Shown one piece after another: positions 1 through 64,000 of a DNA stretch of 64,000 nt (positions are counted from its first letter, which is position 1; every line of letters begins with the position of its first letter). The DNA lies in NCBI RefSeq assembly GCF_011300455.1, contig NZ_CP049869.1:1426001-1490000 (forward strand), in the 5' to 3' direction. Source of the stretch: Sphingomonas piscis. GTDB lineage: Bacteria > Pseudomonadota > Alphaproteobacteria > Sphingomonadales > Sphingomonadaceae. The position numbers and the translations under genes are program-made. Under the pieces are notes generated by a model. The model saw only the letters and a list, made by a program, of their open reading frames with translations, was not told where the DNA came from and did no database searches.

Positions 1-1402
1 GCGTCGAGCGGCGCTCGAAATGCTCCATGATCGCATTTCTTCGTTCAGGAGAAACGCAGCCCAAGCCGAGGGCATCCGTTCCCAGGCGCGTAGTCGCGTT
101 ATCAGCACGAAGACTCAGGCGATACTCTGCGCGGGCTGTCATCATGCGGTACGGCTCGCTGACACCCTGCAAGGTTAGATCGTCAACCATCACTCCGATA
201 TAGCTCGTGCGCCGGTCGAAGCGTGCCTCCTCAACATCCAGCGCCGAAGCCGTTGCGTTGAGACCGGCGACAAGACCCTGTGCTGCGGCCTCTTCATATC
301 CCGTCGTGCCATTGATCTGACCGGCAAGGAACAGATTGTCGAACCCATTCACCTTCAAGGTAGACCGGAGGCGCCGCGCATCGACGAACTCATATTCGAC
401 CGCATAACCAGGGCGAGCGATTCGAGTCTGCTCCAATCCTGGAATGGATCGAACAAATTCCATCTGAACATCGTACGGCAACGAGGTTGAAATGCCGTTG
501 GGGTAGACCAGTTCTGTCTTGAGGCCTTCCGGTTCAAGAAAAATCTGGTGGCCATCGCGGTCGCCGAATCTTTTCACCTTATCTTCAATCGATGGGCAGT
601 AGCGCGGGCCGCGTCCCTCGATTGCACCAGCGAACAAGGGAGAGCGGTCAAAGCCTCTGCGAATAATGTCGTGCGTTTCCTCGGTCGTCCGAGTAATTGA
701 ACAGCGCAGATGCGGCGGAGCATCACGGCTGGGTAACGCCGACATCGTCCACTCATCGACATCGCTGGGCTGCTCCTCCAGCTTGGACCAGTCGATCGTT
801 CTACCGTCGAGCCGTGGCGGCGTACCCGTTTTCAACCGTCCTTGCGCAAGACCAATCTCCCGTACCTGGGCAGCTAAAGGGACCGACGCCTTCTCGCCGG
901 TGCGACCGCCGGCAATCAGTTCTTCACCTACGAACATGCGGGCATCAAGGAAGGTGCCGGTGGCGATCACCACTGCTGAGCAAGGCAACATGGCGTTGCG
1001 GGTTCGCACACCGGTTACCAGCCCGCCTGAGATACGCAGCTCGACCGCCTCATCAATGATGAGCTCCACGCCTTGCTCGCCTAACGCTTCCGAGATCGCA
1101 GAACGGTAAAGCTGCCGATCCGCCTGGATACGTGGGCCCCAGACTGCTGGCCCCTTGCTCCGATTGAGCATCCGTCGATGGATTGCCGCACGGTCCGCCG
1201 CGCGTGCCATCAGCCCGTCGTAAACGTCCAGCTCCCGAACCAGGTGACCCTTACCGACGCCCCCTATGGACGGGTTACACGACATCTGACCCGCATCTTC
1301 AGCACGGAAGCTGATTATGCCAACGCGGGCGCCTCGACGCGCGGCCGCAGCAGCGGCTTCACAGCCGGCATGCCCTGCGCCAATTACGAGAACATCAAAC
1401 AT
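1..1402 (-). CDS. mnmG: tRNA uridine-5-carboxymethylaminomethyl modification enzyme MnmG (partial, 3' end outside window)
   Basis: MnmG (GidA) is the FAD-binding partner of MnmE; together they install the carboxymethylaminomethyl group on wobble uridine of certain tRNAs in the cytoplasm. The frame starts at ATG 1402 and reads MFDVLVIGAGHAGCEAAAA, whose GAGHAG Rossmann motif is diagnostic. It stays open to the left edge, giving about 467 of roughly 620 residues; RAEYRLSLRADN of the family is readable near position 90. The C-terminal helical domain is outside the window. mnmE lies just upstream on the same strand, with only the parS palindrome between them, so the two are probably co-transcribed. 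No frameshift is seen in the visible part. Confidence 0.95.
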   Translation of the reverse strand, partial: MFDVLVIGAGHAGCEAAAAAARRGARVGIISFRAEDAGQMSCNPSIGGVGKGHLVRELDVYDGLMARAADRAAIHRRMLNRSKGPAVWGPRIQADRQLYRSAISEALGEQGVELIIDEAVELRISGGLVTGVRTRNAMLPCSAVVIATGTFLDARMFVGEELIAGGRTGEKASVPLAAQVREIGLAQGRLKTGTPPRLDGRTIDWSKLEEQPSDVDEWTMSALPSRDAPPHLRCSITRTTEETHDIIRRGFDRSPLFAGAIEGRGPRYCPSIEDKVKRFGDRDGHQIFLEPEGLKTELVYPNGISTSLPYDVQMEFVRSIPGLEQTRIARPGYAVEYEFVDARRLRSTLKVNGFDNLFLAGQINGTTGYEEAAAQGLVAGLNATASALDVEEARFDRRTSYIGVMVDDLTLQGVSEPYRMMTARAEYRLSLRADNATTRLGTDALGLGCVSPERRNAIMEHFERRST

Positions 1403-1445
1403 CGCGGCGCACTAGCACAATTCGGTCGCGCGCCGGACAGCAGTT

Positions 1446-1461
1446 TGTTTCACGTGAAACA
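1446..1461. promoter_or_regulatory. parS: parS centromere-like site (ParB binding)
   Basis: The 16 bases TGTTTCACGTGAAACA form a perfect palindrome and match the widely conserved bacterial parS consensus. The site begins one base before the mnmE stop codon on the far side and lies about 45 bases upstream of mnmG. parS sites cluster around parAB near the origin, and mnmE-mnmG commonly neighbours rsmG-parA-parB, which would lie left of this window. ParB/Spo0J would nucleate here for chromosome segregation. The identity is read directly from sequence; binding is inferred. Confidence 0.92.
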
Positions 1462-2742
1462 TCACTTCCCGAGGCAAAAACGTCCGAACAGGTGGTCCAG
1501 TACCTCTTCAACCCCTGCCCTTCCGGTTAGTCTATAAAAAGCAGCTCTAGCGGCGCGCAACCCTTCCGCAGCGATTACAACGTCAGAAAATCCTACGTCG
1601 TTGATCGCGGCCATTGCGGCGCCGAGTTCGACGGCCTGTCGTCGGTTTAGAGCGACCGCGCCCTCTATTGGAAGTAGCTGTTTGGTAATAGCCAGTGTCC
1701 GCTCCAACAGCTCGGCGACCCCATCGCCCGTGGCATTCGACACACGTAGAACCCTTGTTCCCGAACTAGAATCAGGAGCTACCAAGTCGGACCGGCTCAA
1801 TATCAGAATTTTGTGGCTGTGAGCTGGGCAGTCCAGCGGATCGCCTAGCCACCAAAGGATGTCAGCCCGCTCCGCGGCCTGCTGGGCTTTTTGAATCCCA
1901 ATCCGCTCGACGACATCGTCGGCATCCCGTAGTCCAGCCGTGTCCACCAAAATGAGCGGAACGCCGCCGATGGCGACAGGTGCTTCGATCTGGTCCCGAG
2001 TGGTCCCGGGCACATCGGTGACAATCGCCCTCTCACTTTGCAGGATAGTATTGAAAAGACTGGATTTTCCGGTGTTCGGCGGTCCGGCGATCACGACACG
2101 CACGCCGTCTTTCAGGGGCTCCGCCCGCGGCCGCTCGAGCCACGCCTTCCACTCTGCCGCCAATGCAGCACAGTCAGCCGCGAGCGCCGGATCGCTGTCG
2201 ACATCATCCTCATCGACATAGTCGATCGCCGCCTCGGCGCGCGCGGATAGCTGGAGCAATTCACGTTGCCAGCGGTCCACCTCACGCCGCAAGCCGCCCT
2301 CCGCCATTGCAAGCGCGGACTTACGCTGGCTCTCCGTCTCCGCCTCCAGCAGGTCGGCAAGCCCTTCTGCTTCCGTCAGGTCGATGCGGCCATTGTCAAA
2401 GGCCCGCCGCGTGAACTCGCCTGGCTGTGCTATCCGAAGACCGTCCTGTTCGGACAGCGCGTTCAATATGCCGTCAACCACCGCCCGGCCGCCGTGGCAG
2501 TGAAATTCGACGACGTCCTCACCCGTCGCACTGAACGGACCATCAAAACGAAGCACCAGCGCTTCGTCGAGCAGATCACCCGACGGAGAATGGAGCAACC
2601 GCACGGCCGCTCTTCTCGCCTCCGGCAAGTCGCCAGCAATCGATCGCCCAGCCCGGTGCGCGAGGGGGCCGCTGACCCTTATCAAGGCAATCGCCGCAGG
2701 CGGGCGTCCGCTCGCAAGGGCGTAGATGGTCGGCAGGGTCAC
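1462..2742 (-). CDS. mnmE: tRNA modification GTPase MnmE (TrmE)
   Basis: MnmE is the GTPase half of the MnmEG tRNA wobble-uridine modification complex. The 426-aa product has the N-terminal tetrahydrofolate-binding domain (about 1-118), a helical domain, and an inserted Ras-like G domain: G1 GPPNTGKSS near 220, G2 TTRD near 247, G3 DTAG near 267. It ends in FCLGK, the family's C-terminal Cys-containing motif that positions the modification cysteine. The start is GTG at 2742; there is no in-frame ATG between it and the terC stop 18 bases upstream. Oddly, the expected G4 NKxD reads SRSD (about 316-319). Confidence 0.95.
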   Translation of the reverse strand: MTLPTIYALASGRPPAAIALIRVSGPLAHRAGRSIAGDLPEARRAAVRLLHSPSGDLLDEALVLRFDGPFSATGEDVVEFHCHGGRAVVDGILNALSEQDGLRIAQPGEFTRRAFDNGRIDLTEAEGLADLLEAETESQRKSALAMAEGGLRREVDRWQRELLQLSARAEAAIDYVDEDDVDSDPALAADCAALAAEWKAWLERPRAEPLKDGVRVVIAGPPNTGKSSLFNTILQSERAIVTDVPGTTRDQIEAPVAIGGVPLILVDTAGLRDADDVVERIGIQKAQQAAERADILWWLGDPLDCPAHSHKILILSRSDLVAPDSSSGTRVLRVSNATGDGVAELLERTLAITKQLLPIEGAVALNRRQAVELGAAMAAINDVGFSDVVIAAEGLRAARAAFYRLTGRAGVEEVLDHLFGRFCLGK

Positions 2743-2760
2743 TGGTGCCCGCCTACATGA

Positions 2761-3489
2761 TTAGGCGATCAGGGTACCCAGGCCGACCTGCGGATCCACC
2801 CAGCCATCATAGACCATCTTGCCAGCCACGTAGACGATCACGATCAGGCCGACATAAGCAATCCAGCGGTAACGCTCGATATATTTGGCGATGATATTGG
2901 CTGCGAGCCCCATCAGCGCCACGGCGAAGATCAGTCCGACGATCAGGATCCCCGGATGATCGCGAGCCGCGCCAGCGACCGCCAGGACATTGTCGAGGCT
3001 CATGCTGACGTCGGCGATCGCGACCGCCCAAGCTGCGCCCGCGAAGCTCTTGGCCGGCCGCAATCCGCTATTTTCGTCTCCGTGGACTTCCTCTGACCCG
3101 GCGCTCTGGCCCGCATGGCGGAGCTCACGCCACATCTTCCAGGCGACCCACAACAGCAGAAGGCCACCCACCATGATCAGGCCAACGATCTGCAAGAGCT
3201 GAGTGACGATCAAGGCGAACAGGATGCGGAGAACAAGCGCCGCAAGCACGCCGATCAGGATGACCTTCTTGCGCTGTTCGGCCGGCAGACCGGCGGCGAG
3301 GGCACCGACGACGATCGCATTGTCGCCCGCCAGGACAAGATCGATCATCAACACCTGGAGAAAGGCGGCGAATGCGGCCGGCTCCGTGATGTTTGAGAAG
3401 TCGTTGAGAATATGTCCCCAAATGTCGGCAGGAGAACCAAACCCGGCCGGCGCCGAGTGCGCTGCAACGCTCATCATCTCGAGCAACAT
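2761..3489 (-). CDS. TerC/YjbE-family integral membrane protein
   Basis: A 242-aa polytopic membrane protein of the TerC family, YjbE-type subgroup. Family members are implicated in metal (often manganese) export or tellurite resistance; the substrate cannot be read here. Membrane segments are visible at about 40-65, 75-95, 100-118, 150-172, 180-200 and 208-226. The two acidic family motifs are present: DLVLAGDNAIVVG in the second segment region and DVSMSLDNVLAVAG in the second half. Its ATG overlaps the stop of the upstream ABM gene (TGATG), so translation is coupled. No manganese riboswitch precedes it. Confidence 0.85.
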   Translation of the reverse strand: MLLEMMSVAAHSAPAGFGSPADIWGHILNDFSNITEPAAFAAFLQVLMIDLVLAGDNAIVVGALAAGLPAEQRKKVILIGVLAALVLRILFALIVTQLLQIVGLIMVGGLLLLWVAWKMWRELRHAGQSAGSEEVHGDENSGLRPAKSFAGAAWAVAIADVSMSLDNVLAVAGAARDHPGILIVGLIFAVALMGLAANIIAKYIERYRWIAYVGLIVIVYVAGKMVYDGWVDPQVGLGTLIA

Positions 3490-3782
3490 CAGACGATCGA
3501 CTCCTCAAAATATTCCACGGTCGGCATCGGCTCGTAAAAGCCATGAAGCAGGTGGCGCCACTCTTCGTAACGGTCCGACGTGCGGAACCCGTCGCGATGG
3601 GCGGCGACATCCGTCCAAATCACGCGCAACAAATAACGTTCCGGCTGGTCTGACGACGGACGCACTTCGATGCCCTGAAATCCCGGCGAGACTTCGATCA
3701 GGCTCCGCGCCTTACGCATCGTCGCCTCGAACGCGGCCGCCTGGCCCGGCTTCACCTCCAGAATTGCATGCTCGACAATCAC
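3489..3782 (-). CDS. Antibiotic biosynthesis monooxygenase (ABM) family protein
   Basis: A 97-aa single-domain protein of the dimeric alpha/beta-barrel ABM superfamily. The typical opening MIVEHAILEVKPGQAAAFEA and a central RYLLRVIWTDVAAH segment are visible. Members are small heme-degrading or quinone-oxidising enzymes, but many have no assigned function, and no catalytic residue can be pointed to here. It lies between rho and the TerC-like gene on the same strand and overlaps the latter by one base. Specific function unknown. Confidence 0.75.
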   Translation of the reverse strand: MIVEHAILEVKPGQAAAFEATMRKARSLIEVSPGFQGIEVRPSSDQPERYLLRVIWTDVAAHRDGFRTSDRYEEWRHLLHGFYEPMPTVEYFEESIV

Positions 3783-3795
3783 GAAGCGGGCTTCG

Positions 3796-5052
<1,257 letters not shown>

Positions 5053-5180
5053 GTGGATTCTTTTCTTGGGTGTTTTGATGGGATGTCGGGTGGCGAATGC
5101 GGCGCGTGCCGCGGACATCTGAAAAGGAAGTGACAGCCGCGCTCGGCGACAAAGAACTGGCCGAACAGCCGTCTTGCGGG

Positions 5181-5209
5181 GAGTTATGTAGGCTTGCCGC
5201 CGCTGTCAA
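5181..5209 (-). promoter_or_regulatory. Candidate sigma70-type promoter of rho
   Basis: On the minus strand a perfect -35 hexamer TTGACA (5204-5209) is followed after 16-17 bases by a weak -10 (ATAACT or TAACTC, 5181-5187). The element lies inside the last codons and stop of the DUF457 gene and leaves a leader of about 120 bases before rho. Only the -35 is strong. Confidence 0.4.
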
Positions 5210-5741
5210 TCACGCCAGGCCGGGCGGCTACACTTTTTGCCGTGAAGCGAAGGAAAGCTGCGAGCAACACGGCCGGAAGTAGCAGCCACATCAATTCCGA
5301 GGCGAACACCGGCCAGATTGCACCGCTCTCGAACCCCTGCAAGCCGATTGGCGAGACCTGGACGGGGTGGACGAGGAACTTCCATCGTTCATGGTCCATG
5401 GGCCAGAGCAACATGATGCCCTTCCCTCCACCCGTCAGCATGTCCGCGAGCGAGTGCGACAAATTGCTGAGCATGACGAAAAGGAATGCGCTTAACCGTC
5501 GCTTACGGAAGCAAAGAGCGGCAGCTCCGCCGATCAGGAGCGCAAACAGCAAGGTGTGAGTCGCACCTCGATGACCGAAATCCGCAGCGTGCGGCACGCC
5601 GAACCAGCGGCTCACCAAGTCCGCGTCGGGTAGCATGGCGGCGGCCATGCCCACCATGATCAAAGGCCGCGTCAAGCGTGCTTGCGGTACCGCCGCCGCC
5701 CCGATCAGCGGCAGCAATGCGTGCGTGATGACGGTCGGCAC
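5184..5741 (-). CDS. DUF457 (YdjM-like) membrane metal-dependent hydrolase
   Basis: A 185-aa membrane protein of the DUF457 family, often labelled LexA-binding inner-membrane hydrolase. Family signatures are visible in order: THALLPL at the N-terminus, the acidic MLPDADLV motif near 37, HRGATHTLL near 57, and [16 protein letters not shown] near 92. The His and Asp residues are presumed metal ligands. About four hydrophobic segments are present. The true substrate of the family is unknown. It sits between hemJ and rho on the same strand. Confidence 0.75.
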
Positions 5742-5746
5742 TGCGC

Positions 5747-6199
5747 CTAGAAAGGTTTGACGATCACCAGGACGACAATCAGCGCCGCGGCGATTCCGGG
5801 GATCTCATTCATGATCCGGAGCGTGCGATTTTCAAGCGGCCGTTTGCCTTGGGCAAGGCGCTTTCCGTAGACCGCAAGCCAGCCCTGATAACCGCTCAGC
5901 GCGACCACCATGAGGAACTTGGCGACGAACCAGCCCTGGTGCCAAGCGCCGATGTTCGCGGCTAGCAACAAGCCCAGGATCCAAACCAGCCCCATCGCTG
6001 GCCCAAGGATGATCGACCGGACCCGCTCCTCCCGTTCGATCCAGGCGCGGTCCTCGGCCGACCCAGGCGTCGTTTCATGATGGTAGACATAGAATCGGGG
6101 CAGGATGAACAAACCGGCCATCCAGAAGATGACAAAGGTCAGATGCGCCGCCTTCACCCACGGATAAGCATTACCAAGGAAGCCAACCAAGCCGTCCAT
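5747..6199 (-). CDS. hemJ: Protoporphyrinogen oxidase HemJ
   Basis: HemJ is the membrane-bound, heme-containing protoporphyrinogen IX oxidase used by most alphaproteobacteria in place of HemG or HemY. The 150-aa product has four membrane helices and the family motifs KAAHLTFVIFWMAGLFILPR (first helix with its conserved His), FYVYHHE, and the C-terminal RTLRIMNEIPG. A TTG two codons upstream extends the frame to 6202, but ATG 6199 overlaps the hemE stop as TGATG and is preferred. The hemE-hemJ coupling fits heme biosynthesis. Confidence 0.85.
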   Translation of the reverse strand: MDGLVGFLGNAYPWVKAAHLTFVIFWMAGLFILPRFYVYHHETTPGSAEDRAWIEREERVRSIILGPAMGLVWILGLLLAANIGAWHQGWFVAKFLMVVALSGYQGWLAVYGKRLAQGKRPLENRTLRIMNEIPGIAAALIVVLVIVKPF

Positions 6200-7257
6200 C
6201 AACGCCCCTTCACCAGCTGCATCAAAGTCTCGACATGCGCGATCGGGGTTTCCTTGATGATCCCGTGGCCAAGATTGAAGATGTGCGGGCGGTCCGCGAA
6301 TGCGTCAAGCACCCGTTGCACGGCATCGCCCAATGCTTCTCCGCCTGTGAGCAACGCAAGCGGATCGAGATTGCCCTGCACCGGCATCCCATTGGGCAAA
6401 GCGCGGCTGGCCCAGACCGGATCAACTGTCTCGTCGATCCCCACCGCATCGATTCCGGTCTGTTCGGCATAAGCGGGCAACTTGCCGCCTGCGCCCTTCG
6501 GGAAGCCGATCACGGGAATGCCTGGGTGGCGCGTCTTAAAGGCAGCGACGATCCGGCTCGTCGGGGCGATGACCCAGCGCTCGAACTGTTCGGGTGACAG
6601 GCTGCCCGCCCAGCTGTCGAACAATTGCACGCACTCCGCCCCAGCCTGAATCTGGCCTGAGAGATAATCCACCGTCATGTCGGCGATGGCGTCGATGATC
6701 CGGCCGAACCGGGTAGGGTCGAGATAGGCCAAGGCACGGCTGTCCGCCTGATCGCGGCTTCCCTGGCCTGCGATCATGTAGGTCGCGACCGTCCAGGGAG
6801 CGCCGGCAAAGCCGATCAGCGTCTTCCGGGGCGTAAGTTGGGCCTTCACCTTGGCCACCGTGTCGTAAATCGGCTGTAGGCGCTCTGGAGCCGCCGTCAG
6901 GCCGTCCAGGGGCGCACCAAGCAGCGGTGGGGAGAGCCGTGGTCCTTCGCCCGCAACGAATGTCAGATCTTGGCCTAGCGCGTAGGGAACGATCAGGATG
7001 TCGGAGAAGAGGATGGCGGCGTCGAGCTGCGGGAAACGCCTCAGCGGCTGAAGCGTGATCTCCGCTGCAGCATTGCCGTCGTAGACCAGCTCCAGAAAGC
7101 CGCCCTTCTCCTGCCGCAACGCGCGATACTCCGGAAGGTAGCGCCCGGCCTGGCGCATCATCCACACCGGCGGCGGGTCCAGGCGCTCGCCGCGAAGCAC
7201 ACGAAGCAGGGGATTGTCGGCCGAGCCGGAGGCCAAGCCGGAAGGTTGGGACGCCAC
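6199..7257 (-). CDS. hemE: Uroporphyrinogen decarboxylase HemE
   Basis: HemE decarboxylates uroporphyrinogen III to coproporphyrinogen III in cytoplasmic heme synthesis. From GTG 7257 the protein has 352 aa, the usual length. The family signature PVWMMRQAGRYLPEYR is near residue 30, and GFAGAPWTVATYMI and FNLGHGI are further on. The GTG is preceded by GGAGAG at suitable spacing; an upstream ATG at 7353 would add 32 residues encoded by the AT-rich gap and is rejected. hemE is the gene classically adjacent to the origin in Caulobacter and Rickettsia. Confidence 0.95.
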   Translation of the reverse strand: MASQPSGLASGSADNPLLRVLRGERLDPPPVWMMRQAGRYLPEYRALRQEKGGFLELVYDGNAAAEITLQPLRRFPQLDAAILFSDILIVPYALGQDLTFVAGEGPRLSPPLLGAPLDGLTAAPERLQPIYDTVAKVKAQLTPRKTLIGFAGAPWTVATYMIAGQGSRDQADSRALAYLDPTRFGRIIDAIADMTVDYLSGQIQAGAECVQLFDSWAGSLSPEQFERWVIAPTSRIVAAFKTRHPGIPVIGFPKGAGGKLPAYAEQTGIDAVGIDETVDPVWASRALPNGMPVQGNLDPLALLTGGEALGDAVQRVLDAFADRPHIFNLGHGIIKETPIAHVETLMQLVKGR

Positions 7258-7550
7258 CCTCTTTCTCTCCTTAAATAATATATAGAATAGATAGATAAGG
7301 TTGTTGGGGCGCGGGTAGCGGGGTTTAGGGCCACCTCCCAAACTTGCCAACAATGGCCGCCTCTAGGCGACTCCGTACAATCCGGCGAGTCGCGCCGGAC
7401 CGCACCCATGATTCACAGGCTGTGGGCCGATCGCAGCGGCAGTGGATGAATTGTTGAACAAGCATGAGCGATCGGTTGCGAACCGCTCGGTTGAGCCCGT
7501 CCCCAGATTGGCGCTACGCCGGGCACAGTGTTTTTCCACAAGGTTATGCC
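7258..7550. other. oriC: Candidate chromosomal replication origin (hemE-maf intergenic)
   Basis: This 293-base gap has no credible gene. It holds an AT-rich stretch (about 7270-7301) unlike its surroundings, which could be an unwinding element; three GANTC methylation sites within 46 bases (7369, 7387, 7410); and DnaA-box-like nonamers TTTTCCACA (7532-7540, one mismatch from TTATCCACA) and TGATTCACA (7409-7417, weaker). hemE on one side and maf-coaE-dnaQ on the other reproduce the layout known around the Caulobacter and Rickettsia origins. parS lies 6 kb away. Also contains the divergent hemE and maf promoters, which I cannot pin down. Confidence 0.5.
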
Positions 7551-8129
7551 GTGCCGCTGATTCTCGCTTCCGCAAGCTCAAGCCGAAGGGCCATGCTGGA
7601 GGCGGCTGGCGTGCCGTTCAGCGTGCAGCCGTCGTCCGTTGACGAAACCCAGATGAAGCTGAGGCTCGACCCTACGGAGATCGCGCTGGAACTTGCCAAG
7701 GCCAAGGCACTGAACGTGAGCGGATCGCATGCAGGCGACTGGGTAATCGGCAGCGACTCGGTCGTCAGCGTGGAAGGAAGGGTCTTCGACAAACCGCGCA
7801 GCCTGGATGAAGCGGCGGAGCATCTTCGCCTTTTTTCCGGCAAGACGATGCGGCTCACCAGCGCTGTGGCGCTCGCCCGTGGTGGTCAAATCGATTGGGT
7901 GCACGAGGAAACGGCCGATTTGCATGTTCGGCCTTTAAGCAATGCCTTCATTGCCGATTATTTGTCGGAGGAGTGGCCTGCCGTCAGCTTTTGCGTCGGC
8001 GTGTTCCGGATCGAAGGGCGCGGCGTTCAGCTCTTTAATCGGGTGGAGGGTAGCCATTTCACTATCCTCGGCATGCCGCTGCTGCCGCTACTCAGCGCAT
8101 TGCGGCAGCGCGATCAGCTGTCCGAATGA
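7551..8129 (+). CDS. maf: Maf-family nucleotide pyrophosphatase
   Basis: Maf proteins hydrolyse non-canonical or modified nucleoside triphosphates to monophosphates. The 192-aa product starts at GTG 7551 (VPLILASASSSRRAML), giving the conserved SxSxRR motif at the N-terminus. The metal-binding region GSDSVVSVEGRVFDKP and the C-terminal GSHFTILGMPLLPLL are also present. An in-frame ATG at 7464 would add 29 residues with no family match. It overlaps coaE by four bases; the aroE often found between these genes in relatives is absent. Confidence 0.9.
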   Translation: MPLILASASSSRRAMLEAAGVPFSVQPSSVDETQMKLRLDPTEIALELAKAKALNVSGSHAGDWVIGSDSVVSVEGRVFDKPRSLDEAAEHLRLFSGKTMRLTSAVALARGGQIDWVHEETADLHVRPLSNAFIADYLSEEWPAVSFCVGVFRIEGRGVQLFNRVEGSHFTILGMPLLPLLSALRQRDQLSE

Positions 8130-8719
8130 TCAAGATCGCCCTCACCGGCTCCATCGGCATGGGGAAATCCACGGTCGCGCAGATGTTCGCAGCACAAGGA
8201 ATTCCGGTGTTCGACGCCGATGCGGAGGTTCGGGCGATCCAGGCCGATGATGCGGACCTCATCGCCGCCATCGGCAAGCTTTTCCCGGACGCCGTTCGGG
8301 CTGGTCGACTCGATCGTACGGTGTTGGCCAGGCTTGCACCAATGAGCCCAGAGCGGTTGGCGAAGCTCGAAGCATTGATTCACCCGCGGGTGCGGATCCG
8401 CCGCGACGAGTTCATCGCCGCCCATGCGACGGCCAGGGCGCTGCTCTTCGAAATACCTTTGCTGTTCGAAACGGGTGGCGAGGGCGAATTCGACAAAGTG
8501 ATCGTCGTTTCTGCGCTCCCCGGAATTCAGCGCGCCCGCGCTCTGGCACGGCCCGGTATGACCGCTGCCAAGCTCGATGCGATTCTCGCCAGACAAATGC
8601 CCGACCGGGACAAACGATCACGCGCCGATTTCGTGATCGACACCGACACTGACCTATCCACAACTGAGCGTCAGGTGACCGACATCATCGCTTGTCTGGG
8701 ACTCGCACAAAGCCGATAA
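8126..8719 (+). CDS. coaE: Dephospho-CoA kinase CoaE
   Basis: CoaE phosphorylates the ribose 3'-OH of dephospho-CoA, the last step of coenzyme A synthesis. The 197-aa protein opens with the P-loop [11 protein letters not shown] and has the conserved [15 protein letters not shown] and [12 protein letters not shown] segments. The ATG overlaps the maf stop (ATGA), and dnaQ begins 8 bases after its stop, so maf-coaE-dnaQ form an operon. A near-consensus DnaA nonamer CTATCCACA lies inside the gene at 8654. Confidence 0.94.
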
Positions 8720-8727
8720 TCGTCGGC

Positions 8728-9426
8728 ATGCGGGAAGTGGTGTTCGATACGGAAACGACCGGACTCAACCCGGCCGGCGGCGACCGGCTGGTGGAGATCG
8801 GTTGTGTCGAGATGTTCAACCGGGTCGAGACGGGCCGGCACTTTCACGCATATTTCAACCCTGACCGGTTGATGCCGAGCGAGGCGGAGGCGGTGCACGG
8901 CCTCAGCACCATCTTCCTTTCCGACAAGCCGCGCTTCGGTGAGCGGGTCGAAGAGTTGCTGGAATTTCTGGGCGATGCACCGTTGGTCGCGCATAATGCC
9001 AGCTTCGACTTCGGCTTCCTCAATCACGAACTGACCCTCTGCGGGCGGCCGCTCGTCTGCATGACCCGAATGGTCGACACGTTGGTGATCGCCCGGACTC
9101 GTCACCCGGGTGCCAAGCACAGCCTCGACGCCTTGTGCACGCGCTTCGGCGTCGACCGCAGCCAGCGCGTGAAGCACGGCGCCCTGCTCGACGCTCAACT
9201 GCTTGCACAGGTCTATGTCGAGCTGACGGGTGGGCGGCAGATCGGGCTCGGACTGGTCGCCGACACGCAGGATGCCAGGCTTGCCGACGTGCCGGGAACG
9301 ATCCGAGTCCGGGAACCCAGGGCGCCGCGGCCTCATCACGCCGCATTCGAGGAACTTGAACGTCACCGCGCGTTTATCGCTAAGCTCGACAACGCGCTCT
9401 GGCACCGGTTCGCTCAGGCCAGTTGA
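8728..9426 (+). CDS. dnaQ: DNA polymerase III epsilon subunit (3'-5' exonuclease)
   Basis: DnaQ is the proofreading exonuclease of the replicative polymerase. The 232-aa product begins [15 protein letters not shown], giving the ExoI DxE motif (DTET), followed by Exo[16 protein letters not shown] and ExoIII with [14 protein letters not shown]. The C-terminal third, linking to polymerase alpha, is Arg/His-rich as usual. An upstream start at 8692 would overlap coaE and add 12 residues; ATG 8728 is preferred. secB, which often follows in relatives, is not here. Confidence 0.94.
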
Positions 9427-9482
9427 CGAGCGTCCTGCGCCGCTCCTAACGGCGCGCCCTCGATGCAAGGAGCTTTGCCACA

Positions 9483-10046
9483 GTGGACGTTCGGGTTTCA
9501 GGCCATCAGGTCGACACGGGTGAGACGCTGCGCGAGCATGCCGCCCAGCGCATTTCGGACATCGCCGAAAAATATTTCTCGCGCGCGATCGGCGCCAATG
9601 TGACGTTCGGACGCGGGCCGCACAATGATTTTACCTGCGACATTCTGGCACCCGTTGCTCAAGGCGTCGTGCTCAAGGCGTCGCACAGCGCTCAAGAGGC
9701 GCAGATCGCCTTCAACGGCGCCGCCGACCGGATCGAAAAGCAGTTGCGCCGCTATGTGCGGCGTCTGAAGGATCACAAGGCCGAACCGGCCGCTTACGTC
9801 GAGAATGCCGGCTACACTGTATTCTCGCCTGCCAACGAGGATGTGGAGGAAGCGCCGGACAGCCCGCTGGTGGTCGCCGAAACCCGCGTCGATATTCCCG
9901 AGTCTAGCGTCTCTGACGCGGTGATGCTGATGGACCTCCGCAATACCAACGCGCTCTTGTTCAAGAATAGTGCGTCTGGCGAGTTCAACATGATCTACCG
10001 CCGGGAAGACGGCAACATCGGCTGGGTCGAGCCAAAGCTCGCCTGA
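9483..10046 (+). CDS. hpf: Ribosome hibernation promoting factor, long form
   Basis: Long-form HPF binds the 30S decoding centre and dimerises 70S into 100S ribosomes in stationary phase. The 187-aa protein has the N-terminal S30AE domain (MDVRVSGHQVDTGETLREHA to about 105), an acidic linker, and the C-terminal dimerisation domain with SVSDAVMLMDLRNTNALLF and NIGWVEPK. The start is GTG 9483, ten bases after a good AAGGAG. ptsN follows 27 bases downstream, a pairing common in proteobacteria. Confidence 0.93.
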   Translation: MDVRVSGHQVDTGETLREHAAQRISDIAEKYFSRAIGANVTFGRGPHNDFTCDILAPVAQGVVLKASHSAQEAQIAFNGAADRIEKQLRRYVRRLKDHKAEPAAYVENAGYTVFSPANEDVEEAPDSPLVVAETRVDIPESSVSDAVMLMDLRNTNALLFKNSASGEFNMIYRREDGNIGWVEPKLA

Positions 10047-10073
10047 CCGCTACGTTCGAAAAGCAGGCACAGC

Positions 10074-10538
10074 ATGCAGCTGCACGATCTCATCGACTTC
10101 GACGCCGTCCGGACGAGCATGTCGGCCGGCAACAAGAGGTCTTTGCTGCAGCAGCTCTCTTCATTGGCCGCGTCTCGCCTCGGGCTGGATCCGGCGATGA
10201 TCCTGGCCAGCGTCAGCGAACGGGAAAAGCTCGGCTCCACCGGCTTCGGTCATGGCGTTGCCATTCCTCATGGCAAGGTCGACGGCCTTAATCGTATTTA
10301 CTGCCTGCTTGTGAGGCTGGCCGAGCCGATCGACTATAAGGCGATCGATGAAAAACCGGTGGATCTGGTTTTCCTGCTTCTGTCGCCCGTCGATGCGGGC
10401 GGCGAGCATCTGAAGGCCCTGGCGGCAATCAGCCGCGTCACGCGGCACGCCCATATTCTCGAGAAATTGCGTGGAGCACGCAGCCGCGACGCGTTGGCCG
10501 CCGTGCTTCTCAGCGCGGACGAGCGAGACGCCGCCTGA
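10074..10538 (+). CDS. ptsN: Nitrogen-PTS EIIA protein PtsN
   Basis: PtsN (EIIA-Ntr) is the terminal phosphoacceptor of the nitrogen phosphotransferase system, regulating rather than transporting. The 154-aa protein has the type 2 EIIA fold; the phosphorylated His is H66 in GHGVAIPHGK. The C-terminal part contains PVDLVFLLLSP and HLKALAAISR. It follows hpf on the same strand and precedes the DUF1491 gene by 12 bases. The partners EI-Ntr and NPr are not in the window. Confidence 0.93.
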   Translation: MQLHDLIDFDAVRTSMSAGNKRSLLQQLSSLAASRLGLDPAMILASVSEREKLGSTGFGHGVAIPHGKVDGLNRIYCLLVRLAEPIDYKAIDEKPVDLVFLLLSPVDAGGEHLKALAAISRVTRHAHILEKLRGARSRDALAAVLLSADERDAA

Positions 10539-10550
10539 TTTCGCTCCGGC

Positions 10551-10895
10551 ATGGCTGAACGGCTTGCGGCCGCCGTCGAGGTCAGCGGCTTGCTTCGCAG
10601 CGTCCAGGCTGGCGGCGACTTCGGCGCGGTCCTTCGTCGGGGGGACGCGGAACGCGGCAGTATCTTGCTTGTGATTGCGTGCCGGGGGCGCCACGTCGTC
10701 TGCTTGCAACGGCAGCTCGACTTCATGAGCGGTGACTATCGCTGGGAGCGGGTCGGGCCTGCAGCCGAGGCAAGTTCGGCGGAAATCCGAGATTTCCTGA
10801 ATCAGCAGGCCCGAATCGATCCGGATTTGTGGCAAATCGAACTGGACATCGCGTCGACGGAACGATTCATCGCTGAAACGACTGGCAAAGGTTGA
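10551..10895 (+). CDS. DUF1491 family protein
   Basis: A 114-aa cytoplasmic protein of the alphaproteobacterial DUF1491 family, function unknown. Visible conserved pieces are VSGLLRSVQAGGDFGAVLRR near the N-terminus, the RGDAERGSILLV strand, and DPDLWQIELD near the C-terminus. There is no signal peptide, membrane segment or cysteine cluster. It is 12 bases after ptsN and probably belongs to the same transcript. Confidence 0.75.
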   Translation: MAERLAAAVEVSGLLRSVQAGGDFGAVLRRGDAERGSILLVIACRGRHVVCLQRQLDFMSGDYRWERVGPAAEASSAEIRDFLNQQARIDPDLWQIELDIASTERFIAETTGKG

Positions 10896-10939
10896 CCCTC
10901 CTTTCCAGACGGGGGACACGGGCTCAACAAAGAGCGGGG

Positions 10940-10974
10940 GGCACCTCCTGACCGGAAAAAGCCGGCAAGGTGCC
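10940..10974. repeat. Intergenic inverted repeat after DUF1491
   Basis: The 177-base gap 10896-11072 has no gene. It contains a nested inverted repeat: outer arms GGCACCT/AGGTGCC and inner arms CCGG/CCGG around AAAAAG. No T-run follows on either strand, so it is not a clear intrinsic terminator; it could be a regulatory or transcript-end structure. The rest of the gap shows nothing I can assign. Confidence 0.35.
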
Positions 10975-11072
10975 ACGCGAGACGGGGATACTCCCAAGGG
11001 ACGAGCGGAAGATTTTTCTCCGCGCATTTTCATGCGTGCCCGAGGCGGTTCACCGCACGTGTTTGAGTTTAG

Positions 11073-11704
11073 ATGTTCGTTTCGATCCGTTCTGCGCTGC
11101 TGGTTCTTGCCGCACTTTCCGCAAGCTCCGTGGCTCCGGCCCAGGTCCGTTCGGCTCCCGAGCCGCTCATCCCGGTGACCAGCGCCACCCTTCCGGTAAC
11201 AGTCGAACCCCAGCCGCTGGTGATCGAACGATCTGAACCCCAATCCGATTCCGTTGAAATTGACGACGACGCCCCGGCGATCAAGCCGCAGGGGATCTCA
11301 CAAGCCTGGTTGCGCAACTGCGCAGCTCCGATGCCGGCAGCCGCGAGCTGGAGTGCTTAGCCGCGGGCATATACTTCGAGTCCAAGAGTGAACCGCTCGC
11401 GGGTCAGCTTGCCGTTGGTCAGGTGATCGCCAATCGCGCCAAGTCGAACGGCCGTTTTCCGCCGTCCTACTGTGGGGTGTTGTTCCAGCGTAGCCAGTTC
11501 TCCTTCATCCGCGGCCGGTCGCTCCCCAGCGTCCCCCGCGCCAGCCGGCAGTGGCAGACCGCAGTGGCTGTCGCAAAGGTAGTCGATCAGGAGCTGAAGG
11601 ATTCGTCCGTCGGTAACGCGCTCTTCTTCCACGCCAAGCGGGTCTCGCCGGGCTGGCGGCTGAAGCGTGTCGCCTCCATCGGCAATCACGTCTTCTATCG
11701 CTAA
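11073..11704 (+). pseudogene. SleB-type cell wall hydrolase, frameshifted
   Basis: Two frames together encode one secreted cell-wall hydrolase of the SleB/hydrolase_2 family. The first frame (from ATG 11073) gives a signal peptide ending VAPAQ and a Pro-rich linker. The second gives the catalytic domain: ELECLAAGIYFESKSEPLAG, GQVIANRAKSNGRFPPSYCG and FFHAKRVSPGW to the stop at 11704. The frames differ by one base, and one more G in the GGGG run at 11291-11294 would join them as KPQGDLTSLVAQL. This may be a sequencing error or a recent inactivation. The catalytic Glu of the family would be in YFESKSE. Repaired length is about 210 aa. Confidence 0.8.
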
Positions 11705-11774
11705 GCTATTGAAAGCCGCGGCCGCTCCCGCTGCGAAGCTTGGCTTCGTCCACCTTTTGTTCTAGCAAACGGGC

Positions 11775-12268
11775 GTGAGCAGCGCGCCCGAGTCCGTCCT
11801 CCCCAACTGCTTCAGCGATGCGCCCCCGTCGCAGCGGAGGTCGCGCGCGGAGTCACCCGGCTGTTCTGCCGCCGCGACCTGTTCGCCATCTGTGAGGTTC
11901 CGCTGCCCAACGGACGGCGCGCGGATATGATGGCAATCGATCCTAAGGGCGGTCTGACTATCGTCGAGATCAAGGTGTCGAAAGCGGACCTGGTCGGCGA
12001 CGGCAAGTGGACCGACTATCTCGAATATTGCGACCGCTTCTATTGGGCCGTGCCGCCAAGCTTGTCCCATATTCTCGCCGAAGAACGCTTCCTTCCCGGC
12101 GAAGCGGGGCTGATCGTCGCCGATCGCTACGATGCCGCCGTAGCTCGGGAGCCTGCGGAACGGCCCGTGGCTCCTGCACGGCGCAAGGCGGAGTTGCTCC
12201 GGTTCGCGCGCCGTGCCGCGCGGCGGCTTTCCGTGCAGATCGACCCCAGTCTTGGTGACTGGAGTTAA
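11775..12268 (+). pseudogene. mmcB: MmcB family DNA repair protein, frameshifted
   Basis: The 3' frame encodes an MmcB-like protein: PVAAEVARGVTRLFCRRDLF, VPLPNGRRADMMAID, TIVEIKVSKADLVGDGKW and LAEERFLPGEAGLIVADRY. The VEIKV core resembles the PD-(D/E)xK nuclease fold, and MmcB is linked to mitomycin-type damage repair in Caulobacter. That frame has no ATG, GTG or TTG before the conserved region. A GTG at 11775 in another frame reads VSSAPESVLPNCFSDAPP, and one extra C in the CCCCC run at 11823-11827 would join them into a 164-aa protein. The stop shares TTAA with the convergent ankyrin gene. Confidence 0.75.
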
Positions 12269-12873
12269 AGCCTAAAATCGTCGGCGCTTTTCGCCGTGGC
12301 CGGCTTTTTGCGGGTCGACTCGATCAAGCTGATGATCTCCCGATCGCGGCTGTTCTGCTGCGCATATTCGCGTGCGGAACGGCCTCCGAAATTATCCTTC
12401 TTGTCGGGATCTGCGCCATTTTCGAGAAGAAGCTTCACGATTGCAGGTTGCCGCGTCTGCACGGCTACGATCAGCGGCGTTTCGCCGCGGCGATTGCGTG
12501 AGTCCACCGCAGCACCGTAGGCGATCAGCTGTTCCGCCCCGCCGAGAAAGCCGATCCGGGATGCGATGATCAGCGGCGTGTCCCCCTCGGCGCCGCCCAG
12601 ATCGGGATCCGCACCTTGAGCCAAAAAGAAGTAAGCCCAGTCGTTCCGCTTGCGCATGCTGACGGTCAGAGCGGTATCGCCCCTCCCATTGCGCGCATTG
12701 AGGATGTTCTTGCCATACTTGCCGTACAGCTCCTGAACTTTGGCCCCATCCTCTTTGTCCACCGAATTGACGAAGGTTTCGCGGTCGTTGCCAAGGGTCT
12801 GCTGAGCGCCGGCCGGAACTTGGCCGACAACGGCCAGCGCCACGCCTAACATTACGGCACGATGGAAAATCAT
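12265..12873 (-). CDS. Secreted ankyrin-repeat protein
   Basis: A 202-aa protein with a cleavable signal peptide (ends PAGAQQ, about 25 residues) and ankyrin repeats from about 65 to 175: GDTALTVSMRKRN, GDTPLIIASRIG, GETPLIVAVQTR with intervening GADPD and GAAVD turns. Presumably a periplasmic protein-interaction module; no partner is evident. It is divergent from the YcgN-like gene, and its stop interlocks with that of mmcB. Confidence 0.85.
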   Translation of the reverse strand: MIFHRAVMLGVALAVVGQVPAGAQQTLGNDRETFVNSVDKEDGAKVQELYGKYGKNILNARNGRGDTALTVSMRKRNDWAYFFLAQGADPDLGGAEGDTPLIIASRIGFLGGAEQLIAYGAAVDSRNRRGETPLIVAVQTRQPAIVKLLLENGADPDKKDNFGGRSAREYAQQNSRDREIISLIESTRKKPATAKSADDFRL

Positions 12874-12925
12874 AAGGTACCCCGCCTTGATTGCGCCCCG
12901 TTAGCAAAGCATGGCTGTGCTTGTC

Positions 12926-13363
12926 ATGAACGATGACAAGCCATTCTGGGAAAAGCCACTTTCTTCGCTGGACCGGGGCCAGTGGGAAGCCCTGTGCGAC
13001 GGCTGCGGCCGCTGCTGCCTCCACAAGCTCGAGGACGAGGACAGCGGCCTTCTCTACCCGACTAACGTGGCGTGCCGGTTGCTCGATCGCCGCACCGGTC
13101 TGTGCCGCGACTATAAGCACCGAAAGAAGATCGTCGACGATTGCGTCAAACTCGGACCAGACAATCTCGATGCCCTCGAATGGCTGCCTGACACCTGCGC
13201 CTATCGCCTTCGTGCGGACGACCGGCCGCTTCCGAGGTGGCACTATCTGGTTAGCGGGAGCCGTGAGACGGTTCATGATGCCGGACAGTCGACGCGCGGG
13301 TGGACCGTCAGCGAGGATGACGCCGGGGATCTGGAGTTCCACATCGTCGAACGGCCGCTCTGA
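12926..13363 (+). CDS. UPF0260 (YcgN) cysteine-cluster protein
   Basis: A 145-aa protein of the YcgN/UPF0260 family, part of the CxxCxxxCC zinc- or iron-chelating superfamily. The cluster CDGCGRCCLHKLEDED is near residue 24, and further cysteines occur in VACRLLD, LCRDY, DDCVKL and DTCAYR. Function is unknown. The start MNDDKPFWEKPL matches the family's usual beginning better than the ATG five codons earlier (12911); neither has a clear ribosome binding site. The YgjP-like gene starts one base after its stop. Confidence 0.85.
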   Translation: MNDDKPFWEKPLSSLDRGQWEALCDGCGRCCLHKLEDEDSGLLYPTNVACRLLDRRTGLCRDYKHRKKIVDDCVKLGPDNLDALEWLPDTCAYRLRADDRPLPRWHYLVSGSRETVHDAGQSTRGWTVSEDDAGDLEFHIVERPL

Positions 13364-13364
13364 C

Positions 13365-14066
13365 ATGGCCGAATTGCTCCGGCTCGAGGCGCTGCCGGTC
13401 CCGCTTGAACTGCGCCCCATGCGCTCCGCACGACGAGTGCGGCTTCGTTACGATGAGGTTCGGCAGGTCCTGCGGATGACCTGTCCCGCCGGGCTTAGCC
13501 GCAGGCGGGCGCTGACCTGGGCAAGCGAGCAGCAGGATTGGGTGCTCGCCCAAATCGCAAGAGCAGGGGAGCAGGAGGTGCTTTGCGACGGGGCGGTGAT
13601 CCCGTTGGAAGGTCAGGAGGTGCGTCTACGCTGGGTCGACAGCGCGGCCCGAACTCCGGTCATCGTCGGCGGCGAGCTGATCGGCGGCGGTCCGCCAGCA
13701 TGCTTCGGGATGCGTGTGGAACGTTTCCTGCGCGATCGAGCGCTCCAGCTTCTATCGGCTGAAACTCAGGAATATGCCGCCAAAGCTGGTGTATCATGCC
13801 GCTCGGTTGGAGTTGGAGACGCATCGTCGCGCTGGGGCAGCTGCTCTGCCGACGGAAGGATCCGGTACAGCTGGCGCCTCATCATGGCACCGCCCGCGGC
13901 CCGGCGTTTCGTCGTCGCGCACGAAGTCGCGCACCTCGTCCACCTCAACCATGGGCCGAAGTTCAAAGCGCTTGAGGACGAGCTACTCGAAGGCGACGTG
14001 CAGGCCGCCCGCGCCTTACTGCGCCAGGTCGGCCCCCGATTGCGACGGGTCGTCGGCCGGCTCTGA
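13365..14066 (+). CDS. YgjP/SprT-like M48-type metallopeptidase (DUF45)
   Basis: A 233-aa predicted zinc metallopeptidase of the DUF45/YgjP family. The zinc site HEVAH is at 186-190, followed by HLNHGPKF; upstream RWGSC and RIRYSWRL are family motifs. The substrate is unknown. The frame is open upstream inside ycgN, but ATG 13365, one base after the ycgN stop, gives the conventional length. The last 51 bases lie antisense to the C-terminal tail of the convergent PBP gene. Confidence 0.88.
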   Translation: MAELLRLEALPVPLELRPMRSARRVRLRYDEVRQVLRMTCPAGLSRRRALTWASEQQDWVLAQIARAGEQEVLCDGAVIPLEGQEVRLRWVDSAARTPVIVGGELIGGGPPACFGMRVERFLRDRALQLLSAETQEYAAKAGVSCRSVGVGDASSRWGSCSADGRIRYSWRLIMAPPAARRFVVAHEVAHLVHLNHGPKFKALEDELLEGDVQAARALLRQVGPRLRRVVGRL

Positions 14067-16112
14067 TCCGGCCGGCGCCGGCCGGCGCGACGGATCCGTG
14101 GGCTGCTGCTGACGCACTGGGGGCACGGAAACCTCTGGCAGCTGCGAGGGAGGCTGCTGATTGGGATCCGGCGGCGCGGGTGCCGTCGCGTCGGGATTGT
14201 AGACGTAGGGGTCCTGATCGAACGGCTGGCCATTCTCGTCCAGCACCGGCTCGACCGCATTGTCGCCCGCTCCCCACGCCTCTTCGCCGGGTTCCAATTG
14301 CCAGTCGGGCATCGGCACCTGAGTCTCGAATTGCTCGACCGGACGATTGGCTACCGCCTTCACCATGAAGTCGTGAAAGGCGCGAGCCGGCGCGGTGCCG
14401 CCCTGCAAGCCGGCGATGGCGCGCGCATCGTCGCGGCCCATCCAAACGCCGGTAGTGATGCCGCTTGAAAAGCCGATGAACCAACCGTCCTTGTTGGAGC
14501 TTGTCGTTCCGGTCTTGCCGGCGACGGGCCGGCCGATCTGCGCTGCTCGCCCCGTTCCGGTCAGCACCGCGGACTGAAGCAGGTCGGTCATCTCGGCTGC
14601 GACCCAGGGCGCGACCAGGACCCGCTCCTCGGCCGCGTCATGCTGGTAAAGCACGCGCCCGTTTGCGCTGACGACCTTGCGAATACCATATGGCATCACC
14701 GCGACCCCCCGGTTCGACACGGATGCAAAGGCGCGCGTCATGTCGATCAGGCGGACGTCGCTGGTCCCGAGCACCATCGACGGGTAGGTTGAAATCTCGC
14801 CGGTGATGCCGAAGCGGCGCGCCATGTCGGCGATGGTGGAAAAGCCGAGTTGCTGGCCGATTTTCGCGCTGATCGTGTTGATCGACCGGGCAAAGGCTTC
14901 CCGGAGCGACACCGGCCCGAGGTTGGTGCGCGTGGAATTGCGCGGGCTCCAACCGTTGATGGTCACGGGTTCGTCGACCAACGTGTCGGTCGGCTTCATG
15001 CCCGATTCCAGCGCGGCGAGGTAAACGAACAATTTGAACGCCGATCCCGGCTGCCGCTGCGCCTGGGTAGACCGGTTGTAGATGGAGTCGACATAGTCGC
15101 GTCCACCAACCATCGCCCGCACCGCACCATCGCGGTCGAGGGCAACCAATGCGCCCTGCGCACCGCCCGGGGTGTTGCGCCCGATGGCCTGATCGGCGGC
15201 GACCTGCATCGTCGGGTCTAGCGTCGTCCAGACGTCGATCGGCTCGCTCGTCTCGTCGATCAGCGTGTCCAACTGAGGCAGAGCCCAATCCGTGAAGTAT
15301 CGGACGTTGTTCTGCCGCGTCATCTTCTGGATCTTGACCTCGGCCGGGCTCACGCCAGCGGCCACGTCCGCGCTGACGAAACCGTTGTTCACCATCGATT
15401 GCAGCACAACGGATGACCGGCCGCGGGCGGCCTCGACATCAGCGGTGGGCGAATAATTCGATGGTGCCTTCACGAGGCCGGCGATGATTGCCGCTTCCCC
15501 CAGGCTGAGCCGTTCGGCGCCATGGCCGAAGAACCGCGTGGACGCCGCATCGATGCCGTAGGCACCGCCGCCGAAGTAGACACGGTTGAGATAGAGTTCG
15601 AGGATCTGGTTCTTGCTGAACTTCAGCTCGAGCGCGAGCGCGACCACCGCTTCCTTGATCTTGCGGCCGAAGGTGCGGCTGTTCGTCAGGAAGATGTTGC
15701 GCGCCAACTGCTGCGTGATGGTGGATCCGCCCTGGCTGAAGCGGCCGGTTTCGAGCCGCACCTTTGCGCTGCGGGCGATGCCGATGGGGTCAACGCCGAT
15801 GTGGCTGCGGAACCGCTTGTCTTCGACCGCGATCATGGCCGATCGCATAGCTTGCGGAATGCGATCGTAAGGGATCCACTTGCCGACGCTCGGCCCCATG
15901 GAGACCAGCACCTGCCCATTGGCGGCGCGCATTCGGATCGTCTGGCCGAGATCGTTGGTCTTGGTCAGCGTCTGGTAGCTGGGGAGCTGGCTGTAAGTGA
16001 TGCTGACCGCGACGGCGAGGCCGATGAGGCCGAGCAGCGCGGCGTAAAGCATCACTTTGACCGCGGTCATGAAGGGCCGTCGTGCCGGACTGTCGGTGGG
16101 AACGCGCGCCAT
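14016..16112 (-). CDS. Class A penicillin-binding protein (PBP1a family)
   Basis: A bifunctional peptidoglycan glycosyltransferase/transpeptidase of 698 aa. There is one N-terminal membrane anchor (about 16-40), then a GT51 domain with AVEDKRFRSHIGVD (catalytic Glu about 97) and GGSTITQQLARNIFLTN. The transpeptidase domain carries SAFK at 357-360, SIN at 410-412 and KTGT at 533-536. The C-terminal 80 residues are Pro/Gln-rich and disordered, and their coding end overlaps the YgjP-like gene on the other strand. It could be mrcA or pbpC-like; class A is certain, the exact ortholog is not. Confidence 0.93.
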   Translation of the reverse strand: MARVPTDSPARRPFMTAVKVMLYAALLGLIGLAVAVSITYSQLPSYQTLTKTNDLGQTIRMRAANGQVLVSMGPSVGKWIPYDRIPQAMRSAMIAVEDKRFRSHIGVDPIGIARSAKVRLETGRFSQGGSTITQQLARNIFLTNSRTFGRKIKEAVVALALELKFSKNQILELYLNRVYFGGGAYGIDAASTRFFGHGAERLSLGEAAIIAGLVKAPSNYSPTADVEAARGRSSVVLQSMVNNGFVSADVAAGVSPAEVKIQKMTRQNNVRYFTDWALPQLDTLIDETSEPIDVWTTLDPTMQVAADQAIGRNTPGGAQGALVALDRDGAVRAMVGGRDYVDSIYNRSTQAQRQPGSAFKLFVYLAALESGMKPTDTLVDEPVTINGWSPRNSTRTNLGPVSLREAFARSINTISAKIGQQLGFSTIADMARRFGITGEISTYPSMVLGTSDVRLIDMTRAFASVSNRGVAVMPYGIRKVVSANGRVLYQHDAAEERVLVAPWVAAEMTDLLQSAVLTGTGRAAQIGRPVAGKTGTTSSNKDGWFIGFSSGITTGVWMGRDDARAIAGLQGGTAPARAFHDFMVKAVANRPVEQFETQVPMPDWQLEPGEEAWGAGDNAVEPVLDENGQPFDQDPYVYNPDATAPAPPDPNQQPPSQLPEVSVPPVRQQQPTDPSRRPAPAGSEPADDPSQSGADLAQ

Positions 16113-16155
16113 TCGCTATACTCGATAGAAAGTCGCGCGCCCCCCGACAATAGGG

Positions 16156-16569
16156 TCAGGCGTCGTGCCCCTGATCCGCTCCCGGCTCGAACTCCAGCGC
16201 CGCCGAGTTGATGCAATAGCGAAGCCCTGTCGGCCCCGGTCCGTCGGGAAAGACATGACCAAGGTGGCCTTCGCACTTGGCGCAGCGCACCTCCGTTCGG
16301 ACCATTCCGTGGCTCGTATCGCGAATTTCGCTGACCGCTTCATCCGCTTTGGGGGCGGTGAAACTGGGCCAGCCGCTGCCGCTTTCGAACTTAGTGCGGC
16401 TGTCGAACAACGGCTCGCCGCATCCGGCGCACCGAAATTCGCCGTCGCCCTTGGTCTTCAACAGCTCGCCCGTCCACGGGGCTTCGGTTCCGCCCTGGCG
16501 AAGTACCCGATATTGCTCGGGCGTCAGCTTTGCGCGCCATTCGGTGTCGCTCATCTCGTTCTTTTCCAT
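16156..16569 (-). CDS. msrB: Peptide-methionine (R)-S-oxide reductase MsrB
   Basis: MsrB reduces methionine-R-sulfoxide in oxidised proteins using thioredoxin. The 137-aa protein has the zinc-binding pairs CAGCGEPLF and [12 protein letters not shown], the substrate motif ESGSGWPSF, and the catalytic Cys in [12 protein letters not shown] 16569 is chosen over the GTG two codons upstream because GGAG lies five bases before it. The gene is divergent from the first DUF4402 gene, with about 75 bases between. Confidence 0.94.
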
Positions 16570-16646
16570 GTTCACTCCACAGCAAAGCAGACGTTACCCG
16601 CTGCTTAACCTTGTTTTAGCCTCTCCAATATAGGGCGTGGGGAACG

Positions 16647-17168
16647 ATGTGCCGAACCGCGTACCTACTCCGGCTGCTTGGCCTTGCGGCGGGTCTGCTC
16701 CTGCCCTCGGCGGTCGCGGCGCAATGCCGCTTGTGTGCGCCGACGACCGGGATCGCGGGGACGGATGATGCCGGCATCCCGATCGAGATCGAAGTGGAGT
16801 CGAAACTCAGCTTCGACCAGCTCGTCCAGGTTGGTCAGGGAACAGGCAGCGCCTCCGTCAAGCCGGACGGGTCGAAGATCATCACCGGCAGCCTTGGAAA
16901 CTTCGGCGGATCCGGCCTCGTTGGCAATGCGGTTGTGCGTGGCTCTCCCGGCCGCCTCATCCGGGTCGACATTCCGACGACCATCGAACTCTTCTCCTTG
17001 TCAGGCGCGAAGGCGGTCGTGGACGAGATCGAAACCGACCTGCCGTCCACCCCGCGACTCGATTCGAACGGGCGGCTCAGCTTTCGCTTTGGCGGGCGGT
17101 TGAACGTTAATGGTGAAGGGTCCGGAGACTATCGCGGCGACCTGCCGATCACGGTCGAATATCTCTGA
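16647..17168 (+). CDS. DUF4402-like secreted protein (pilin-like subunit)
   Basis: A 173-aa protein with a signal peptide (to about VAAQ) and a single small beta-rich domain resembling DUF4402 proteins, which sit with chaperone-usher genes. Cys pairs occur just after cleavage (CRLCAP). The domain has IPIEIEVESKLSFDQLV and ends GDYRGDLPITVEYL, analogous to the G-strand of pilin-like folds. A TATAGG -10-like element lies only about 13 bases before the ATG. It is first in the chaperone-usher-like locus; role as a minor or tip subunit is inferred. Confidence 0.65.
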   Translation: MCRTAYLLRLLGLAAGLLLPSAVAAQCRLCAPTTGIAGTDDAGIPIEIEVESKLSFDQLVQVGQGTGSASVKPDGSKIITGSLGNFGGSGLVGNAVVRGSPGRLIRVDIPTTIELFSLSGAKAVVDEIETDLPSTPRLDSNGRLSFRFGGRLNVNGEGSGDYRGDLPITVEYL

Positions 17169-17304
17169 ACCGTCCTTTCACAACGGCCGAATCCTAAGCG
17201 GCGATTAACCATGCGCTTCAGGAAAACTGAAAGCGGATTTGGTTAAATTGCTGGTGACGATGACCGGACATGCTCGGATGTTCCGGAACAGAGTGGGGAC
17301 GAAG

Positions 17305-17802
17305 ATGCCGAACAGTTTCAAGACCGCGGCGCTGGCGGTCTGCGCACTGATTGCCTACCCGGCAGCGGCCGCAACACCGCAGCCGCAGGCCACCGCCACT
17401 GTTAATATCAAGAAGCCACTGACCATCTCTCGCGTGTCAGACCTAAGCTTCGGCAGCATCGTACTGTCGGGAGCGACGCCCTTCACGGCCGTGGTCAGCA
17501 TCAGCCAGACCGGCGTGCTCACCTGTCCGGCGACGGTGACCTGCTCCGGTACCACGTCGCGTGCCGTCTACAACCTGCGCGGCAGCAACAATCAGGTGGT
17601 GGCCGTGACCTCTCCCAATATCACATTGTCCAACGGCACGAATACGCTCGCGATGACGGTCAGCGCACCGGCCACCGTGACATTGACCAGCTCGGGCGCG
17701 CCTGGCAACGACTTCGGTATCGGCGGATCGCTGACACTGACGGACACGACCCCCGATGGCGTCTACACCGGCACCTTCAACGTGACGGCGGATTACCAGT
17801 AA
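17305..17802 (+). CDS. DUF4402 domain pilin-like protein (likely major subunit)
   Basis: A 165-aa secreted protein: signal peptide MPNSFKTAALAVCALIAYPAAA, then a DUF4402 domain with TATVNIKKPLTISRVSDLSFG, a CPATVTC cysteine pair, and the C-terminal strand YTGTFNVTADYQ. This composition (Thr/Ser/Asn-rich, ending in an alternating beta strand) fits a donor-strand-exchange subunit. An in-frame ATG at 17239 would precede the signal peptide by 22 residues; ATG 17305 with upstream GGGGACG is preferred. A strong terminator follows, before the chaperone gene. Confidence 0.75.
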   Translation: MPNSFKTAALAVCALIAYPAAAATPQPQATATVNIKKPLTISRVSDLSFGSIVLSGATPFTAVVSISQTGVLTCPATVTCSGTTSRAVYNLRGSNNQVVAVTSPNITLSNGTNTLAMTVSAPATVTLTSSGAPGNDFGIGGSLTLTDTTPDGVYTGTFNVTADYQ

Positions 17803-17827
17803 CGTTGCGGCCCAAAACGAACGTGGG

Positions 17828-17863
17828 AGGGTCGTCGGACTTATCCGGCGGCCCTTTTTGTTT
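17828..17863 (+). terminator. Rho-independent terminator after DUF4402 gene
   Basis: A 12-bp stem (arms 17828-17839 and 17844-17855, two G-T wobbles) closes a CTTA loop and is followed by TTTTGTTTG. This is a textbook intrinsic terminator, 25 bases after the DUF4402 stop. The chaperone and usher genes follow on the same strand, so it may end most transcripts while letting some through. Confidence 0.85.
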
Positions 17864-17913
17864 GTGTTGCCGGTCCATGGTTGACCGAAAATAAACCATT
17901 TCGGTGCACTGCG

Positions 17914-17948
17914 GGATTCCCTCCAAAACGGAGAGAAGTGGGGAATCC
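17914..17948 (+). promoter_or_regulatory. Hairpin overlapping the chaperone ribosome binding site
   Basis: GGATTCCC (17914-17921) is perfectly complementary to GGGAATCC (17941-17948), with a small inner CTCC/GGAG pairing. The right arm contains the GGGGAA that serves as the ribosome binding site for ATG 17953. If formed, the stem would hide it and lower chaperone translation. Confidence 0.45.
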
Positions 17949-17952
17949 TGAT

Positions 17953-18783
17953 ATGCAATCGCTTCCGAAGTTGTTCGTTCGCACGCTGGCACTGGCAGGA
18001 ACGGCCATGGCTGCATCCGTGCCGGCCAAGGCTGGCGTCGGCGATCTGCTGGTAGCACCGACCCGCATCGTGCTTGATGGCCGGACGGGTTCCGAAATCA
18101 TTCTCAACAACATCGGCGACGGGCCTGCCACCTACCGAATCTCCGTCGAGCTTCGCCGGATGAACGCGGACGGGCGCCTGGAGGAAGTGACCACGCCGTC
18201 GGCCGCCGACAAAATGGCACAGGAGATGATCATCTACAGCCCGCGGCGGGTGACGCTTGCGCCCAACCAGCCGCAGTCGATCAGGATCGCGGCGCGCGCT
18301 CCCCAGGGCCTCGCTGACGGCGAATATCGCGTGCATCTCCTGTTTCGCGCCATTCCCGATGCCAAGCCTGTCGCTGCCGCCGCACCTGCGGACACACCTA
18401 AGGGCCTCAGCTTCGCGATCACACCAATCTACGGCGTCACCATCCCGGTGATCGTCCGATTGGGCCAGCTTCAGGTGAAAGCCGGCATCGCCAATGTCCA
18501 CCTTGCCCAGCAGGATGGCAAGAAGGCCGTCGGCCTCGATCTGATCCGTTCCGGGCAGCGCTCGACCTTCGGCGAAGTTCGCGTCCTGAAGCCCGGCGTC
18601 AAGGACCCGATCGCCATTCAGCGCTCCGTCGCGGTGTACACCGACGTCGGCAGCCGCAAGCTGGTGATCCCGGTCAGCGAGGAATTCAAGGGTGACCTGC
18701 GCGGTCCCGTCACCGTGCAATATGTTGAGACCATGCTCGAAGGTAACCGCACTATCGCCGAGACTCAGGCGGTTCTGCAGTAG
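17953..18783 (+). CDS. Periplasmic pilus-assembly chaperone-like protein
   Basis: A 276-aa protein with a signal peptide (cleavage after VPAKA) and the two-domain immunoglobulin-like layout of fimbrial chaperones. The first domain has LLVAPTRIVLDGRTGSEIIL, NIGDGPATYRISVEL, and the late-strand RVTLAPNQPQSIRIAARAP that matches the family's conserved proline-rich turn. The second domain follows GVTIPVIVR. Chaperones of this type cap pilin subunits in the periplasm before the usher. It is 24 bases before the usher gene. An upstream in-frame start at 17881 would place 24 residues before the signal peptide and is rejected. Confidence 0.8.
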   Translation: MQSLPKLFVRTLALAGTAMAASVPAKAGVGDLLVAPTRIVLDGRTGSEIILNNIGDGPATYRISVELRRMNADGRLEEVTTPSAADKMAQEMIIYSPRRVTLAPNQPQSIRIAARAPQGLADGEYRVHLLFRAIPDAKPVAAAAPADTPKGLSFAITPIYGVTIPVIVRLGQLQVKAGIANVHLAQQDGKKAVGLDLIRSGQRSTFGEVRVLKPGVKDPIAIQRSVAVYTDVGSRKLVIPVSEEFKGDLRGPVTVQYVETMLEGNRTIAETQAVLQ

Positions 18784-18807
18784 AGGCCGAGGAACGGAGA
18801 GGCACTC

Positions 18808-21489
18808 ATGCTCGGTCGCCGGATACGTCTGGCCGGCTGGGTTGCCGCGGCGGGCCTTGCTGCCAGCGGCGCCTTTGCCGCGCTTGCAGGCACGCCCGGT
18901 CGAGACTCCTGGGCGGCCGACCCGGAGGAGCAATATCTTCTTGACGTAAACCTTCGCCAGTTGCGGCTCGGCGAAGGCGTTCGCGCATATTCTACGCCCG
19001 AGGGTGCCTGTGTCGTCTTAGGCGACTTTTTGAAGGTACTGGACGTCCCCATCACCGTCGATCTGCCGGCCAAGAAGGCAAGCGGCTGGGCATTTCGCGA
19101 GGCCAATCGGGTCAATATCGACCTTGGCGCCGGCAAGGTGACCTACGGCGCCTCGACGAGTGAAATGCTCGACCGGCAGCAAATCCGCGAGACGCCGGAG
19201 GGCTGGTGCGTAGAGACCAACGCCCTTGCCCGCTGGATGGGCATTGGCGTCAAACCCATGACGTCATCGTCCGTACTTCTGCTGGAATCCGAAGCGAAAC
19301 TGCCGGTCGAAATGGCGATCGAGCGGGAGCGGCGGGCTGCGAGCCTGGTGCGCAAGGCCAGCTTCGACCTGATGAGCGTGCCCAAGGTGAAAGTCCCATA
19401 TCGCATGTGGCGTGCACCCGCGCTCGATTTCATGGTTAGCGCGGGCGTGACCTATAGCGCCACCAGCGGCACACGCATCGACCGCCGGACCTCCATTGCG
19501 GGGGCCGGCGAGTTGGCGCAGTTGTCCTACAGCGCGCAGTTGTCGACGGACGCCGTGGGGCGGCCGGACCTGCTGCGCCTTCGCACCTACCGCTCCGACC
19601 CCGATGGCGGCCTGCTCGGCCCACTGAAGGCTACGCACTTCGGCATCGGCGACGTCGAGGGGTTCGACAGCCGTCTTTCCGGAACAGCGCAAAGCGGGCG
19701 GGGCGGCATCATCACCAACCGCCCCCTGTTCCGGCCGACAGCATTCGGACGAACCCGATTTGAGGGCGATCTCCCCTCAGGATGGGAAGCCGAACTGTAT
19801 CGGAACAACGAACTTGTCGGCTTTTCGCGTCCGACCGAGAACCAGCGCTATGTTTTCGACGAGGTCGAGCTCCAATACGGAGACAATGACATTCGGGTGG
19901 TGCTGTACGGACCCCAAGGACAGGTCCGGACTCGCGAAGAAACCATCAACGTCGGCCAGGAGAATGTTCCTGCGGGGAAGACCTGGTACTGGGCGGGCTT
20001 CAACCAGCCCGGCGAAGACGTCATCCGCTTGCGGGGCGGGCAAAAGATGGGCGAGGCCGTTCGCGGGCAGGCGGCGGTGTCTGTGGAGCATGGCCTCAGC
20101 GACCGAATGTCCGTTGGCGCAATGGCACGAACGATGTTGCTGGAAGACGAGCGGCTGACCTTCGTCGAAGGCACGGTTCGGCGCGCCATCGGCCCGGCGG
20201 CCGCGGAGGTTTCCGTGGCGTACGACAGCAGCGGCGGCAAGGCCATCGGCGGCGAAATCATCGGCCGGATCGGCAAAGTGAACTTCAGGGGCGAGGCGCT
20301 GGCGGCCAACAACTTCCACGTTCGTGGGACGAAAGCGGAGACCGTCCGAGATGTCCGCCTTGCTGCCGACGCTCCACTTAGGATCGGCAGGTCGTTGGTG
20401 CCGGTGCGCGCCGGGATCCGGTACAGCGATTTTGGTAATGGCACCAAGCAGTTGGAGGCGAATACCAGGCTTTCGACCTCGATCGCCCACTTCAACCTCG
20501 CCACCGACCTAAAATATCGCAAGAAGACGTCGCGCCTCGGACAGCCGCCACCGGACGAACTTGAATGGTCCATGATCGGCTCAGGCCGCGTCGGCGACAT
20601 CCGCCTTCGCGGCATTTCGACATTTCGGATTTTGCCGGAAAAGCGCCTGCAGACGGTGGAGCTGTCCGGCTATTGGGCCGCAAGCGAGCAGGCGGACTGG
20701 GAAGGCGGGCTCGTCTACGACGCGGAGCGAAGGCGCGCCAACGCACGCCTTTCCCACATCCGCAGGCTCGACACCGTCGCGCTGGCCGTGACGGCGGAGG
20801 CCGCGACCGACCGCTCCGTCGCCGTGGGCCTGAACCTCAACTTCTCGCTGGATCCGCAGCGCATGGCCTTTTCGCGACAGCCTTTGGCCAGCGCGGGCTC
20901 GGTTCGTGCGCGCGTTTTCCGCGATCTCAACGACAATGGCCGCTACGATGATCATGAACCGCTCGAGAAAGGCGCTCTGGTCACCACCGGCAATCGCCAG
21001 ACGCAGCGGAAAACCGGCGGCGATGGCGCCGTCACCATCGGTGGTTTGGCCGCATTTCAGCCCGTGGTGGTCGGCCTTGACCAGTCGACGCTGGCCGACC
21101 CGTCGCTTGCGCCGCGCAAGGCGATGCAGGTGGTGACCCCGCGGCCCGGCGTGTCGGCGTACATCGATATTCCGCTGGTTGCGGCCGGAGCGATCGAAGG
21201 CGCGCTTCTGAAAAGCGGCGGCCTGGCCTTCGAAGGCGTCGACTTGGAGCTTGTCGACAACGCCGGCGACGTGGTTGCAACGGCACGCACCGACTTCGAC
21301 GGCTTCTTCTTGTTCGACCGCATCGCTTACGGAAATTACCGGATCCGAATTGCCAAAGACTCGGCTGAATCGGCCAAGCTTCTGCCCATGGTCGGCGGCG
21401 AGGTGATCCTATCGGATGATCGGCCAGTCACGCGTCTGGGTGGCATCGAGGTCTCGCCGATGCCGATCATCGCCTCCGCCGCGCCTTAG
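18808..21489 (+). CDS. Outer-membrane usher-like protein with C-terminal Ig/carboxypeptidase-regulatory-like domains
   Basis: An 893-aa secreted protein with a signal peptide in the first 25-40 residues. The middle part shows usher hallmarks: GWEAELYRNNELVGFSRPT followed by YVFDEVELQYGDNDIRVVLY, and a long run of alternating strands consistent with a beta barrel. The C-terminal 200 residues have GSVRARVFRDLNDNGRYDDHE, an SdrD/SpaA-like acidic turn, and TARTDFDGFFLFDRIAYGNYRI. Together with the adjacent chaperone it would export and assemble DUF4402 subunits. Sequence is clearly divergent from classical FimD/PapC, so usher-like is the safest label. Confidence 0.72.
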   Translation: MLGRRIRLAGWVAAAGLAASGAFAALAGTPGRDSWAADPEEQYLLDVNLRQLRLGEGVRAYSTPEGACVVLGDFLKVLDVPITVDLPAKKASGWAFREANRVNIDLGAGKVTYGASTSEMLDRQQIRETPEGWCVETNALARWMGIGVKPMTSSSVLLLESEAKLPVEMAIERERRAASLVRKASFDLMSVPKVKVPYRMWRAPALDFMVSAGVTYSATSGTRIDRRTSIAGAGELAQLSYSAQLSTDAVGRPDLLRLRTYRSDPDGGLLGPLKATHFGIGDVEGFDSRLSGTAQSGRGGIITNRPLFRPTAFGRTRFEGDLPSGWEAELYRNNELVGFSRPTENQRYVFDEVELQYGDNDIRVVLYGPQGQVRTREETINVGQENVPAGKTWYWAGFNQPGEDVIRLRGGQKMGEAVRGQAAVSVEHGLSDRMSVGAMARTMLLEDERLTFVEGTVRRAIGPAAAEVSVAYDSSGGKAIGGEIIGRIGKVNFRGEALAANNFHVRGTKAETVRDVRLAADAPLRIGRSLVPVRAGIRYSDFGNGTKQLEANTRLSTSIAHFNLATDLKYRKKTSRLGQPPPDELEWSMIGSGRVGDIRLRGISTFRILPEKRLQTVELSGYWAASEQADWEGGLVYDAERRRANARLSHIRRLDTVALAVTAEAATDRSVAVGLNLNFSLDPQRMAFSRQPLASAGSVRARVFRDLNDNGRYDDHEPLEKGALVTTGNRQTQRKTGGDGAVTIGGLAAFQPVVVGLDQSTLADPSLAPRKAMQVVTPRPGVSAYIDIPLVAAGAIEGALLKSGGLAFEGVDLELVDNAGDVVATARTDFDGFFLFDRIAYGNYRIRIAKDSAESAKLLPMVGGEVILSDDRPVTRLGGIEVSPMPIIASAAP

Positions 21490-21557
21490 TCGCCTAAGCC
21501 AACTTCTCAGCAAATATGAAGCTGCGGGGCGCCTTGCCCGGCGGCTGCTAGTCTGTT

Positions 21558-21643
21558 GGTGCGGTCGAGAAGACTCGAACTTCCACGGCCTTTCGGCCAC
21601 AGCGACCTCAACGCTGCGCGTCTACCAGTTCCGCCACGACCGC
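21558..21643 (-). tRNA. tRNA-Leu (anticodon GAG)
   Basis: The minus strand folds into a class II tRNA of 86 nt with encoded CCA. Acceptor stem GCGGTCG pairs with CGACCGC; the anticodon stem CAGCG/CGCTG holds loop TTGAGGT, giving anticodon GAG (reads CUU/CUC leucine codons). The variable arm GGCCGAAAGGCC and T-arm with GTTCGAGTC are present. It lies between the usher gene and an uncharacterised secreted protein. Confidence 0.95.
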
Positions 21644-21700
21644 ACGTCAGACTGAAAGCAAATCGGCCGCAAACGGACCGTCGCCACTGGCAAGGCGGCG

Positions 21701-21729
21701 CCTCTAGCAAAGCGTCTGCGGACACGCAA
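21701..21729 (-). promoter_or_regulatory. Promoter of tRNA-Leu
   Basis: On the minus strand -35 TTGCGT (21724-21729) and -10 TAGAGG (21701-21706) are 17 bases apart. The bases after the -10 (GCGCCGCCTT) are GC-rich, typical of a stringently controlled discriminator, and are shared almost exactly with the rpmI promoter. Confidence 0.5.
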
Positions 21730-22034
21730 TGGCGCGAACCTGTTTCATTTGGGGACGATGCCTTAAGACTTTGTTTACCATTTGCCTCGCGCGGCGTTAC
21801 GCAGGGGCGATGTTGATGTTGCTCGCCCTGACTGCCGCAACTGCGGCCGCTCCGGCGCAGACGCCGAGTTCGGCGCGTGCGCGGGTGCAGGCGACGGCGA
21901 CTATCCGTATCGTACAGGCCGTTCGGTTCAGGGTTGGAGCGGACCGCTCAATGGAGGGAGCAGCGGTTCGCGACGGCAGCGTGCGCGACAGCGACGGCCG
22001 GCGTCAGCCCGCTAAGCTGGTCGAACTGGAATAG
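21729..22034 (+). CDS. Small secreted protein of unknown function
   Basis: A 101-aa frame whose hydrophobic segment AGAMLMLLALTAATAAAPAQ looks like a signal peptide. The mature part is short: ARVQATATIRIVQAVRFRVG followed by an Arg/Asp-rich tail. The ATATIRIVQAVRF strand is reminiscent of the start of DUF4402 domains, so it may be a remnant or small relative of the neighbouring pilin-like proteins. The start could be ATG 21729 (gives Arg residues before the hydrophobic core) or ATG 21810. It ends one base from the convergent zinc-ribbon gene. Confidence 0.5.
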   Translation: MARTCFIWGRCLKTLFTICLARRYAGAMLMLLALTAATAAAPAQTPSSARARVQATATIRIVQAVRFRVGADRSMEGAAVRDGSVRDSDGRRQPAKLVELE

Positions 22035-22035
22035 G

Positions 22036-22920
22036 TCAGGCCGCCGCGCCGAAGGCGATGGTCAGCATGTCGCCATCGGCCGGAACATTCATTTCAGCGC
22101 TGTTGAACGGCGCCCTTCCGCCGGGCGGCAGGCTGGTGGCGGGCGGTGCAATCGTCCAGCGATAGACGAGTTCGCCGGACGTCTTGCGCAGCTCCGCCTC
22201 GATAGGCGGTACGCGCTGCGTCTCGTCCGTCGGATTGACCACGCGGCCGGTCACCGCAAGCAGCATATTGCCGCTTGCCAGCTGCTGACGCTGGGAATTG
22301 GTGAGCATTAGCTTGAGCTCGCTCGTTCCCGCATCCGCGACGCCGACGCGCGACTTCCACTCGGGCGGGGCGAGGAACCAGAAGGCGGCCGCCGCCGCTG
22401 CGACCAGAAGGACAACGATAAGAAGCTTCAGCAGCGGCGAGGACCGGCGCTCCCCTTCCGCTTCGTCGCGGGCACCGAAAGGCGCGAAATCGTCCTCGGC
22501 AGGCGGATACCAAGTGCCCCCGGTGGCTTCGAGCTCTTCCTCCGCCGGCGTCACAGGAGTGTCGAAGACCGGCGCCGAAACGTCGGATTGAAGCTCTTCC
22601 GACGGGGACATGGTCTCGGAGGCGCCCATCTCGACCTCGTCCGGTGTGCCGAACGTGGTGTCGTGCACGGCCGGCTCGTCGACTTCGAACCCTGGGTTCT
22701 CCGGTTCCTGCGCTTGCGGCGTAATGTCGGCTCGATCGGGCTCGTCGCGGTACGACGATTCAGAAGGCGGCGAGGCAACCTCGTCCCCTGCTTCCTGAAC
22801 TTCAGGATCCTGATGCCAGCTATGCTTGCAAGACGCGCAGCGCACCTGTCGGCCGCCTTCGGGGATGGCGCCATCCTTGACGACATATTGCGTGCCGCAC
22901 GAGGGACAAGTGAGGATCAT
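22036..22920 (-). CDS. MJ0042-type zinc-ribbon membrane protein
   Basis: A 294-aa protein with an N-terminal zinc ribbon (CPSCGTQYVVKDG and CASCKHSW), a long acidic Pro/Glu-rich linker (about 40-160), one membrane helix (about 175-195) and a C-terminal domain (about 200-290) resembling DUF3426 domains. Such proteins are widespread in proteobacteria without defined function. The frame extends upstream to 23037, but ATG 22920 starts the zinc ribbon directly and fits the family. It is divergent from ftsE. Confidence 0.8.
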   Translation of the reverse strand: MILTCPSCGTQYVVKDGAIPEGGRQVRCASCKHSWHQDPEVQEAGDEVASPPSESSYRDEPDRADITPQAQEPENPGFEVDEPAVHDTTFGTPDEVEMGASETMSPSEELQSDVSAPVFDTPVTPAEEELEATGGTWYPPAEDDFAPFGARDEAEGERRSSPLLKLLIVVLLVAAAAAAFWFLAPPEWKSRVGVADAGTSELKLMLTNSQRQQLASGNMLLAVTGRVVNPTDETQRVPPIEAELRKTSGELVYRWTIAPPATSLPPGGRAPFNSAEMNVPADGDMLTIAFGAAA

Positions 22921-23038
22921 TCTACAGGACCTCTCGTTGGGCTGAGCCTCTCCATAACTCGGTAAACAAGAATGTGAGGGCGTTGGCAAGCTGCGCCCCT
23001 CTGTGCGATGAGCGGCCCGAGCGGGAAAGGGTGACAAA

Positions 23039-23752
23039 CTGTCTGCAATCGTCGAGTTCGACAGTGTTGGCTTGCGCTACGGAACGGGCGCGGAAGTGCT
23101 GTGCGACCTCAACTTCCGCCTGGCGAAGGGCTCATTCTACTTCCTGACGGGACCTTCGGGCGCGGGAAAGACGTCTCTCCTGAAGCTTCTCTACCTTGCG
23201 CAACGGCCGACCCGCGGCCGCATCCGTCTGTTCGGGGAAGAGCTAAGCGATGCACCGCGAAGCGCGCTTCCGGCCTTTCGCCGCCGCATCGGCGTGGTGT
23301 TCCAGGACTTTCGCCTGATCCGTCACCTTTCGGCCTTCGACAATGTGGCGCTGCCGCTCCGCATTTCCGGACGGAGTGATGCCGAGATCGAGGGCCCGGT
23401 TCGGGAGATGCTCGCCTGGGTTGGACTTGCCGACCGCGCCAGCGCCCGTCCGGCGACGCTGTCAGGCGGTGAGCAGCAACGCGTCGCCATCGCCAGAGCG
23501 GTGATCAGCCAGCCCGAACTGCTGGTCGCCGATGAGCCCACCGGCAACGTCGATGCCGAAATGGCATCACGCCTGATGCATCTGTTTGCGGCCTTGAACC
23601 GCCTCGGTACGACCATCGTCGTGGCAACCCACGACATCGGACTGATCGCCGCCACGCCCGGCGCGCACATGATGCGGCTCGACCGTGGCGGTCTCATCGA
23701 TAGTACCGGCGCACTTCGGCATCCGCCGGGCGCGTCGGCGAGTCCGGTATGA
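23039..23752 (+). CDS. ftsE: Cell division ATP-binding protein FtsE
   Basis: FtsE is the ATPase of the FtsEX complex that activates septal peptidoglycan hydrolases. The frame encodes IVEFDSVGLRYG, Walker A GPSGAGKTS, signature LSGGEQQR and Walker B LLVADEPTG. No ATG, GTG or TTG precedes the conserved start: the frame is open from 23012, and the first internal TTG at 23072 would remove a conserved strand. CTG at 23039 (reading LSAIVEFD), seven bases after GGGAAAGGG, is the best start (237 aa). Alternatively one A is missing in AAA 23036-23038 after a GTG at 23031. ftsX overlaps by four bases. Confidence 0.9.
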   Translation: MSAIVEFDSVGLRYGTGAEVLCDLNFRLAKGSFYFLTGPSGAGKTSLLKLLYLAQRPTRGRIRLFGEELSDAPRSALPAFRRRIGVVFQDFRLIRHLSAFDNVALPLRISGRSDAEIEGPVREMLAWVGLADRASARPATLSGGEQQRVAIARAVISQPELLVADEPTGNVDAEMASRLMHLFAALNRLGTTIVVATHDIGLIAATPGAHMMRLDRGGLIDSTGALRHPPGASASPV

Positions 23753-24624
23753 TCAACTGGTTGTTCGTCTCGCCGGCGCAACGGCGTTTGCTACCGGGCG
23801 GGCGCTTTCGCGGTCCAACTCCTTGGGTCATTGGCATCATGACCTTTGTGATGATGGTTGTGACGGCTGCAGCGCTGGTTCTGGCCAATGCCGCGGGCGG
23901 TGTGGCGGAGGGAAGCAGAAGCCGCTTCGTTGCCCAGCTTCCCGGCGGCAGCTCGAGCGTGCCGGCGGCGCTTCAGCTGCTGCGCTCGACACCGGAGGTG
24001 CGCAACGTTCGTGTGGTCCCTGAGGCGCAGATGCGGGAGACTTTGTCGCGATGGCTGGGCCAGGCCGCCGCAAACTCAGCGGATCTGCCGGTCCCCGCGC
24101 TCATTCATTTCGACCTTTCTCGTCCGCTCGGCACGACGACAATGCAGGCTCGTCTTCGCGCCGCGATCCCCGGCGCCAGCATCAGTGCGCACGAGCAGGA
24201 GGTGCGGCCGCTGCTGCGAACCATGAGGGCGCTTCAATGGCTGGCGCTGACTTTGGTGGCGCTGATGGTGATCGCGACGTCGGCGACCATCGTCCTCTCC
24301 GCCCGGGGAGCGCTCGATACCAACCGAGCCACCATTGAGGTCATGCACGGGATCGGTGCCACCGACCTTCAGGTGACGCATTTATTTCAGCGAAAGATTG
24401 CGCTCGACGCTTTGACCGGTGCCCTCGCAGGCGCACTTGCGGCCGCATTGACGCTTCTGCTGGTGGCAGGTGCCGGAGCCGCGCTTAAAGGTCAGCTCGG
24501 CGGTCTTCCTCCGCTTCACCTCGGCGACATCATCGTGCTGAGCGCCATGCCCTTCGTCGTTGCTGCCCTTGCCACCTTGGTCGGGCGGATGGCTGTTCTG
24601 CGCAGCTTGCGGAGCAATGTATGA
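23749..24624 (+). CDS. ftsX: Cell division protein FtsX
   Basis: FtsX is the membrane partner of FtsE and transmits ATPase-driven changes to periplasmic hydrolase activators. The 291-aa protein has an N-terminal helix (about 27-50), a periplasmic loop of about 120 residues, and three C-terminal helices (about 163-185, 218-245, 263-285). The segment ATIEVMHGIGATDLQVTHLF is the usual FtsX/MacB-type coupling region. ATG overlaps the ftsE stop. Confidence 0.92.
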   Translation: MINWLFVSPAQRRLLPGGRFRGPTPWVIGIMTFVMMVVTAAALVLANAAGGVAEGSRSRFVAQLPGGSSSVPAALQLLRSTPEVRNVRVVPEAQMRETLSRWLGQAAANSADLPVPALIHFDLSRPLGTTTMQARLRAAIPGASISAHEQEVRPLLRTMRALQWLALTLVALMVIATSATIVLSARGALDTNRATIEVMHGIGATDLQVTHLFQRKIALDALTGALAGALAAALTLLLVAGAGAALKGQLGGLPPLHLGDIIVLSAMPFVVAALATLVGRMAVLRSLRSNV

Positions 24625-25157
24625 TCGCCCGCATCCTGTCCGTACTGCTACTCGCCTATGCGTTGGGTTTCGCCATCTTCGCGACGACCCTGGGCCAACC
24701 AGCCGCGGCCGATGCCCCAGCCACGGAAGCGGCGGTCGTGCTGACGGGCGGTGCCGGCCGGCTGGAGCAGGGCTTTCGGGTGATGCGCGAGCAAAAGGCG
24801 CGGCGCATGCTGGTGTCCGGGACCGACCCGCTCGTCACCAAGGCCGACCTGGCGCGGCGCAATCGCGGACAAGGCGCCATCCTACGATGCTGCGTCGACC
24901 TCGGCACCGAGGCCAAGGACACGAGGAGCAATGCGGAGGAGACCGGGCGCTGGCTCAAGCAACAGAAGCTTAGGTCGGTCCGGTTGATCACCAGCGACTG
25001 GCACATGCGCCGCGCGCGCTACGAGTTCCGCCGCGTGCTTGGTTCCGATACGCTTGTCGTGCCCGATGCAGTGCGCACGGAGCCTCGCTTCCTCACCCTG
25101 TTCGGCGAATATAACAAATATGTGCTTCGCCGTTTGGCCGTCTGGGTGGATGTCTGA
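24621..25157 (+). CDS. YdcF/ElyC/SanA family protein (DUF218)
   Basis: A 178-aa protein with one N-terminal membrane helix (about 5-25) and a DUF218 domain: AAVVLTGGAGRLEQGF, RMLVSGTDP, TRSNAEETGRWL and RLITSDWHMRRARYEF. Relatives ElyC and SanA act in cell-envelope integrity, apparently in lipid-carrier metabolism. Its place between ftsX and plsC, with a 4-base overlap with ftsX, suits an envelope role. Confidence 0.85.
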   Translation: MIARILSVLLLAYALGFAIFATTLGQPAAADAPATEAAVVLTGGAGRLEQGFRVMREQKARRMLVSGTDPLVTKADLARRNRGQGAILRCCVDLGTEAKDTRSNAEETGRWLKQQKLRSVRLITSDWHMRRARYEFRRVLGSDTLVVPDAVRTEPRFLTLFGEYNKYVLRRLAVWVDV

Positions 25158-25163
25158 CCGCCG

Positions 25164-25853
25164 ATGATGATGATGTGGCTCCGATCCCTCCTATTCACGC
25201 TGCTGTTCTACCCGCTGACCTTGGTGCTGGTGATTGCCGGCATTGTCGCTAGCCCGTTCGGAACGGGGCCGATGCGCGCGGTCGTGCATAGCTGGGCGAA
25301 TGCGCACCATTGGCTGACGCGTCATCTGATCGGCATCAGGATGATCGTGGAAGGCGAGATACCCGCCGAACCGATGCTGATCGCGATCAAGCATCAGGCC
25401 ATGTTCGAAACGGTCGAGGCGCTGCGGCTGGCACGAACGCCGGTGGTTGTGATCAAACGCGAGCTATCGGACCTGCCATTGTTCGGCTGGCTGACTCGAC
25501 GCTATGGCGTCATCCCCGTCGACCGGGAGGCGGGGGCGAAGGCCTTGCGGACGATGCTGACATTAGGTCGGCAGGCGATCGCCGCCGGGCGGCCGATCGT
25601 CATCTTTCCGGAAGGCACGCGGGTGCCGCCTGGCCAGACGCCGCCGCTCAGGTCCGGCTTCGCCGGTCTTTATCGCGGGCTCGACCTGCCGGTTCTACCG
25701 GTGGCGATGGACAGCGGACGGCTATGGGGGCGCGGCCTACTGAAGCGGGGCGGCACGATCCGCTTCAAGGTTGGCGAGATCATTCCATCCGGGCTGAAGC
25801 GTGACGAGATCGAGGCACGCGTTCACGCCGCGATCAATGCGCTCGAAAACTAG
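25164..25853 (+). CDS. plsC: Lysophospholipid acyltransferase (PlsC-like)
   Basis: A 229-aa 1-acyl-glycerol-3-phosphate acyltransferase-type enzyme of phospholipid synthesis. An N-terminal membrane helix (about 5-30) is followed by the catalytic IKHQAMFET (HX4E rather than the textbook HX4D, a variant common in proteobacterial members) and VIFPEGTR. The protein is anchored to the inner membrane. It is the last gene of the ftsEX run; its stop interlocks with that of pheT through CTAG. Confidence 0.88.
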   Translation: MMMMWLRSLLFTLLFYPLTLVLVIAGIVASPFGTGPMRAVVHSWANAHHWLTRHLIGIRMIVEGEIPAEPMLIAIKHQAMFETVEALRLARTPVVVIKRELSDLPLFGWLTRRYGVIPVDREAGAKALRTMLTLGRQAIAAGRPIVIFPEGTRVPPGQTPPLRSGFAGLYRGLDLPVLPVAMDSGRLWGRGLLKRGGTIRFKVGEIIPSGLKRDEIEARVHAAINALEN

Positions 25854-28201
25854 CCTCGAAGGCTCGCGCCGAGCTTCTGCGCTGCCGCGGTCACCCGACT
25901 GGCGATTTCCGCCAATTCCTGGTCGGTGAAGCTCTTCTCGCCTGGCTGCAGCGTCACTTCCACGGCCAGCGACAATCCGTCGGCGCCTTCGAATCGGTCG
26001 AAGATGCGGGCTGCGACGATCGCCTGCTTGTCCGCGCCCCGAATGGCACGGACAAGCGCGTCGGCGGAAAGCTCGGATGGAACGAAGAAGGCGAAGTCGC
26101 GGGTAACCGCCTGGAGCGAGGGGGGCGTGAACGCCGGGCGCGCACGTCCCACCGACCGGGAAGATGGGAAAGCATCGAGATAGAGCTCGGCCGCCACCGT
26201 GCCAGAGGGCGCATCCAGCTCCTTGATCAGGCGCGGATGAAGCTCGCCAAAGGATGCGACAATCGTCTTGGGACCAAGACCCAGCTTCGCCGAGCGGCCT
26301 GGGTGCCACGCGGCTCCTGCATCGGCAAACAGCTGCAGGTTGGCGACGGGGACACCGGCCGCCTCCAACAACGCCAGCGCCTCGACCTTGGCGTCATAGG
26401 CATCGAACCCGCGCGCCTTGCCGCTCTGCCAATTGCGGGGCGCCTTGTCGCCTGCCAGCAGCAGGGTCAGCGTCGACCGCTCGGCGTCCGCTTCATAGCG
26501 GCGGCCGATCTCGAACAGACGAAGGCTGGTTGCACCGCGATCCAGGTTCCGCCGCGTCGCCGATGCCAGTCCAGGCAACAGCGAGGGCCGCATCACCTTC
26601 ATGTCCTCGCTGATCGGATTGGCGAGGCGCCATGTAGCGCCGCCAACCGCAGCAGCCTGCGCCTCGGAGATGAAGCTCCACGTGATCGCCTCATCCAGCC
26701 CGCGTGTCGCGGCTGCCCGGCGAAGCTTGCGTTCGACCGACTGCGCCCGCGTAATGGTCGGCACCGCCACCCCGGATGTTCGATCGAGTGGCGTGGACGG
26801 GATCTGATCAAGACCCTCGATGCGGGCGATCTCCTCGACGAGGTCGGCAGCACCGTCCACATCGCGGCGCCAGGTGGGGACCAGCACTTCGCTGCCGTCC
26901 AGTTCGAAGCCGAGCCGATCAAGGATGGCCTTCTGCCGCTCGGCGGAAACGTCAACACCGCCAAGCGCGAGCGTGCGCCGAGGGTCGAACTTCACGCGCT
27001 TGCGGGTGGTCGGCGCTTGGCCTTGCCGAACGATTTCGGATGCTTCGCCGCCGCAGATTTGCACGATCAGTCCGGTAAGGATCGCAAGACCTTCGTCGAG
27101 GAAGGCGGGGTCCACACCGCGCTCGAAGCGGCTGCGGGCATCGCTGGTGAGGCTGAGCGCCTGACCCGTCTTCGCGATCCGCTCGGGCGTGAAGTATGCG
27201 ACCTCCAGCATGATGTTGGTCGTGCTGTCCGCGACGCCCGACTCCTCGCCGCCCATGATGCCGCCGATATCGTGCACCTTGGCGTCATCGGCGATGACCG
27301 TCATGAACGGCGCAAGCGCATATTCCTTGCCGTTCAGCGCCAGCACCGTCTCACCTTCGCGCGCCGCGCGGGCGGTTAGACCGCCGGTTAGCTTGGTGAT
27401 GTCGTAGGCATGGCTCGGCCGGCCATGGTCGAGCATCACATAGTTGGTGATGTCGACGACGGCGCTGATCGGGCGCTGGCCGGCCGCTTTCAGCCGCTGC
27501 TTAATCCATTCCGGGCTGACGCCGTTGCGCACGCCGCGGATAGCGCGGCCGAAAAAGGCAGGGCAGCCTTCCGGATCCTCGATGCGGATCTCCACTGGAC
27601 AGGGGAAGCTCCCGGCAACACCCGGAATGGTGAGCGGCTTCAGCGCGCCCGCACCGGCAGCTGCAAGGTCGCGCGCAATGCCACGCACGCCCATGCAGTC
27701 CTGCCGGTTGGGCGTGATCGCCACGTCGAAGACTGGGTCGTCGAGACCGGCGTAGACGGCGAACGCCGTGCCGACCGGCGCGTCCTGGGCCAGTTCGATG
27801 ATGCCGTCATGCTCGTCGCCGATCTGAAGCTCGCGTACCGAGCACATCATGCCTCGCGATTCCACGCCGCGGATCGCCGCGACCTTCAGGGTCATGTCGG
27901 ACCCGGGAACGTACGCGCCCGGGGGACCGAACACACCGACCAGACCCGCACGGGCATTTGGCGCACCGCATACGACCTGCATCGGGCCCTCGCCCGCGTC
28001 GACCGTTAGCACCTGCAATTTATCAGCCTGCGGGTGACGCTCAGCGGTGAGCACGCGCGCCACCTTGAACGGCGCAAGTAGGTCGCCCGGGTTGGTAACG
28101 CCTTCGACCTCCAAGCCGATGGCGGTCAGCTTCTCGGCGATCTGGTCGGCCGACCAATCGGTCTCCAGATGGTCCTTCAGCCAGGACAAGGTGAACTTCA
28201 T
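25850..28201 (-). CDS. pheT: Phenylalanine-tRNA ligase beta subunit
   Basis: PheT is the large subunit of the heterotetrameric phenylalanyl-tRNA synthetase. The 783-aa protein starts [16 protein letters not shown], with the tRNA-binding OB fold (about 40-150), the B3/B4 editing domain, B5, and a C-terminal anticodon-binding FDX-ACB domain (about 690-783). The frame is open far upstream inside pheS, but ATG 28201 overlaps the pheS stop by four bases and begins the conserved N-terminus. Confidence 0.96.
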
Positions 28202-29262
28202 GCGCCCACTCCCGCCGAGATGGTTGGAATGTCGAGCGCGCGGAAGCCGTAATGCTTCATCCAGCGGATATCGCCATCGAAGAAGGCGCGAAGGTCGTTC
28301 ATTCCGTACTTGAGCATGGCGAGGCGGTCGACGCCCGTGCCGAAGGCAAAGCCCTGCCACTCGTCCGGATCGAGCCCGCAATTGGCAATCACACGCGGGT
28401 GGACCATGCCGCTGCCGAGCACCTCCATCCAGCCTTCGGAGCCGCCGACCACGCGACGGCCCTTCTCCATCGACCAGCCGACATCGACCTCGGCCGAGGG
28501 TTCCGTGAAGGGGAAGTAGGACGGGCGCATCCGCAGCACGATGTCGTCGCGCTCGAAGAAGGCCTTGAGGAAGGTCTCCAGTGTCCACTTGAGATGACCC
28601 ATGTGGATGGCGCGGTCGATCACGAGCCCTTCGATCTGGTGGAACATCGGAGTGTGCGTGGCGTCGCTGTCGGAGCGGTAGACCCGGCCCGGGGCGATGA
28701 CCCGGATGGGAGGCGGATTGTTGTGCATCGTCCGGATTTGCACCGGTGACGTGTGGGTCCGAAGCACACGCGGCTCCTCGCCTTCGCTCCGCGGTTCACA
28801 ATAGAATGTGTCGTGCATCGCCCGCGCGGGGTGACTTTCGGGCATGTTGAGCGCGGTGAAATTATACCACTGCTCCTCGATTTCCGGTCCTTCAGCGACG
28901 GCGAAGCCCAGATCGGCGAAAATTTCCGCAAGCTCGTCCATGACCTGGCTGACCGGGTGAACCGATCCGCTCGGCGCTTCGGCGGCCGGCAAAGAAAGGT
29001 CCAGCCGCTCGGTCGCAAGCCGGCGCTCCAGCTCAGCATTCTCCAGCGCCGACTTGCGCGAGGCAATCGCGTCGGTGACTTGCTCACGAAGGGCGTGGAT
29101 CTTGGGCCCCTCGCTTGCGCGCTCCTCCGGTGTCATCTTGCCCAGCGACTTTAATTGCGCGGTGATGAAGCCTGCTTTGCCCAGCGCGGACACGCGTATT
29201 GCGTCCAGCGCGCCAAGGTCGCCGGCCTGGGAGATATCGTTGAGGAGCTGTTCGCCGTTCAT
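28198..29262 (-). CDS. pheS: Phenylalanine-tRNA ligase alpha subunit
   Basis: PheS is the catalytic subunit that activates phenylalanine. The 354-aa protein has the N-terminal coiled coil (about 1-95) and the class II core with motif 2 ([20 protein letters not shown]) and motif 3 ([16 protein letters not shown]). GSGMVHPRV is also present. Translationally coupled to pheT. A hairpin terminator lies between the upstream rplT and this gene. Confidence 0.96.
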
Positions 29263-29276
29263 GGCCGTCCCATAAG

Positions 29277-29314
29277 CAAAAGGGCGCGGTAGAGGCTAGC
29301 TCTGCCGCGCCCTT
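29277..29314 (-). terminator. Intrinsic terminator/attenuator between rplT and pheS
   Basis: The arms AAGGGCGCGG and CCGCGCCCTT are perfectly complementary (10 bp), with an additional AGAG/CTCT inside, and on the minus strand are followed by TTTTGC. It lies 15 bases before the pheS ATG, so it must be read through or regulated if pheST is co-transcribed with rpmI-rplT. No leader peptide is seen. Confidence 0.7.
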
Positions 29315-29337
29315 GCGAGTTGTTGCGAGATCGAGAG

Positions 29338-29709
29338 TTAAGCGGCCTGCTTGCCCTCGAGCGCCTTCTTCGCCTGCGCGATGATGGCAGTAAATGCCTC
29401 ACCTTCGTGCATCGCGATGTCGGCCAGGACCTTCCGGTCGAGGTCGATGTTCGCAAGCTTCAGCGCGTGGATGAACTGACCGTAGGTCAGGCCTTCGGCG
29501 CGAACCGCGGCGTTGATGCGCTGGATCCACAGGGCGCGGAAGCTCCGCTTCTTCACCTTGCGGTCGCGATAGGCGTACTGCCCGGCCTTTTCGACGGCCT
29601 GGCGGGCGATGCGGATCGTGTTCTTGCGACGGCCGTAATAGCCCTTCGCCTGATCCAAAATCCGCTTGTGCTTGGCGCGGGTGGTTACACCCCGTTTGAC
29701 GCGTGCCAT
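29338..29709 (-). CDS. rplT: 50S ribosomal protein L20
   Basis: L20 binds 23S rRNA early in 50S assembly. The 123-aa basic protein has the family's [20 protein letters not shown] start and [40 protein letters not shown]. It follows rpmI by 14 bases. infC, often at the head of this operon, is not adjacent. Confidence 0.97.
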
Positions 29710-29723
29710 GTCCTATCCGCTCC

Positions 29724-29927
29724 TTACTTGAGGCCGTACGGGGCCCAGAGCTTCACGCGCGCCGTATCGGCGTCGGCGAGAACCTCGGTTCCACGATTCT
29801 GGCGGATATACTTAGCATTGTGGCTGATCAGGCGGTGACGCTTGCCGGCAACGCCGTGCTTCACCTTGCCAGTCGCCGTGAGCTTAAAGCGCTTTTTGAC
29901 GCCGCTCTTGGTCTTGAGCTTGGGCAT
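29724..29927 (-). CDS. rpmI: 50S ribosomal protein L35
   Basis: A 67-aa basic ribosomal protein starting [15 protein letters not shown] and containing [19 protein letters not shown]. The frame extends eight codons upstream, but ATG 29927, preceded by AAGGAG, is the standard start. It is the promoter-proximal gene of rpmI-rplT(-pheST). Confidence 0.97.
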
Positions 29928-30030
29928 TTTCGTCTCCTTGTAGCGCTGCAAGAGCGCGACGTTCGCAACCCGACACGGCAGCCCTCACTGGCCGGCCTGG
30001 TTGTTTTTCCAACGATCTGGAAAGGCGGCG

Positions 30031-30059
30031 CCTATAGATGCGGGCCGTCGATTTGGCAA
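30031..30059 (-). promoter_or_regulatory. Promoter of rpmI-rplT
   Basis: On the minus strand -35 TTGCCA (30054-30059) and -10 TATAGG (30031-30036) are separated by 17 bases, followed by a GC-rich discriminator GCGCCGCCTT. The predicted transcript has a leader of about 95 bases before rpmI, long enough for L20 autoregulation, but no specific fold is claimed. Confidence 0.6.
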
Positions 30060-30075
30060 GCTCGCGGAGGAATGA

Positions 30076-30738
30076 TCACCAAGGGATCGGCGTTCCGTCA
30101 TAGTTGAGGAAGCTGCCGCTGTCGTTCGGCTCCAGGCGCTCGATCGTCTGACGCATCGCGGAGACGCTCTGTTCGACCGTTAGCGGCGCATTGTTTCCAC
30201 CCATGCGCGTCTGGACCCACCCGGGATGAAGCACAGCCGCGATCACGCCCTTGGCGCGGTGATCGAGTGCAAGGCTGCGCCACGCCGAGTTGAGCGCCGA
30301 CTTGGACGAGCGGTAAGCGACGTAACCGCCAGACCCATTGTCGTCGATGCTGCCCATTTTGCTAGTGATGGCGATGGCGGTGCCCTTCGCCTCGGAGAGG
30401 CGCGGCATCAGCGTTTCGGCGAGCAGCACCGGCGCAATGCTGTTGACCGTCAGTGCCGCCGCCCATTCGCGGCCATCCGCCGCACTTTCGATGCGCATCG
30501 GACCCCAGGTGCCGGCGTTGGCGATCAGCAGGTCGAGCGGGCGGTCGAACCCACGCCCGAACCGCTCTACGGCGTCGAGGTCGGCAACATCGAACTGCGC
30601 CGTTTCGACGCCGAGCTGTGCAAGCTCGTCGCTCGGCTTTCGGCTTGTGGCCACGACCGACCAGCCGTCGGCTGCATATTGGCAGGACAGCTCAAGGCCG
30701 AGGCCGCGATTGGCGCCGGTAATCAGGACAGTAGGCAT
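30076..30738 (-). CDS. Short-chain dehydrogenase/reductase
   Basis: A 220-aa SDR: cofactor motif TGANRGLG at 8-15, LLIANAG at the end of the fourth strand, catalytic Ser in AITSKMGS, and YRSSK as the Tyr-x-x-x-Lys pair. It resembles the carbonyl reductase/sniffer-like subgroup; substrate unknown. ATG 30738 starts directly at the Rossmann strand; the ten-codon upstream extension is not needed. It is a single gene between the rpmI promoter and a divergent small frame. Confidence 0.85.
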   Translation of the reverse strand: MPTVLITGANRGLGLELSCQYAADGWSVVATSRKPSDELAQLGVETAQFDVADLDAVERFGRGFDRPLDLLIANAGTWGPMRIESAADGREWAAALTVNSIAPVLLAETLMPRLSEAKGTAIAITSKMGSIDDNGSGGYVAYRSSKSALNSAWRSLALDHRAKGVIAAVLHPGWVQTRMGGNNAPLTVEQSVSAMRQTIERLEPNDSGSFLNYDGTPIPW

Positions 30739-30865
30739 GACTTCTCCTCCGCTGCTGCGTGAACGCACACGGCCAGAAAAGGTGCGAGCAGAATGGCGCG
30801 GGAAAGGTCAACACGCGGGAAGCGGCTTTAGGCTTTGGTAACCTTGCCGAGCGACACTCCGGCCT

Positions 30866-31027
30866 ATGCTTACGGAAGACGGAATCTACTTCGACGATGT
30901 CGGCGACGACGCTGAAAGCCTCGGGCAATTTCTCATCGAGGCGGCAGGCAAGGCGCTGCTGATCATCGGCTTTTTCGGAGTGAAGGCGGCTTTGGCGCTC
31001 GGCGCGATAAACTTGGCGTCGATTTAA
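30866..31027 (+). CDS. Possible small membrane protein (53 aa)
   Basis: The frame reads MLTEDGIYFDDVGDDAESLG, then FLIEAAGKALLIIGFFG and VKAALALGAINLASI before TAA 31025. It has an acidic N-terminus and one hydrophobic helix, a common layout for small membrane proteins. Composition and the fit between the SDR and the convergent prs gene suggest it is real, but there is no clear ribosome binding site and I recognise no family. Confidence 0.4.
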   Translation: MLTEDGIYFDDVGDDAESLGQFLIEAAGKALLIIGFFGVKAALALGAINLASI

Positions 31028-31044
31028 GCGACGACCTTACAGGT

Positions 31045-31980
31045 TTAGTCGAACAGGCTCGACACGCTGCTCTCATCCGCAATCCGCCGGATTGCCTCGG
31101 CCAACAGCGGCGCGATGGTGAGCCGGCGGATCTTGCCGTCCTGCGCGTCAGCCTCGCCATTGAAAATGGAATCGGTGACGACGAGTTCAGACAGTTCCGA
31201 CTTGTTGACCCGTGCCGCGGCGCCCCCGGACAGGACACCGTGGGTGGAATAAGCGAACACTTCCTCGGCGCCTTCCTGCTTCAGGGCGGCAGCCGCGTTG
31301 CACAGGGTGCCGGCGGAATCGACGATGTCGTCGATCAGGATGCAGGTGCGGCCCTCGACGTCGCCGATGATGTTCATGACTTCCGATTCGCCAGCCCGCT
31401 CGCGGCGCTTGTCGACGATCGCCAGCGGCGCGTTGTTGAGGCGCTTTGCCAGGCTTCGGGCGCGGACCACGCCGCCGACGTCGGGTGACACGACCGTCAG
31501 GTCGCGCTTTCCGAACCGGGCAGAGATGTCCGCCGCCATTACCGGCGCCGCGAACAGATTATCCGTGGGAATGTCGAAGAAGCCCTGGATCTGCCCGGCA
31601 TGGAGATCGACCGACAAAACCCGATTCGCGCCGGCCACGGTGATCAGGTTGGCGACCAGCTTGGCGGAAATCGGCGTGCGCGGACCCGGCTTCCGGTCTT
31701 GGCGAGCATAGCCGAAGTAGGGCAGCACCGCGGTGATCCGCTTCGCCGACGCGCGGCGCAGCGCGTCGATGCAGATCAGAAGCTCCATCAAATGGTCATT
31801 GGCCGGGTAGCTGGTCGATTGCAGCACGAACACGTCTTCGCCGCGGACATTCTCATGGATCTCGACGAATATTTCCTCGTCGGCGAAGCGGCGGACGCTG
31901 CACTTGGTGAGCGGGATCTCCAGATAGTCGGAAATGGCGCGCGCGAGCGGCTGGTTACTATTGGCGGTAAGCAATTTCAT
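31045..31980 (-). CDS. prs: Ribose-phosphate pyrophosphokinase
   Basis: Prs makes PRPP from ribose 5-phosphate and ATP, feeding nucleotide, His and Trp synthesis. The 311-aa protein has [16 protein letters not shown], the ATP-loop [35 protein letters not shown], and the PRPP-binding [13 protein letters not shown]. Length is typical. It is a single gene divergent from gltX. Confidence 0.96.
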
Positions 31981-32082
31981 GAGTGCTGCCCCAATCCCCG
32001 GCTGCGGCTTTGTCCCGCCTTAGCCAAGCGGAGCCGAGTCCAGCAAGCTTGCCGCGCCGCCGGTGCGCGTTAAAGCCGCGTC

Positions 32083-33402
32083 ATGACCGTCGTTTCCCGC
32101 TTTGCACCGTCGCCGACCGGCCGACTTCACGTCGGCAATATTCGCACGGCGCTCCACAACTTCCTGTTTGCGCGGCAGCATGGCGGGCGCTTCCTGCTGC
32201 GGATCGACGACACGGACCGGGAGCGGTCGACGGCGGAGTTCGACCAGGCGATCCGGGAGGATCTCGACTGGCTAGGCCTCACGCCCGACGCCATTTTCCG
32301 TCAGTCGGAACGATTCGATCTCTACGAACGCGAATTCGAACGGCTGAAGGCGGCCGGGCGGGTCTATGCCTGCTATGAGACGCCCGAAGAGCTGGATCTT
32401 CGCCGCAAGATCCTGCTCGGCCGCGGGTTGCCGCCGGTGTACGAGCGTAAGCCGCTCGACGCGGCGGTGCCGGAGTGCCGGACGCCGCACTGGCGATTCC
32501 GCCTCGATCACGACCGGCCGATCGTGTGGACCGACCTCATCCGCGGCGAGCAGAGGTTCGATCCCAAGCTGCTGTCCGATCCGGTAGTGCGCCGCGAGGA
32601 CGGCAGCTGGCTCTACCTTCTGCCCAGCGTCATCGACGATGCCGACATGGGGGTTACCCACATCGTCCGCGGCGAGGACCATGTGTCGAACAGCGCCGCC
32701 CAGCTGCAGATGTTTGAGGCGCTGGGCGCCACGCCGCCACAACTGGCACACGAGGCGCTGCTGGTCGCCGCGGAGGGCAAGCTGTCGAAGCGGCTCGGGT
32801 CGCTCGGGGTCCAGCAGATCCGGGAAGAGGGTCTGGAGCCGCTGGCATTGCTGTCGGTCCTCGCCCGCCTTGGCACCTCGCAGCCGGTCGAGCCCTTCAC
32901 CCGCGTCGACGAGCTCGCCGCGACGCTCGACTTCGCCCATTTCGGGCGAGCGCCGGCGCATTTCGACCTGCACGACGTCGAACTGATCAACGCGCGGCTG
33001 TTGCATGGGATGGATTATGCGGCCGTCGCGGATCGCCTGCCGGCCGACGCGATGGAGGCCGATTGGACGCTGCTTCGTCCCAATCTGCAGCGGCTGTCCG
33101 ATTTCGAGCAATGGTTCGAACTGGTGTCTGGTGACATTGTTGCGCCGGATTTAAGCGATGACGATCGCCGATTTGTTATCGTCGCAGAGGCGCAGGCTCA
33201 GCAGATCGACTGGTCGGGCGAGCCCTGGCGCGACCTGACCGAAGCGTTGAAGGCGAGCACCGGCCGGAAGGGCAAGGCGCTGTTCATGCCGCTGCGCCTG
33301 GCGCTGACCGGTCGCGAACATGGGCCCGAGATGAGCGCCTTGGTAAAGCGCATTGGCAAGGAGCTTACGCTCACCCGCTTAAGGGCTGCCGGCACACACT
33401 AG
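32083..33402 (+). CDS. gltX: Glutamate-tRNA ligase
   Basis: A 439-aa class I synthetase. The HIGH-type motif is in RFAPSPTGRLHVGNIRTALH and the KMSKS-type motif reads KLSKRLGS. LRIDDTDRERS and DDADMGVTHIVRGEDH are also diagnostic of GltX. It is slightly shorter than the usual 465-480 aa, with a compact C-terminal anticodon-binding part, as in the second GltX copy many alphaproteobacteria have; another gltX may exist elsewhere. Confidence 0.93.
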   Translation: MTVVSRFAPSPTGRLHVGNIRTALHNFLFARQHGGRFLLRIDDTDRERSTAEFDQAIREDLDWLGLTPDAIFRQSERFDLYEREFERLKAAGRVYACYETPEELDLRRKILLGRGLPPVYERKPLDAAVPECRTPHWRFRLDHDRPIVWTDLIRGEQRFDPKLLSDPVVRREDGSWLYLLPSVIDDADMGVTHIVRGEDHVSNSAAQLQMFEALGATPPQLAHEALLVAAEGKLSKRLGSLGVQQIREEGLEPLALLSVLARLGTSQPVEPFTRVDELAATLDFAHFGRAPAHFDLHDVELINARLLHGMDYAAVADRLPADAMEADWTLLRPNLQRLSDFEQWFELVSGDIVAPDLSDDDRRFVIVAEAQAQQIDWSGEPWRDLTEALKASTGRKGKALFMPLRLALTGREHGPEMSALVKRIGKELTLTRLRAAGTH

Positions 33403-33457
33403 CAACACCACCGGAACGCCGCTTCTCTGGAACAAACAGGCTTGCTCCTGGTATGAT

Positions 33458-33472
33458 ATGATGTAACATCAT
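33458..33472. promoter_or_regulatory. 7-1-7 palindrome upstream of the TonB-like gene
   Basis: ATGATGT-A-ACATCAT is a perfect 7-1-7 inverted repeat in the 98-base gap between gltX and the TonB-like gene, 29 bases before the ATG and within the likely promoter. The geometry resembles sites of Fur-superfamily (Fur/Zur/Mur) repressors, but the bases do not match a specific consensus. Confidence 0.5.
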
Positions 33473-33500
33473 CTTACGACTCAGGAGAGGAGGTCGCAAA

Positions 33501-34181
33501 ATGCTTGCTTATGCTGCCGGCCGTCAGGGGATCGCTGCGCGCGGCTCATCCCCATCCACCATGCTGTTGATTATCGGCGGTCATGTTGCCGTGGTCGCCC
33601 TGGCGATGAGCGCAAAGTTCATCATCGATGCGAGTCCCCGCACACCGCCGACCATGATTGACCTCATAGAAACCGAGAAGATCCCGGTCCCGCCGCCACC
33701 GGAAGATAATGCGCCGCCGCAGCACGCCGCGCCAAAGTCCGACCCGTATGTCCCGCGAGTCCCGACACCAATGCCGCCTCAGCCCGGCACGAGCATGAGC
33801 ACGACCGCCGAGCCGACAGGGCCGACCGGGCCTGTCGCCGGGACCGATCCAGCTATCCTCGTGCCGCTCACGCCTCCAACGCCGATACCCGTTCCGGTCC
33901 GGCTCGGACCGAGGCTTGCCACGCCAGCATCCGCGCTACGACCGCCGTATCCGACGTCGAAGCTGGACTCGCAGGAGGAAGCGTCGCTTCGGCTACGGCT
34001 GACGATCGACGAACGTGGACGGGTGGTCGCCGTAGATCCCGTCGGCGCTAATGATCCGGCCTTCCTCAACGCGGCGCGCCGCCACCTGATCGCCAAGTGG
34101 CGCTATCAACCGGCTACCGTTGACGGGAAAACGATCCAGTCGACCACGGTCATCACCCTTCGCTTCCAGCTGGAAGGCTGA
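33501..34181 (+). CDS. TonB-family energy transducer
   Basis: A 226-aa inner-membrane protein: one N-terminal membrane anchor (about 20-42), a Pro-rich periplasmic linker (KIPVPPPPEDNAPPQ and following, about 50-145) and a C-terminal TonB domain (about 148-226) with LRLRLTIDERGRVVAVDPVG and FLNAARRHLIAKWRYQP. It would transmit proton-motive energy to TonB-dependent receptors. ExbB/ExbD are not adjacent. A strong AGGAGAGGAGG precedes the ATG. Confidence 0.88.
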   Translation: MLAYAAGRQGIAARGSSPSTMLLIIGGHVAVVALAMSAKFIIDASPRTPPTMIDLIETEKIPVPPPPEDNAPPQHAAPKSDPYVPRVPTPMPPQPGTSMSTTAEPTGPTGPVAGTDPAILVPLTPPTPIPVPVRLGPRLATPASALRPPYPTSKLDSQEEASLRLRLTIDERGRVVAVDPVGANDPAFLNAARRHLIAKWRYQPATVDGKTIQSTTVITLRFQLEG

Positions 34182-34221
34182 GGGGCTGGCGGGAGAACGG
34201 GCGCGGGCCTATCTAAAGATC

Positions 34222-34548
34222 ATGCCCGTCCTTCCGCCCTACTTCGGTCCTCGCGCGGCGATTGCGGACCTGCTCGCCTTCATGCGGCAGCGCAGCCGTG
34301 AGCAGCGCATCGGCGCCGTGCTTGCCGTGGTCGCCACTGCCGCGATCGTGATCGGATTTTTCACGGACACGTCGATCAACCCGAAGCCGGCGACCACCGT
34401 CACCTTCACTCAGAGCTGGAGCGCTGATCGAAGCGACGCCGAAATCATCGCCGACCAGAAAAAGGATCAGGCCATGCGCGACGCCGCAAAGGAGAAGCGC
34501 CGCCAGGAATATGTGAAGCTGCAAAAGCAGCTGGGGATGGACGAATAG
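34222..34548 (+). CDS. Single-pass membrane protein of unknown function
   Basis: A 108-aa protein with one membrane helix (IGAVLAVVATAAIVIGFF, about 30-47) and a charged C-terminal tail rich in Lys, Arg and Asp with coiled-coil potential (ADQKKDQAMRDAAKEKRRQE). No family is recognised beyond similar small sphingomonad proteins. It lies between the TonB-like gene and ribD; the frame is open upstream into the TonB gene, and ATG 34222 is the natural start. Confidence 0.7.
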   Translation: MPVLPPYFGPRAAIADLLAFMRQRSREQRIGAVLAVVATAAIVIGFFTDTSINPKPATTVTFTQSWSADRSDAEIIADQKKDQAMRDAAKEKRRQEYVKLQKQLGMDE

Positions 34549-34559
34549 TCACGCAGTTC

Positions 34560-35513
34560 ATGACGCAGGCGGTCGCGCTCGGCGAGGCCGCGCGTGGGCA
34601 GACCGCGCCCAATCCGAATGTCGGCTGTGTGATCGTACGGAATGGCGAGGTGGTCGGACGCGGGGCGACCGCTTCGGGCGGCCGGCCCCACGCCGAGGCC
34701 GAGGCCTTGTCGCAAGCCGGAAGCCAGGCGGAAGGCAGCACCGTCTACGTTACGCTCGAACCCTGCGCCCATAGCAGCCCACGCGGCCCAGCCTGTGCCG
34801 ACTTGCTGGTCGCCGCGCGGCCTCAGCGTGTGATCGTCGCGCTCGAGGACCCCGATCCTCGAACCACTGGCCGCGGTATTGCTCGGCTTCGCGAAGCGGG
34901 AATTGCCCTTGACTTGGGTGACGGCGCTGACGAGGCAAGGCACAGCATGGCCGGATGGCTGACACGCCAGCGCCTCGGGCGGCCACGCGTCACATTGAAG
35001 CTCGCACTGTCGATCGACGGGAAGGTCGCGCTACCCTCGGGCGAATCCAAGTGGATCACCGGTGAGGACGCCCGCGCTCACGTCCACCTGGAGCGTGCGC
35101 AGTCTGACATGATCCTGGTTGGTCGCGGCACCTTTCTCGCTGATTCGCCCAAGCTCGACGTGCGGCTCCCCGGTTTAGAAGAGCGTTCGCCCCGCCGAGC
35201 CCTGCTCAGCCGTGGCGAACCCGTCGATGGCTGGGAAATGCTGCAATCTCCACAAGATGTGCACCGGCTTCATGACGTCAATGATCTGCTGGTGGAGGGC
35301 GGATCTGTGACCGCTACCGCATTCCTCAACGCCGACCTGGTCGACCGCATCCTCATCTACCGCGCCCCTATCATTGTCGGCGAAGGCAAGTCGTCGTTCG
35401 GCTACATCGGTCTCGACGCTATCGCGGACGCGCACGGCCGCTGGCGGGTCAGCGACGGCCGGGCCCTCGGCGTCGACCGCCTCGAAGTTTACGAGCGGGT
35501 GCGGGAGGCCTAA
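34560..35513 (+). CDS. ribD: Bifunctional riboflavin biosynthesis deaminase/reductase RibD
   Basis: RibD carries out the deamination and side-chain reduction steps of riboflavin synthesis. The 317-aa protein has the N-terminal deaminase with zinc ligands in HAEAEAL and TLEPCAHSSPRGPACA, and a C-terminal reductase with LKLALSIDGKVALPSGESKW and LVEGGSVTATAFLN. ATG 34560 is eleven bases after the preceding stop. No FMN riboswitch is present upstream. First of ribD-ribE-ribBA-ribH. Confidence 0.95.
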   Translation: MTQAVALGEAARGQTAPNPNVGCVIVRNGEVVGRGATASGGRPHAEAEALSQAGSQAEGSTVYVTLEPCAHSSPRGPACADLLVAARPQRVIVALEDPDPRTTGRGIARLREAGIALDLGDGADEARHSMAGWLTRQRLGRPRVTLKLALSIDGKVALPSGESKWITGEDARAHVHLERAQSDMILVGRGTFLADSPKLDVRLPGLEERSPRRALLSRGEPVDGWEMLQSPQDVHRLHDVNDLLVEGGSVTATAFLNADLVDRILIYRAPIIVGEGKSSFGYIGLDAIADAHGRWRVSDGRALGVDRLEVYERVREA

Positions 35514-35522
35514 GGCGCGGGC

Positions 35523-36161
35523 ATGTTCACCGGCATCATCACCGACGTCGGCACCGTTCGCTTGGTGGAGCAGCGGGCGGACCTGCGCCTCACTATCGCC
35601 TGCGGCTACGATCTCTCCACCGTCGACCTCGGCGCCTCCATCGCCTGCTCGGGCGTTTGTCTAACGGTCGTGGACAAGGGACAGGACTGGTTCGCTGTCG
35701 ACGTCAGCCAGGAAACAGTCAGCCGTACCGCCCCCCAGATGTGGGAAGCGGGACAGCGCCTGAATCTCGAACGCTCGCTGCGGGTCGGTGACGAGCTCGG
35801 CGGCCATATCGTCAGCGGCCACGTCGACGGAGTCGCCGAAGTGCTGGGGCTCTGCGACGTTGGCGGCTCCAAGCGGATCGGTTTCGGCATTCCGCTCGAC
35901 CTGGGGCAGTCGGTTGCGCCCAAAGGCTCGATCTCGATCGATGGTGTGTCGCTAACTGTGAACGATGTCCGTGAGGTCGAAGACCGCACACATTTTTCAG
36001 TCAACGTCATCCCTCATACTGCACAGCACACCACTCTTGGCGGCCTTGCGCAGGGGCAACATTGCAATATCGAGATCGACGTGCTTGCCCGCTATTTTCA
36101 GCGGATGATCGATGCTCGCAAACATCGGAATGACGAAGGCGAGCTTCCGCATCACACTTGA
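35523..36161 (+). CDS. ribE: Riboflavin synthase alpha chain
   Basis: This enzyme dismutates two 6,7-dimethyl-8-ribityllumazines to riboflavin. The 212-aa protein has the two similar barrels of the family: MFTGIITDVGTV with SIACSGVCLTVVD, and GGHIVSGHVDGVAEV with SISIDGVSLTVNDV. It begins 9 bases after ribD and ends 18 bases before ribBA. Confidence 0.96.
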   Translation: MFTGIITDVGTVRLVEQRADLRLTIACGYDLSTVDLGASIACSGVCLTVVDKGQDWFAVDVSQETVSRTAPQMWEAGQRLNLERSLRVGDELGGHIVSGHVDGVAEVLGLCDVGGSKRIGFGIPLDLGQSVAPKGSISIDGVSLTVNDVREVEDRTHFSVNVIPHTAQHTTLGGLAQGQHCNIEIDVLARYFQRMIDARKHRNDEGELPHHT

Positions 36162-36179
36162 GTGTGATAATCCGCAGGT

Positions 36180-37475
36180 ATGAGCAGCAATCTAATCGAT
36201 CGTTTGAACGCCGTCGTCGCGACTGGCGAGGTCAGCCGCGCCGCCTTGGCCCGTGCCGCCGGTCTCCACCCCAACAGCCTCCGCCGGCTCGGCCAACCCG
36301 ATTGGAACCCTACCGCGGACACGCTGGTGCGGCTCGAAAAGCTTCTTCAGCGCGGCAACGCCGACGTGCTGGTCGATGCCGAAGCAATCATCAACGAGGC
36401 GCGCAACGGCCGCATGTTCATCCTGGTCGACGACGACGACCGGGAGAATGAAGGCGACCTCATTATCCCCGCGCAGATGGCGACTCCGGATGCGATCAAC
36501 TTCATGGCGCGGCACGGCCGCGGACTGATCTGCCTTGCCTTGACCAAGGAGCGGATCGAGCAGCTCGGCCTACCGCCGATGTCGAGCAATAATCGCAGCC
36601 GCAACAAGACGGCCTTCACCGTCTCCATCGAGGCGAAGGAGGGCATTTCCACGGGCATCAGCGCCGCCGACCGCGCCCGAACCATCGCCGTCGCGATCGA
36701 CTCCGCGAACAGCGCCGACGCACTGGTAACGCCTGGTCACGTGTTTCCCTTGGCCGCGCAGCCTGGCGGCGTGCTCGTTCGGGCGGGCCATACGGAAGCC
36801 GCCGTGGACGTGTCGCGCCTCGCGGGACTCAATCCATCCGGCGTAATCTGCGAGATTATGCGCGAGGATGGCACCATGGCGCGCCTCGACGACCTGATGG
36901 AGTTCGCCCAGGCGCATGGCCTTAAGATCGGCACGATCCGCGACCTTATCGCCTACCGCCTCAAGAAAGATCACATGGTCGAGCGGGTTGCGAGCACCGG
37001 CTTTGCCGTCGCGAGCGGTGCCGAATGGCAAGCACAGGTGTTCCGCGACAAGGCAACGGGCGAGGAGCAGCTCGCCATCGTCCACGGCAGCCTCGACCCC
37101 AGCAGTCCCGCACTGGTTCGAATGCATAGCGTCGACCTGTTTGCAGATCTTTTGGGCGAGGTCGGTGCCCGATCCGGGATGCTCGCTGGAGCGATGGCGA
37201 TGATCGAAGCGGAAGGTGCGGGCGTGGTCGTTCTCCTGCATGCCGCCTCGTCCTGCGCCTTGTCGCGTGCGGCCAATGCGCGCTCCGACCAGCCCTCGGA
37301 GCCGTCCGAGGGGCTGCGCAACTATGGCATCGGGGCGCAGATCCTTGCGGCGCTCGGCATCCACGAGATGGTCCTGCTGACCAACACGCATTTGTCGCCG
37401 GTGGCTTTGGGCGGCTACGGGCTCGCCATCGTAGAGGAGCGGCCTATTGTCTCTTCTAGCGGAAAAGGGGACTGA
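36180..37475 (+). CDS. ribBA: 3,4-dihydroxy-2-butanone 4-phosphate synthase fused to a degenerate GTP cyclohydrolase II-like domain
   Basis: A 431-aa RibBA-type protein. Residues 1-60 form an HTH-like segment (SRAALARAAGLHPNSLRRLG, TLVRLEKLL) not usual for RibB. Residues 65-265 are the DHBP synthase domain, with VDDDDRENEGDL, TPGHVFPL and RAGHTEAAVD catalytic motifs. The C-terminal half (about 280-425) aligns with GTP cyclohydrolase II, but where GCH II has its three zinc cysteines this one reads MHSVDLFADLLGEVGARSGM, with none. So it should make the ribitol-side precursor but not open GTP; a separate ribA would be needed. Confidence 0.92.
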   Translation: MSSNLIDRLNAVVATGEVSRAALARAAGLHPNSLRRLGQPDWNPTADTLVRLEKLLQRGNADVLVDAEAIINEARNGRMFILVDDDDRENEGDLIIPAQMATPDAINFMARHGRGLICLALTKERIEQLGLPPMSSNNRSRNKTAFTVSIEAKEGISTGISAADRARTIAVAIDSANSADALVTPGHVFPLAAQPGGVLVRAGHTEAAVDVSRLAGLNPSGVICEIMREDGTMARLDDLMEFAQAHGLKIGTIRDLIAYRLKKDHMVERVASTGFAVASGAEWQAQVFRDKATGEEQLAIVHGSLDPSSPALVRMHSVDLFADLLGEVGARSGMLAGAMAMIEAEGAGVVVLLHAASSCALSRAANARSDQPSEPSEGLRNYGIGAQILAALGIHEMVLLTNTHLSPVALGGYGLAIVEERPIVSSSGKGD

Positions 37476-37898
37476 GTGGGCACCATCCTGATTGCCGAGG
37501 CGCGTTTCTACCCGCACCTCAACGACATGCTGCTGGCCGGCGCGCGCGCCGCGATCGAGAAGGCCGGCCACGACCACGAGACGCTGACCGTACCCGGAGC
37601 GCTGGAGTTGCCGGGCGCGATCGCGCTCGCCGCCCGAAGCGGCCGCTTCTGCGCCTTCGTTGCGCTCGGGATCATCATTCGCGGCGAGACCTACCATTTC
37701 GAAGTCGTCTCGAATGAGAGCGCACGGGGGCTGATGGACCTGACGATCCAGGGCTTCGCGATCGGCAACGGCATCCTCACGGTCGAGAATGAGGCCCAGG
37801 CGATCGTTCGAGCCGATCCTGCGCAAAGCGACAAGGGTGGCGGTGCCGCCGAAGCCGCGCTGGCGCTGCTTCGCTTGCGGGAGCAGTACGGATCCTGA
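37476..37898 (+). CDS. ribH: 6,7-dimethyl-8-ribityllumazine synthase
   Basis: RibH condenses the pyrimidine and butanone phosphate precursors into lumazine. The 140-aa protein has [33 protein letters not shown], and [19 protein letters not shown]. It starts with GTG directly after the ribBA stop. The stop overlaps a CTG that appears to start the DMT transporter. Confidence 0.95.
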
Positions 37899-38794
37899 CC
37901 CGCAAGGCGCACCCGCTCGCCTTTCCCGCACTCCTGATCGGCAATGCCGCGCTGGCATGCGGGCCGTGGCTGGTGCGGCTTGCCGATGTCGGGCCGGTCG
38001 CCGTCGGCTTTTGGCGGCTGTTCCTGGCCCTGCCTCTGCTCGCCGTTCTGGGGATCGCCGTTGGTCAGAAGCCCGTCTGGCCGCGCAAGCTCATCGCCGG
38101 CGCTATTCTCTTATCCGCCATCTTTTACGTGTCGGACCTCGCCATGTGGAACATCGGCATCCGCATGACCAAGCTCGCCAACGCGACCCTGTTCGGCAAT
38201 TGCGCGAGCTTCGCCTTCGTCGCCTGGGGCTTGTGGCTTGCCCGCAAGTGGCCGACCGGGTTGCAGTCGGCCGCTCTGGCATTGGCCGCGGTCGGCTGCG
38301 GGCTCCTCGTGGCCGGGAGCGCCGAACTGTCCGCCCGCAACGTGCGCGGTGACATTCTCGCCCTGCTCGCCGGCATTCTCTACGCCGGGTACCTGATCTT
38401 CGTCGAACGGGCGCGAACGGCGCTGAAGCCACTGCAGGTCCTGTTCCTCGCCACCCTGTTCGGCTCCGTCTTCCTGCTTCCTATCAGCTTGGCCCTCGGC
38501 GAACGCGTGATGCCGCAGGACTGGACACCCTTGCTGATCATCGCCGTCAGCAGTCAGGTCGTGGGCCAGGGATTGCTGGTCTATGCGATCGGCACCCTAC
38601 CGTCGGTCGTGGTCGGCCTGGCCCTCCTCACCCAGCCGGCCATCGCCGCAATGATCGGCTGGTTCTTCTATGGCGAGCGCCTGAGCGTTCTCGACTGGGC
38701 TGGTGCGGTGGCAATTGCCGCGGCGCTGGTCCTCGTACAGCTTCGCGCGCCAGCCTTGCGAAGCGGACCCGAGCAGCCCAACTTGGCGCCATGA
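37895..38794 (+). CDS. DMT (EamA) family transporter
   Basis: A ten-helix EamA-type permease; substrate unknown. Its first helix ([20 protein letters not shown]) lies upstream of the first GTG (37973), and the frame contains no ATG, GTG or TTG there. CTG at 37895, overlapping the ribH stop as CTGA, gives a 299-aa protein with the complete first EamA domain. GTG 37973 would truncate helix 1. The two EamA repeats are about 10-135 and 150-285. Coq9 overlaps its 3' end by four bases. Riboflavin export is possible from context only. Confidence 0.82.
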
Positions 38795-39444
38795 CCGACG
38801 TCACGCCCCTGGAGGAGATTCGCCGCAAGCTTGCGCTGGCCGTCGGCGAGAATGCGGTGTTCGACGGGTGGAGCATGGCGGCCGTGGACGCCGCCGCCGA
38901 CCAGCTCGGCGTCGACAAGGCCCAGGCAAGGCTCGCCATGCCCAAGAGCCAAGCCGGCTTGGTCGACCTTTATATCCAGGCCGTTGACCACGCGCTCGAA
39001 GCGCATTTCACGCCTGAGCGGATCGCGGCCTTGCGCATCCGCGACCGGATCCGCGCCTTGGTCTGGACCAGGCTGGAGATCATGGGTCCCGCCCGCGAGG
39101 CGGTGCGCAGGGCAATCGCAATCCTCGCCATGCCGCAGAACCTGTTGCTCGCCACCCGCGTGACCTGGCGAACGACCGACCTGATGTGGCGGCTGGCAGG
39201 CGACACCAGCACCGACTTCAATCACTACACGAAGCGGCTGACGCTCGGCGGTGTTTACGCCTCCACCCTGCTGACTTGGCTCGACGACCAGACGGAGGGT
39301 TGGTCCGATACCTCCGCCTTCCTCGACCGGCGGATCGACAATGTGATGAAGATCGAGAAAGTGAAGGCGGAATGGCGCGGCTCGTCCGACCGCCGGATCA
39401 GCGTCAGCCGCTTTCTCGGTCGGCTTCGCTATCCGCCCCGCTGA
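38791..39444 (+). CDS. coq9: COQ9 family protein
   Basis: A 217-aa COQ9-like protein; the eukaryotic member binds lipids and supports ubiquinone synthesis. The N-terminal part looks like a TetR-type fold (DGWSMAAVDAAADQLGVD), and the C-terminal COQ9 domain includes AMPQNLLLATRVTWRTTDLMW, DTSTDFNHYTKRLTLGGVY and TLLTWLDD. Its ATG overlaps the transporter stop. Confidence 0.88.
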   Translation: MTDVTPLEEIRRKLALAVGENAVFDGWSMAAVDAAADQLGVDKAQARLAMPKSQAGLVDLYIQAVDHALEAHFTPERIAALRIRDRIRALVWTRLEIMGPAREAVRRAIAILAMPQNLLLATRVTWRTTDLMWRLAGDTSTDFNHYTKRLTLGGVYASTLLTWLDDQTEGWSDTSAFLDRRIDNVMKIEKVKAEWRGSSDRRISVSRFLGRLRYPPR

Positions 39445-39475
39445 ACCACAAGCGGGCTGGCAATCCCTTCCAGTT

Positions 39476-39488
39476 ATTGATAATCAAT
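39476..39488. promoter_or_regulatory. Candidate iron-regulator (Fur-type) box upstream of feoAB
   Basis: ATTGAT-A-ATCAAT is a perfect inverted repeat containing TTGATAATCAA, close to the core of Fur boxes (GATAAT-type hexamers). It ends five bases before the feoA ATG in a 49-base gap. Position and sequence suit iron-dependent repression of ferrous iron uptake; the match to the 19-bp consensus is partial. Confidence 0.5.
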
Positions 39489-39493
39489 CGCAA

Positions 39494-39757
39494 ATGAACG
39501 CGCCCTTCAAGCCGGACCTGCTTACGCTCGACCAGCTGCCGCTCGGCAAGCAGGCGCGTATCGCCCAGATCGACTGGGATTCGCTCGAGCATAGCGAGGC
39601 ATGCCGCCTCAAGCATTTCGGGTTTGACGAAGGCGTGGCGGTTCTGCCTCTGCACCTCGGCCCGTTCGGGCGCGATCCGGTTGCCATTCGGGTCGGCCGA
39701 ATGACCGTTGCGATCCGCCGCCTCCAGGCCCGCGCCATCCAGGTGGTGCCCGCCTAG
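39494..39757 (+). CDS. feoA: Ferrous iron transport protein FeoA
   Basis: An 87-aa SH3-like FeoA protein, an accessory factor for FeoB. It has TLDQLPLGKQARIAQIDW, the LKHFGFDEGVAV turn, and the final strand VAIRVGRMTVAIRRLQARAI. It starts without a good ribosome binding site right next to the candidate iron box. feoB follows 2 bases after the stop. Confidence 0.92.
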   Translation: MNAPFKPDLLTLDQLPLGKQARIAQIDWDSLEHSEACRLKHFGFDEGVAVLPLHLGPFGRDPVAIRVGRMTVAIRRLQARAIQVVPA

Positions 39758-39759
39758 CC

Positions 39760-41607
39760 ATGAACCCGCTTCCGCTGGTCGCGGTCGCCGGCAGCCCCAA
39801 TGCCGGCAAGAGCGCCCTGTTCAATGCGCTGACCGGCGCCCGTCAGAAGGTCGGCAATTACCCCGGCGTGACGGTGGAACGAAAGTCCGGCCGGCTGGTG
39901 CTCGCCGATGGGCGACCGGTCGAATTGGTGGACCTACCCGGCGCCTACAGCCTTGATCCCGCCAGCCCGGACGAGGCGGTCACAAGGGACGTGCTGCTCG
40001 GCCGCCAGCAGGGCGAGCGCCAGCCTGATGCGCTGCTGATCGTGCTCGACGCCTCCAACCTCGACAATCACCTCCGCTTTGCGCTTCAATTGCTGGAGCT
40101 CGGCTTGCCCACGGTCGTGGCGCTCAACATGGTCGACATTGCCCAGCGTGACGGGTTGGAGCTCGATGTAAGGGTGCTGGAGCAGCAGCTCGGCGTTCCC
40201 GTCATCGAAACGGTCGCCGTTCGCCGTCGCGGCATTACCGAGCTGAACCAAGGCCTCGACGATCTGCTGTCCGGTCCTGTCCGCCGGCCGATGCCACAGA
40301 CTCCGGAAGACCTGCTGACGTTGCAGCGCCGCGCGCGGGAGATCGCCACCGCGTCCGTGCTGCGGGAAACGCCGGTGCGCCGCTGGACCCACAGGCTCGA
40401 CTCCGTCCTTCTTCACCCGGTCGCGGGCCCCCTAATCCTTGCAACCATAATGTTCGTGATGTTCCAGGCCGTGTTCGCATGGAGCGAGGCTCCGGTCGGG
40501 TGGATCGAGGGTGGCATGGCTGCACTATCGGCGGCCGCAACGTCGGCGCTGCCGGATGGACTGCTACAGTCGCTGATCGTCGACGGCGTGATCGGCGGCG
40601 TCGGGGCGGTGATCGTCTTCCTGCCGCAAATCTTGATCCTGTTCCTGTTCATTCTGCTGCTGGAAGGCAGCGGCTACATGGTCCGCGCCGCCTTCCTGAT
40701 GGACAAATTGATGCATGGTGCCGGCCTTTCCGGGCGCGCCTTCATCCCCTTGCTGTCCAGCTTCGCCTGCGCGGTGCCCGGCATCATGGCGACCCGCACC
40801 ATCGACGATCCCAAGGACCGGCTTACCACCATCCTGATTGCGCCACTCATGACCTGTTCGGCGCGCCTTCCAGTCTACACTCTCATCATCGCCGCCTTCA
40901 TCCCTGACCGTGCCGCCGTACCCGGCGTAGGCCTCCAAGGCCTCGTCATGTTCTGCCTCTACATCACTGGAATTCTAGGTGCCTGGCTCGCGGCGGTGGT
41001 GCTTCGTCGCGGCGTCCTCAAAGGCGGCGGTGGCGGCTTCATGATGGAGCTGCCCAAATATCAGATGCCGAACGTCAAGGATGTCGGCATCGGCCTGTTC
41101 CAGCGCGCTACCATCTTCCTCAAGCGTGCCGGAACGATCATCCTTGGAACTACCATCGTCCTGTGGGCGCTTGCCAGCGTTCCGCAGGCCGGTCCGGGCG
41201 AAAAGCAGAGCGAGGTTTCCATCGCGGGCAAGATCGCCAGCGGTATCGAGGTCGTCGTCCGGCCCATCGGCTTCAACCACGACATTGCGCTGGCGCTTCT
41301 CCCGGCCATGGCTGCTCGCGAAGTGGCGGTGAGCGCCATCGCCACCGTTTATTCCATCGACGCAAGCGACGAGGAAGCTGCGGCCGCCAGCCTGGAGGAT
41401 CGGTTGGGCCGAAGCTGGCCGCTACCAACCGCGCTCGCCTTCCTCGCCTGGTTCGTATTCGCGCCCCAGTGCATCTCGACCATCGCTGTGGCCCGCCGCG
41501 AAACCAACGGCTGGAAGTGGCCTTTGGTGATGATCGGTTACCTGTTTGCGCTCGCTTACCTGGCTGCCGGTTTGACCTACTGGACGGCGGTGGCGCTGGG
41601 CTTATAG
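39760..41607 (+). CDS. feoB: Ferrous iron transporter FeoB
   Basis: FeoB imports Fe2+ across the inner membrane. The 615-aa protein begins with the G domain: G1 GSPNAGKSALFNALTG, G3 VDLPGAYSLDP, G4 NMVD. A helical GDI-like region and a membrane core with two Gate motifs (LSSFACAVPGIMATRTI and ALLPAMAAREVAVS) follow. It is shorter than E. coli FeoB (773 aa), lacking most of the C-terminal tail. No feoC is adjacent. Confidence 0.95.
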   Translation: MNPLPLVAVAGSPNAGKSALFNALTGARQKVGNYPGVTVERKSGRLVLADGRPVELVDLPGAYSLDPASPDEAVTRDVLLGRQQGERQPDALLIVLDASNLDNHLRFALQLLELGLPTVVALNMVDIAQRDGLELDVRVLEQQLGVPVIETVAVRRRGITELNQGLDDLLSGPVRRPMPQTPEDLLTLQRRAREIATASVLRETPVRRWTHRLDSVLLHPVAGPLILATIMFVMFQAVFAWSEAPVGWIEGGMAALSAAATSALPDGLLQSLIVDGVIGGVGAVIVFLPQILILFLFILLLEGSGYMVRAAFLMDKLMHGAGLSGRAFIPLLSSFACAVPGIMATRTIDDPKDRLTTILIAPLMTCSARLPVYTLIIAAFIPDRAAVPGVGLQGLVMFCLYITGILGAWLAAVVLRRGVLKGGGGGFMMELPKYQMPNVKDVGIGLFQRATIFLKRAGTIILGTTIVLWALASVPQAGPGEKQSEVSIAGKIASGIEVVVRPIGFNHDIALALLPAMAAREVAVSAIATVYSIDASDEEAAAASLEDRLGRSWPLPTALAFLAWFVFAPQCISTIAVARRETNGWKWPLVMIGYLFALAYLAAGLTYWTAVALGL

Positions 41608-41634
41608 CTGAGCGCCAAATCCAAGGAGACGGTT

Positions 41635-42132
41635 ATGGCGGGCGTGAACAAGGTGATCCTGGTCGGCAATCTTGGCGCGGACCCGGAGTCGCGGTCGCTC
41701 AACAATGGCGGCGAGGTCGTGAACCTGCGCGTCGCAACGTCCGAGACGTGGAAGGACCGGGACGGCCAGCGCCAGGAGCGCACCGAGTGGCACCAGGTGG
41801 TGATCTTCAACGAAAATCTGGGGAAGGTCGCCAAGAGCTACCTTCGCAAGGGCAGCAAGGTCTATCTCGAAGGTCAGCTGCAGACTCGCAAGTGGACGGA
41901 TAACAACGGCAACGACCGTTATTCGACGGAGATCGTCCTGCAACGGTTCCGTGGTGAACTGGTCCTGCTTGACGGTCGCGACGGCGGCGGTGGCGGCGGC
42001 GGCCGCTCCGACTTCGGCGACGAATTCGGAGGCGGCGGCTACTCAGGCGGTGGCGGCGGCGGATCGCGTCCCCAGTCGCGCCCGCAACCGGCGGCGTTCG
42101 ACACGGATCTCGACGACGACGTTCCCTTCTAG
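41635..42132 (+). CDS. ssb: Single-stranded DNA-binding protein
   Basis: A 165-aa SSB: an OB fold (1-115) starting [17 protein letters not shown] with [10 protein letters not shown] and [16 protein letters not shown], a Gly-rich linker (117-145), and the acidic tip DDDVPF that binds partner proteins. The stop shares CTAG with the convergent DUF177 gene. Confidence 0.96.
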
Positions 42133-42656
42133 GATTCGCCGCCTTCCAGCTTGCGTTTGAGGTCGGCAAGGGCGCCGAACGGCCCCGCTTCCTCTTCGCT
42201 CATGACCCCGGCTTCCTTCAGCGCCGCTTCCGCTCCCGCACTGCGCGGGTAAGGGTCGAGGCTGAGCGCCAGCGTGTCGGCAAGCGCCTCGCCAAGGTCG
42301 ATTGCCGCGCCGTCGTGGAAGACCACGTCCATGTCGCCTTCGCCTAGCTCCAACTCGTCGTCCGGCACGGCGGCGGACGGTTCGGGCGCGAACAGGATGT
42401 CGAAGGCTTCATCGACGTGGGCCGGAACCGGCTCGCCGGTGACGACGCACCTTTGATCGAGACGCGCGGCGATCCTGCCCTTGGCACTGATCTGCTGCCC
42501 ATCGCGCGTCAGCACCGCGTGGGCGTCGAACCGCTCCAGGTTTTCCAGCCCGAGCCGCTTCGCGACCATACGCCGCTCCTCTTCGTCGGCCGATAATTCC
42601 AGTCGTTCTCCATCGCGGATGCGGTCCAGCGTCAGGCGATGGGCGAAGCCGCTCAT
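42129..42656 (-). CDS. DUF177 (YceD) family protein
   Basis: A 175-aa acidic protein of the YceD family, linked to 23S rRNA accumulation in other bacteria and usually next to rpmF. Conserved parts are [37 protein letters not shown], and [22 protein letters not shown] 42656 overlaps the upstream UQCC1-like stop (ATGA). rpmF is not adjacent here. Confidence 0.85.
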
Positions 42657-43153
42657 GCCCATTCTCCGCCGACAACCCGACCATCCGGCGAAGCCTCAAG
42701 CCGCTGCCACAGCGACTTCAGCGCATCCCCAGCCGCAGCCGACGCAATCACGCCGTTCAGGCCCTCGGCTGCTTCCTCGTTCCAACCGCTACCGGCGTTC
42801 ACCACTGCGCGGACCCGGTCCACGCGCGCCGACAGCGCTCCAGTGAGCTTTCGGACGATCTTGCCCAGGGTGGGATCGCCATAGCCGAGCTGGCGATGTT
42901 CATGATCCATCGATTCGACGAACCGCTCAACCAGCCCTGCCCCGGCTTGCTGCGCCGATTCGTCGCCACGCTCCAGCCGAACCGCGACGAACGCGCACAC
43001 GGTCGCGAGCACCGAAAAGCGCCCGTCCAGTGTGTCGGGAACACCCAGGTCGGCATACCAGAAGGGCTTGCGGGATTCCGCAACGGCTGCGGAGAACAGG
43101 GCCGTGTTGCGCGGCTCGGCCGGCGTTAATCGTGGGAACAGGAATCTAAACAT
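42653..43153 (-). CDS. Ubiquinol-cytochrome c chaperone (CBP3/UQCC1 family)
   Basis: A 166-aa homologue of the mitochondrial bc1 complex assembly factor CBP3. It shows AVAESRKPFWYADLGVPDTL, DGRFSVLATVCAFVAVRLER, and the FVESMDHEHRQLGYGDPTLG signature. It presumably helps cytochrome b maturation or translation feedback. It is translationally coupled to DUF177 and divergent from bamE. Confidence 0.85.
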   Translation of the reverse strand: MFRFLFPRLTPAEPRNTALFSAAVAESRKPFWYADLGVPDTLDGRFSVLATVCAFVAVRLERGDESAQQAGAGLVERFVESMDHEHRQLGYGDPTLGKIVRKLTGALSARVDRVRAVVNAGSGWNEEAAEGLNGVIASAAAGDALKSLWQRLEASPDGRVVGGEWA

Positions 43154-43170
43154 AGTGGAGCCTCACCGGC

Positions 43171-43188
43171 GGGAGGCTTGCGCCTCCC
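43171..43188. repeat. Hairpin in the UQCC1-bamE divergent gap
   Basis: GGGAGGC and GCCTCCC form a 7-bp perfect stem around TTGC in the 116-base region between the two divergent genes. There is no T-run, so it may be a leader structure or operator rather than a terminator. Confidence 0.35.
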
Positions 43189-43269
43189 TATCGCCCGGGC
43201 ATATTGAGGCGAAGGGCGGCGCGTGCAAGTTCCCGGGCGTTTGCCGCAATCGGAAGGTCGAACAAGTTC

Positions 43270-43740
43270 ATGAAGTCAGCGCTGCTGAAAGTCGCAACAA
43301 TCGCTCTTGGCGCCGGTGTCCTCGCCGGCTGCGGCGGGGTACGGGCTCATCGCGGCGTAGTCCTCGACCAGGATGTGGCCGCCGCGATTCAACCGGGCGT
43401 CGACAATAAGGACTCGGTGCAGAAATCGCTGGGCCGACCGACCTTCACCGGCCAATTCGATGCCAACGACTGGTATTATGTCTCGCGCGACACGCAGCAA
43501 CTGGCATTCCGTGATCCGAGCGTGAGGCAGCAGACGGTGCTGCGCGTGCGCTTCGACCAGGCAGGCAACGTCGTGGCTGTCAACAAGACCGGCAAGGAGC
43601 TGGTGGCAAACATCGATCCTTATGGCCGCGAGACGCCGACGCTTGGCCGCCGCCGCAGCTTCTTCGATGAATTGTTCGGCAACATCGGTACGGTTGGGTC
43701 GGGCATGACCCCCGGTGGCAGTGCCGAACCCACTCAGTAA
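43270..43740 (+). CDS. bamE: Outer membrane protein assembly factor BamE
   Basis: BamE (SmpA/OmlA) is a lipoprotein of the BAM complex. The 156-aa protein has a lipoprotein signal with lipobox LAGC, then DQDVAAAIQPGVDNKDSVQK, SLGRPTFTGQFDANDWYYVS and a long C-terminal tail containing RRRSFFDELFGNIG. ATG 43270 gives a proper signal peptide; the 22-residue upstream extension is Arg-rich and rejected. Confidence 0.92.
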   Translation: MKSALLKVATIALGAGVLAGCGGVRAHRGVVLDQDVAAAIQPGVDNKDSVQKSLGRPTFTGQFDANDWYYVSRDTQQLAFRDPSVRQQTVLRVRFDQAGNVVAVNKTGKELVANIDPYGRETPTLGRRRSFFDELFGNIGTVGSGMTPGGSAEPTQ

Positions 43741-43779
43741 ACGGCTTCCGCCTGCCGCGGCTGCTCGCAAGGAGCGGCC

Positions 43780-44546
43780 ATGACTGCGACTCCTGCCGGG
43801 ATTACCTATTCCGACTATTTGGCGCTCGATGAGTTGCTGGGCGCCCAACGGCCCTTGTCGACTCTGCACGATGAGATGCTCTTCATCGTCATTCATCAGA
43901 CCAAGGAACTGTGGCTCAAGCAGATGCTGCATGAGCTTGGCCTTGCGCAGTCGCTGATCCGCGAGGACCGTTTCGCCCCGCCTACAAGGCACTTGCCCGC
44001 ATCAGCCGCATCCAATCGGTGATGACGCTGTCTTGGGACGTGCTGGCCACACTGACTCCGGTCGACTATTCCGCCTTTCGGCACGTCCTCGGCACCTCGT
44101 CGGGGTTCCAGTCGGCGCAATTCCGCGAATTCGAATATCGCTTAGGCCTGAAGGATGCCGCTTTTCTGAAGCATTACGCCGGCGACAGCCGCGATTATCA
44201 CGCGCTGCTTCGTGCCTTCGATCAGCCGAGCCTGCGCGACGATGCCCATCAAGCGCTGGAGCGCGCGGGGTTCGACCTCGGCGACCGATCGGATGAGGCG
44301 GTCGCGGGCGTGTGGCTGGACGTCTACCGTGATGCGGACCGCTGGTTCGACCTCTATCAGCTTGCCGAGAAGCTGATCGACATCGACGATGCGCTGGCGT
44401 CATGGCGGCACAAGCATGTGCTGACGGTGGAGCGGATCATCGGCGGGAAGCCGGGGACCGGCGGCTCGGCCGGCGCGGCCTACCTCCGCTCGACGCTCAG
44501 CAAGCGCATCTTCCCCGAACTGTGGGCGATCCGAACCCAGCTATGA
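43780..44546 (+). pseudogene. kynA: Tryptophan 2,3-dioxygenase, frameshifted
   Basis: Tryptophan 2,3-dioxygenase opens the indole ring of tryptophan to N-formylkynurenine using heme. The first frame gives [36 protein letters not shown] and IREDRF; the second gives [40 protein letters not shown] and GGSAGAAYLRSTL to the stop. They join if one G is restored at about 43980 ([10 protein letters not shown]), yielding a normal 255-aa enzyme. All regions on both sides are conserved, so a sequencing error or very recent mutation is likely. The next gene overlaps its stop by four bases. Confidence 0.85.
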
Positions 44547-45697
44547 GCTTCAAGCACCTTTTCTCGCGCAGCCTCGGTGCTGCGCCGGAGCGGCTGCACA
44601 TGGCGGCGCACAGCCATCACCTGTGGCCGGACGCAAGTTTCGAAGGGCAGGCCCAATGCTGGGAGGACGCCGCCAGCCTTGCGGACGGCAAGTGGGACAA
44701 GGTGATGGGCCAGGTCTGGCCCGAAGCGCAGGGCCATGTGGCGCGCGAGCTTGGTACCGGGCAGCCGGATGCCGTCGTGTTCGCCTCCAACACGCACGAA
44801 CTGCTCGTCCGCCTGGTTTCGGCCCACCCGCAGCGCCCGGGGCTGCGGGTGCTGACCAGCGACGGCGAGTTTCACAGCGCACGTCGGCAATTCGAACGGT
44901 GGCAGGAATCGGGCGACATCGTGATCGACGCTGTTCCGGTCACGCCCGCGGACACGTTCGACGCCCGCTTCCTCGACCGCGCCAAAAGCGGCGAGCATGA
45001 TCTCCTGTTCATCAGCCAAGTGATGTTCGGCAGCGGGCAAAGATTTGGCCCGATCGATGAACTTGCCGCGCTTGCCCGACCTGAAGGCCCCTGGGTCGTG
45101 ATCGACGGCTATCACGCCTTCATGGCTGTCGAGCGGCCGTTCGGGGCCGATGCGGCCGCGGGCGCCTTCTACCTGTCGGGCGGGTACAAATATGCGATGG
45201 CGGGCGAGGGGTGCGGCTTCCTCCATGCGCCGCCAGGGTTTGGGACGCGTCCGGTGGTCACCGGCTGGTATGCCGAATTCGATGATCTGGCGATTCCACC
45301 CGGCCACGTCGGCTACGCGCCTGACGCACGGCGTTTCCTCGGCGCCACCTTCGATCCCTCGGGACTGTACCGGTTCAATGCCGTTCAGCGCATGCTGGCA
45401 AGTGAAGGGCTTACCACTGCGACCATCTCGGCGCACGTTCGGGCGCTTCAATACGAACTGATCGGGCAACTCGCGGGAACCTCCCTGGGGTATAGTGAGC
45501 TCCTGAACCCGCCGGGGGGCGGCTCCGCCCGCTTCCTTGCCTTTGCGACACCGCATGCAGCCCGTTGGTCCGCCGAGTTGAAAGCCTCGGGCTGCACGAC
45601 GGACGTCCGGGGCGAGGTGCTGCGGGTCGGTTTCGGGCTGTACCACGATGCGGATGACATCGAGTCCTTCGCTCGTTTGTGCCGGTCGCTGACCTAG
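44543..45697 (+). CDS. Class V aminotransferase-fold PLP enzyme, kynureninase-like
   Basis: A 384-aa PLP enzyme coupled to the tryptophan dioxygenase gene (ATGA). Fold-type I class V features: VVFASNTHELLVRLVSA near residue 75, LLFISQVMFGSG, WVVIDGYHAFMA (Asp that pairs with the cofactor), and SGGYKYAMAGEGCGFLHAP (Schiff-base Lys). The N-terminus RLHMAAHSHHLWPD replaces the YLDGNSLG typical of classical kynureninase. Context suggests kynurenine cleavage to anthranilate, but this subgroup may have another substrate. The frame extends into kynA; ATG 44543 is the natural start. Confidence 0.75.
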   Translation: MSFKHLFSRSLGAAPERLHMAAHSHHLWPDASFEGQAQCWEDAASLADGKWDKVMGQVWPEAQGHVARELGTGQPDAVVFASNTHELLVRLVSAHPQRPGLRVLTSDGEFHSARRQFERWQESGDIVIDAVPVTPADTFDARFLDRAKSGEHDLLFISQVMFGSGQRFGPIDELAALARPEGPWVVIDGYHAFMAVERPFGADAAAGAFYLSGGYKYAMAGEGCGFLHAPPGFGTRPVVTGWYAEFDDLAIPPGHVGYAPDARRFLGATFDPSGLYRFNAVQRMLASEGLTTATISAHVRALQYELIGQLAGTSLGYSELLNPPGGGSARFLAFATPHAARWSAELKASGCTTDVRGEVLRVGFGLYHDADDIESFARLCRSLT

Positions 45698-45796
45698 TTC
45701 AACCGGCTGAGCGCTCGACTCATCCTTTTCTGAATTTGGCGGAAATCTGGGGTTCACCTTGCTGCGGCAGGGTGTGTCGCTGTGCCGCCCACCGTT

Positions 45797-45821
45797 GGAA
45801 CGGGGGGCCAGAACGACCGTT
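45797..45821 (+). promoter_or_regulatory. EcfG-type (general stress response) promoter
   Basis: GGAAC (45797-45801), exactly 16 bases, then CGTT (45818-45821) is a complete match to the GGAAC-N16/17-CGTT consensus of alphaproteobacterial EcfG sigma factors. It lies 28 bases before the ATG of the four-repeat protein, with a strong AAGGAG between. Transcription would start about seven bases after CGTT. Confidence 0.75.
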
Positions 45822-45849
45822 AGGGTCGCAAGTCACAAGGAGATTCAAC

Positions 45850-47133
45850 ATGAAGAGGCTCATTTTGGCCGCCGGTGTCGCCGCTTTGGCGATCGCTGCG
45901 CCGGCCTCCGCCCAGAAGGGCGGACATGGGGGCGGTCATGGGGGTGGTGGCGGCGGAAAGGCTGCCAAGGCTGATCGCGGTCCCGGCGGCGGCGGCCGGC
46001 CGCAGATGCAACGCGGCGGTGGTGGTGGAGGCGGCGGTCACGCGTTCAAGGCGGAACGTCGTGGCGGCGGCGGACAGATTGCCCGTGGCGGCGACCGGCC
46101 GAAGATCCAGCAGCGCATGGCCCGGCCGGAGCGGGCGCGCGGCCCGGAACGCCAGGCCTTCCGAATGGAACGCGCCAAGCCCCAGCGTGCCGAACGTGCA
46201 TTCGCACAACAGGTGCGCGGACGCGATCGTCAGCTAGAGCGTGCGTTCCGCGCGGATCCCCGCGATGTCCGCGTCGCGGGTCGCGAATGGAAGGACAACG
46301 TCCGCGTCGCCAGCCGCGACTGGAACGATTACGATCGCTGGGAAAATGTTCGCGGCCGTTCCTACGGCTGCCCTCCGGGTCTTGCCGCCAAGGGCAACGG
46401 CTGCCTGCCGCCGGGTCAGGCCAAGAAGCTGATCGGCGGCGCACTGCCGGCCGCATATGCCGGGTCATACCTGCCGGACTATCTGCGCGGCTACTACCGT
46501 GACGACGACGACTATTACTATCGCTACGGCGACGGCTACGTGTACCGGGTGAACCGCAGCGACAATTTAATCGCGTCGCTGCTGCCGCTTTTCGGCGGAA
46601 GCTATGGGCTTGGCCAGACCTTCCCGCTGTCGAACCCGAACTATTATGTTCCGAGCTATTACAGCTCCTTCTACCCGGACACGCCGTACAGCTCCTACCG
46701 ATACGATGACGGCTACCTCTACCAGGTCGACCCCTACAGTGGGCTTGTCGAGGACGTGTCGCCGATGCTTGGCTTCGGCTACGGAGTCGGCCAGATGCTG
46801 CCGGCCGGCTATTCGGCCTACAACGTGCCGTATCAGTACCGCGACATGTATTACGACACCGACGACGCTTACTATCGCTATGCGCCGGGCGCGATCTACC
46901 AGGTCGATCCGCAGACCAACCTGATCACGTCAGTCGCGTCGCTACTGACGGGATCGCCGCTCGGGATTGGGCAGCCGCTCCCGACGGGCTACGACGTCTA
47001 CAACGTCCCTTATGCCTATCGGGACCGCTACTACGATACGAACGACGCCTGGTACCGTTATGCCAACGGCAACATCTACCAGGTCGACCCGACGACGCAG
47101 CTGATCACCGCCGTAATCAGCGCTCTCGTCTAA
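45850..47133 (+). CDS. Secreted Gly-rich protein with four Tyr-rich ~59-residue repeats
   Basis: A 427-aa exported protein. Signal peptide MKRLILAAGVAALAIAAPASA; residues 23-85 are Gly/His-rich; 85-170 are Arg-rich; then CPPGLAAKGNGCLPPGQAKK (about 177-196) as in RcnB-like or YHYH-type envelope proteins. From 207 to the end there are four imperfect repeats (starting near 207, 265, 324, 384), each with a Tyr/Asp-rich part, a YxYxxGxxYxVD strand and a Leu-rich part ending in G-x-GQxLP. Function is unknown; the composition suggests an extracellular or matrix structural protein. Expression under stress is suggested by the promoter. Confidence 0.8.
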   Translation: MKRLILAAGVAALAIAAPASAQKGGHGGGHGGGGGGKAAKADRGPGGGGRPQMQRGGGGGGGGHAFKAERRGGGGQIARGGDRPKIQQRMARPERARGPERQAFRMERAKPQRAERAFAQQVRGRDRQLERAFRADPRDVRVAGREWKDNVRVASRDWNDYDRWENVRGRSYGCPPGLAAKGNGCLPPGQAKKLIGGALPAAYAGSYLPDYLRGYYRDDDDYYYRYGDGYVYRVNRSDNLIASLLPLFGGSYGLGQTFPLSNPNYYVPSYYSSFYPDTPYSSYRYDDGYLYQVDPYSGLVEDVSPMLGFGYGVGQMLPAGYSAYNVPYQYRDMYYDTDDAYYRYAPGAIYQVDPQTNLITSVASLLTGSPLGIGQPLPTGYDVYNVPYAYRDRYYDTNDAWYRYANGNIYQVDPTTQLITAVISALV

Positions 47134-47152
47134 CGCCGAACCAAGCCGAGGG

Positions 47153-47187
47153 ATGGCCCGGGAACCGAAAGGCACCCGGGCCATTTC
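47153..47187 (+). terminator. Likely terminator after the four-repeat gene
   Basis: ATGGCCCGGG and CCCGGGCCAT form a perfect 10-bp stem with a 12-base loop, 20 bases after the stop, followed by a short TTTC. The stem is strong and the T-run weak. Confidence 0.6.
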
Positions 47188-47227
47188 GCATCCACAACAT
47201 ACATCAGCATTTTCGAAGAGGATCGCG

Positions 47228-47800
47228 ATGCGCACCACCCTCACCAGTCTTGCAGTGGCCCTTGCATTGGGCAGCCTTGCCAGCTGCGGCGGCGGCGGTG
47301 ACGGCGGTAATCAGGCTGGCGAAGCGCAGACCGGCAAGGCAAAGGACGCGGCCGGAGACAAGACGATTGCGACCGGCCTCGGCAGCAATGGCCGGTTTGC
47401 CGCCCTGGCGAAGACTGCGGGCCTCGACCAGACGCTGGCCGGTCCCGGACCCTACACCGTCTTCGTTCCTGACGATGCCGCGATCGCCAAGGTGCCGGCG
47501 GAGACCAGCGCCGCGTGGAGCAAGCCGGAAGGCCGCGGTGAGGTCACGCGCCTACTCACCTATCACATCGTGCCCGGCGTCGTTCTCGCCGATGATCTCG
47601 GCAAGGCGATCGACCGCGGAAAGGGCAAAGCGCAGATCATCACGATGGGCGGCGGCACGCTGACGGCGGCGAAGGAGGGTGGCAGTATCGTCATCACCGA
47701 CGGCAATGGCGGCAAGGTCACGGTTACCAAGGCGGACGAGCAATATTTGAACGGCGCCGTCCACCATATCGACGGCGTTCTCACGCCCGGAAAGAACTAA
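47228..47800 (+). CDS. Fasciclin-domain lipoprotein
   Basis: A 190-aa lipoprotein: signal with lipobox LASC followed by a Gly-rich spacer, then one fasciclin (FAS1) domain with GRFAALAKTAGLDQTLAGPG, YTVFVPDDAAIAKVP, LLTYHIVPGVV and NGAVHHIDGVL. FAS1 domains mediate adhesion or protein contacts. ATG 47228 is chosen because the signal peptide starts there; an upstream frame from 47153 runs through the terminator. Confidence 0.87.
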   Translation: MRTTLTSLAVALALGSLASCGGGGDGGNQAGEAQTGKAKDAAGDKTIATGLGSNGRFAALAKTAGLDQTLAGPGPYTVFVPDDAAIAKVPAETSAAWSKPEGRGEVTRLLTYHIVPGVVLADDLGKAIDRGKGKAQIITMGGGTLTAAKEGGSIVITDGNGGKVTVTKADEQYLNGAVHHIDGVLTPGKN

Positions 47801-47826
47801 GCCGGACGATCTGCCGCAACTGCCTC

Positions 47827-47854
47827 TGGCACGGCGCGGAACGCTCGTTATAAC
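47827..47854 (+). promoter_or_regulatory. Candidate dnaN promoter with palindromic -10 region
   Basis: TGGCAC (47827-47832), 16 bases, then TATAAC (47849-47854). The -10 lies within the perfect 10-bp palindrome CGTTATAACG (47846-47855). It is 37 bases before the dnaN ATG. Confidence 0.4.
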
Positions 47855-47890
47855 GGGCGCAAACGCGTCTCCAGAGGGGTGGGCAAGCAG

Positions 47891-48994
47891 ATGAAGGTCA
47901 CGATTGAACGGGCGACACTCCTCAAGAGCCTGAGCCACGTCCAGTCGGTGGTGGAACGCCGCAACACCATCCCGATTCTGTCCAACGTCCTGTTCGATGC
48001 CAGCGAGGACGGCGCAATCCGCCTCATGGCCACCGATCTCGATCTCCAGGTCGACGAAAGCGTTCCCGCCAACGTCGCTCAACCCGGCGCCACCACCGTG
48101 TCGGCGCACACCTTGTTCGACATCGTTCGCAAGCTTCCCGAGGGCAGCCAGGTCGAGCTCACCGCCGCCGACGGCAAGATGCAGGTCAATGCCGGCCGCT
48201 CGCGCTTCAACCTGTCGACGCTTCCCCGCGACGACTTCCCGGTGATCGCCGAGGGCGACCTGCCGACCCGGTTCGAGCTTCCCGCGGCGACGCTCCGCCA
48301 GATCATCGACAAAACCCGTTTCGCCATATCCAGCGAGGAAACCCGCTACTATCTAATGGGCATCTTCCTCCATGTCGCCGACGACCAGTTGAAGGCTGCG
48401 GCAACGGACGGCCACCGGCTGGCGCGCGTAACGGTTGCGAAGCCCGATGGAGCCGACGGCATGCCGGACGTCATCGTGCCCCGCAAATGCGTCGCCGAAC
48501 TGCGCAAATTGCTCGACGAGGTCGAAGGCACGGTGGAAGTTTCGCTATCGCCGACCAAGGTGCGCTTCGGTCTCGGCAGCGCGGTGCTGACCAGCAAGCT
48601 GATCGACGGCACCTTTCCCGATTACAACCGGGTCATTCCCACCGGGAACGACAAATTGCTGAAGCTGGATCCCAAGAGCTTTGCGCAAGGCGTCGATCGC
48701 GTTTCCACCATCGCCAGCGAGAAGACGCGCGCGGTGAAGATGAGCGTCGATCGCGACAAGATCACCTTGTCCGTCACCTCGCCCGAGAACGGCGTCGCCA
48801 CCGAGGAAGTGCCGGCGGACTATGGCGCCGAGGGCCTGGAGATCGGCTTCAACGCCCGCTACCTCCTGGACATCCTCGGCGAAATCGATGGCGACACGGT
48901 AGAAGTGCATCTGGCTGACGCCGCGGCGCCGACCCTGCTGCGCGAGAGCGACAAGTCGAATGCACTGTACGTTCTCATGCCCATGAGAGTGTGA
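47891..48994 (+). CDS. dnaN: DNA polymerase III sliding clamp (beta subunit)
   Basis: DnaN is the ring-shaped processivity clamp. The 367-aa protein begins [20 protein letters not shown], with three similar clamp domains and the C-terminal YVLMPMRV that ends most clamps; [13 protein letters not shown] and TDGHRLARV are family signatures. ATG 47891 is preferred over the GTG four codons upstream. recF overlaps its stop by four bases. dnaA is not adjacent, which is common in this group. Confidence 0.97.
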
Positions 48995-50049
48995 GCCTTA
49001 CCCGCTTAACCCTCACCGACTTCCGCTCCTACGCCGAAGCACAGCTGGAGCCCGGCCCGGGCTTTGTGGTGCTGACGGGCGATAACGGCGCTGGAAAGAC
49101 CAACATCCTTGAGGCCGTGTCGCTTCTGACGCCGGGTCGTGGCCTTCGCGCTGCTCCTTTGGGCGAGATGGCACGCGAGCAGGGCGCCGGCGGATTCACC
49201 GTCCATGCCCGGCTTGGCGACGTGGAAATTGGAACCGGCACCACGGCTGCGGCGCCCGAGCGCCGCCAAGTCCGCGTCAACAGTGCCCCGGCTTCGGTGA
49301 ACGCGCTCAGCGAATGGCTGTCCGTCCTTTGGCTAACGCCGGCAATGGATCGCCTGTTCGCCGGCAGCGCGGGTGACCGACGCCGCTTTCTCGACCGGCT
49401 GGTGCTGGCACTTGAACCATCCCATGCCCACCACGCCGCCCGCTACGAAGCCGCGATGCGTGCCCGCAACAAATTGCTCGCGGAGCCCGATGGTGCCGAC
49501 CCATCCTGGCTTGGGGCGTTGGAAGCGGGAATGGCCGAGCATGGGGGTGAGGTCGCCCAGGCGCGCAGCCGCACCGTCGCTGCCCTCTCCGATCGGCTCA
49601 GCGCCACGCCGGACGACGACTTCGCGCGCGCCGCCATTGCGCTGGAAGGCTGGACAGGCCGTGATCTCGCCGCCGAACTGCGCGCCAACCGTGGCCGCGA
49701 TGCCGCCGCCGGGCGCGCAGTGGCCGGTCCGCATCGGCAGGATCTCTCCGTTATCCACGCCGCCAAGGTCATGCCGGCAGCGCGATGCTCCACTGGCGAG
49801 CAAAAGGCGCTGCTGCTCGGCCTCATTCTTGCCCATGCCGAGCTGGTGGCCGAGCGACGGGGCATGGCGCCGATCCTTCTTCTCGACGAAGTGGCGGCGC
49901 ACCTCGACGCCCGTCGCCGCGCGGCTTTGTTCCAACGTCTCGAAGGGCGTAATCAGGTGTGGATGACGGGCACCGATGCCTCGCTGTTCACCGAGGTGAG
50001 GCAGGCGTCGCGCTACGAAGTGGCGGGCGGGGCCGTGCACCGGGTGTGA
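48991..50049 (+). CDS. recF: DNA replication and repair protein RecF
   Basis: RecF, an SMC-like ATPase, loads RecA at ssDNA gaps with RecO and RecR. The 352-aa protein starts GTG (overlapping the dnaN stop as GTGA), with Walker [18 protein letters not shown], the signature region [20 protein letters not shown] and Walker [17 protein letters not shown]. dnaN-recF-...-gyrB is the ancestral order. Confidence 0.95.
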
Positions 50050-50063
50050 AGGGGAATGGACTG

Positions 50064-50651
50064 ATGGCTTCACGGCAGCAGGCCGGCGCTTTGGCAAGCT
50101 TCGCTGCGGCGGCGCTGACAATCGCTGGTATGGGTGTGGGGATCGGCATCATGCAGGCGATGAGTGTCGCCAGCGGCATGGAGGTCGCCTCCGCCAGCGT
50201 CGAGGCGCTGCGCGCAGCCCGACCTTTGCTGATTGCCGCCGAACTCCTGAAGATCGTGACCGGGATCGCCATCATCGTCGCGGTGACGGCAAGTCGCCGC
50301 CGCTGGCGCATCTCCACGCTCGCTGCCGGGCTCGGCTACGCCGCCGCGCTGCTGGTGATGGCGGCGGGCGTGGTCGGCCTTTTTGCCGTGCTGGCACTAG
50401 CCACGTCCTCGCCGCGGATGGGCGCCATTGTCGGCCTGCTTGGGCTTCTCTCCTTGCCCGCAACGGGAGCATGGGCCGCGCTCTCCACCTGGGGACGACC
50501 GAATGCACCGCGCTCTTTGAGGATGGCCGCCATCCTGCTTGCCATCTCCGGCGTCGCTACCCTTGTCTTTCCCCCAGTGGGGCTGCTGTTCGGAGTAGCC
50601 AGCCTGCTGTGGTGGATCACGCTTGGTCTGACCCTGCGCAGACCGGCCTGA
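50064..50651 (+). CDS. Polytopic membrane protein of unknown function
   Basis: A 195-aa very hydrophobic protein with about five membrane segments (around 8-35, 52-75, 85-112, 118-135, 155-185) and short loops. No family is recognised. It is inserted between recF and gyrB on the same strand, beginning 14 bases after recF. Codon use is like its neighbours. Confidence 0.7.
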   Translation: MASRQQAGALASFAAAALTIAGMGVGIGIMQAMSVASGMEVASASVEALRAARPLLIAAELLKIVTGIAIIVAVTASRRRWRISTLAAGLGYAAALLVMAAGVVGLFAVLALATSSPRMGAIVGLLGLLSLPATGAWAALSTWGRPNAPRSLRMAAILLAISGVATLVFPPVGLLFGVASLLWWITLGLTLRRPA

Positions 50652-50653
50652 CT

Positions 50654-50692
50654 CACGCGTGTGCACGCGCATACGCCACGCGCATGCGCGTG
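50654..50692. repeat. Alternating pyrimidine-purine tract with 16-bp palindrome upstream of gyrB
   Basis: From 50654 to 50692 the sequence strictly alternates pyrimidine and purine apart from one phase break at 50676/50677. The second part, CACGCGCATGCGCGTG (50677-50692), is a perfect 16-bp palindrome. Such GC-rich alternating tracts favour Z-DNA or a cruciform under negative supercoiling. It is 35 bases before the gyrB ATG, overlapping the likely promoter. Confidence 0.7.
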
Positions 50693-50693
50693 A

Positions 50694-53240
<2,547 letters not shown>

Positions 53241-53284
53241 GGAACCTTGGCGGCAGCAGTGCAGTTGGCGGCAGCGTGACTGGC

Positions 53285-54049
53285 ATGCCGACGATTACCG
53301 TTGCGTCCTACAATATGCGCAAGGCGATCGGCACCGACCGGCGCCGCGATCCGCAGCGCGTGCTCGACGTGCTTCATGAGATCGACGCCGATGTCGTCGC
53401 GCTCCAGGAGGCCGACAAGCGCTTCGGTGGCCGCGCCTCGGCCGTGCCGCATGACCTCATCGATACGCACGGCGTCTACAAGGCGGTGCACCTCGGCGTC
53501 CGCCACCGCCGCCACCTCGAACGCATCCCCGGCGGCGCGAAGGCAGAGCAGTGGATGAAGATCAACACCCGCAACATCGGCTGGCATGGCAACGCCATCC
53601 TGGTGAAAAAGAATATCGGCGTCATCGAGGTGGCGGCGCTGGAGCTTCCGACGCTGGAACCGCGTGGCGCCGTGATGGCGGAGCTTCTGCTGGACGGCGA
53701 TCGCCCCTTCCGCGTCGTCGGCCTGCACCTCGACCTGTCTGGCCTGTGGCGGCGGCGGCAGATGCGGGCAATTCTCGATGCGATCGCCGACCGGCCGCAG
53801 CAAATGCCGACGGTACTGATGGGCGACACCAACGAGTGGCGGGCGGAGGCCGGCTGCCTGCGCGAGGTCGCGCAAACCTATCAGATCGCACCGACCGGCC
53901 CGAGCTTCCACTCCCGCCACCCGGTCGCCTGCCTCGACCGAATCATCGTCGACAAGAGCTTGCGGATCGAGGCGTCGGGCGTCCACATGAGCCATTCGGC
54001 CCGCCGCGCCTCCGATCACCTGCCGATCTGGGCCCGGCTCGCGGCTTGA
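53285..54049 (+). CDS. Endonuclease/exonuclease/phosphatase family protein
   Basis: A 254-aa metal-dependent hydrolase of the EEP superfamily. Motifs: ITVASYNMRKAIG, VVALQEADKRFGG (metal-binding Glu), HGNAILVKKNI, VVGLHLDLSG, VLMGDTNEWR (Asp-x-Asn) and RRASDHLPIWARL (catalytic His). The subfamily resembles proteins acting on nucleic acid or lipid phosphodiesters; substrate unknown. A longer frame from 53075 overlaps gyrB and is rejected. The preceding gap has an 11-base direct repeat, TTGGCGGCAGC twice. Confidence 0.85.
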   Translation: MPTITVASYNMRKAIGTDRRRDPQRVLDVLHEIDADVVALQEADKRFGGRASAVPHDLIDTHGVYKAVHLGVRHRRHLERIPGGAKAEQWMKINTRNIGWHGNAILVKKNIGVIEVAALELPTLEPRGAVMAELLLDGDRPFRVVGLHLDLSGLWRRRQMRAILDAIADRPQQMPTVLMGDTNEWRAEAGCLREVAQTYQIAPTGPSFHSRHPVACLDRIIVDKSLRIEASGVHMSHSARRASDHLPIWARLAA

Positions 54050-54060
54050 GGGAGATGAGC

Positions 54061-54309
54061 ATGGAAACGCCCGAAGGCTGGACGATCGCTGGCGACGCAC
54101 TGACCCGGACGTTCAAGTTCAAGGACTTTTCGGAAGCGTTCGGCTTTCTGACGCGCGTCGCCATGCACGCCGAGACCAAGGATCATCATCCCGAGTTCAC
54201 CAGCGTCTGGAACCGCGTCGACTTCCGCCTGACCAGCCATGATGCGGGCGGCGTCACCCAGCGCGACGTCGACCTGGCAGGGGCAATCAACCGTTTGGCA
54301 GGTCAGTGA
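54061..54309 (+). CDS. phhB: Pterin-4a-carbinolamine dehydratase
   Basis: PhhB recycles the pterin cofactor of aromatic amino-acid hydroxylases. The 82-aa protein contains FKFKDFSEAFGFLTRVAMHA, the signature DHHPEFTSVWNRVDFRL and VTQRDVDLAGAIN. ATG 54061 is placed seven bases after GGAG; an ATG two codons earlier (54055) is possible. It is slightly short at the N-terminus compared with the usual 95-100 aa. The pterin-dependent hydroxylase itself is not in the window. Confidence 0.9.
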   Translation: METPEGWTIAGDALTRTFKFKDFSEAFGFLTRVAMHAETKDHHPEFTSVWNRVDFRLTSHDAGGVTQRDVDLAGAINRLAGQ

Positions 54310-54346
54310 AGCTGGAGCATCCGGCGCCAATGACTATAGCGGGCTG

Positions 54347-54856
54347 ATGGCAGACGAACCCCGCGAATATCGGACCGGCAGCGATCCCCGCACCCTGCGC
54401 GACGCGCTCGGCTGCTTCGCGACCGGGGTGACCATCGTCACCTGCATCGATGGCGACGGCAAGCCGGTCGGGTTCACGGCCAACAGCTTCACCTCCGTCT
54501 CGCTCGACCCACCGCTGCTGCTGGTCTGCATCCACAAAAGCGCCGCCTGCGCGCCATGCCTTACCGATGCCAGCCACTTCGCCGTCAACGTACTGCAGAA
54601 TGAACAGCAGCCTGCCTCCATACGATTTTCAACCCGGGATCAGGATCGCTTCGGCTCCACACCATGGTCGGAGGGCGAGTTCGGCCCGCCGATTTTGAAG
54701 GACTCACTAGGCGTTTTCGAGTGCGAGCGGTTCGAGGTTCATGAGGGCGGCGATCACCACATCGTTGTCGGCAAAGTGCTGAAGGCCAGCTTCGACGCCA
54801 GCCTCGATCCCCTGCTCTACTTCCGCGGCAGCTATCGCAGGCTCCACTTCGACTAG
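54347..54856 (+). CDS. Flavin reductase family protein
   Basis: A 169-aa FMN-binding split-barrel protein of the flavin reductase family: LRDALGCFATGVTIVTC, GFTANSFTSVSLDPPLLLVC, FAVNVLQNEQ and GDHHIVVGKVL. Such enzymes supply reduced flavin to two-component monooxygenases. No oxygenase partner is adjacent. Its stop shares CTAG with the convergent DUF808 gene. Confidence 0.9.
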   Translation: MADEPREYRTGSDPRTLRDALGCFATGVTIVTCIDGDGKPVGFTANSFTSVSLDPPLLLVCIHKSAACAPCLTDASHFAVNVLQNEQQPASIRFSTRDQDRFGSTPWSEGEFGPPILKDSLGVFECERFEVHEGGDHHIVVGKVLKASFDASLDPLLYFRGSYRRLHFD

Positions 54857-55788
54857 TGGGCAGCTGCCTTCTTGCGCGGGATGACGTGCAGGATGGCAAC
54901 GATGACACCCCCGACCACCGCGCCGACGATCGCGCCGCCGATCGCATGGGCCAGCCAATTCAGGAAGCCGCCATCGCCGCCGACCGCATGGGCGACATGG
55001 TCGACGGTATCTGGAATGAACTCCAGGATGTGCATCTCGTGCAGCCCGTGAACCAGGATGCCGCCGCCGACCCAGAGCATCGCGGCGGTGCCGACCACGC
55101 CAAGCACGGCAAGCAGCTTCGGCACCACCTGGACCAGCCCGCGTCCGAACGCCTGGGCCCCGCCGCTCCGCCGCTTGGTCATGTGAAGGCCGATGTCGTC
55201 CAGCTTCACGATGAGGGCGACGACGCCGTAGACGGCAACGGTGATGGCGATGCCGACCGCGGCCAGTGCCGCCGCCATGCTCCAAAGGTTCAGCTCGCGA
55301 AGCTCGGCCAGGGAGATGGCCATGATTTCGGCCGACAGGATGAAGTCGGTGCGGATGGCGCCGCTGACCTGGCGCTTTTCAAGTTCCTGCGGCGTTTCCG
55401 CCTCCATCAGCTCCGCCTCGGCATGATGGTCGCCAGTCACTTTCTCGACGATCTTCTCCGTCGCCTCGAACGCCAGGTAAGCGCCGCCTACCATGAGCAG
55501 CGGAACGATCAGGAATTCAGCGAACGCCAATAACAGAAGCGCGCCTGGCAAGAGGATCAGCAGCTTGTTCTTCAACGACCCAAGGGCGATCTTGCCGATG
55601 ATCGGCAATTCGCGGTCGGGCGTGAAGCCGGTCACGTAGTTCGGCGTGACCGCCGTATCGTCGATCACGACGCCAGCGGCCTTGGTTCCGGCTTTGCCGA
55701 CCGCGAGGCCGATATCGTCGACGGACGAGGCGGCGATCTTGGCGATGGTGGCGACGTCGTCGAGAAGGGCGATGAGTCCGGATGGCAT
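54853..55788 (-). CDS. DUF808 (YedI-like) inner-membrane protein
   Basis: A 311-aa membrane protein of the DUF808 family, function unknown. The N-terminus MPSGLIALLDDVATIAKIAA and AGVVIDDTAVTPNYVTGF, RELPIIGKIALGSLKNKLL are typical. Five to six hydrophobic segments are visible. The frame is open far upstream across serS, but ATG 55788 starts the conserved region. Divergent from serS. Confidence 0.88.
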   Translation of the reverse strand: MPSGLIALLDDVATIAKIAASSVDDIGLAVGKAGTKAAGVVIDDTAVTPNYVTGFTPDRELPIIGKIALGSLKNKLLILLPGALLLLAFAEFLIVPLLMVGGAYLAFEATEKIVEKVTGDHHAEAELMEAETPQELEKRQVSGAIRTDFILSAEIMAISLAELRELNLWSMAAALAAVGIAITVAVYGVVALIVKLDDIGLHMTKRRSGGAQAFGRGLVQVVPKLLAVLGVVGTAAMLWVGGGILVHGLHEMHILEFIPDTVDHVAHAVGGDGGFLNWLAHAIGGAIVGAVVGGVIVAILHVIPRKKAAAH

Positions 55789-55843
55789 GACGGTTCGATA
55801 GGCGAACTTGCCCTCCACGCGCAATTCGCGCATCCGCCCATCC

Positions 55844-57103
55844 ATGCTGGGACTGGATTTCATCAAGGCCAACCGCGAGGCCGTCGAGCGCGCGATTGCG
55901 CAGAAGAATGTTGGACTCGATCTCGATGCTCTGCTCACCCTCGAGGGTGAGGTCCGCGGACTCAAGACTGAGATCGACCAGCTCCGCGCCGAGCGCAACG
56001 CGATCAGCGCAGGCTTCAAAAGCGCGGCGCCGGAAGAAAAAGCGGAGCTAGGCCGCCGGGCCAAGGAAGCAGGTGCCCGCGCCGGGGAACTCGAAGGCCA
56101 TCTCGCCGAGAAGCAGCGCTTGCTGACGGCACTCCAGATGCGGGTGCCCAACATCCCGTACGAAGGCGCGCCGATCGGGCCCGACGAGAATAGCAATATC
56201 GTCATCCGCACCGAGGGCAGCCCACCTGAGTTCGGCTTCGAACCCCTCGACCACGTGGCACTTATCGAGAAGAATGGCTGGGCCGACCTGTCGCGGATCA
56301 CCCAGGTGTCGGGGTCGCGCACCTATTGCCTGAAGGGGCGGTTGGCGCTGCTCGAAACCAAGCTGATGGCTTGGGCGCTCGAGAAGATCGCAGCCGCCGA
56401 ATTCACGCCGATCACCGTTCCCGCGATCGCCCGAGACCAGGCATTCCTCAACCAGGGTCAGTTCCCCGGCCATGAGGAAGAGACCTACCAGCTCCCCAAC
56501 GACGACTTGTGGCTGGCCGGCACCGCGGAGGTGGCGCTGACCTCGCTCCACTCGGGCGAAATTCTCGAATCGGGCAGCCTTCCGGTGCTTTACGCCGGCT
56601 ACTCGCCCTGCTTCCGCCGCGAGGCGGGAAGCGCGGGCCGCGACGTGCGCGGGTTGCTTCGCGTCCACCAGTTCGTGAAGGTCGAGCAATATGTCATCTG
56701 CGAGGCGGACCAAGCGCAGTCGGCCGAATGGCACGCGCGCCTGCTCGAGCTGGCGGAAAGCCTGCTGACAGCGCTGGAAATCCCCTACCAGGTGATCGAA
56801 ACCTCGACCGGCGACATGGGCCTCGGCAAATATCGAATGAACGATATCGAAAGCTGGGTGCCGAGCCTGGGCAAATATCGCGAAACGCATAGCTGCTCGA
56901 CGCTTCACGACTGGCAGGCGCGCCGGGCGAACATCCGTTACCGCGACAGGGACGGCAAGGTTCGGTTCGCCCACACGTTGAACAACACGGCGCTCGCCTC
57001 GCCGCGCATTCTTGTCCCATTGCTGGAGAACCACCAGACGGAAAACGGCCGGGTACGCCTGCCTAGGGTGCTTCAGGAGCTGATGGGCGGAGAGTTTCTC
57101 TGA
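55844..57103 (+). CDS. serS: Serine-tRNA ligase
   Basis: A 419-aa class II synthetase: N-terminal coiled-coil arm (about 25-105), motif 2 CFRREAGSAGRDVRGLLRVHQF and motif 3 NNTALASPRILVPLLENHQ. ATG 55844 (MLGLDFIKANREAVE) is the family start; a frame from 55808 adds 12 residues. The stop TGA overlaps a CTG that appears to start the next gene. Confidence 0.96.
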   Translation: MLGLDFIKANREAVERAIAQKNVGLDLDALLTLEGEVRGLKTEIDQLRAERNAISAGFKSAAPEEKAELGRRAKEAGARAGELEGHLAEKQRLLTALQMRVPNIPYEGAPIGPDENSNIVIRTEGSPPEFGFEPLDHVALIEKNGWADLSRITQVSGSRTYCLKGRLALLETKLMAWALEKIAAAEFTPITVPAIARDQAFLNQGQFPGHEEETYQLPNDDLWLAGTAEVALTSLHSGEILESGSLPVLYAGYSPCFRREAGSAGRDVRGLLRVHQFVKVEQYVICEADQAQSAEWHARLLELAESLLTALEIPYQVIETSTGDMGLGKYRMNDIESWVPSLGKYRETHSCSTLHDWQARRANIRYRDRDGKVRFAHTLNNTALASPRILVPLLENHQTENGRVRLPRVLQELMGGEFL

Positions 57104-57801
57104 CTTTCACCGGCGACGATCGTCCCCCGCCCGGCATCCGCCGGGTCGGCGAGGCGACGTGGCTGGCAGCTCGGTTTTGGCGTGGGTTCGGCAACGTCGG
57201 GCCGCATGGCCCGGCAGACGGACCCCCGGCGCTGGTTATTCCGGGCTGGATGGCGGGAGACCGCACATGCATCGAACTTCATCGGGCGCTCGGGGAAGCG
57301 GGTTGGCGTGTACATCCGTGGCGGCTCGGACTGAACAAGCGCGTCGAGCCGGATACGCTGGAGCGCCTGGAGCGCTGCATCGACCGGATCGGCGGGAAGG
57401 AACCGGTGCTGATCGTGGGCTGGAGCCTCGGCGGCTTGTATGCCCGCGAACTTGCCCGGCACTGCCCTGCCAAGGTGAAGGCGGTCGTCACTCTCGGCTC
57501 GCCATTTTCCGGCAGCCTTCGCCAGAACAATGTGTGGCGATTGTACGAGTGGGTCGCCGGGCATAGCGTCGACAATCCACCGGTGCCCAGGATCACCGAC
57601 AAACCGCCCGTGCCGACCCTTGCTCTGTGGTCGCGGCGGGACGGAATCGTTGCCCCGCGGTCGGCCCGCGGGCTGCCGCTCGAGCGGGACCGAGAAGTGG
57701 AACTCGGCTGCAGCCACATGGCCTTCGCCATTTCGAAGAATGCGACCCGGCGGGTCGCTCGGGAAATCGAACTCTTCCTGAACGACGGCGGGGTTGCCTA
57801 G
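57100..57801 (+). CDS. Alpha/beta hydrolase
   Basis: A predicted esterase/lipase-like hydrolase with the nucleophile elbow GWSLGGLYAREL, an oxyanion strand ALVIPGWMAGD, VTLGSPF, an acid in LWSRRDGIVAPRS and a C-terminal His in GCSHMAFAI. The frame contains no ATG, GTG or TTG before the conserved strand; ATG 57250 would delete it. CTG 57100 overlaps the serS stop as CTGA and follows GGAGAG by five bases, giving 233 aa. Substrate unknown. Confidence 0.8.
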   Translation: MTFTGDDRPPPGIRRVGEATWLAARFWRGFGNVGPHGPADGPPALVIPGWMAGDRTCIELHRALGEAGWRVHPWRLGLNKRVEPDTLERLERCIDRIGGKEPVLIVGWSLGGLYARELARHCPAKVKAVVTLGSPFSGSLRQNNVWRLYEWVAGHSVDNPPVPRITDKPPVPTLALWSRRDGIVAPRSARGLPLERDREVELGCSHMAFAISKNATRRVAREIELFLNDGGVA

Positions 57802-57832
57802 CCCGAGGCCAGGGTGACTTCGTCTCGCGCAC

Positions 57833-60253
57833 TTGCGTAAGTCGCTGATTGGGGAGCAATATCACCGCAATGGATACAGGGGGGTATCGAAGCCGGGCGA
57901 GTCGCCTGATGCCGTAGGCACGGTTCCGCAATCTTCGGAACCGCGGTCGTCATTGCCGCTGGACCTGCTTGATCCTTCCAACATGCTGGCAATCGCCGAC
58001 ATGTTGCCGGTGATGATCAATTTCGTCGACGAGAGCCACGTCGTCCGTTTTCTCAACACACCTCTCGCCGAGTGGATGGGCGAGCCGCGTGAGCGATATC
58101 TCGGCCGTCACGTGCGCGAGATGGTCGGTGAGCAAGCGTACGCGGAGCGGCGGCCGTTGATGGATGCGGCGCTGGCTGGTCAGAAGCAGTGGTTCATTTC
58201 CGATTTCAATCACCCGACGCGCGGTCCGCTGGCGCTTCAGCTGGAATATCTGCCGTGGGTCGGCCCGGAGGCCAAGATCCGGGGCGTCATCGTCCTTCTG
58301 ACAGACGTAACGGAGCAGCGCGCGACCGAGCGCGCCCTGCGCGAAAGCGAGGCGCGGTTCCGCCGGATCGCCAACTCTGCTCCGGCGCTGATGTGGGTTA
58401 CGCGGGCCGACCGGGTGCGCGATTTCGTGAACGATGCCTATGCCGAGTTCGTCGGCCTAAAGGGCGAGGCGGCGAGGCTGTTCGACTGGCGCGACGCGAT
58501 CCATTCCGACGATCGCGACCGGGTCATGCGGGAAAGCCTGGCGGGAGAAGCCTCGGGCAAGCCGTTCACGCTTGAAGCGCGCTATCGCCGCGCGGACGGC
58601 GAGTATCGGTGGCTTCGCAGCGTCTCGTCGCCTCGGTACGACGCGGATGGACGGCTGATGGGCTTCATCGGCGTTGCAAGCGACATTACCCTTTCCAAAC
58701 ATGCGGAAGACCAGCTGAAGGCGCAGGTCGAGGAACGCACTGCCAAGCTGGCGGCGAGCGAAGCGCGGTTCCGCTCCATCTTCGACACCGTGCAGGAAGT
58801 GCTCGTTCTTCTCGACCCCAAGGGCAATGTGGTCGAGATGAACCGCAAGAAGGCACCGTGGCGTGCCGACGATCTTCGGCGCTCGGTCGGCCGGAAGGTT
58901 TGGGAAAGCGCCACCTTGAAAGCCTATCCGCAGCATATCCCGATGATCAGGGACGCGGTGCGCCGCGCCGCGCGCGGCAAGACTTTCATGGCCGAGGTGC
59001 CGATGGAGCGGCCCGGCGTTCCTACGACCTACCTCGACCTGTCGGTGCAGCCGGTGCGTGGCGACGATGGTACGGTCATCTACCTGCTCCTCGAAGCGCG
59101 CGATGTCACCGACCTCAAGGCTGCGCAGGAACAACTCCGCCAAAGCCAGAAGATGGAAGCCCTAGGCCAGCTGACCGGAGGCATTGCGCACGATTTCAAC
59201 AATTTGCTGACCGTGGTGGTCGGCGGTCTCGACATCATCTGCAAGCGCTCGAGCGACGACAAGGTGAAGCGCTATGCCGAGAACGCGCTTGCGGCCGCCG
59301 AACGGGGCGCCCGGCTGACCGGGCAGTTGCTGGCGTTTAGCCGCGTTCAAAGGCTTGAGGTGAAGCCGACTCCGGTGACGCCGTTGATCGAGGACATGCG
59401 GCCACTCCTGCGCAATGTTCTGGGGCCGGGCATAGAGAAGCGCTTCGAACTGGATGCCGAGGGTATGTGGGTCATGGCCGATCCAACCCAGTTGGAAGTC
59501 GCGCTCCTCAACCTTGCGATCAACGCCAGGGATGCCATGGCCGACGGCGGGATCCTTACCTTCCGCTCCCGATCCGTGCGCGTTCGGCGCGATAGCGAGC
59601 TGGAACCGGGCGACTATGTCGAACTGTCGATCGCGGATACCGGCAGCGGAATGACGGAGGAGGTGATCGCCCGCGCCTTTGAACCCTTCTTCACCACCAA
59701 GGAAGTCGGCAAGGGTACCGGGCTTGGGCTGTCGATGGTCTATGGCATGGCGCGGCAGTCGGGCGGCACGGCGCGTATCGAAAGCCGCGCCGGCGAAGGG
59801 ACAACGGTGAAGCTGCTGTTCCGGGTTGCGCAATCGGGCGATCAGCAGATGGATGCGGGCGAGCCGATCGCCGATCACCTCACCCATCGCAGCCGACCGG
59901 CCAGCATTCTCGTGATCGACGACGATCCCGATGTCCGGCAGTTCGTCGTCACGAGCCTGGAAGAGGAAGGGTTCGACGTTCGCGATGCCAGCGACGGCTT
60001 CGAAGGCCTGCGCCTGTTCAGCCAGGAGGCGGCGGACCTCGTCGTCCTGGATTTCGTCATGCCGAGCATGTCCGGCGCGGAGGTCGCAAGCCGAATTCGG
60101 GTTCAACGGCCCGAACAGGCCATCCTGTTCGTGTCCGGCTACAACGAAACCGACGCGGTGCGCCGGGTGGCACCGGACGCGCCATTGCTGGCCAAGCCGT
60201 TTCGCGCAGGTGCCCTCGTCAAAGCGGTCCGAAGCGCGCTCATCGACGGTTGA
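57833..60253 (+). CDS. Hybrid sensor histidine kinase (PAS-PAS-PAS-HisKA-HATPase-REC)
   Basis: An 806-aa soluble hybrid kinase with no membrane segment. Three PAS domains (about 45-165, 170-295, 305-430) are followed by HisKA with [11 protein letters not shown] (His 453), an HATPase domain ([40 protein letters not shown]) and a C-terminal receiver with [10 protein letters not shown] and the phosphoacceptor Asp 740 in [12 protein letters not shown]. The TTG at 57833 is the earliest start; a later one near 57983 would keep all domains. No partner output protein is adjacent, so the target is unknown. Confidence 0.88.
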
Positions 60254-60263
60254 CTTAATTTCC

Positions 60264-60290
60264 TATTGCCTAGTAGACAACTAGGGAATA
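60264..60290. promoter_or_regulatory. 27-bp operator-like inverted repeat upstream of the TauE-type permease
   Basis: TATTGCCTAGT and ACTAGGGAATA are 11-base arms with one mismatch around AGACA. A -35-like TTGACT (60250-60255) precedes it, so the repeat overlaps the probable promoter. A second, GC-rich hairpin (CGTAGCCG/CGGCTACG, 60302-60322) follows without a T-run. Likely a repressor or activator site for the downstream permease; the regulator is unknown. Confidence 0.5.
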
Positions 60291-60344
60291 CTGAACGGCC
60301 ACGTAGCCGCGAATCGGCTACGCTTGCGTGGGTTCAGGGGCTTG

Positions 60345-61109
60345 ATGGTCGATTTCGTGCACCAGTATGGGCTGGCGTTGCTGCCGTTCATTCTTGCCGG
60401 CTTTGCCGCGCAGATGGTCGACGGCGCACTCGGCATGGCCTTTGGGGTCATCTCCAACACCATCCTGCTGAGCCTGGGCGTGCCGCCGGCGGCTGCCTCC
60501 GCCGGAACGCATACCGTTGAGACGTTCACGACCGGGGCTTCGGGTCTCAGCCACCTTTTCCACGGCAATATCGACTGGAAACTGTTCGCCCGGATCGCCA
60601 TCCCGGGCATGATCGGCGGTGCGCTCGGTGCCTACGTTCTTACCCAATTTCATGCCGACGATGCCAAGCCGTTCGTGCTTGGGTATTTGGGTCTGATCGG
60701 ACTGTACCTGATCTGGCGCGGCTTCCATTACCCGCCCGAGCATAAGGCGCCGAAGATTGTGGAGCCGCTCGGCCTCATCGGCGGATTCATGGATGCGGCC
60801 GGCGGCGGTGGCTGGGGCCCGATCGTGACGGGTAACCTGCTCGTTCAAGGTGCCGAACCGCGCAAAACCATCGGCACCGTAAGCGCTGCCGAGTTCCTGC
60901 TGGCGCTCACCGTATCGATCACCTTTCTTGCGACCATGGGATTGGCGGCTTTCACGACCGCCACCCTCGGCCTGCTGATCGGCGGGGTGGTGGCGGCGCC
61001 GCTCGCTGCCTGGGCTGCCAAGAAGGCGCTTCCCAAACTCCTGCTGGTCTTCGTGGGCGTGCTGCTCACCCTCACCAGCGCCTACGGAATCTATCAGGCG
61101 GTCGCCTGA
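60345..61109 (+). CDS. TauE/SafE-family permease (sulfite exporter-like)
   Basis: A 254-aa membrane protein with about eight helices and the duplicated TauE/SafE motif: LAGFAAQMVDGALGMAFGVI in the first half and LIGGFMDAAGGGGWGPIVTG in the second. Family members move sulfonates, sulfite or other small anions; the substrate is not readable. ATG 60345 is preferred over a non-ATG start at 60324. A paired TonB-dependent receptor follows 58 bases downstream. Confidence 0.88.
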   Translation: MVDFVHQYGLALLPFILAGFAAQMVDGALGMAFGVISNTILLSLGVPPAAASAGTHTVETFTTGASGLSHLFHGNIDWKLFARIAIPGMIGGALGAYVLTQFHADDAKPFVLGYLGLIGLYLIWRGFHYPPEHKAPKIVEPLGLIGGFMDAAGGGGWGPIVTGNLLVQGAEPRKTIGTVSAAEFLLALTVSITFLATMGLAAFTTATLGLLIGGVVAAPLAAWAAKKALPKLLLVFVGVLLTLTSAYGIYQAVA

Positions 61110-61167
61110 TGCACGCTCACCTAACCACTACGGCGCCCGCGCCGTCCACGACGCACCGGAGACCTTC

Positions 61168-63687
61168 ATGATCAATCCCCTTTCCATCAGCGCCCTGGCC
61201 TTGGCCGCCGCACAAGGTCAGCCGGCCCCGGCGCCTGCTGCCGATGCCGCGACAAGCGAGGCAGCAACGGTGGCCGGCGCGGGTGCGCTCGCGACCACGA
61301 CGACGGCTGCGGCGCAGGACACTGCGGCATCGGAGCCTACCCAGAGCCGCGGCGACGTGATCATCGTTACCGCGCGCCGCCGCACGGAGGCCGCCCAGGC
61401 GGTGCCGCTCGCCATCTCCGTCATCAGGGGCGACAGCATCGAGGCGACGGGCAACTTCAATGTGGTGAAGCTGCAGCAGCTCGCACCGACGCTGCAGGCC
61501 TACACGACCAATCCGCGCAACACGTCCATCAACATCCGCGGCCTTGGCGTCCCCTACGGCCTGACCAGCGACGGTTTCGAACAGGGCGTCGGCATCTATG
61601 TCGACGACGTCTACAATTCGCGCGTCGCGGCGGCGACGTTCGACTTTCTCGACGTGGCACAGGTCGAGGTGCTGCGCGGACCGCAGGGCACGCTCTACGG
61701 CAAGAACACGACCGCCGGTGCAATCAACATCACGACCAATCAGCCGACTTTCGACTTCGAAGCCGGTGCCGAGCTGACTGTCGGCAACCTCAACCTGAAG
61801 CAGGGCAAGGCCTTCGTATCCGGCCCGATCACCGACAAGGTGGCGGCGCGCTTCGCTGTTGCGGCAACGAGCCGCCGTGGCACCATCTACAATGTCACCA
61901 CCGACCGCTGGATCAACGAACAGGATAATCTGGGTCTCCGCGGACAGTTGCTGTTCAAGCCGACGGACGATCTCAGCATCACCCTGGCTGGGGATTACAG
62001 CCGCCAGGATCCGGAATGCTGCGGCACCGTGTTCGTCCGCGTCGGAACCACCCAGCGGGCGCTGAACCGTCAGTATGATGCGCTGGTCGCCGCCGTGAAC
62101 GCCGCCAATCCCGGGCGGAACTATGCGGTGCCGAGCCGCAATCCGTACGACCGCCTCGCCGACCTCGATTCGCCGCTGAATGCCGGCAACAAGATCGGCG
62201 GCCTGTCGGCGCGTGTGAACTGGGATCTCGGCCCGGGGCGGCTGACATCCATTACCGCCTGGCGCTTCTGGGACTGGAAGCCGGAAAACGACCGCGACTT
62301 CACGGGCCTGTCGATAGTCAAGGCGTCGAACAATCCGTCTCAGCAGGACCAGTACAGCCAGGAGTTCCGCTACAGCTACGAAGGGCAGAAGATCGACTTC
62401 GTCGCCGGCTTGTTCGGCTTCAAGCAGAGGATCGATACCCAGGGCCTTGAGCAGCAGGGCAGCGATGCCAGCCGCTGGAGCCTGACCGGTGCGCAGGCCA
62501 GCAACCCGGCCATCCTCAACAATCTTACCGCGAACAACACGCAATTCCTGAAGAGCACCAGCGCCGCCTTGTTCGGTCAGCTGAGCTGGAAGGTCACCGA
62601 CGCGCTGACGATCCAGCCGGGCGCCCGGATCAACTATGACAAGAAGACCGGTTTCTACGAACGGGTCGTCACCAACGGCGCTGGCCAAGTGATCAGCTGC
62701 TCACCGGCGCCGGCCGCCGGCAGCGTGCTTGCGGCCCAGTGCGGCATCTACCAGCCGCAGCGGACGGAGCCGTCGGTCAGCGACTGGAACTTCAGCTACG
62801 ATCTGAACGTCAACTACAAGGTCGCGCGCGACGTGCTCGCCTACGCAACCTACGCCAAAAGCTTCAAGACGGTCGGGATCAACCAGAACGGGTTGCCGCT
62901 CAACGCCGACAACACCCCCAACCTCGACGCCAGCACCGTCGATCCTGAATCGGTCCGGCATTTCGAAGTCGGGTTGAAGACCCAGTTCCTCGACCGCCGG
63001 GCGACGTTCAACGTCGCGGCGTTCCGGACTGAGATCAAGGACTTCCAGGCGACGGTGAACGGCGGCCAGTTCGGCACCGTTCGCGGCTATCTCGCCAACG
63101 CCGAAAAGGTCCGGACGCAGGGCTTTGAAGCCGACTTCAAGATCCGCGCCAACGACCGCTTCACGGCTTATGTCAACGGTGCCTACACCGACGCCAAATA
63201 TGTGAAGTTCACCAGCGCGCCCTGCCCGCCCGAACTTTCCGGTGGGACATTTGTTGCCGCCAACGGCTCCCAGCAGCCGGGACCGGCGGGCGTTCCGGGC
63301 TCGCTGAGCCCGCGGCAGTGCGACATTTCAGGGCAGCAGTTGCCCGGCGTGTCCAAGTGGGCTGCGTCCTTCGGCGCCGAGGCGAACATCCCCGCCAACA
63401 TTCTTGCCAAACAGGGGCAGGCCTATGTCGGTGTCGACGGCAGCTATCGGTCCGACTGGAACTCCAATGCGTCGCCGTCGATCTATACGGAAGTGCAGGG
63501 CTATGCGTTGGTCAACTTCCGCGCCGGTTTCCGCTCGGGCGGCTTCGACCTGTTCGGCTGGGTCCGCAACGCACTCGACAAGGATTATATCGAAACGCTG
63601 CAGGTCGCGCCCGGCAATACCGGCCTGATTGCCGGCACCCCGGGAGACCCGCGCACCTACGGCCTGACGTTGAAGTCGCGCTTCTAG
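61168..63687 (+). CDS. TonB-dependent receptor
   Basis: An 839-aa outer-membrane receptor: signal peptide of about 20 residues, a low-complexity Ala/Thr linker, the plug domain (about 70-190; VPLAISVIRGDSIEATGN, INIRGLGVPYG, VEVLRGPQGTLYGKNTTAGA) and a 22-strand barrel ending in a Phe (LTLKSRF). TonB box-like DVIIVTARRR is near 63. It belongs to the broad sphingomonad siderophore/oligosaccharide receptor group; ligand unknown. Confidence 0.92.
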   Translation: MINPLSISALALAAAQGQPAPAPAADAATSEAATVAGAGALATTTTAAAQDTAASEPTQSRGDVIIVTARRRTEAAQAVPLAISVIRGDSIEATGNFNVVKLQQLAPTLQAYTTNPRNTSINIRGLGVPYGLTSDGFEQGVGIYVDDVYNSRVAAATFDFLDVAQVEVLRGPQGTLYGKNTTAGAINITTNQPTFDFEAGAELTVGNLNLKQGKAFVSGPITDKVAARFAVAATSRRGTIYNVTTDRWINEQDNLGLRGQLLFKPTDDLSITLAGDYSRQDPECCGTVFVRVGTTQRALNRQYDALVAAVNAANPGRNYAVPSRNPYDRLADLDSPLNAGNKIGGLSARVNWDLGPGRLTSITAWRFWDWKPENDRDFTGLSIVKASNNPSQQDQYSQEFRYSYEGQKIDFVAGLFGFKQRIDTQGLEQQGSDASRWSLTGAQASNPAILNNLTANNTQFLKSTSAALFGQLSWKVTDALTIQPGARINYDKKTGFYERVVTNGAGQVISCSPAPAAGSVLAAQCGIYQPQRTEPSVSDWNFSYDLNVNYKVARDVLAYATYAKSFKTVGINQNGLPLNADNTPNLDASTVDPESVRHFEVGLKTQFLDRRATFNVAAFRTEIKDFQATVNGGQFGTVRGYLANAEKVRTQGFEADFKIRANDRFTAYVNGAYTDAKYVKFTSAPCPPELSGGTFVAANGSQQPGPAGVPGSLSPRQCDISGQQLPGVSKWAASFGAEANIPANILAKQGQAYVGVDGSYRSDWNSNASPSIYTEVQGYALVNFRAGFRSGGFDLFGWVRNALDKDYIETLQVAPGNTGLIAGTPGDPRTYGLTLKSRF

Positions 63688-63705
63688 GCAGCGAGGTCAA
63701 AGCGG

Positions 63706-64000
63706 ATGGGGGCAGAACCGCACGGCATTTCTTTCGGCGAGGCTAGCCGGACCTGGGCGCGAGTGGCCGCGCTCAGCTTCGGCGGCCCTGCCGGCCAGAT
63801 CGCGGTGATGCACCGCATTCTGGTCGAGGAGAAGCGCTGGATCGGGGAGGAGAGATTCCTCCATGCGCTCAATTACTGCATGCTCCTGCCGGGGCCAGAG
63901 GCGCAGCAGCTTGCAACCTACATCGGCTGGCTGCTGCACAGGACCAAGGGCGGGCTGGTTGCCGGCGCCCTGTTCGTCCTGCCGGGCTTTGTGGCGATAT
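63706..64000 (+). CDS. Chromate transporter (partial, runs off the window)
   Basis: From ATG 63706 the frame is open to the right edge (98 residues). It reads [40 protein letters not shown] and [19 protein letters not shown], the N-terminal CHR-domain signature of ChrA-type chromate/sulfate antiporters. It lies 18 bases after the receptor stop. Whether the full bidomain protein follows cannot be seen. Confidence 0.88.

Follow-up and report, generated by a model that had tools for sequence, protein, structure and literature searches.

The gap of 293 bp between hemE and maf in Sphingomonas piscis is, with a probability that we put at roughly 0.9, the chromosomal origin of replication (oriC), of the hemE-linked alphaproteobacterial type. 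It lies at 1.433 Mb, in a stretch of 64,000 bp (here called the window) that corresponds to C1:1426001-1490000 of a single contig of 2,718,035 bp. The gap had been put forward as the probable replication origin by a first-pass annotation, a proposal now supported by a pair of parS sites with parAB, by the switch in KOPS polarity, by GC3 skew, and by DnaA boxes that relatives retain in the corresponding gap. We suggest that DnaA would bind the central and maf-proximal boxes (at 7409 and 7532; Table 1), would then oligomerise, helped by or extending over weaker sites, and would open the AT-rich tract beside hemE; initiation would be bidirectional, and the copies would then be separated by the ParB-parS complex 6-8 kb from the gap.

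As a kind of site, the hemE-linked oriC is already known. oriC has been predicted by hemE in Sphingopyxis and in most Sphingomonadaceae of DoriC (PMC4741004), the Caulobacter origin (Cori) sits between hemE and COG1806 (PMC1914354), Caulobacter origins hold several GANTC sites (PMC3973325), and a strong rise in GANTC around the origin, resolved in 1% bins, is described for four alphaproteobacterial orders including Sphingomonadales (PMC9836097). Because both the hemE-linked oriC and the GANTC rise at the origin are in print, neither the origin nor the broad rise is new here.

Table 1. Features of the predicted origin and its surroundings (window positions unless marked C1)
Feature	Position	Strand	Remarks
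Predicted oriC (hemE-maf gap)	7258-7550	.	293 bp, hemE start to maf start
hemE	6199-7257	-	GTG start at 7257; TIGR01464, 386.7 bits (cut-off 303)
hemE ribosome-binding site AAGGAGAG	7265-7272		site and start identified by eye from the sequence
maf	7551-8129	+	GTG start (by eye); TIGR00172, 126.8 bits (cut-off 117)
AT-rich tract, candidate DNA unwinding element	7271-7299	.	overlaps hemE leader
Invariant block TTGCCAACA	7344-7352	+	either strand: 14/14 hemE-maf gaps, 24/111 hemE-ppsR gaps
GANTC site 1 (GACTC)	7369-7373	.	
GANTC site 2 (GAGTC)	7387-7391	.	within GCGAGTCGC (alignment)
GANTC site 3 (GATTC)	7410-7414		inside central DnaA box
Central DnaA box TGATTCACA (T2 to G)	7409-7417	+	contains GANTC site 3
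Weak DnaA-like site TCATCCACT	7441-7449	-	2 mismatches; within chance
maf-proximal DnaA box TTTTCCACA	7532-7540	+	123 bp from central box
parS	1446-1461	.	perfect palindrome; 6.0 kb from gap
Second parS	C1:1425680		perfect; just outside window, 7.7 kb from gap

Chromosomal position of the hemE-maf gap

The gap immediately precedes hemE; mnmE and rho lie to one side of it and maf, coaE, and dnaQ to the other, and each of these six genes passes at least one NCBIfam cut-off. The gene neighbourhood of the Caulobacter and Rickettsia origins, which the first-pass annotation had recognized, holds for these six but not for ppsR (COG1806), the other border gene of hemE-linked origins: a search with PF03618 gave no match in this genome or in two congeners, as against matches in 140 of 149 family genomes (the nine without include this one, and some are incomplete). 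With ppsR, the usual partner of hemE, gone, hemE here faces maf; at the other hemE-maf loci the gap alone was seen. Wolbachia origins also lack a ppsR border (PMC1914354), so this border is not strictly defining.

The parS site 6 kb away that had been cited in support of an origin is a perfect copy, and a second copy accompanies it; these are the only two places in the whole genome within two mismatches of parS, and the pair adjoins parB and a ParA-like gene. The polarity of KOPS-like GGGNAGGG in the first 120 kb of the contig splits best at 53.5-60.5 kb, where 30 of 35 sites fit, and the arms from this switch to the gap measure approximately 1.34 and 1.38 Mb, which puts the terminus, as judged by KOPS, nearly opposite the gap and its neighbouring parS sites. 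Diametrically across the chromosome from 56.8 kb is position 1,415,857, 17.5 kb from the gap. A dif-like 28-mer at 56,826 differs at 10 of 28 positions from an E. coli-like dif consensus, and an equally good match arose in 10 of 60 random 120-kb sequences; its CATAA-N6-TTAT core is unique in the 120 kb, the pattern having been picked after the match was seen. This site is weak and near chance.

KOPS did not serve as a marker of the origin itself. The Poisson change point of plus-strand KOPS (the first 100 of the 200 matches listed, over 0.12-2.09 Mb) falls at 1.684 Mb (1.661-1.718), not at 1.43 Mb, and the counts near the gap (8 plus and 10 minus on the left, 9 plus and 14 minus on the right) are without clear bias, so that the motif is uninformative near the gap.

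In many other bacteria the origin lies near dnaA. The DnaA C-terminal domain has one match in this genome, at C1:148,680 (L137), and nothing was found that would favour an origin there: dnaA sits in the terminus region, some 90 kb away from the KOPS switch, and parS and the GC3 skew point instead to 1.30-1.52 Mb. On the strength of that terminus-region position, an origin near dnaA was rejected as scarcely credible. dnaA is not kept near the origin in Sphingomonadales (PMC8116508).

Whole-genome skew had been named as a check on the proposal, and our cumulative GC skew, taken over a contiguous 464 kb (1.226-1.690 Mb), gives a divided answer. The gap falls inside a flat trough that extends from about 1.33 to 1.53 Mb, but the minimum itself is at 1,328,967, 104 kb away; the curve dips again near 1.526 Mb and, between the two lows, peaks locally at 1,424,218. 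Skew is insufficient for locating the origin in several alphaproteobacteria (PMC1914354). Strand-specific GC3 skew was computed for 860 genes, crudely called over 43% of the genome. With the origin at 1.433 Mb and the terminus at 0.07 Mb it distinguishes leading-strand from lagging-strand genes, a value reached by 0 of 2000 label permutations. When origin and terminus were both left free on a 20-kb grid over the whole circle, the ten best fits put the origin at 1.30-1.52 Mb and the terminus at 0.02-0.08 Mb, and the bootstrap (5-95%) returned the same 1.30-1.52 Mb with the terminus fixed at 0.07 Mb and the origin allowed to range between 0.9 and 2.0 Mb. Single-origin fits gain slightly when the origin is moved from 1.433 Mb to 1.30-1.34 or 1.52 Mb (R2 of 0.071 at 1.30 Mb versus 0.055 at 1.433 Mb).

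The two lows of the GC skew (C1:1329000-1526000) are about equidistant from the gap, at 104 and 93 kb, and the local high is 9 kb off. A recent inversion centred on the origin would leave such twin lows; this idea stays a guess, because a four-segment fit for such an inversion found its best solutions elsewhere and did not choose those points.

Helix instability, DnaA boxes, and conservation in relatives

The AT-rich tract claimed for the gap is present, and the least stable 40-bp stretch of the window by computation starts at 7259 (-41.3 kcal/mol; the next is -48.0); the 50-bp stretch of lowest GC content in the 64 kb starts at 7256 (0.28; the next is 0.38). We predict that the helix would open here. 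Period-3 NTG-like repeats at 7290-7307, seen by eye in the alignment beside the tract, could be an element for single-stranded DnaA binding; a reading of them as DnaA-trios does not seem to fit the 3-mer consensus of that element.

The tract also overlaps the hemE ribosome-binding site, which, together with the GC-skew minimum at 1.329 Mb, would suit a different interpretation: that the gap is merely a divergent promoter or leader region of hemE and maf and that replication really starts at another point of the 1.30-1.53 Mb trough, such as that minimum or the vicinity of parAB. We consider this improbable. A search restricted to sigma-70-type promoters found no such site in 7100-7700, Rfam gave no match in 6000-9500, and on these results both an RNA element and a promoter of the sigma-70 type were rejected for the gap; the aligned positions in relatives, moreover, carry DnaA boxes and an AT tract as well, and the Caulobacter origin is the matching gap (PMC1914354). 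Still less probable is a reading of 7464-7550 as coding, in which an N-terminal extension of maf from an ATG at 7464 would shorten the gap. The frame is indeed open back to 7464, but the in-frame upstream residues, compared by eye, are dissimilar across the 14 hemE-maf gaps, four of which carry a stop codon at a distance of 14-21 codons upstream, and the extension was rejected on both counts.

Evidence for the gap as oriC comes further from its DnaA boxes. The one-mismatch box TTTTCCACA reported in the first-pass annotation is there; it is one of 13 TTWTCCACA matches genome-wide, none of them clustered. The boxes had been called few and degenerate, and there are indeed just two within one mismatch, neither perfect, but the earlier count had overlooked the second, TGATTCACA, which matches TTATNCACA with one mismatch. 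Two one-mismatch boxes within 300 bp are not unusual, three places in the window reaching that number, and when up to two mismatches are allowed the 64 kb hold 154 sites, three of them in the gap.

Comparison with relatives gives these sites more weight. Loci were drawn from the best 80 of 180 relatives, from 30 of the 147 genomes that gave a match, and then from 40 more of those; six of 149 (L005, L014, L039, L139, L140, and L155) were dropped and the window's own copy (L082) was set aside. The 143 related gaps, which show a conserved element, make 144 with the window, or 125 once close copies are removed (111 hemE-ppsR and 14 hemE-maf). TGATTCACA occurs in 12 of the 14 hemE-maf gaps versus 2 of the 111 hemE-ppsR gaps, TTTTCCACA in 10 of the 14 and TTATCCACA in 3 of the 14, and the spacing between boxes is 122-124 bp in all 12 hemE-maf gaps that have both. 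A set of 100 gaps (99 relatives and the window; a narrow ppsR pattern left out 7 of 107) holds 193 sites within one mismatch of TTATCCACA or TGATCCACA, compared with 9.6 in letter shuffles, and the commonest letters at the position of the central box in this alignment are TATCCaCAG. TGATCCACA, which we take to be the Caulobacter G-box, contains no GANTC. DnaA boxes are thus conserved in relatives, as in hemE-linked origins. The TTGCCAACA block is common in the form GCCAACA in hemE-ppsR gaps (71/111).

The gap resembles Caulobacter crescentus Cori in lying beside hemE and in having an AT-rich region, few and weak DnaA boxes, and GANTC sites (PMC4468827, PMC1914354, PMC3973325), as well as a parS within 8 kb; the T2-to-G change of TGATTCACA resembles the T-to-G change of the weaker Caulobacter G-box (PMC4468827). 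It differs from Cori, which we compared by description and not by sequence, in the absence of ppsR, with maf as the facing gene, and in its central DnaA box, which contains a GANTC. Five CtrA sites are present in Cori, whereas the CtrA motif TTAA-N7-TTAA is found in 0 of 14 hemE-maf gaps, this one included, and in 2 of 111 hemE-ppsR gaps, and control by CtrA at a Caulobacter-consensus site was rejected accordingly. The oriC of Sphingopyxis granuli TFA and other Sphingomonadaceae is likewise near hemE and has conserved putative DnaA boxes and a putative unwinding element (PMC4741004); neither the TGATTCACA box nor the hemE-maf arrangement is described in the available text of that report, which we likewise compared by its description rather than by sequence.

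GANTC crowding across the Sphingomonadaceae

Three GANTC sites had been counted in 46 bp, and they are confirmed at 7369, 7387, and 7410, spanning exactly 46 bp and forming the only three-in-50-bp cluster in the window. The Poisson chance of three in 293 bp is 0.02; about 1.2 Mb of sampled stretches of the same genome hold triplets in 46 bp at seven starts (five distinct places), and at least three sites are found in 67 of 2786 half-overlapping 330-bp windows from this genome. The signal in this genome alone is therefore weak. Two of the five triplet places lie less than 22 kb from the gap (C1:1411642 and 1418848; L284).

Across the family the picture is that of a crowded region. The 125 nonredundant gaps contain 679 GANTC in 43,189 bp (15.7/kb), whereas dinucleotide shuffles of the same gaps contain 188 (sd 11; the highest of 100 runs was 214). 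Densities are 1.70/kb in the adjoining hemE and 2.97/kb in ppsR or maf, and, with crude gene calls, 2.14/kb in other noncoding DNA of this genome, 2.30/kb in that of G033, and 1.36/kb in that of G094. Of the 16 possible interrupted palindromes of 5 bp, none is as enriched in these Sphingomonadaceae gaps as GANTC (3.57-fold in hemE-ppsR gaps; the next, AGNCT, 2.48-fold). Every one of the 125 gaps has at least one site. GANTC crowding is thus a trait of the Sphingomonadaceae, and the window, one of 33 gaps with three or fewer, stands at the low end. The top count is 19 GANTC in a 355-bp origin gap (L175, genome G043).

Beyond the family, hemE was found in 84 of 115 genomes of the class, of which 77 were taken besides G000 and G091 and five were left out; in 60 of the 77 hemE faces ppsR or maf. 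The GANTC excess in these gaps is small: the ratio of observed to expected is 1.58 (z 5.5) in 35 gaps of at least 0.45 GC from genomes bearing CcrM and 1.32 in 15 AT-richer gaps from such genomes. Ten gaps from genomes without a CcrM match, a small set of mixed GC content and partly incomplete genomes, served as a natural control, and their ratio of 1.54 (z 2.2) is no different; on these figures, no dependence of the GANTC excess on CcrM is seen.

CcrM itself (PF01555 plus RAMA) is encoded in this genome, and all 149 family genomes (149 of 149) have a match, although one copy has an internal stop. A 330-bp stretch spanning the ccrM start holds seven GANTC (C1:2459056-2459551; L130, L132), and four lie near the inferred 5' end of dnaA (C1:150026); cell-cycle promoters are among the other GANTC-rich windows of the sampled stretches. 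A second DNA methylase with, by eye, a ParB-like N-terminal stretch (L133; C1:1622819-1623454) is perhaps phage-borne.

A CcrM site inside the central DnaA box

The T5 of TGATTCACA creates GATTC, a CcrM site, and boxes of at most one mismatch that hold a GANTC number 12 of 27 in hemE-maf gaps as against 2 of 250 in hemE-ppsR gaps. If the GANTC sites are active, methylation of GATTC in the central box by CcrM may change its affinity for DnaA, a possibility that we regard as unlikely but worth stating, and that would add to the origin reading and not replace it. A hemimethylated daughter origin would then stay held, or stay released, up to the late point of the cycle at which CcrM acts; this would be a timer similar to that of Dam and SeqA. 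The E. coli oriC is crowded with Dam adenine-methylase sites. The likeness is one of analogy only, in that both origins would be crowded with sites for an adenine methylase, and the methylase and the site differ.

Several observations are consistent with gating by methylation: the GANTC within the central box in 12 of 14 hemE-maf gaps, the excess over shuffled sequence in the 125 gaps, the presence of CcrM in this genome and throughout the family, and the extra chromosome copies that CcrM overexpression gives in Caulobacter (cited in PMC3973325). Against it, the DNA content of Caulobacter lacking ccrM stays at the wild-type level in minimal medium, and it was concluded in that work that initiation control does not require CcrM (PMC3973325); the Caulobacter data speak mostly against gating. 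The class survey, too, shows no CcrM dependence of the GANTC excess, the nested site may have been inherited from a single gain rather than acquired several times over, and the gap in the window has just three GANTC. In Agrobacterium, the origin affected by methylation is ori2 and not ori1, which depends on DnaA (PMC11514494). In the literature searched, mainly the main text of open-access papers, we found neither a GANTC-bearing DnaA box nor GANTC densities resolved to 300 bp.

The origin of this chromosome is thus placed by several independent lines, where skew alone misleads. Slightly more doubtful even than an effect of methylation on DnaA affinity is the fuller proposal that, in sphingomonads in which hemE faces maf, the central box TGATTCACA became a CcrM switch and the loading of DnaA depends on methylation of the new strand. 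If true, alphaproteobacteria would have evolved a counterpart of Dam/SeqA control independently, in addition to the crowding of CcrM sites seen in origins throughout the family. The GANTC-bearing DnaA box offers a testable handle on whether CcrM acts at the alphaproteobacterial origin as Dam does in enterobacteria.
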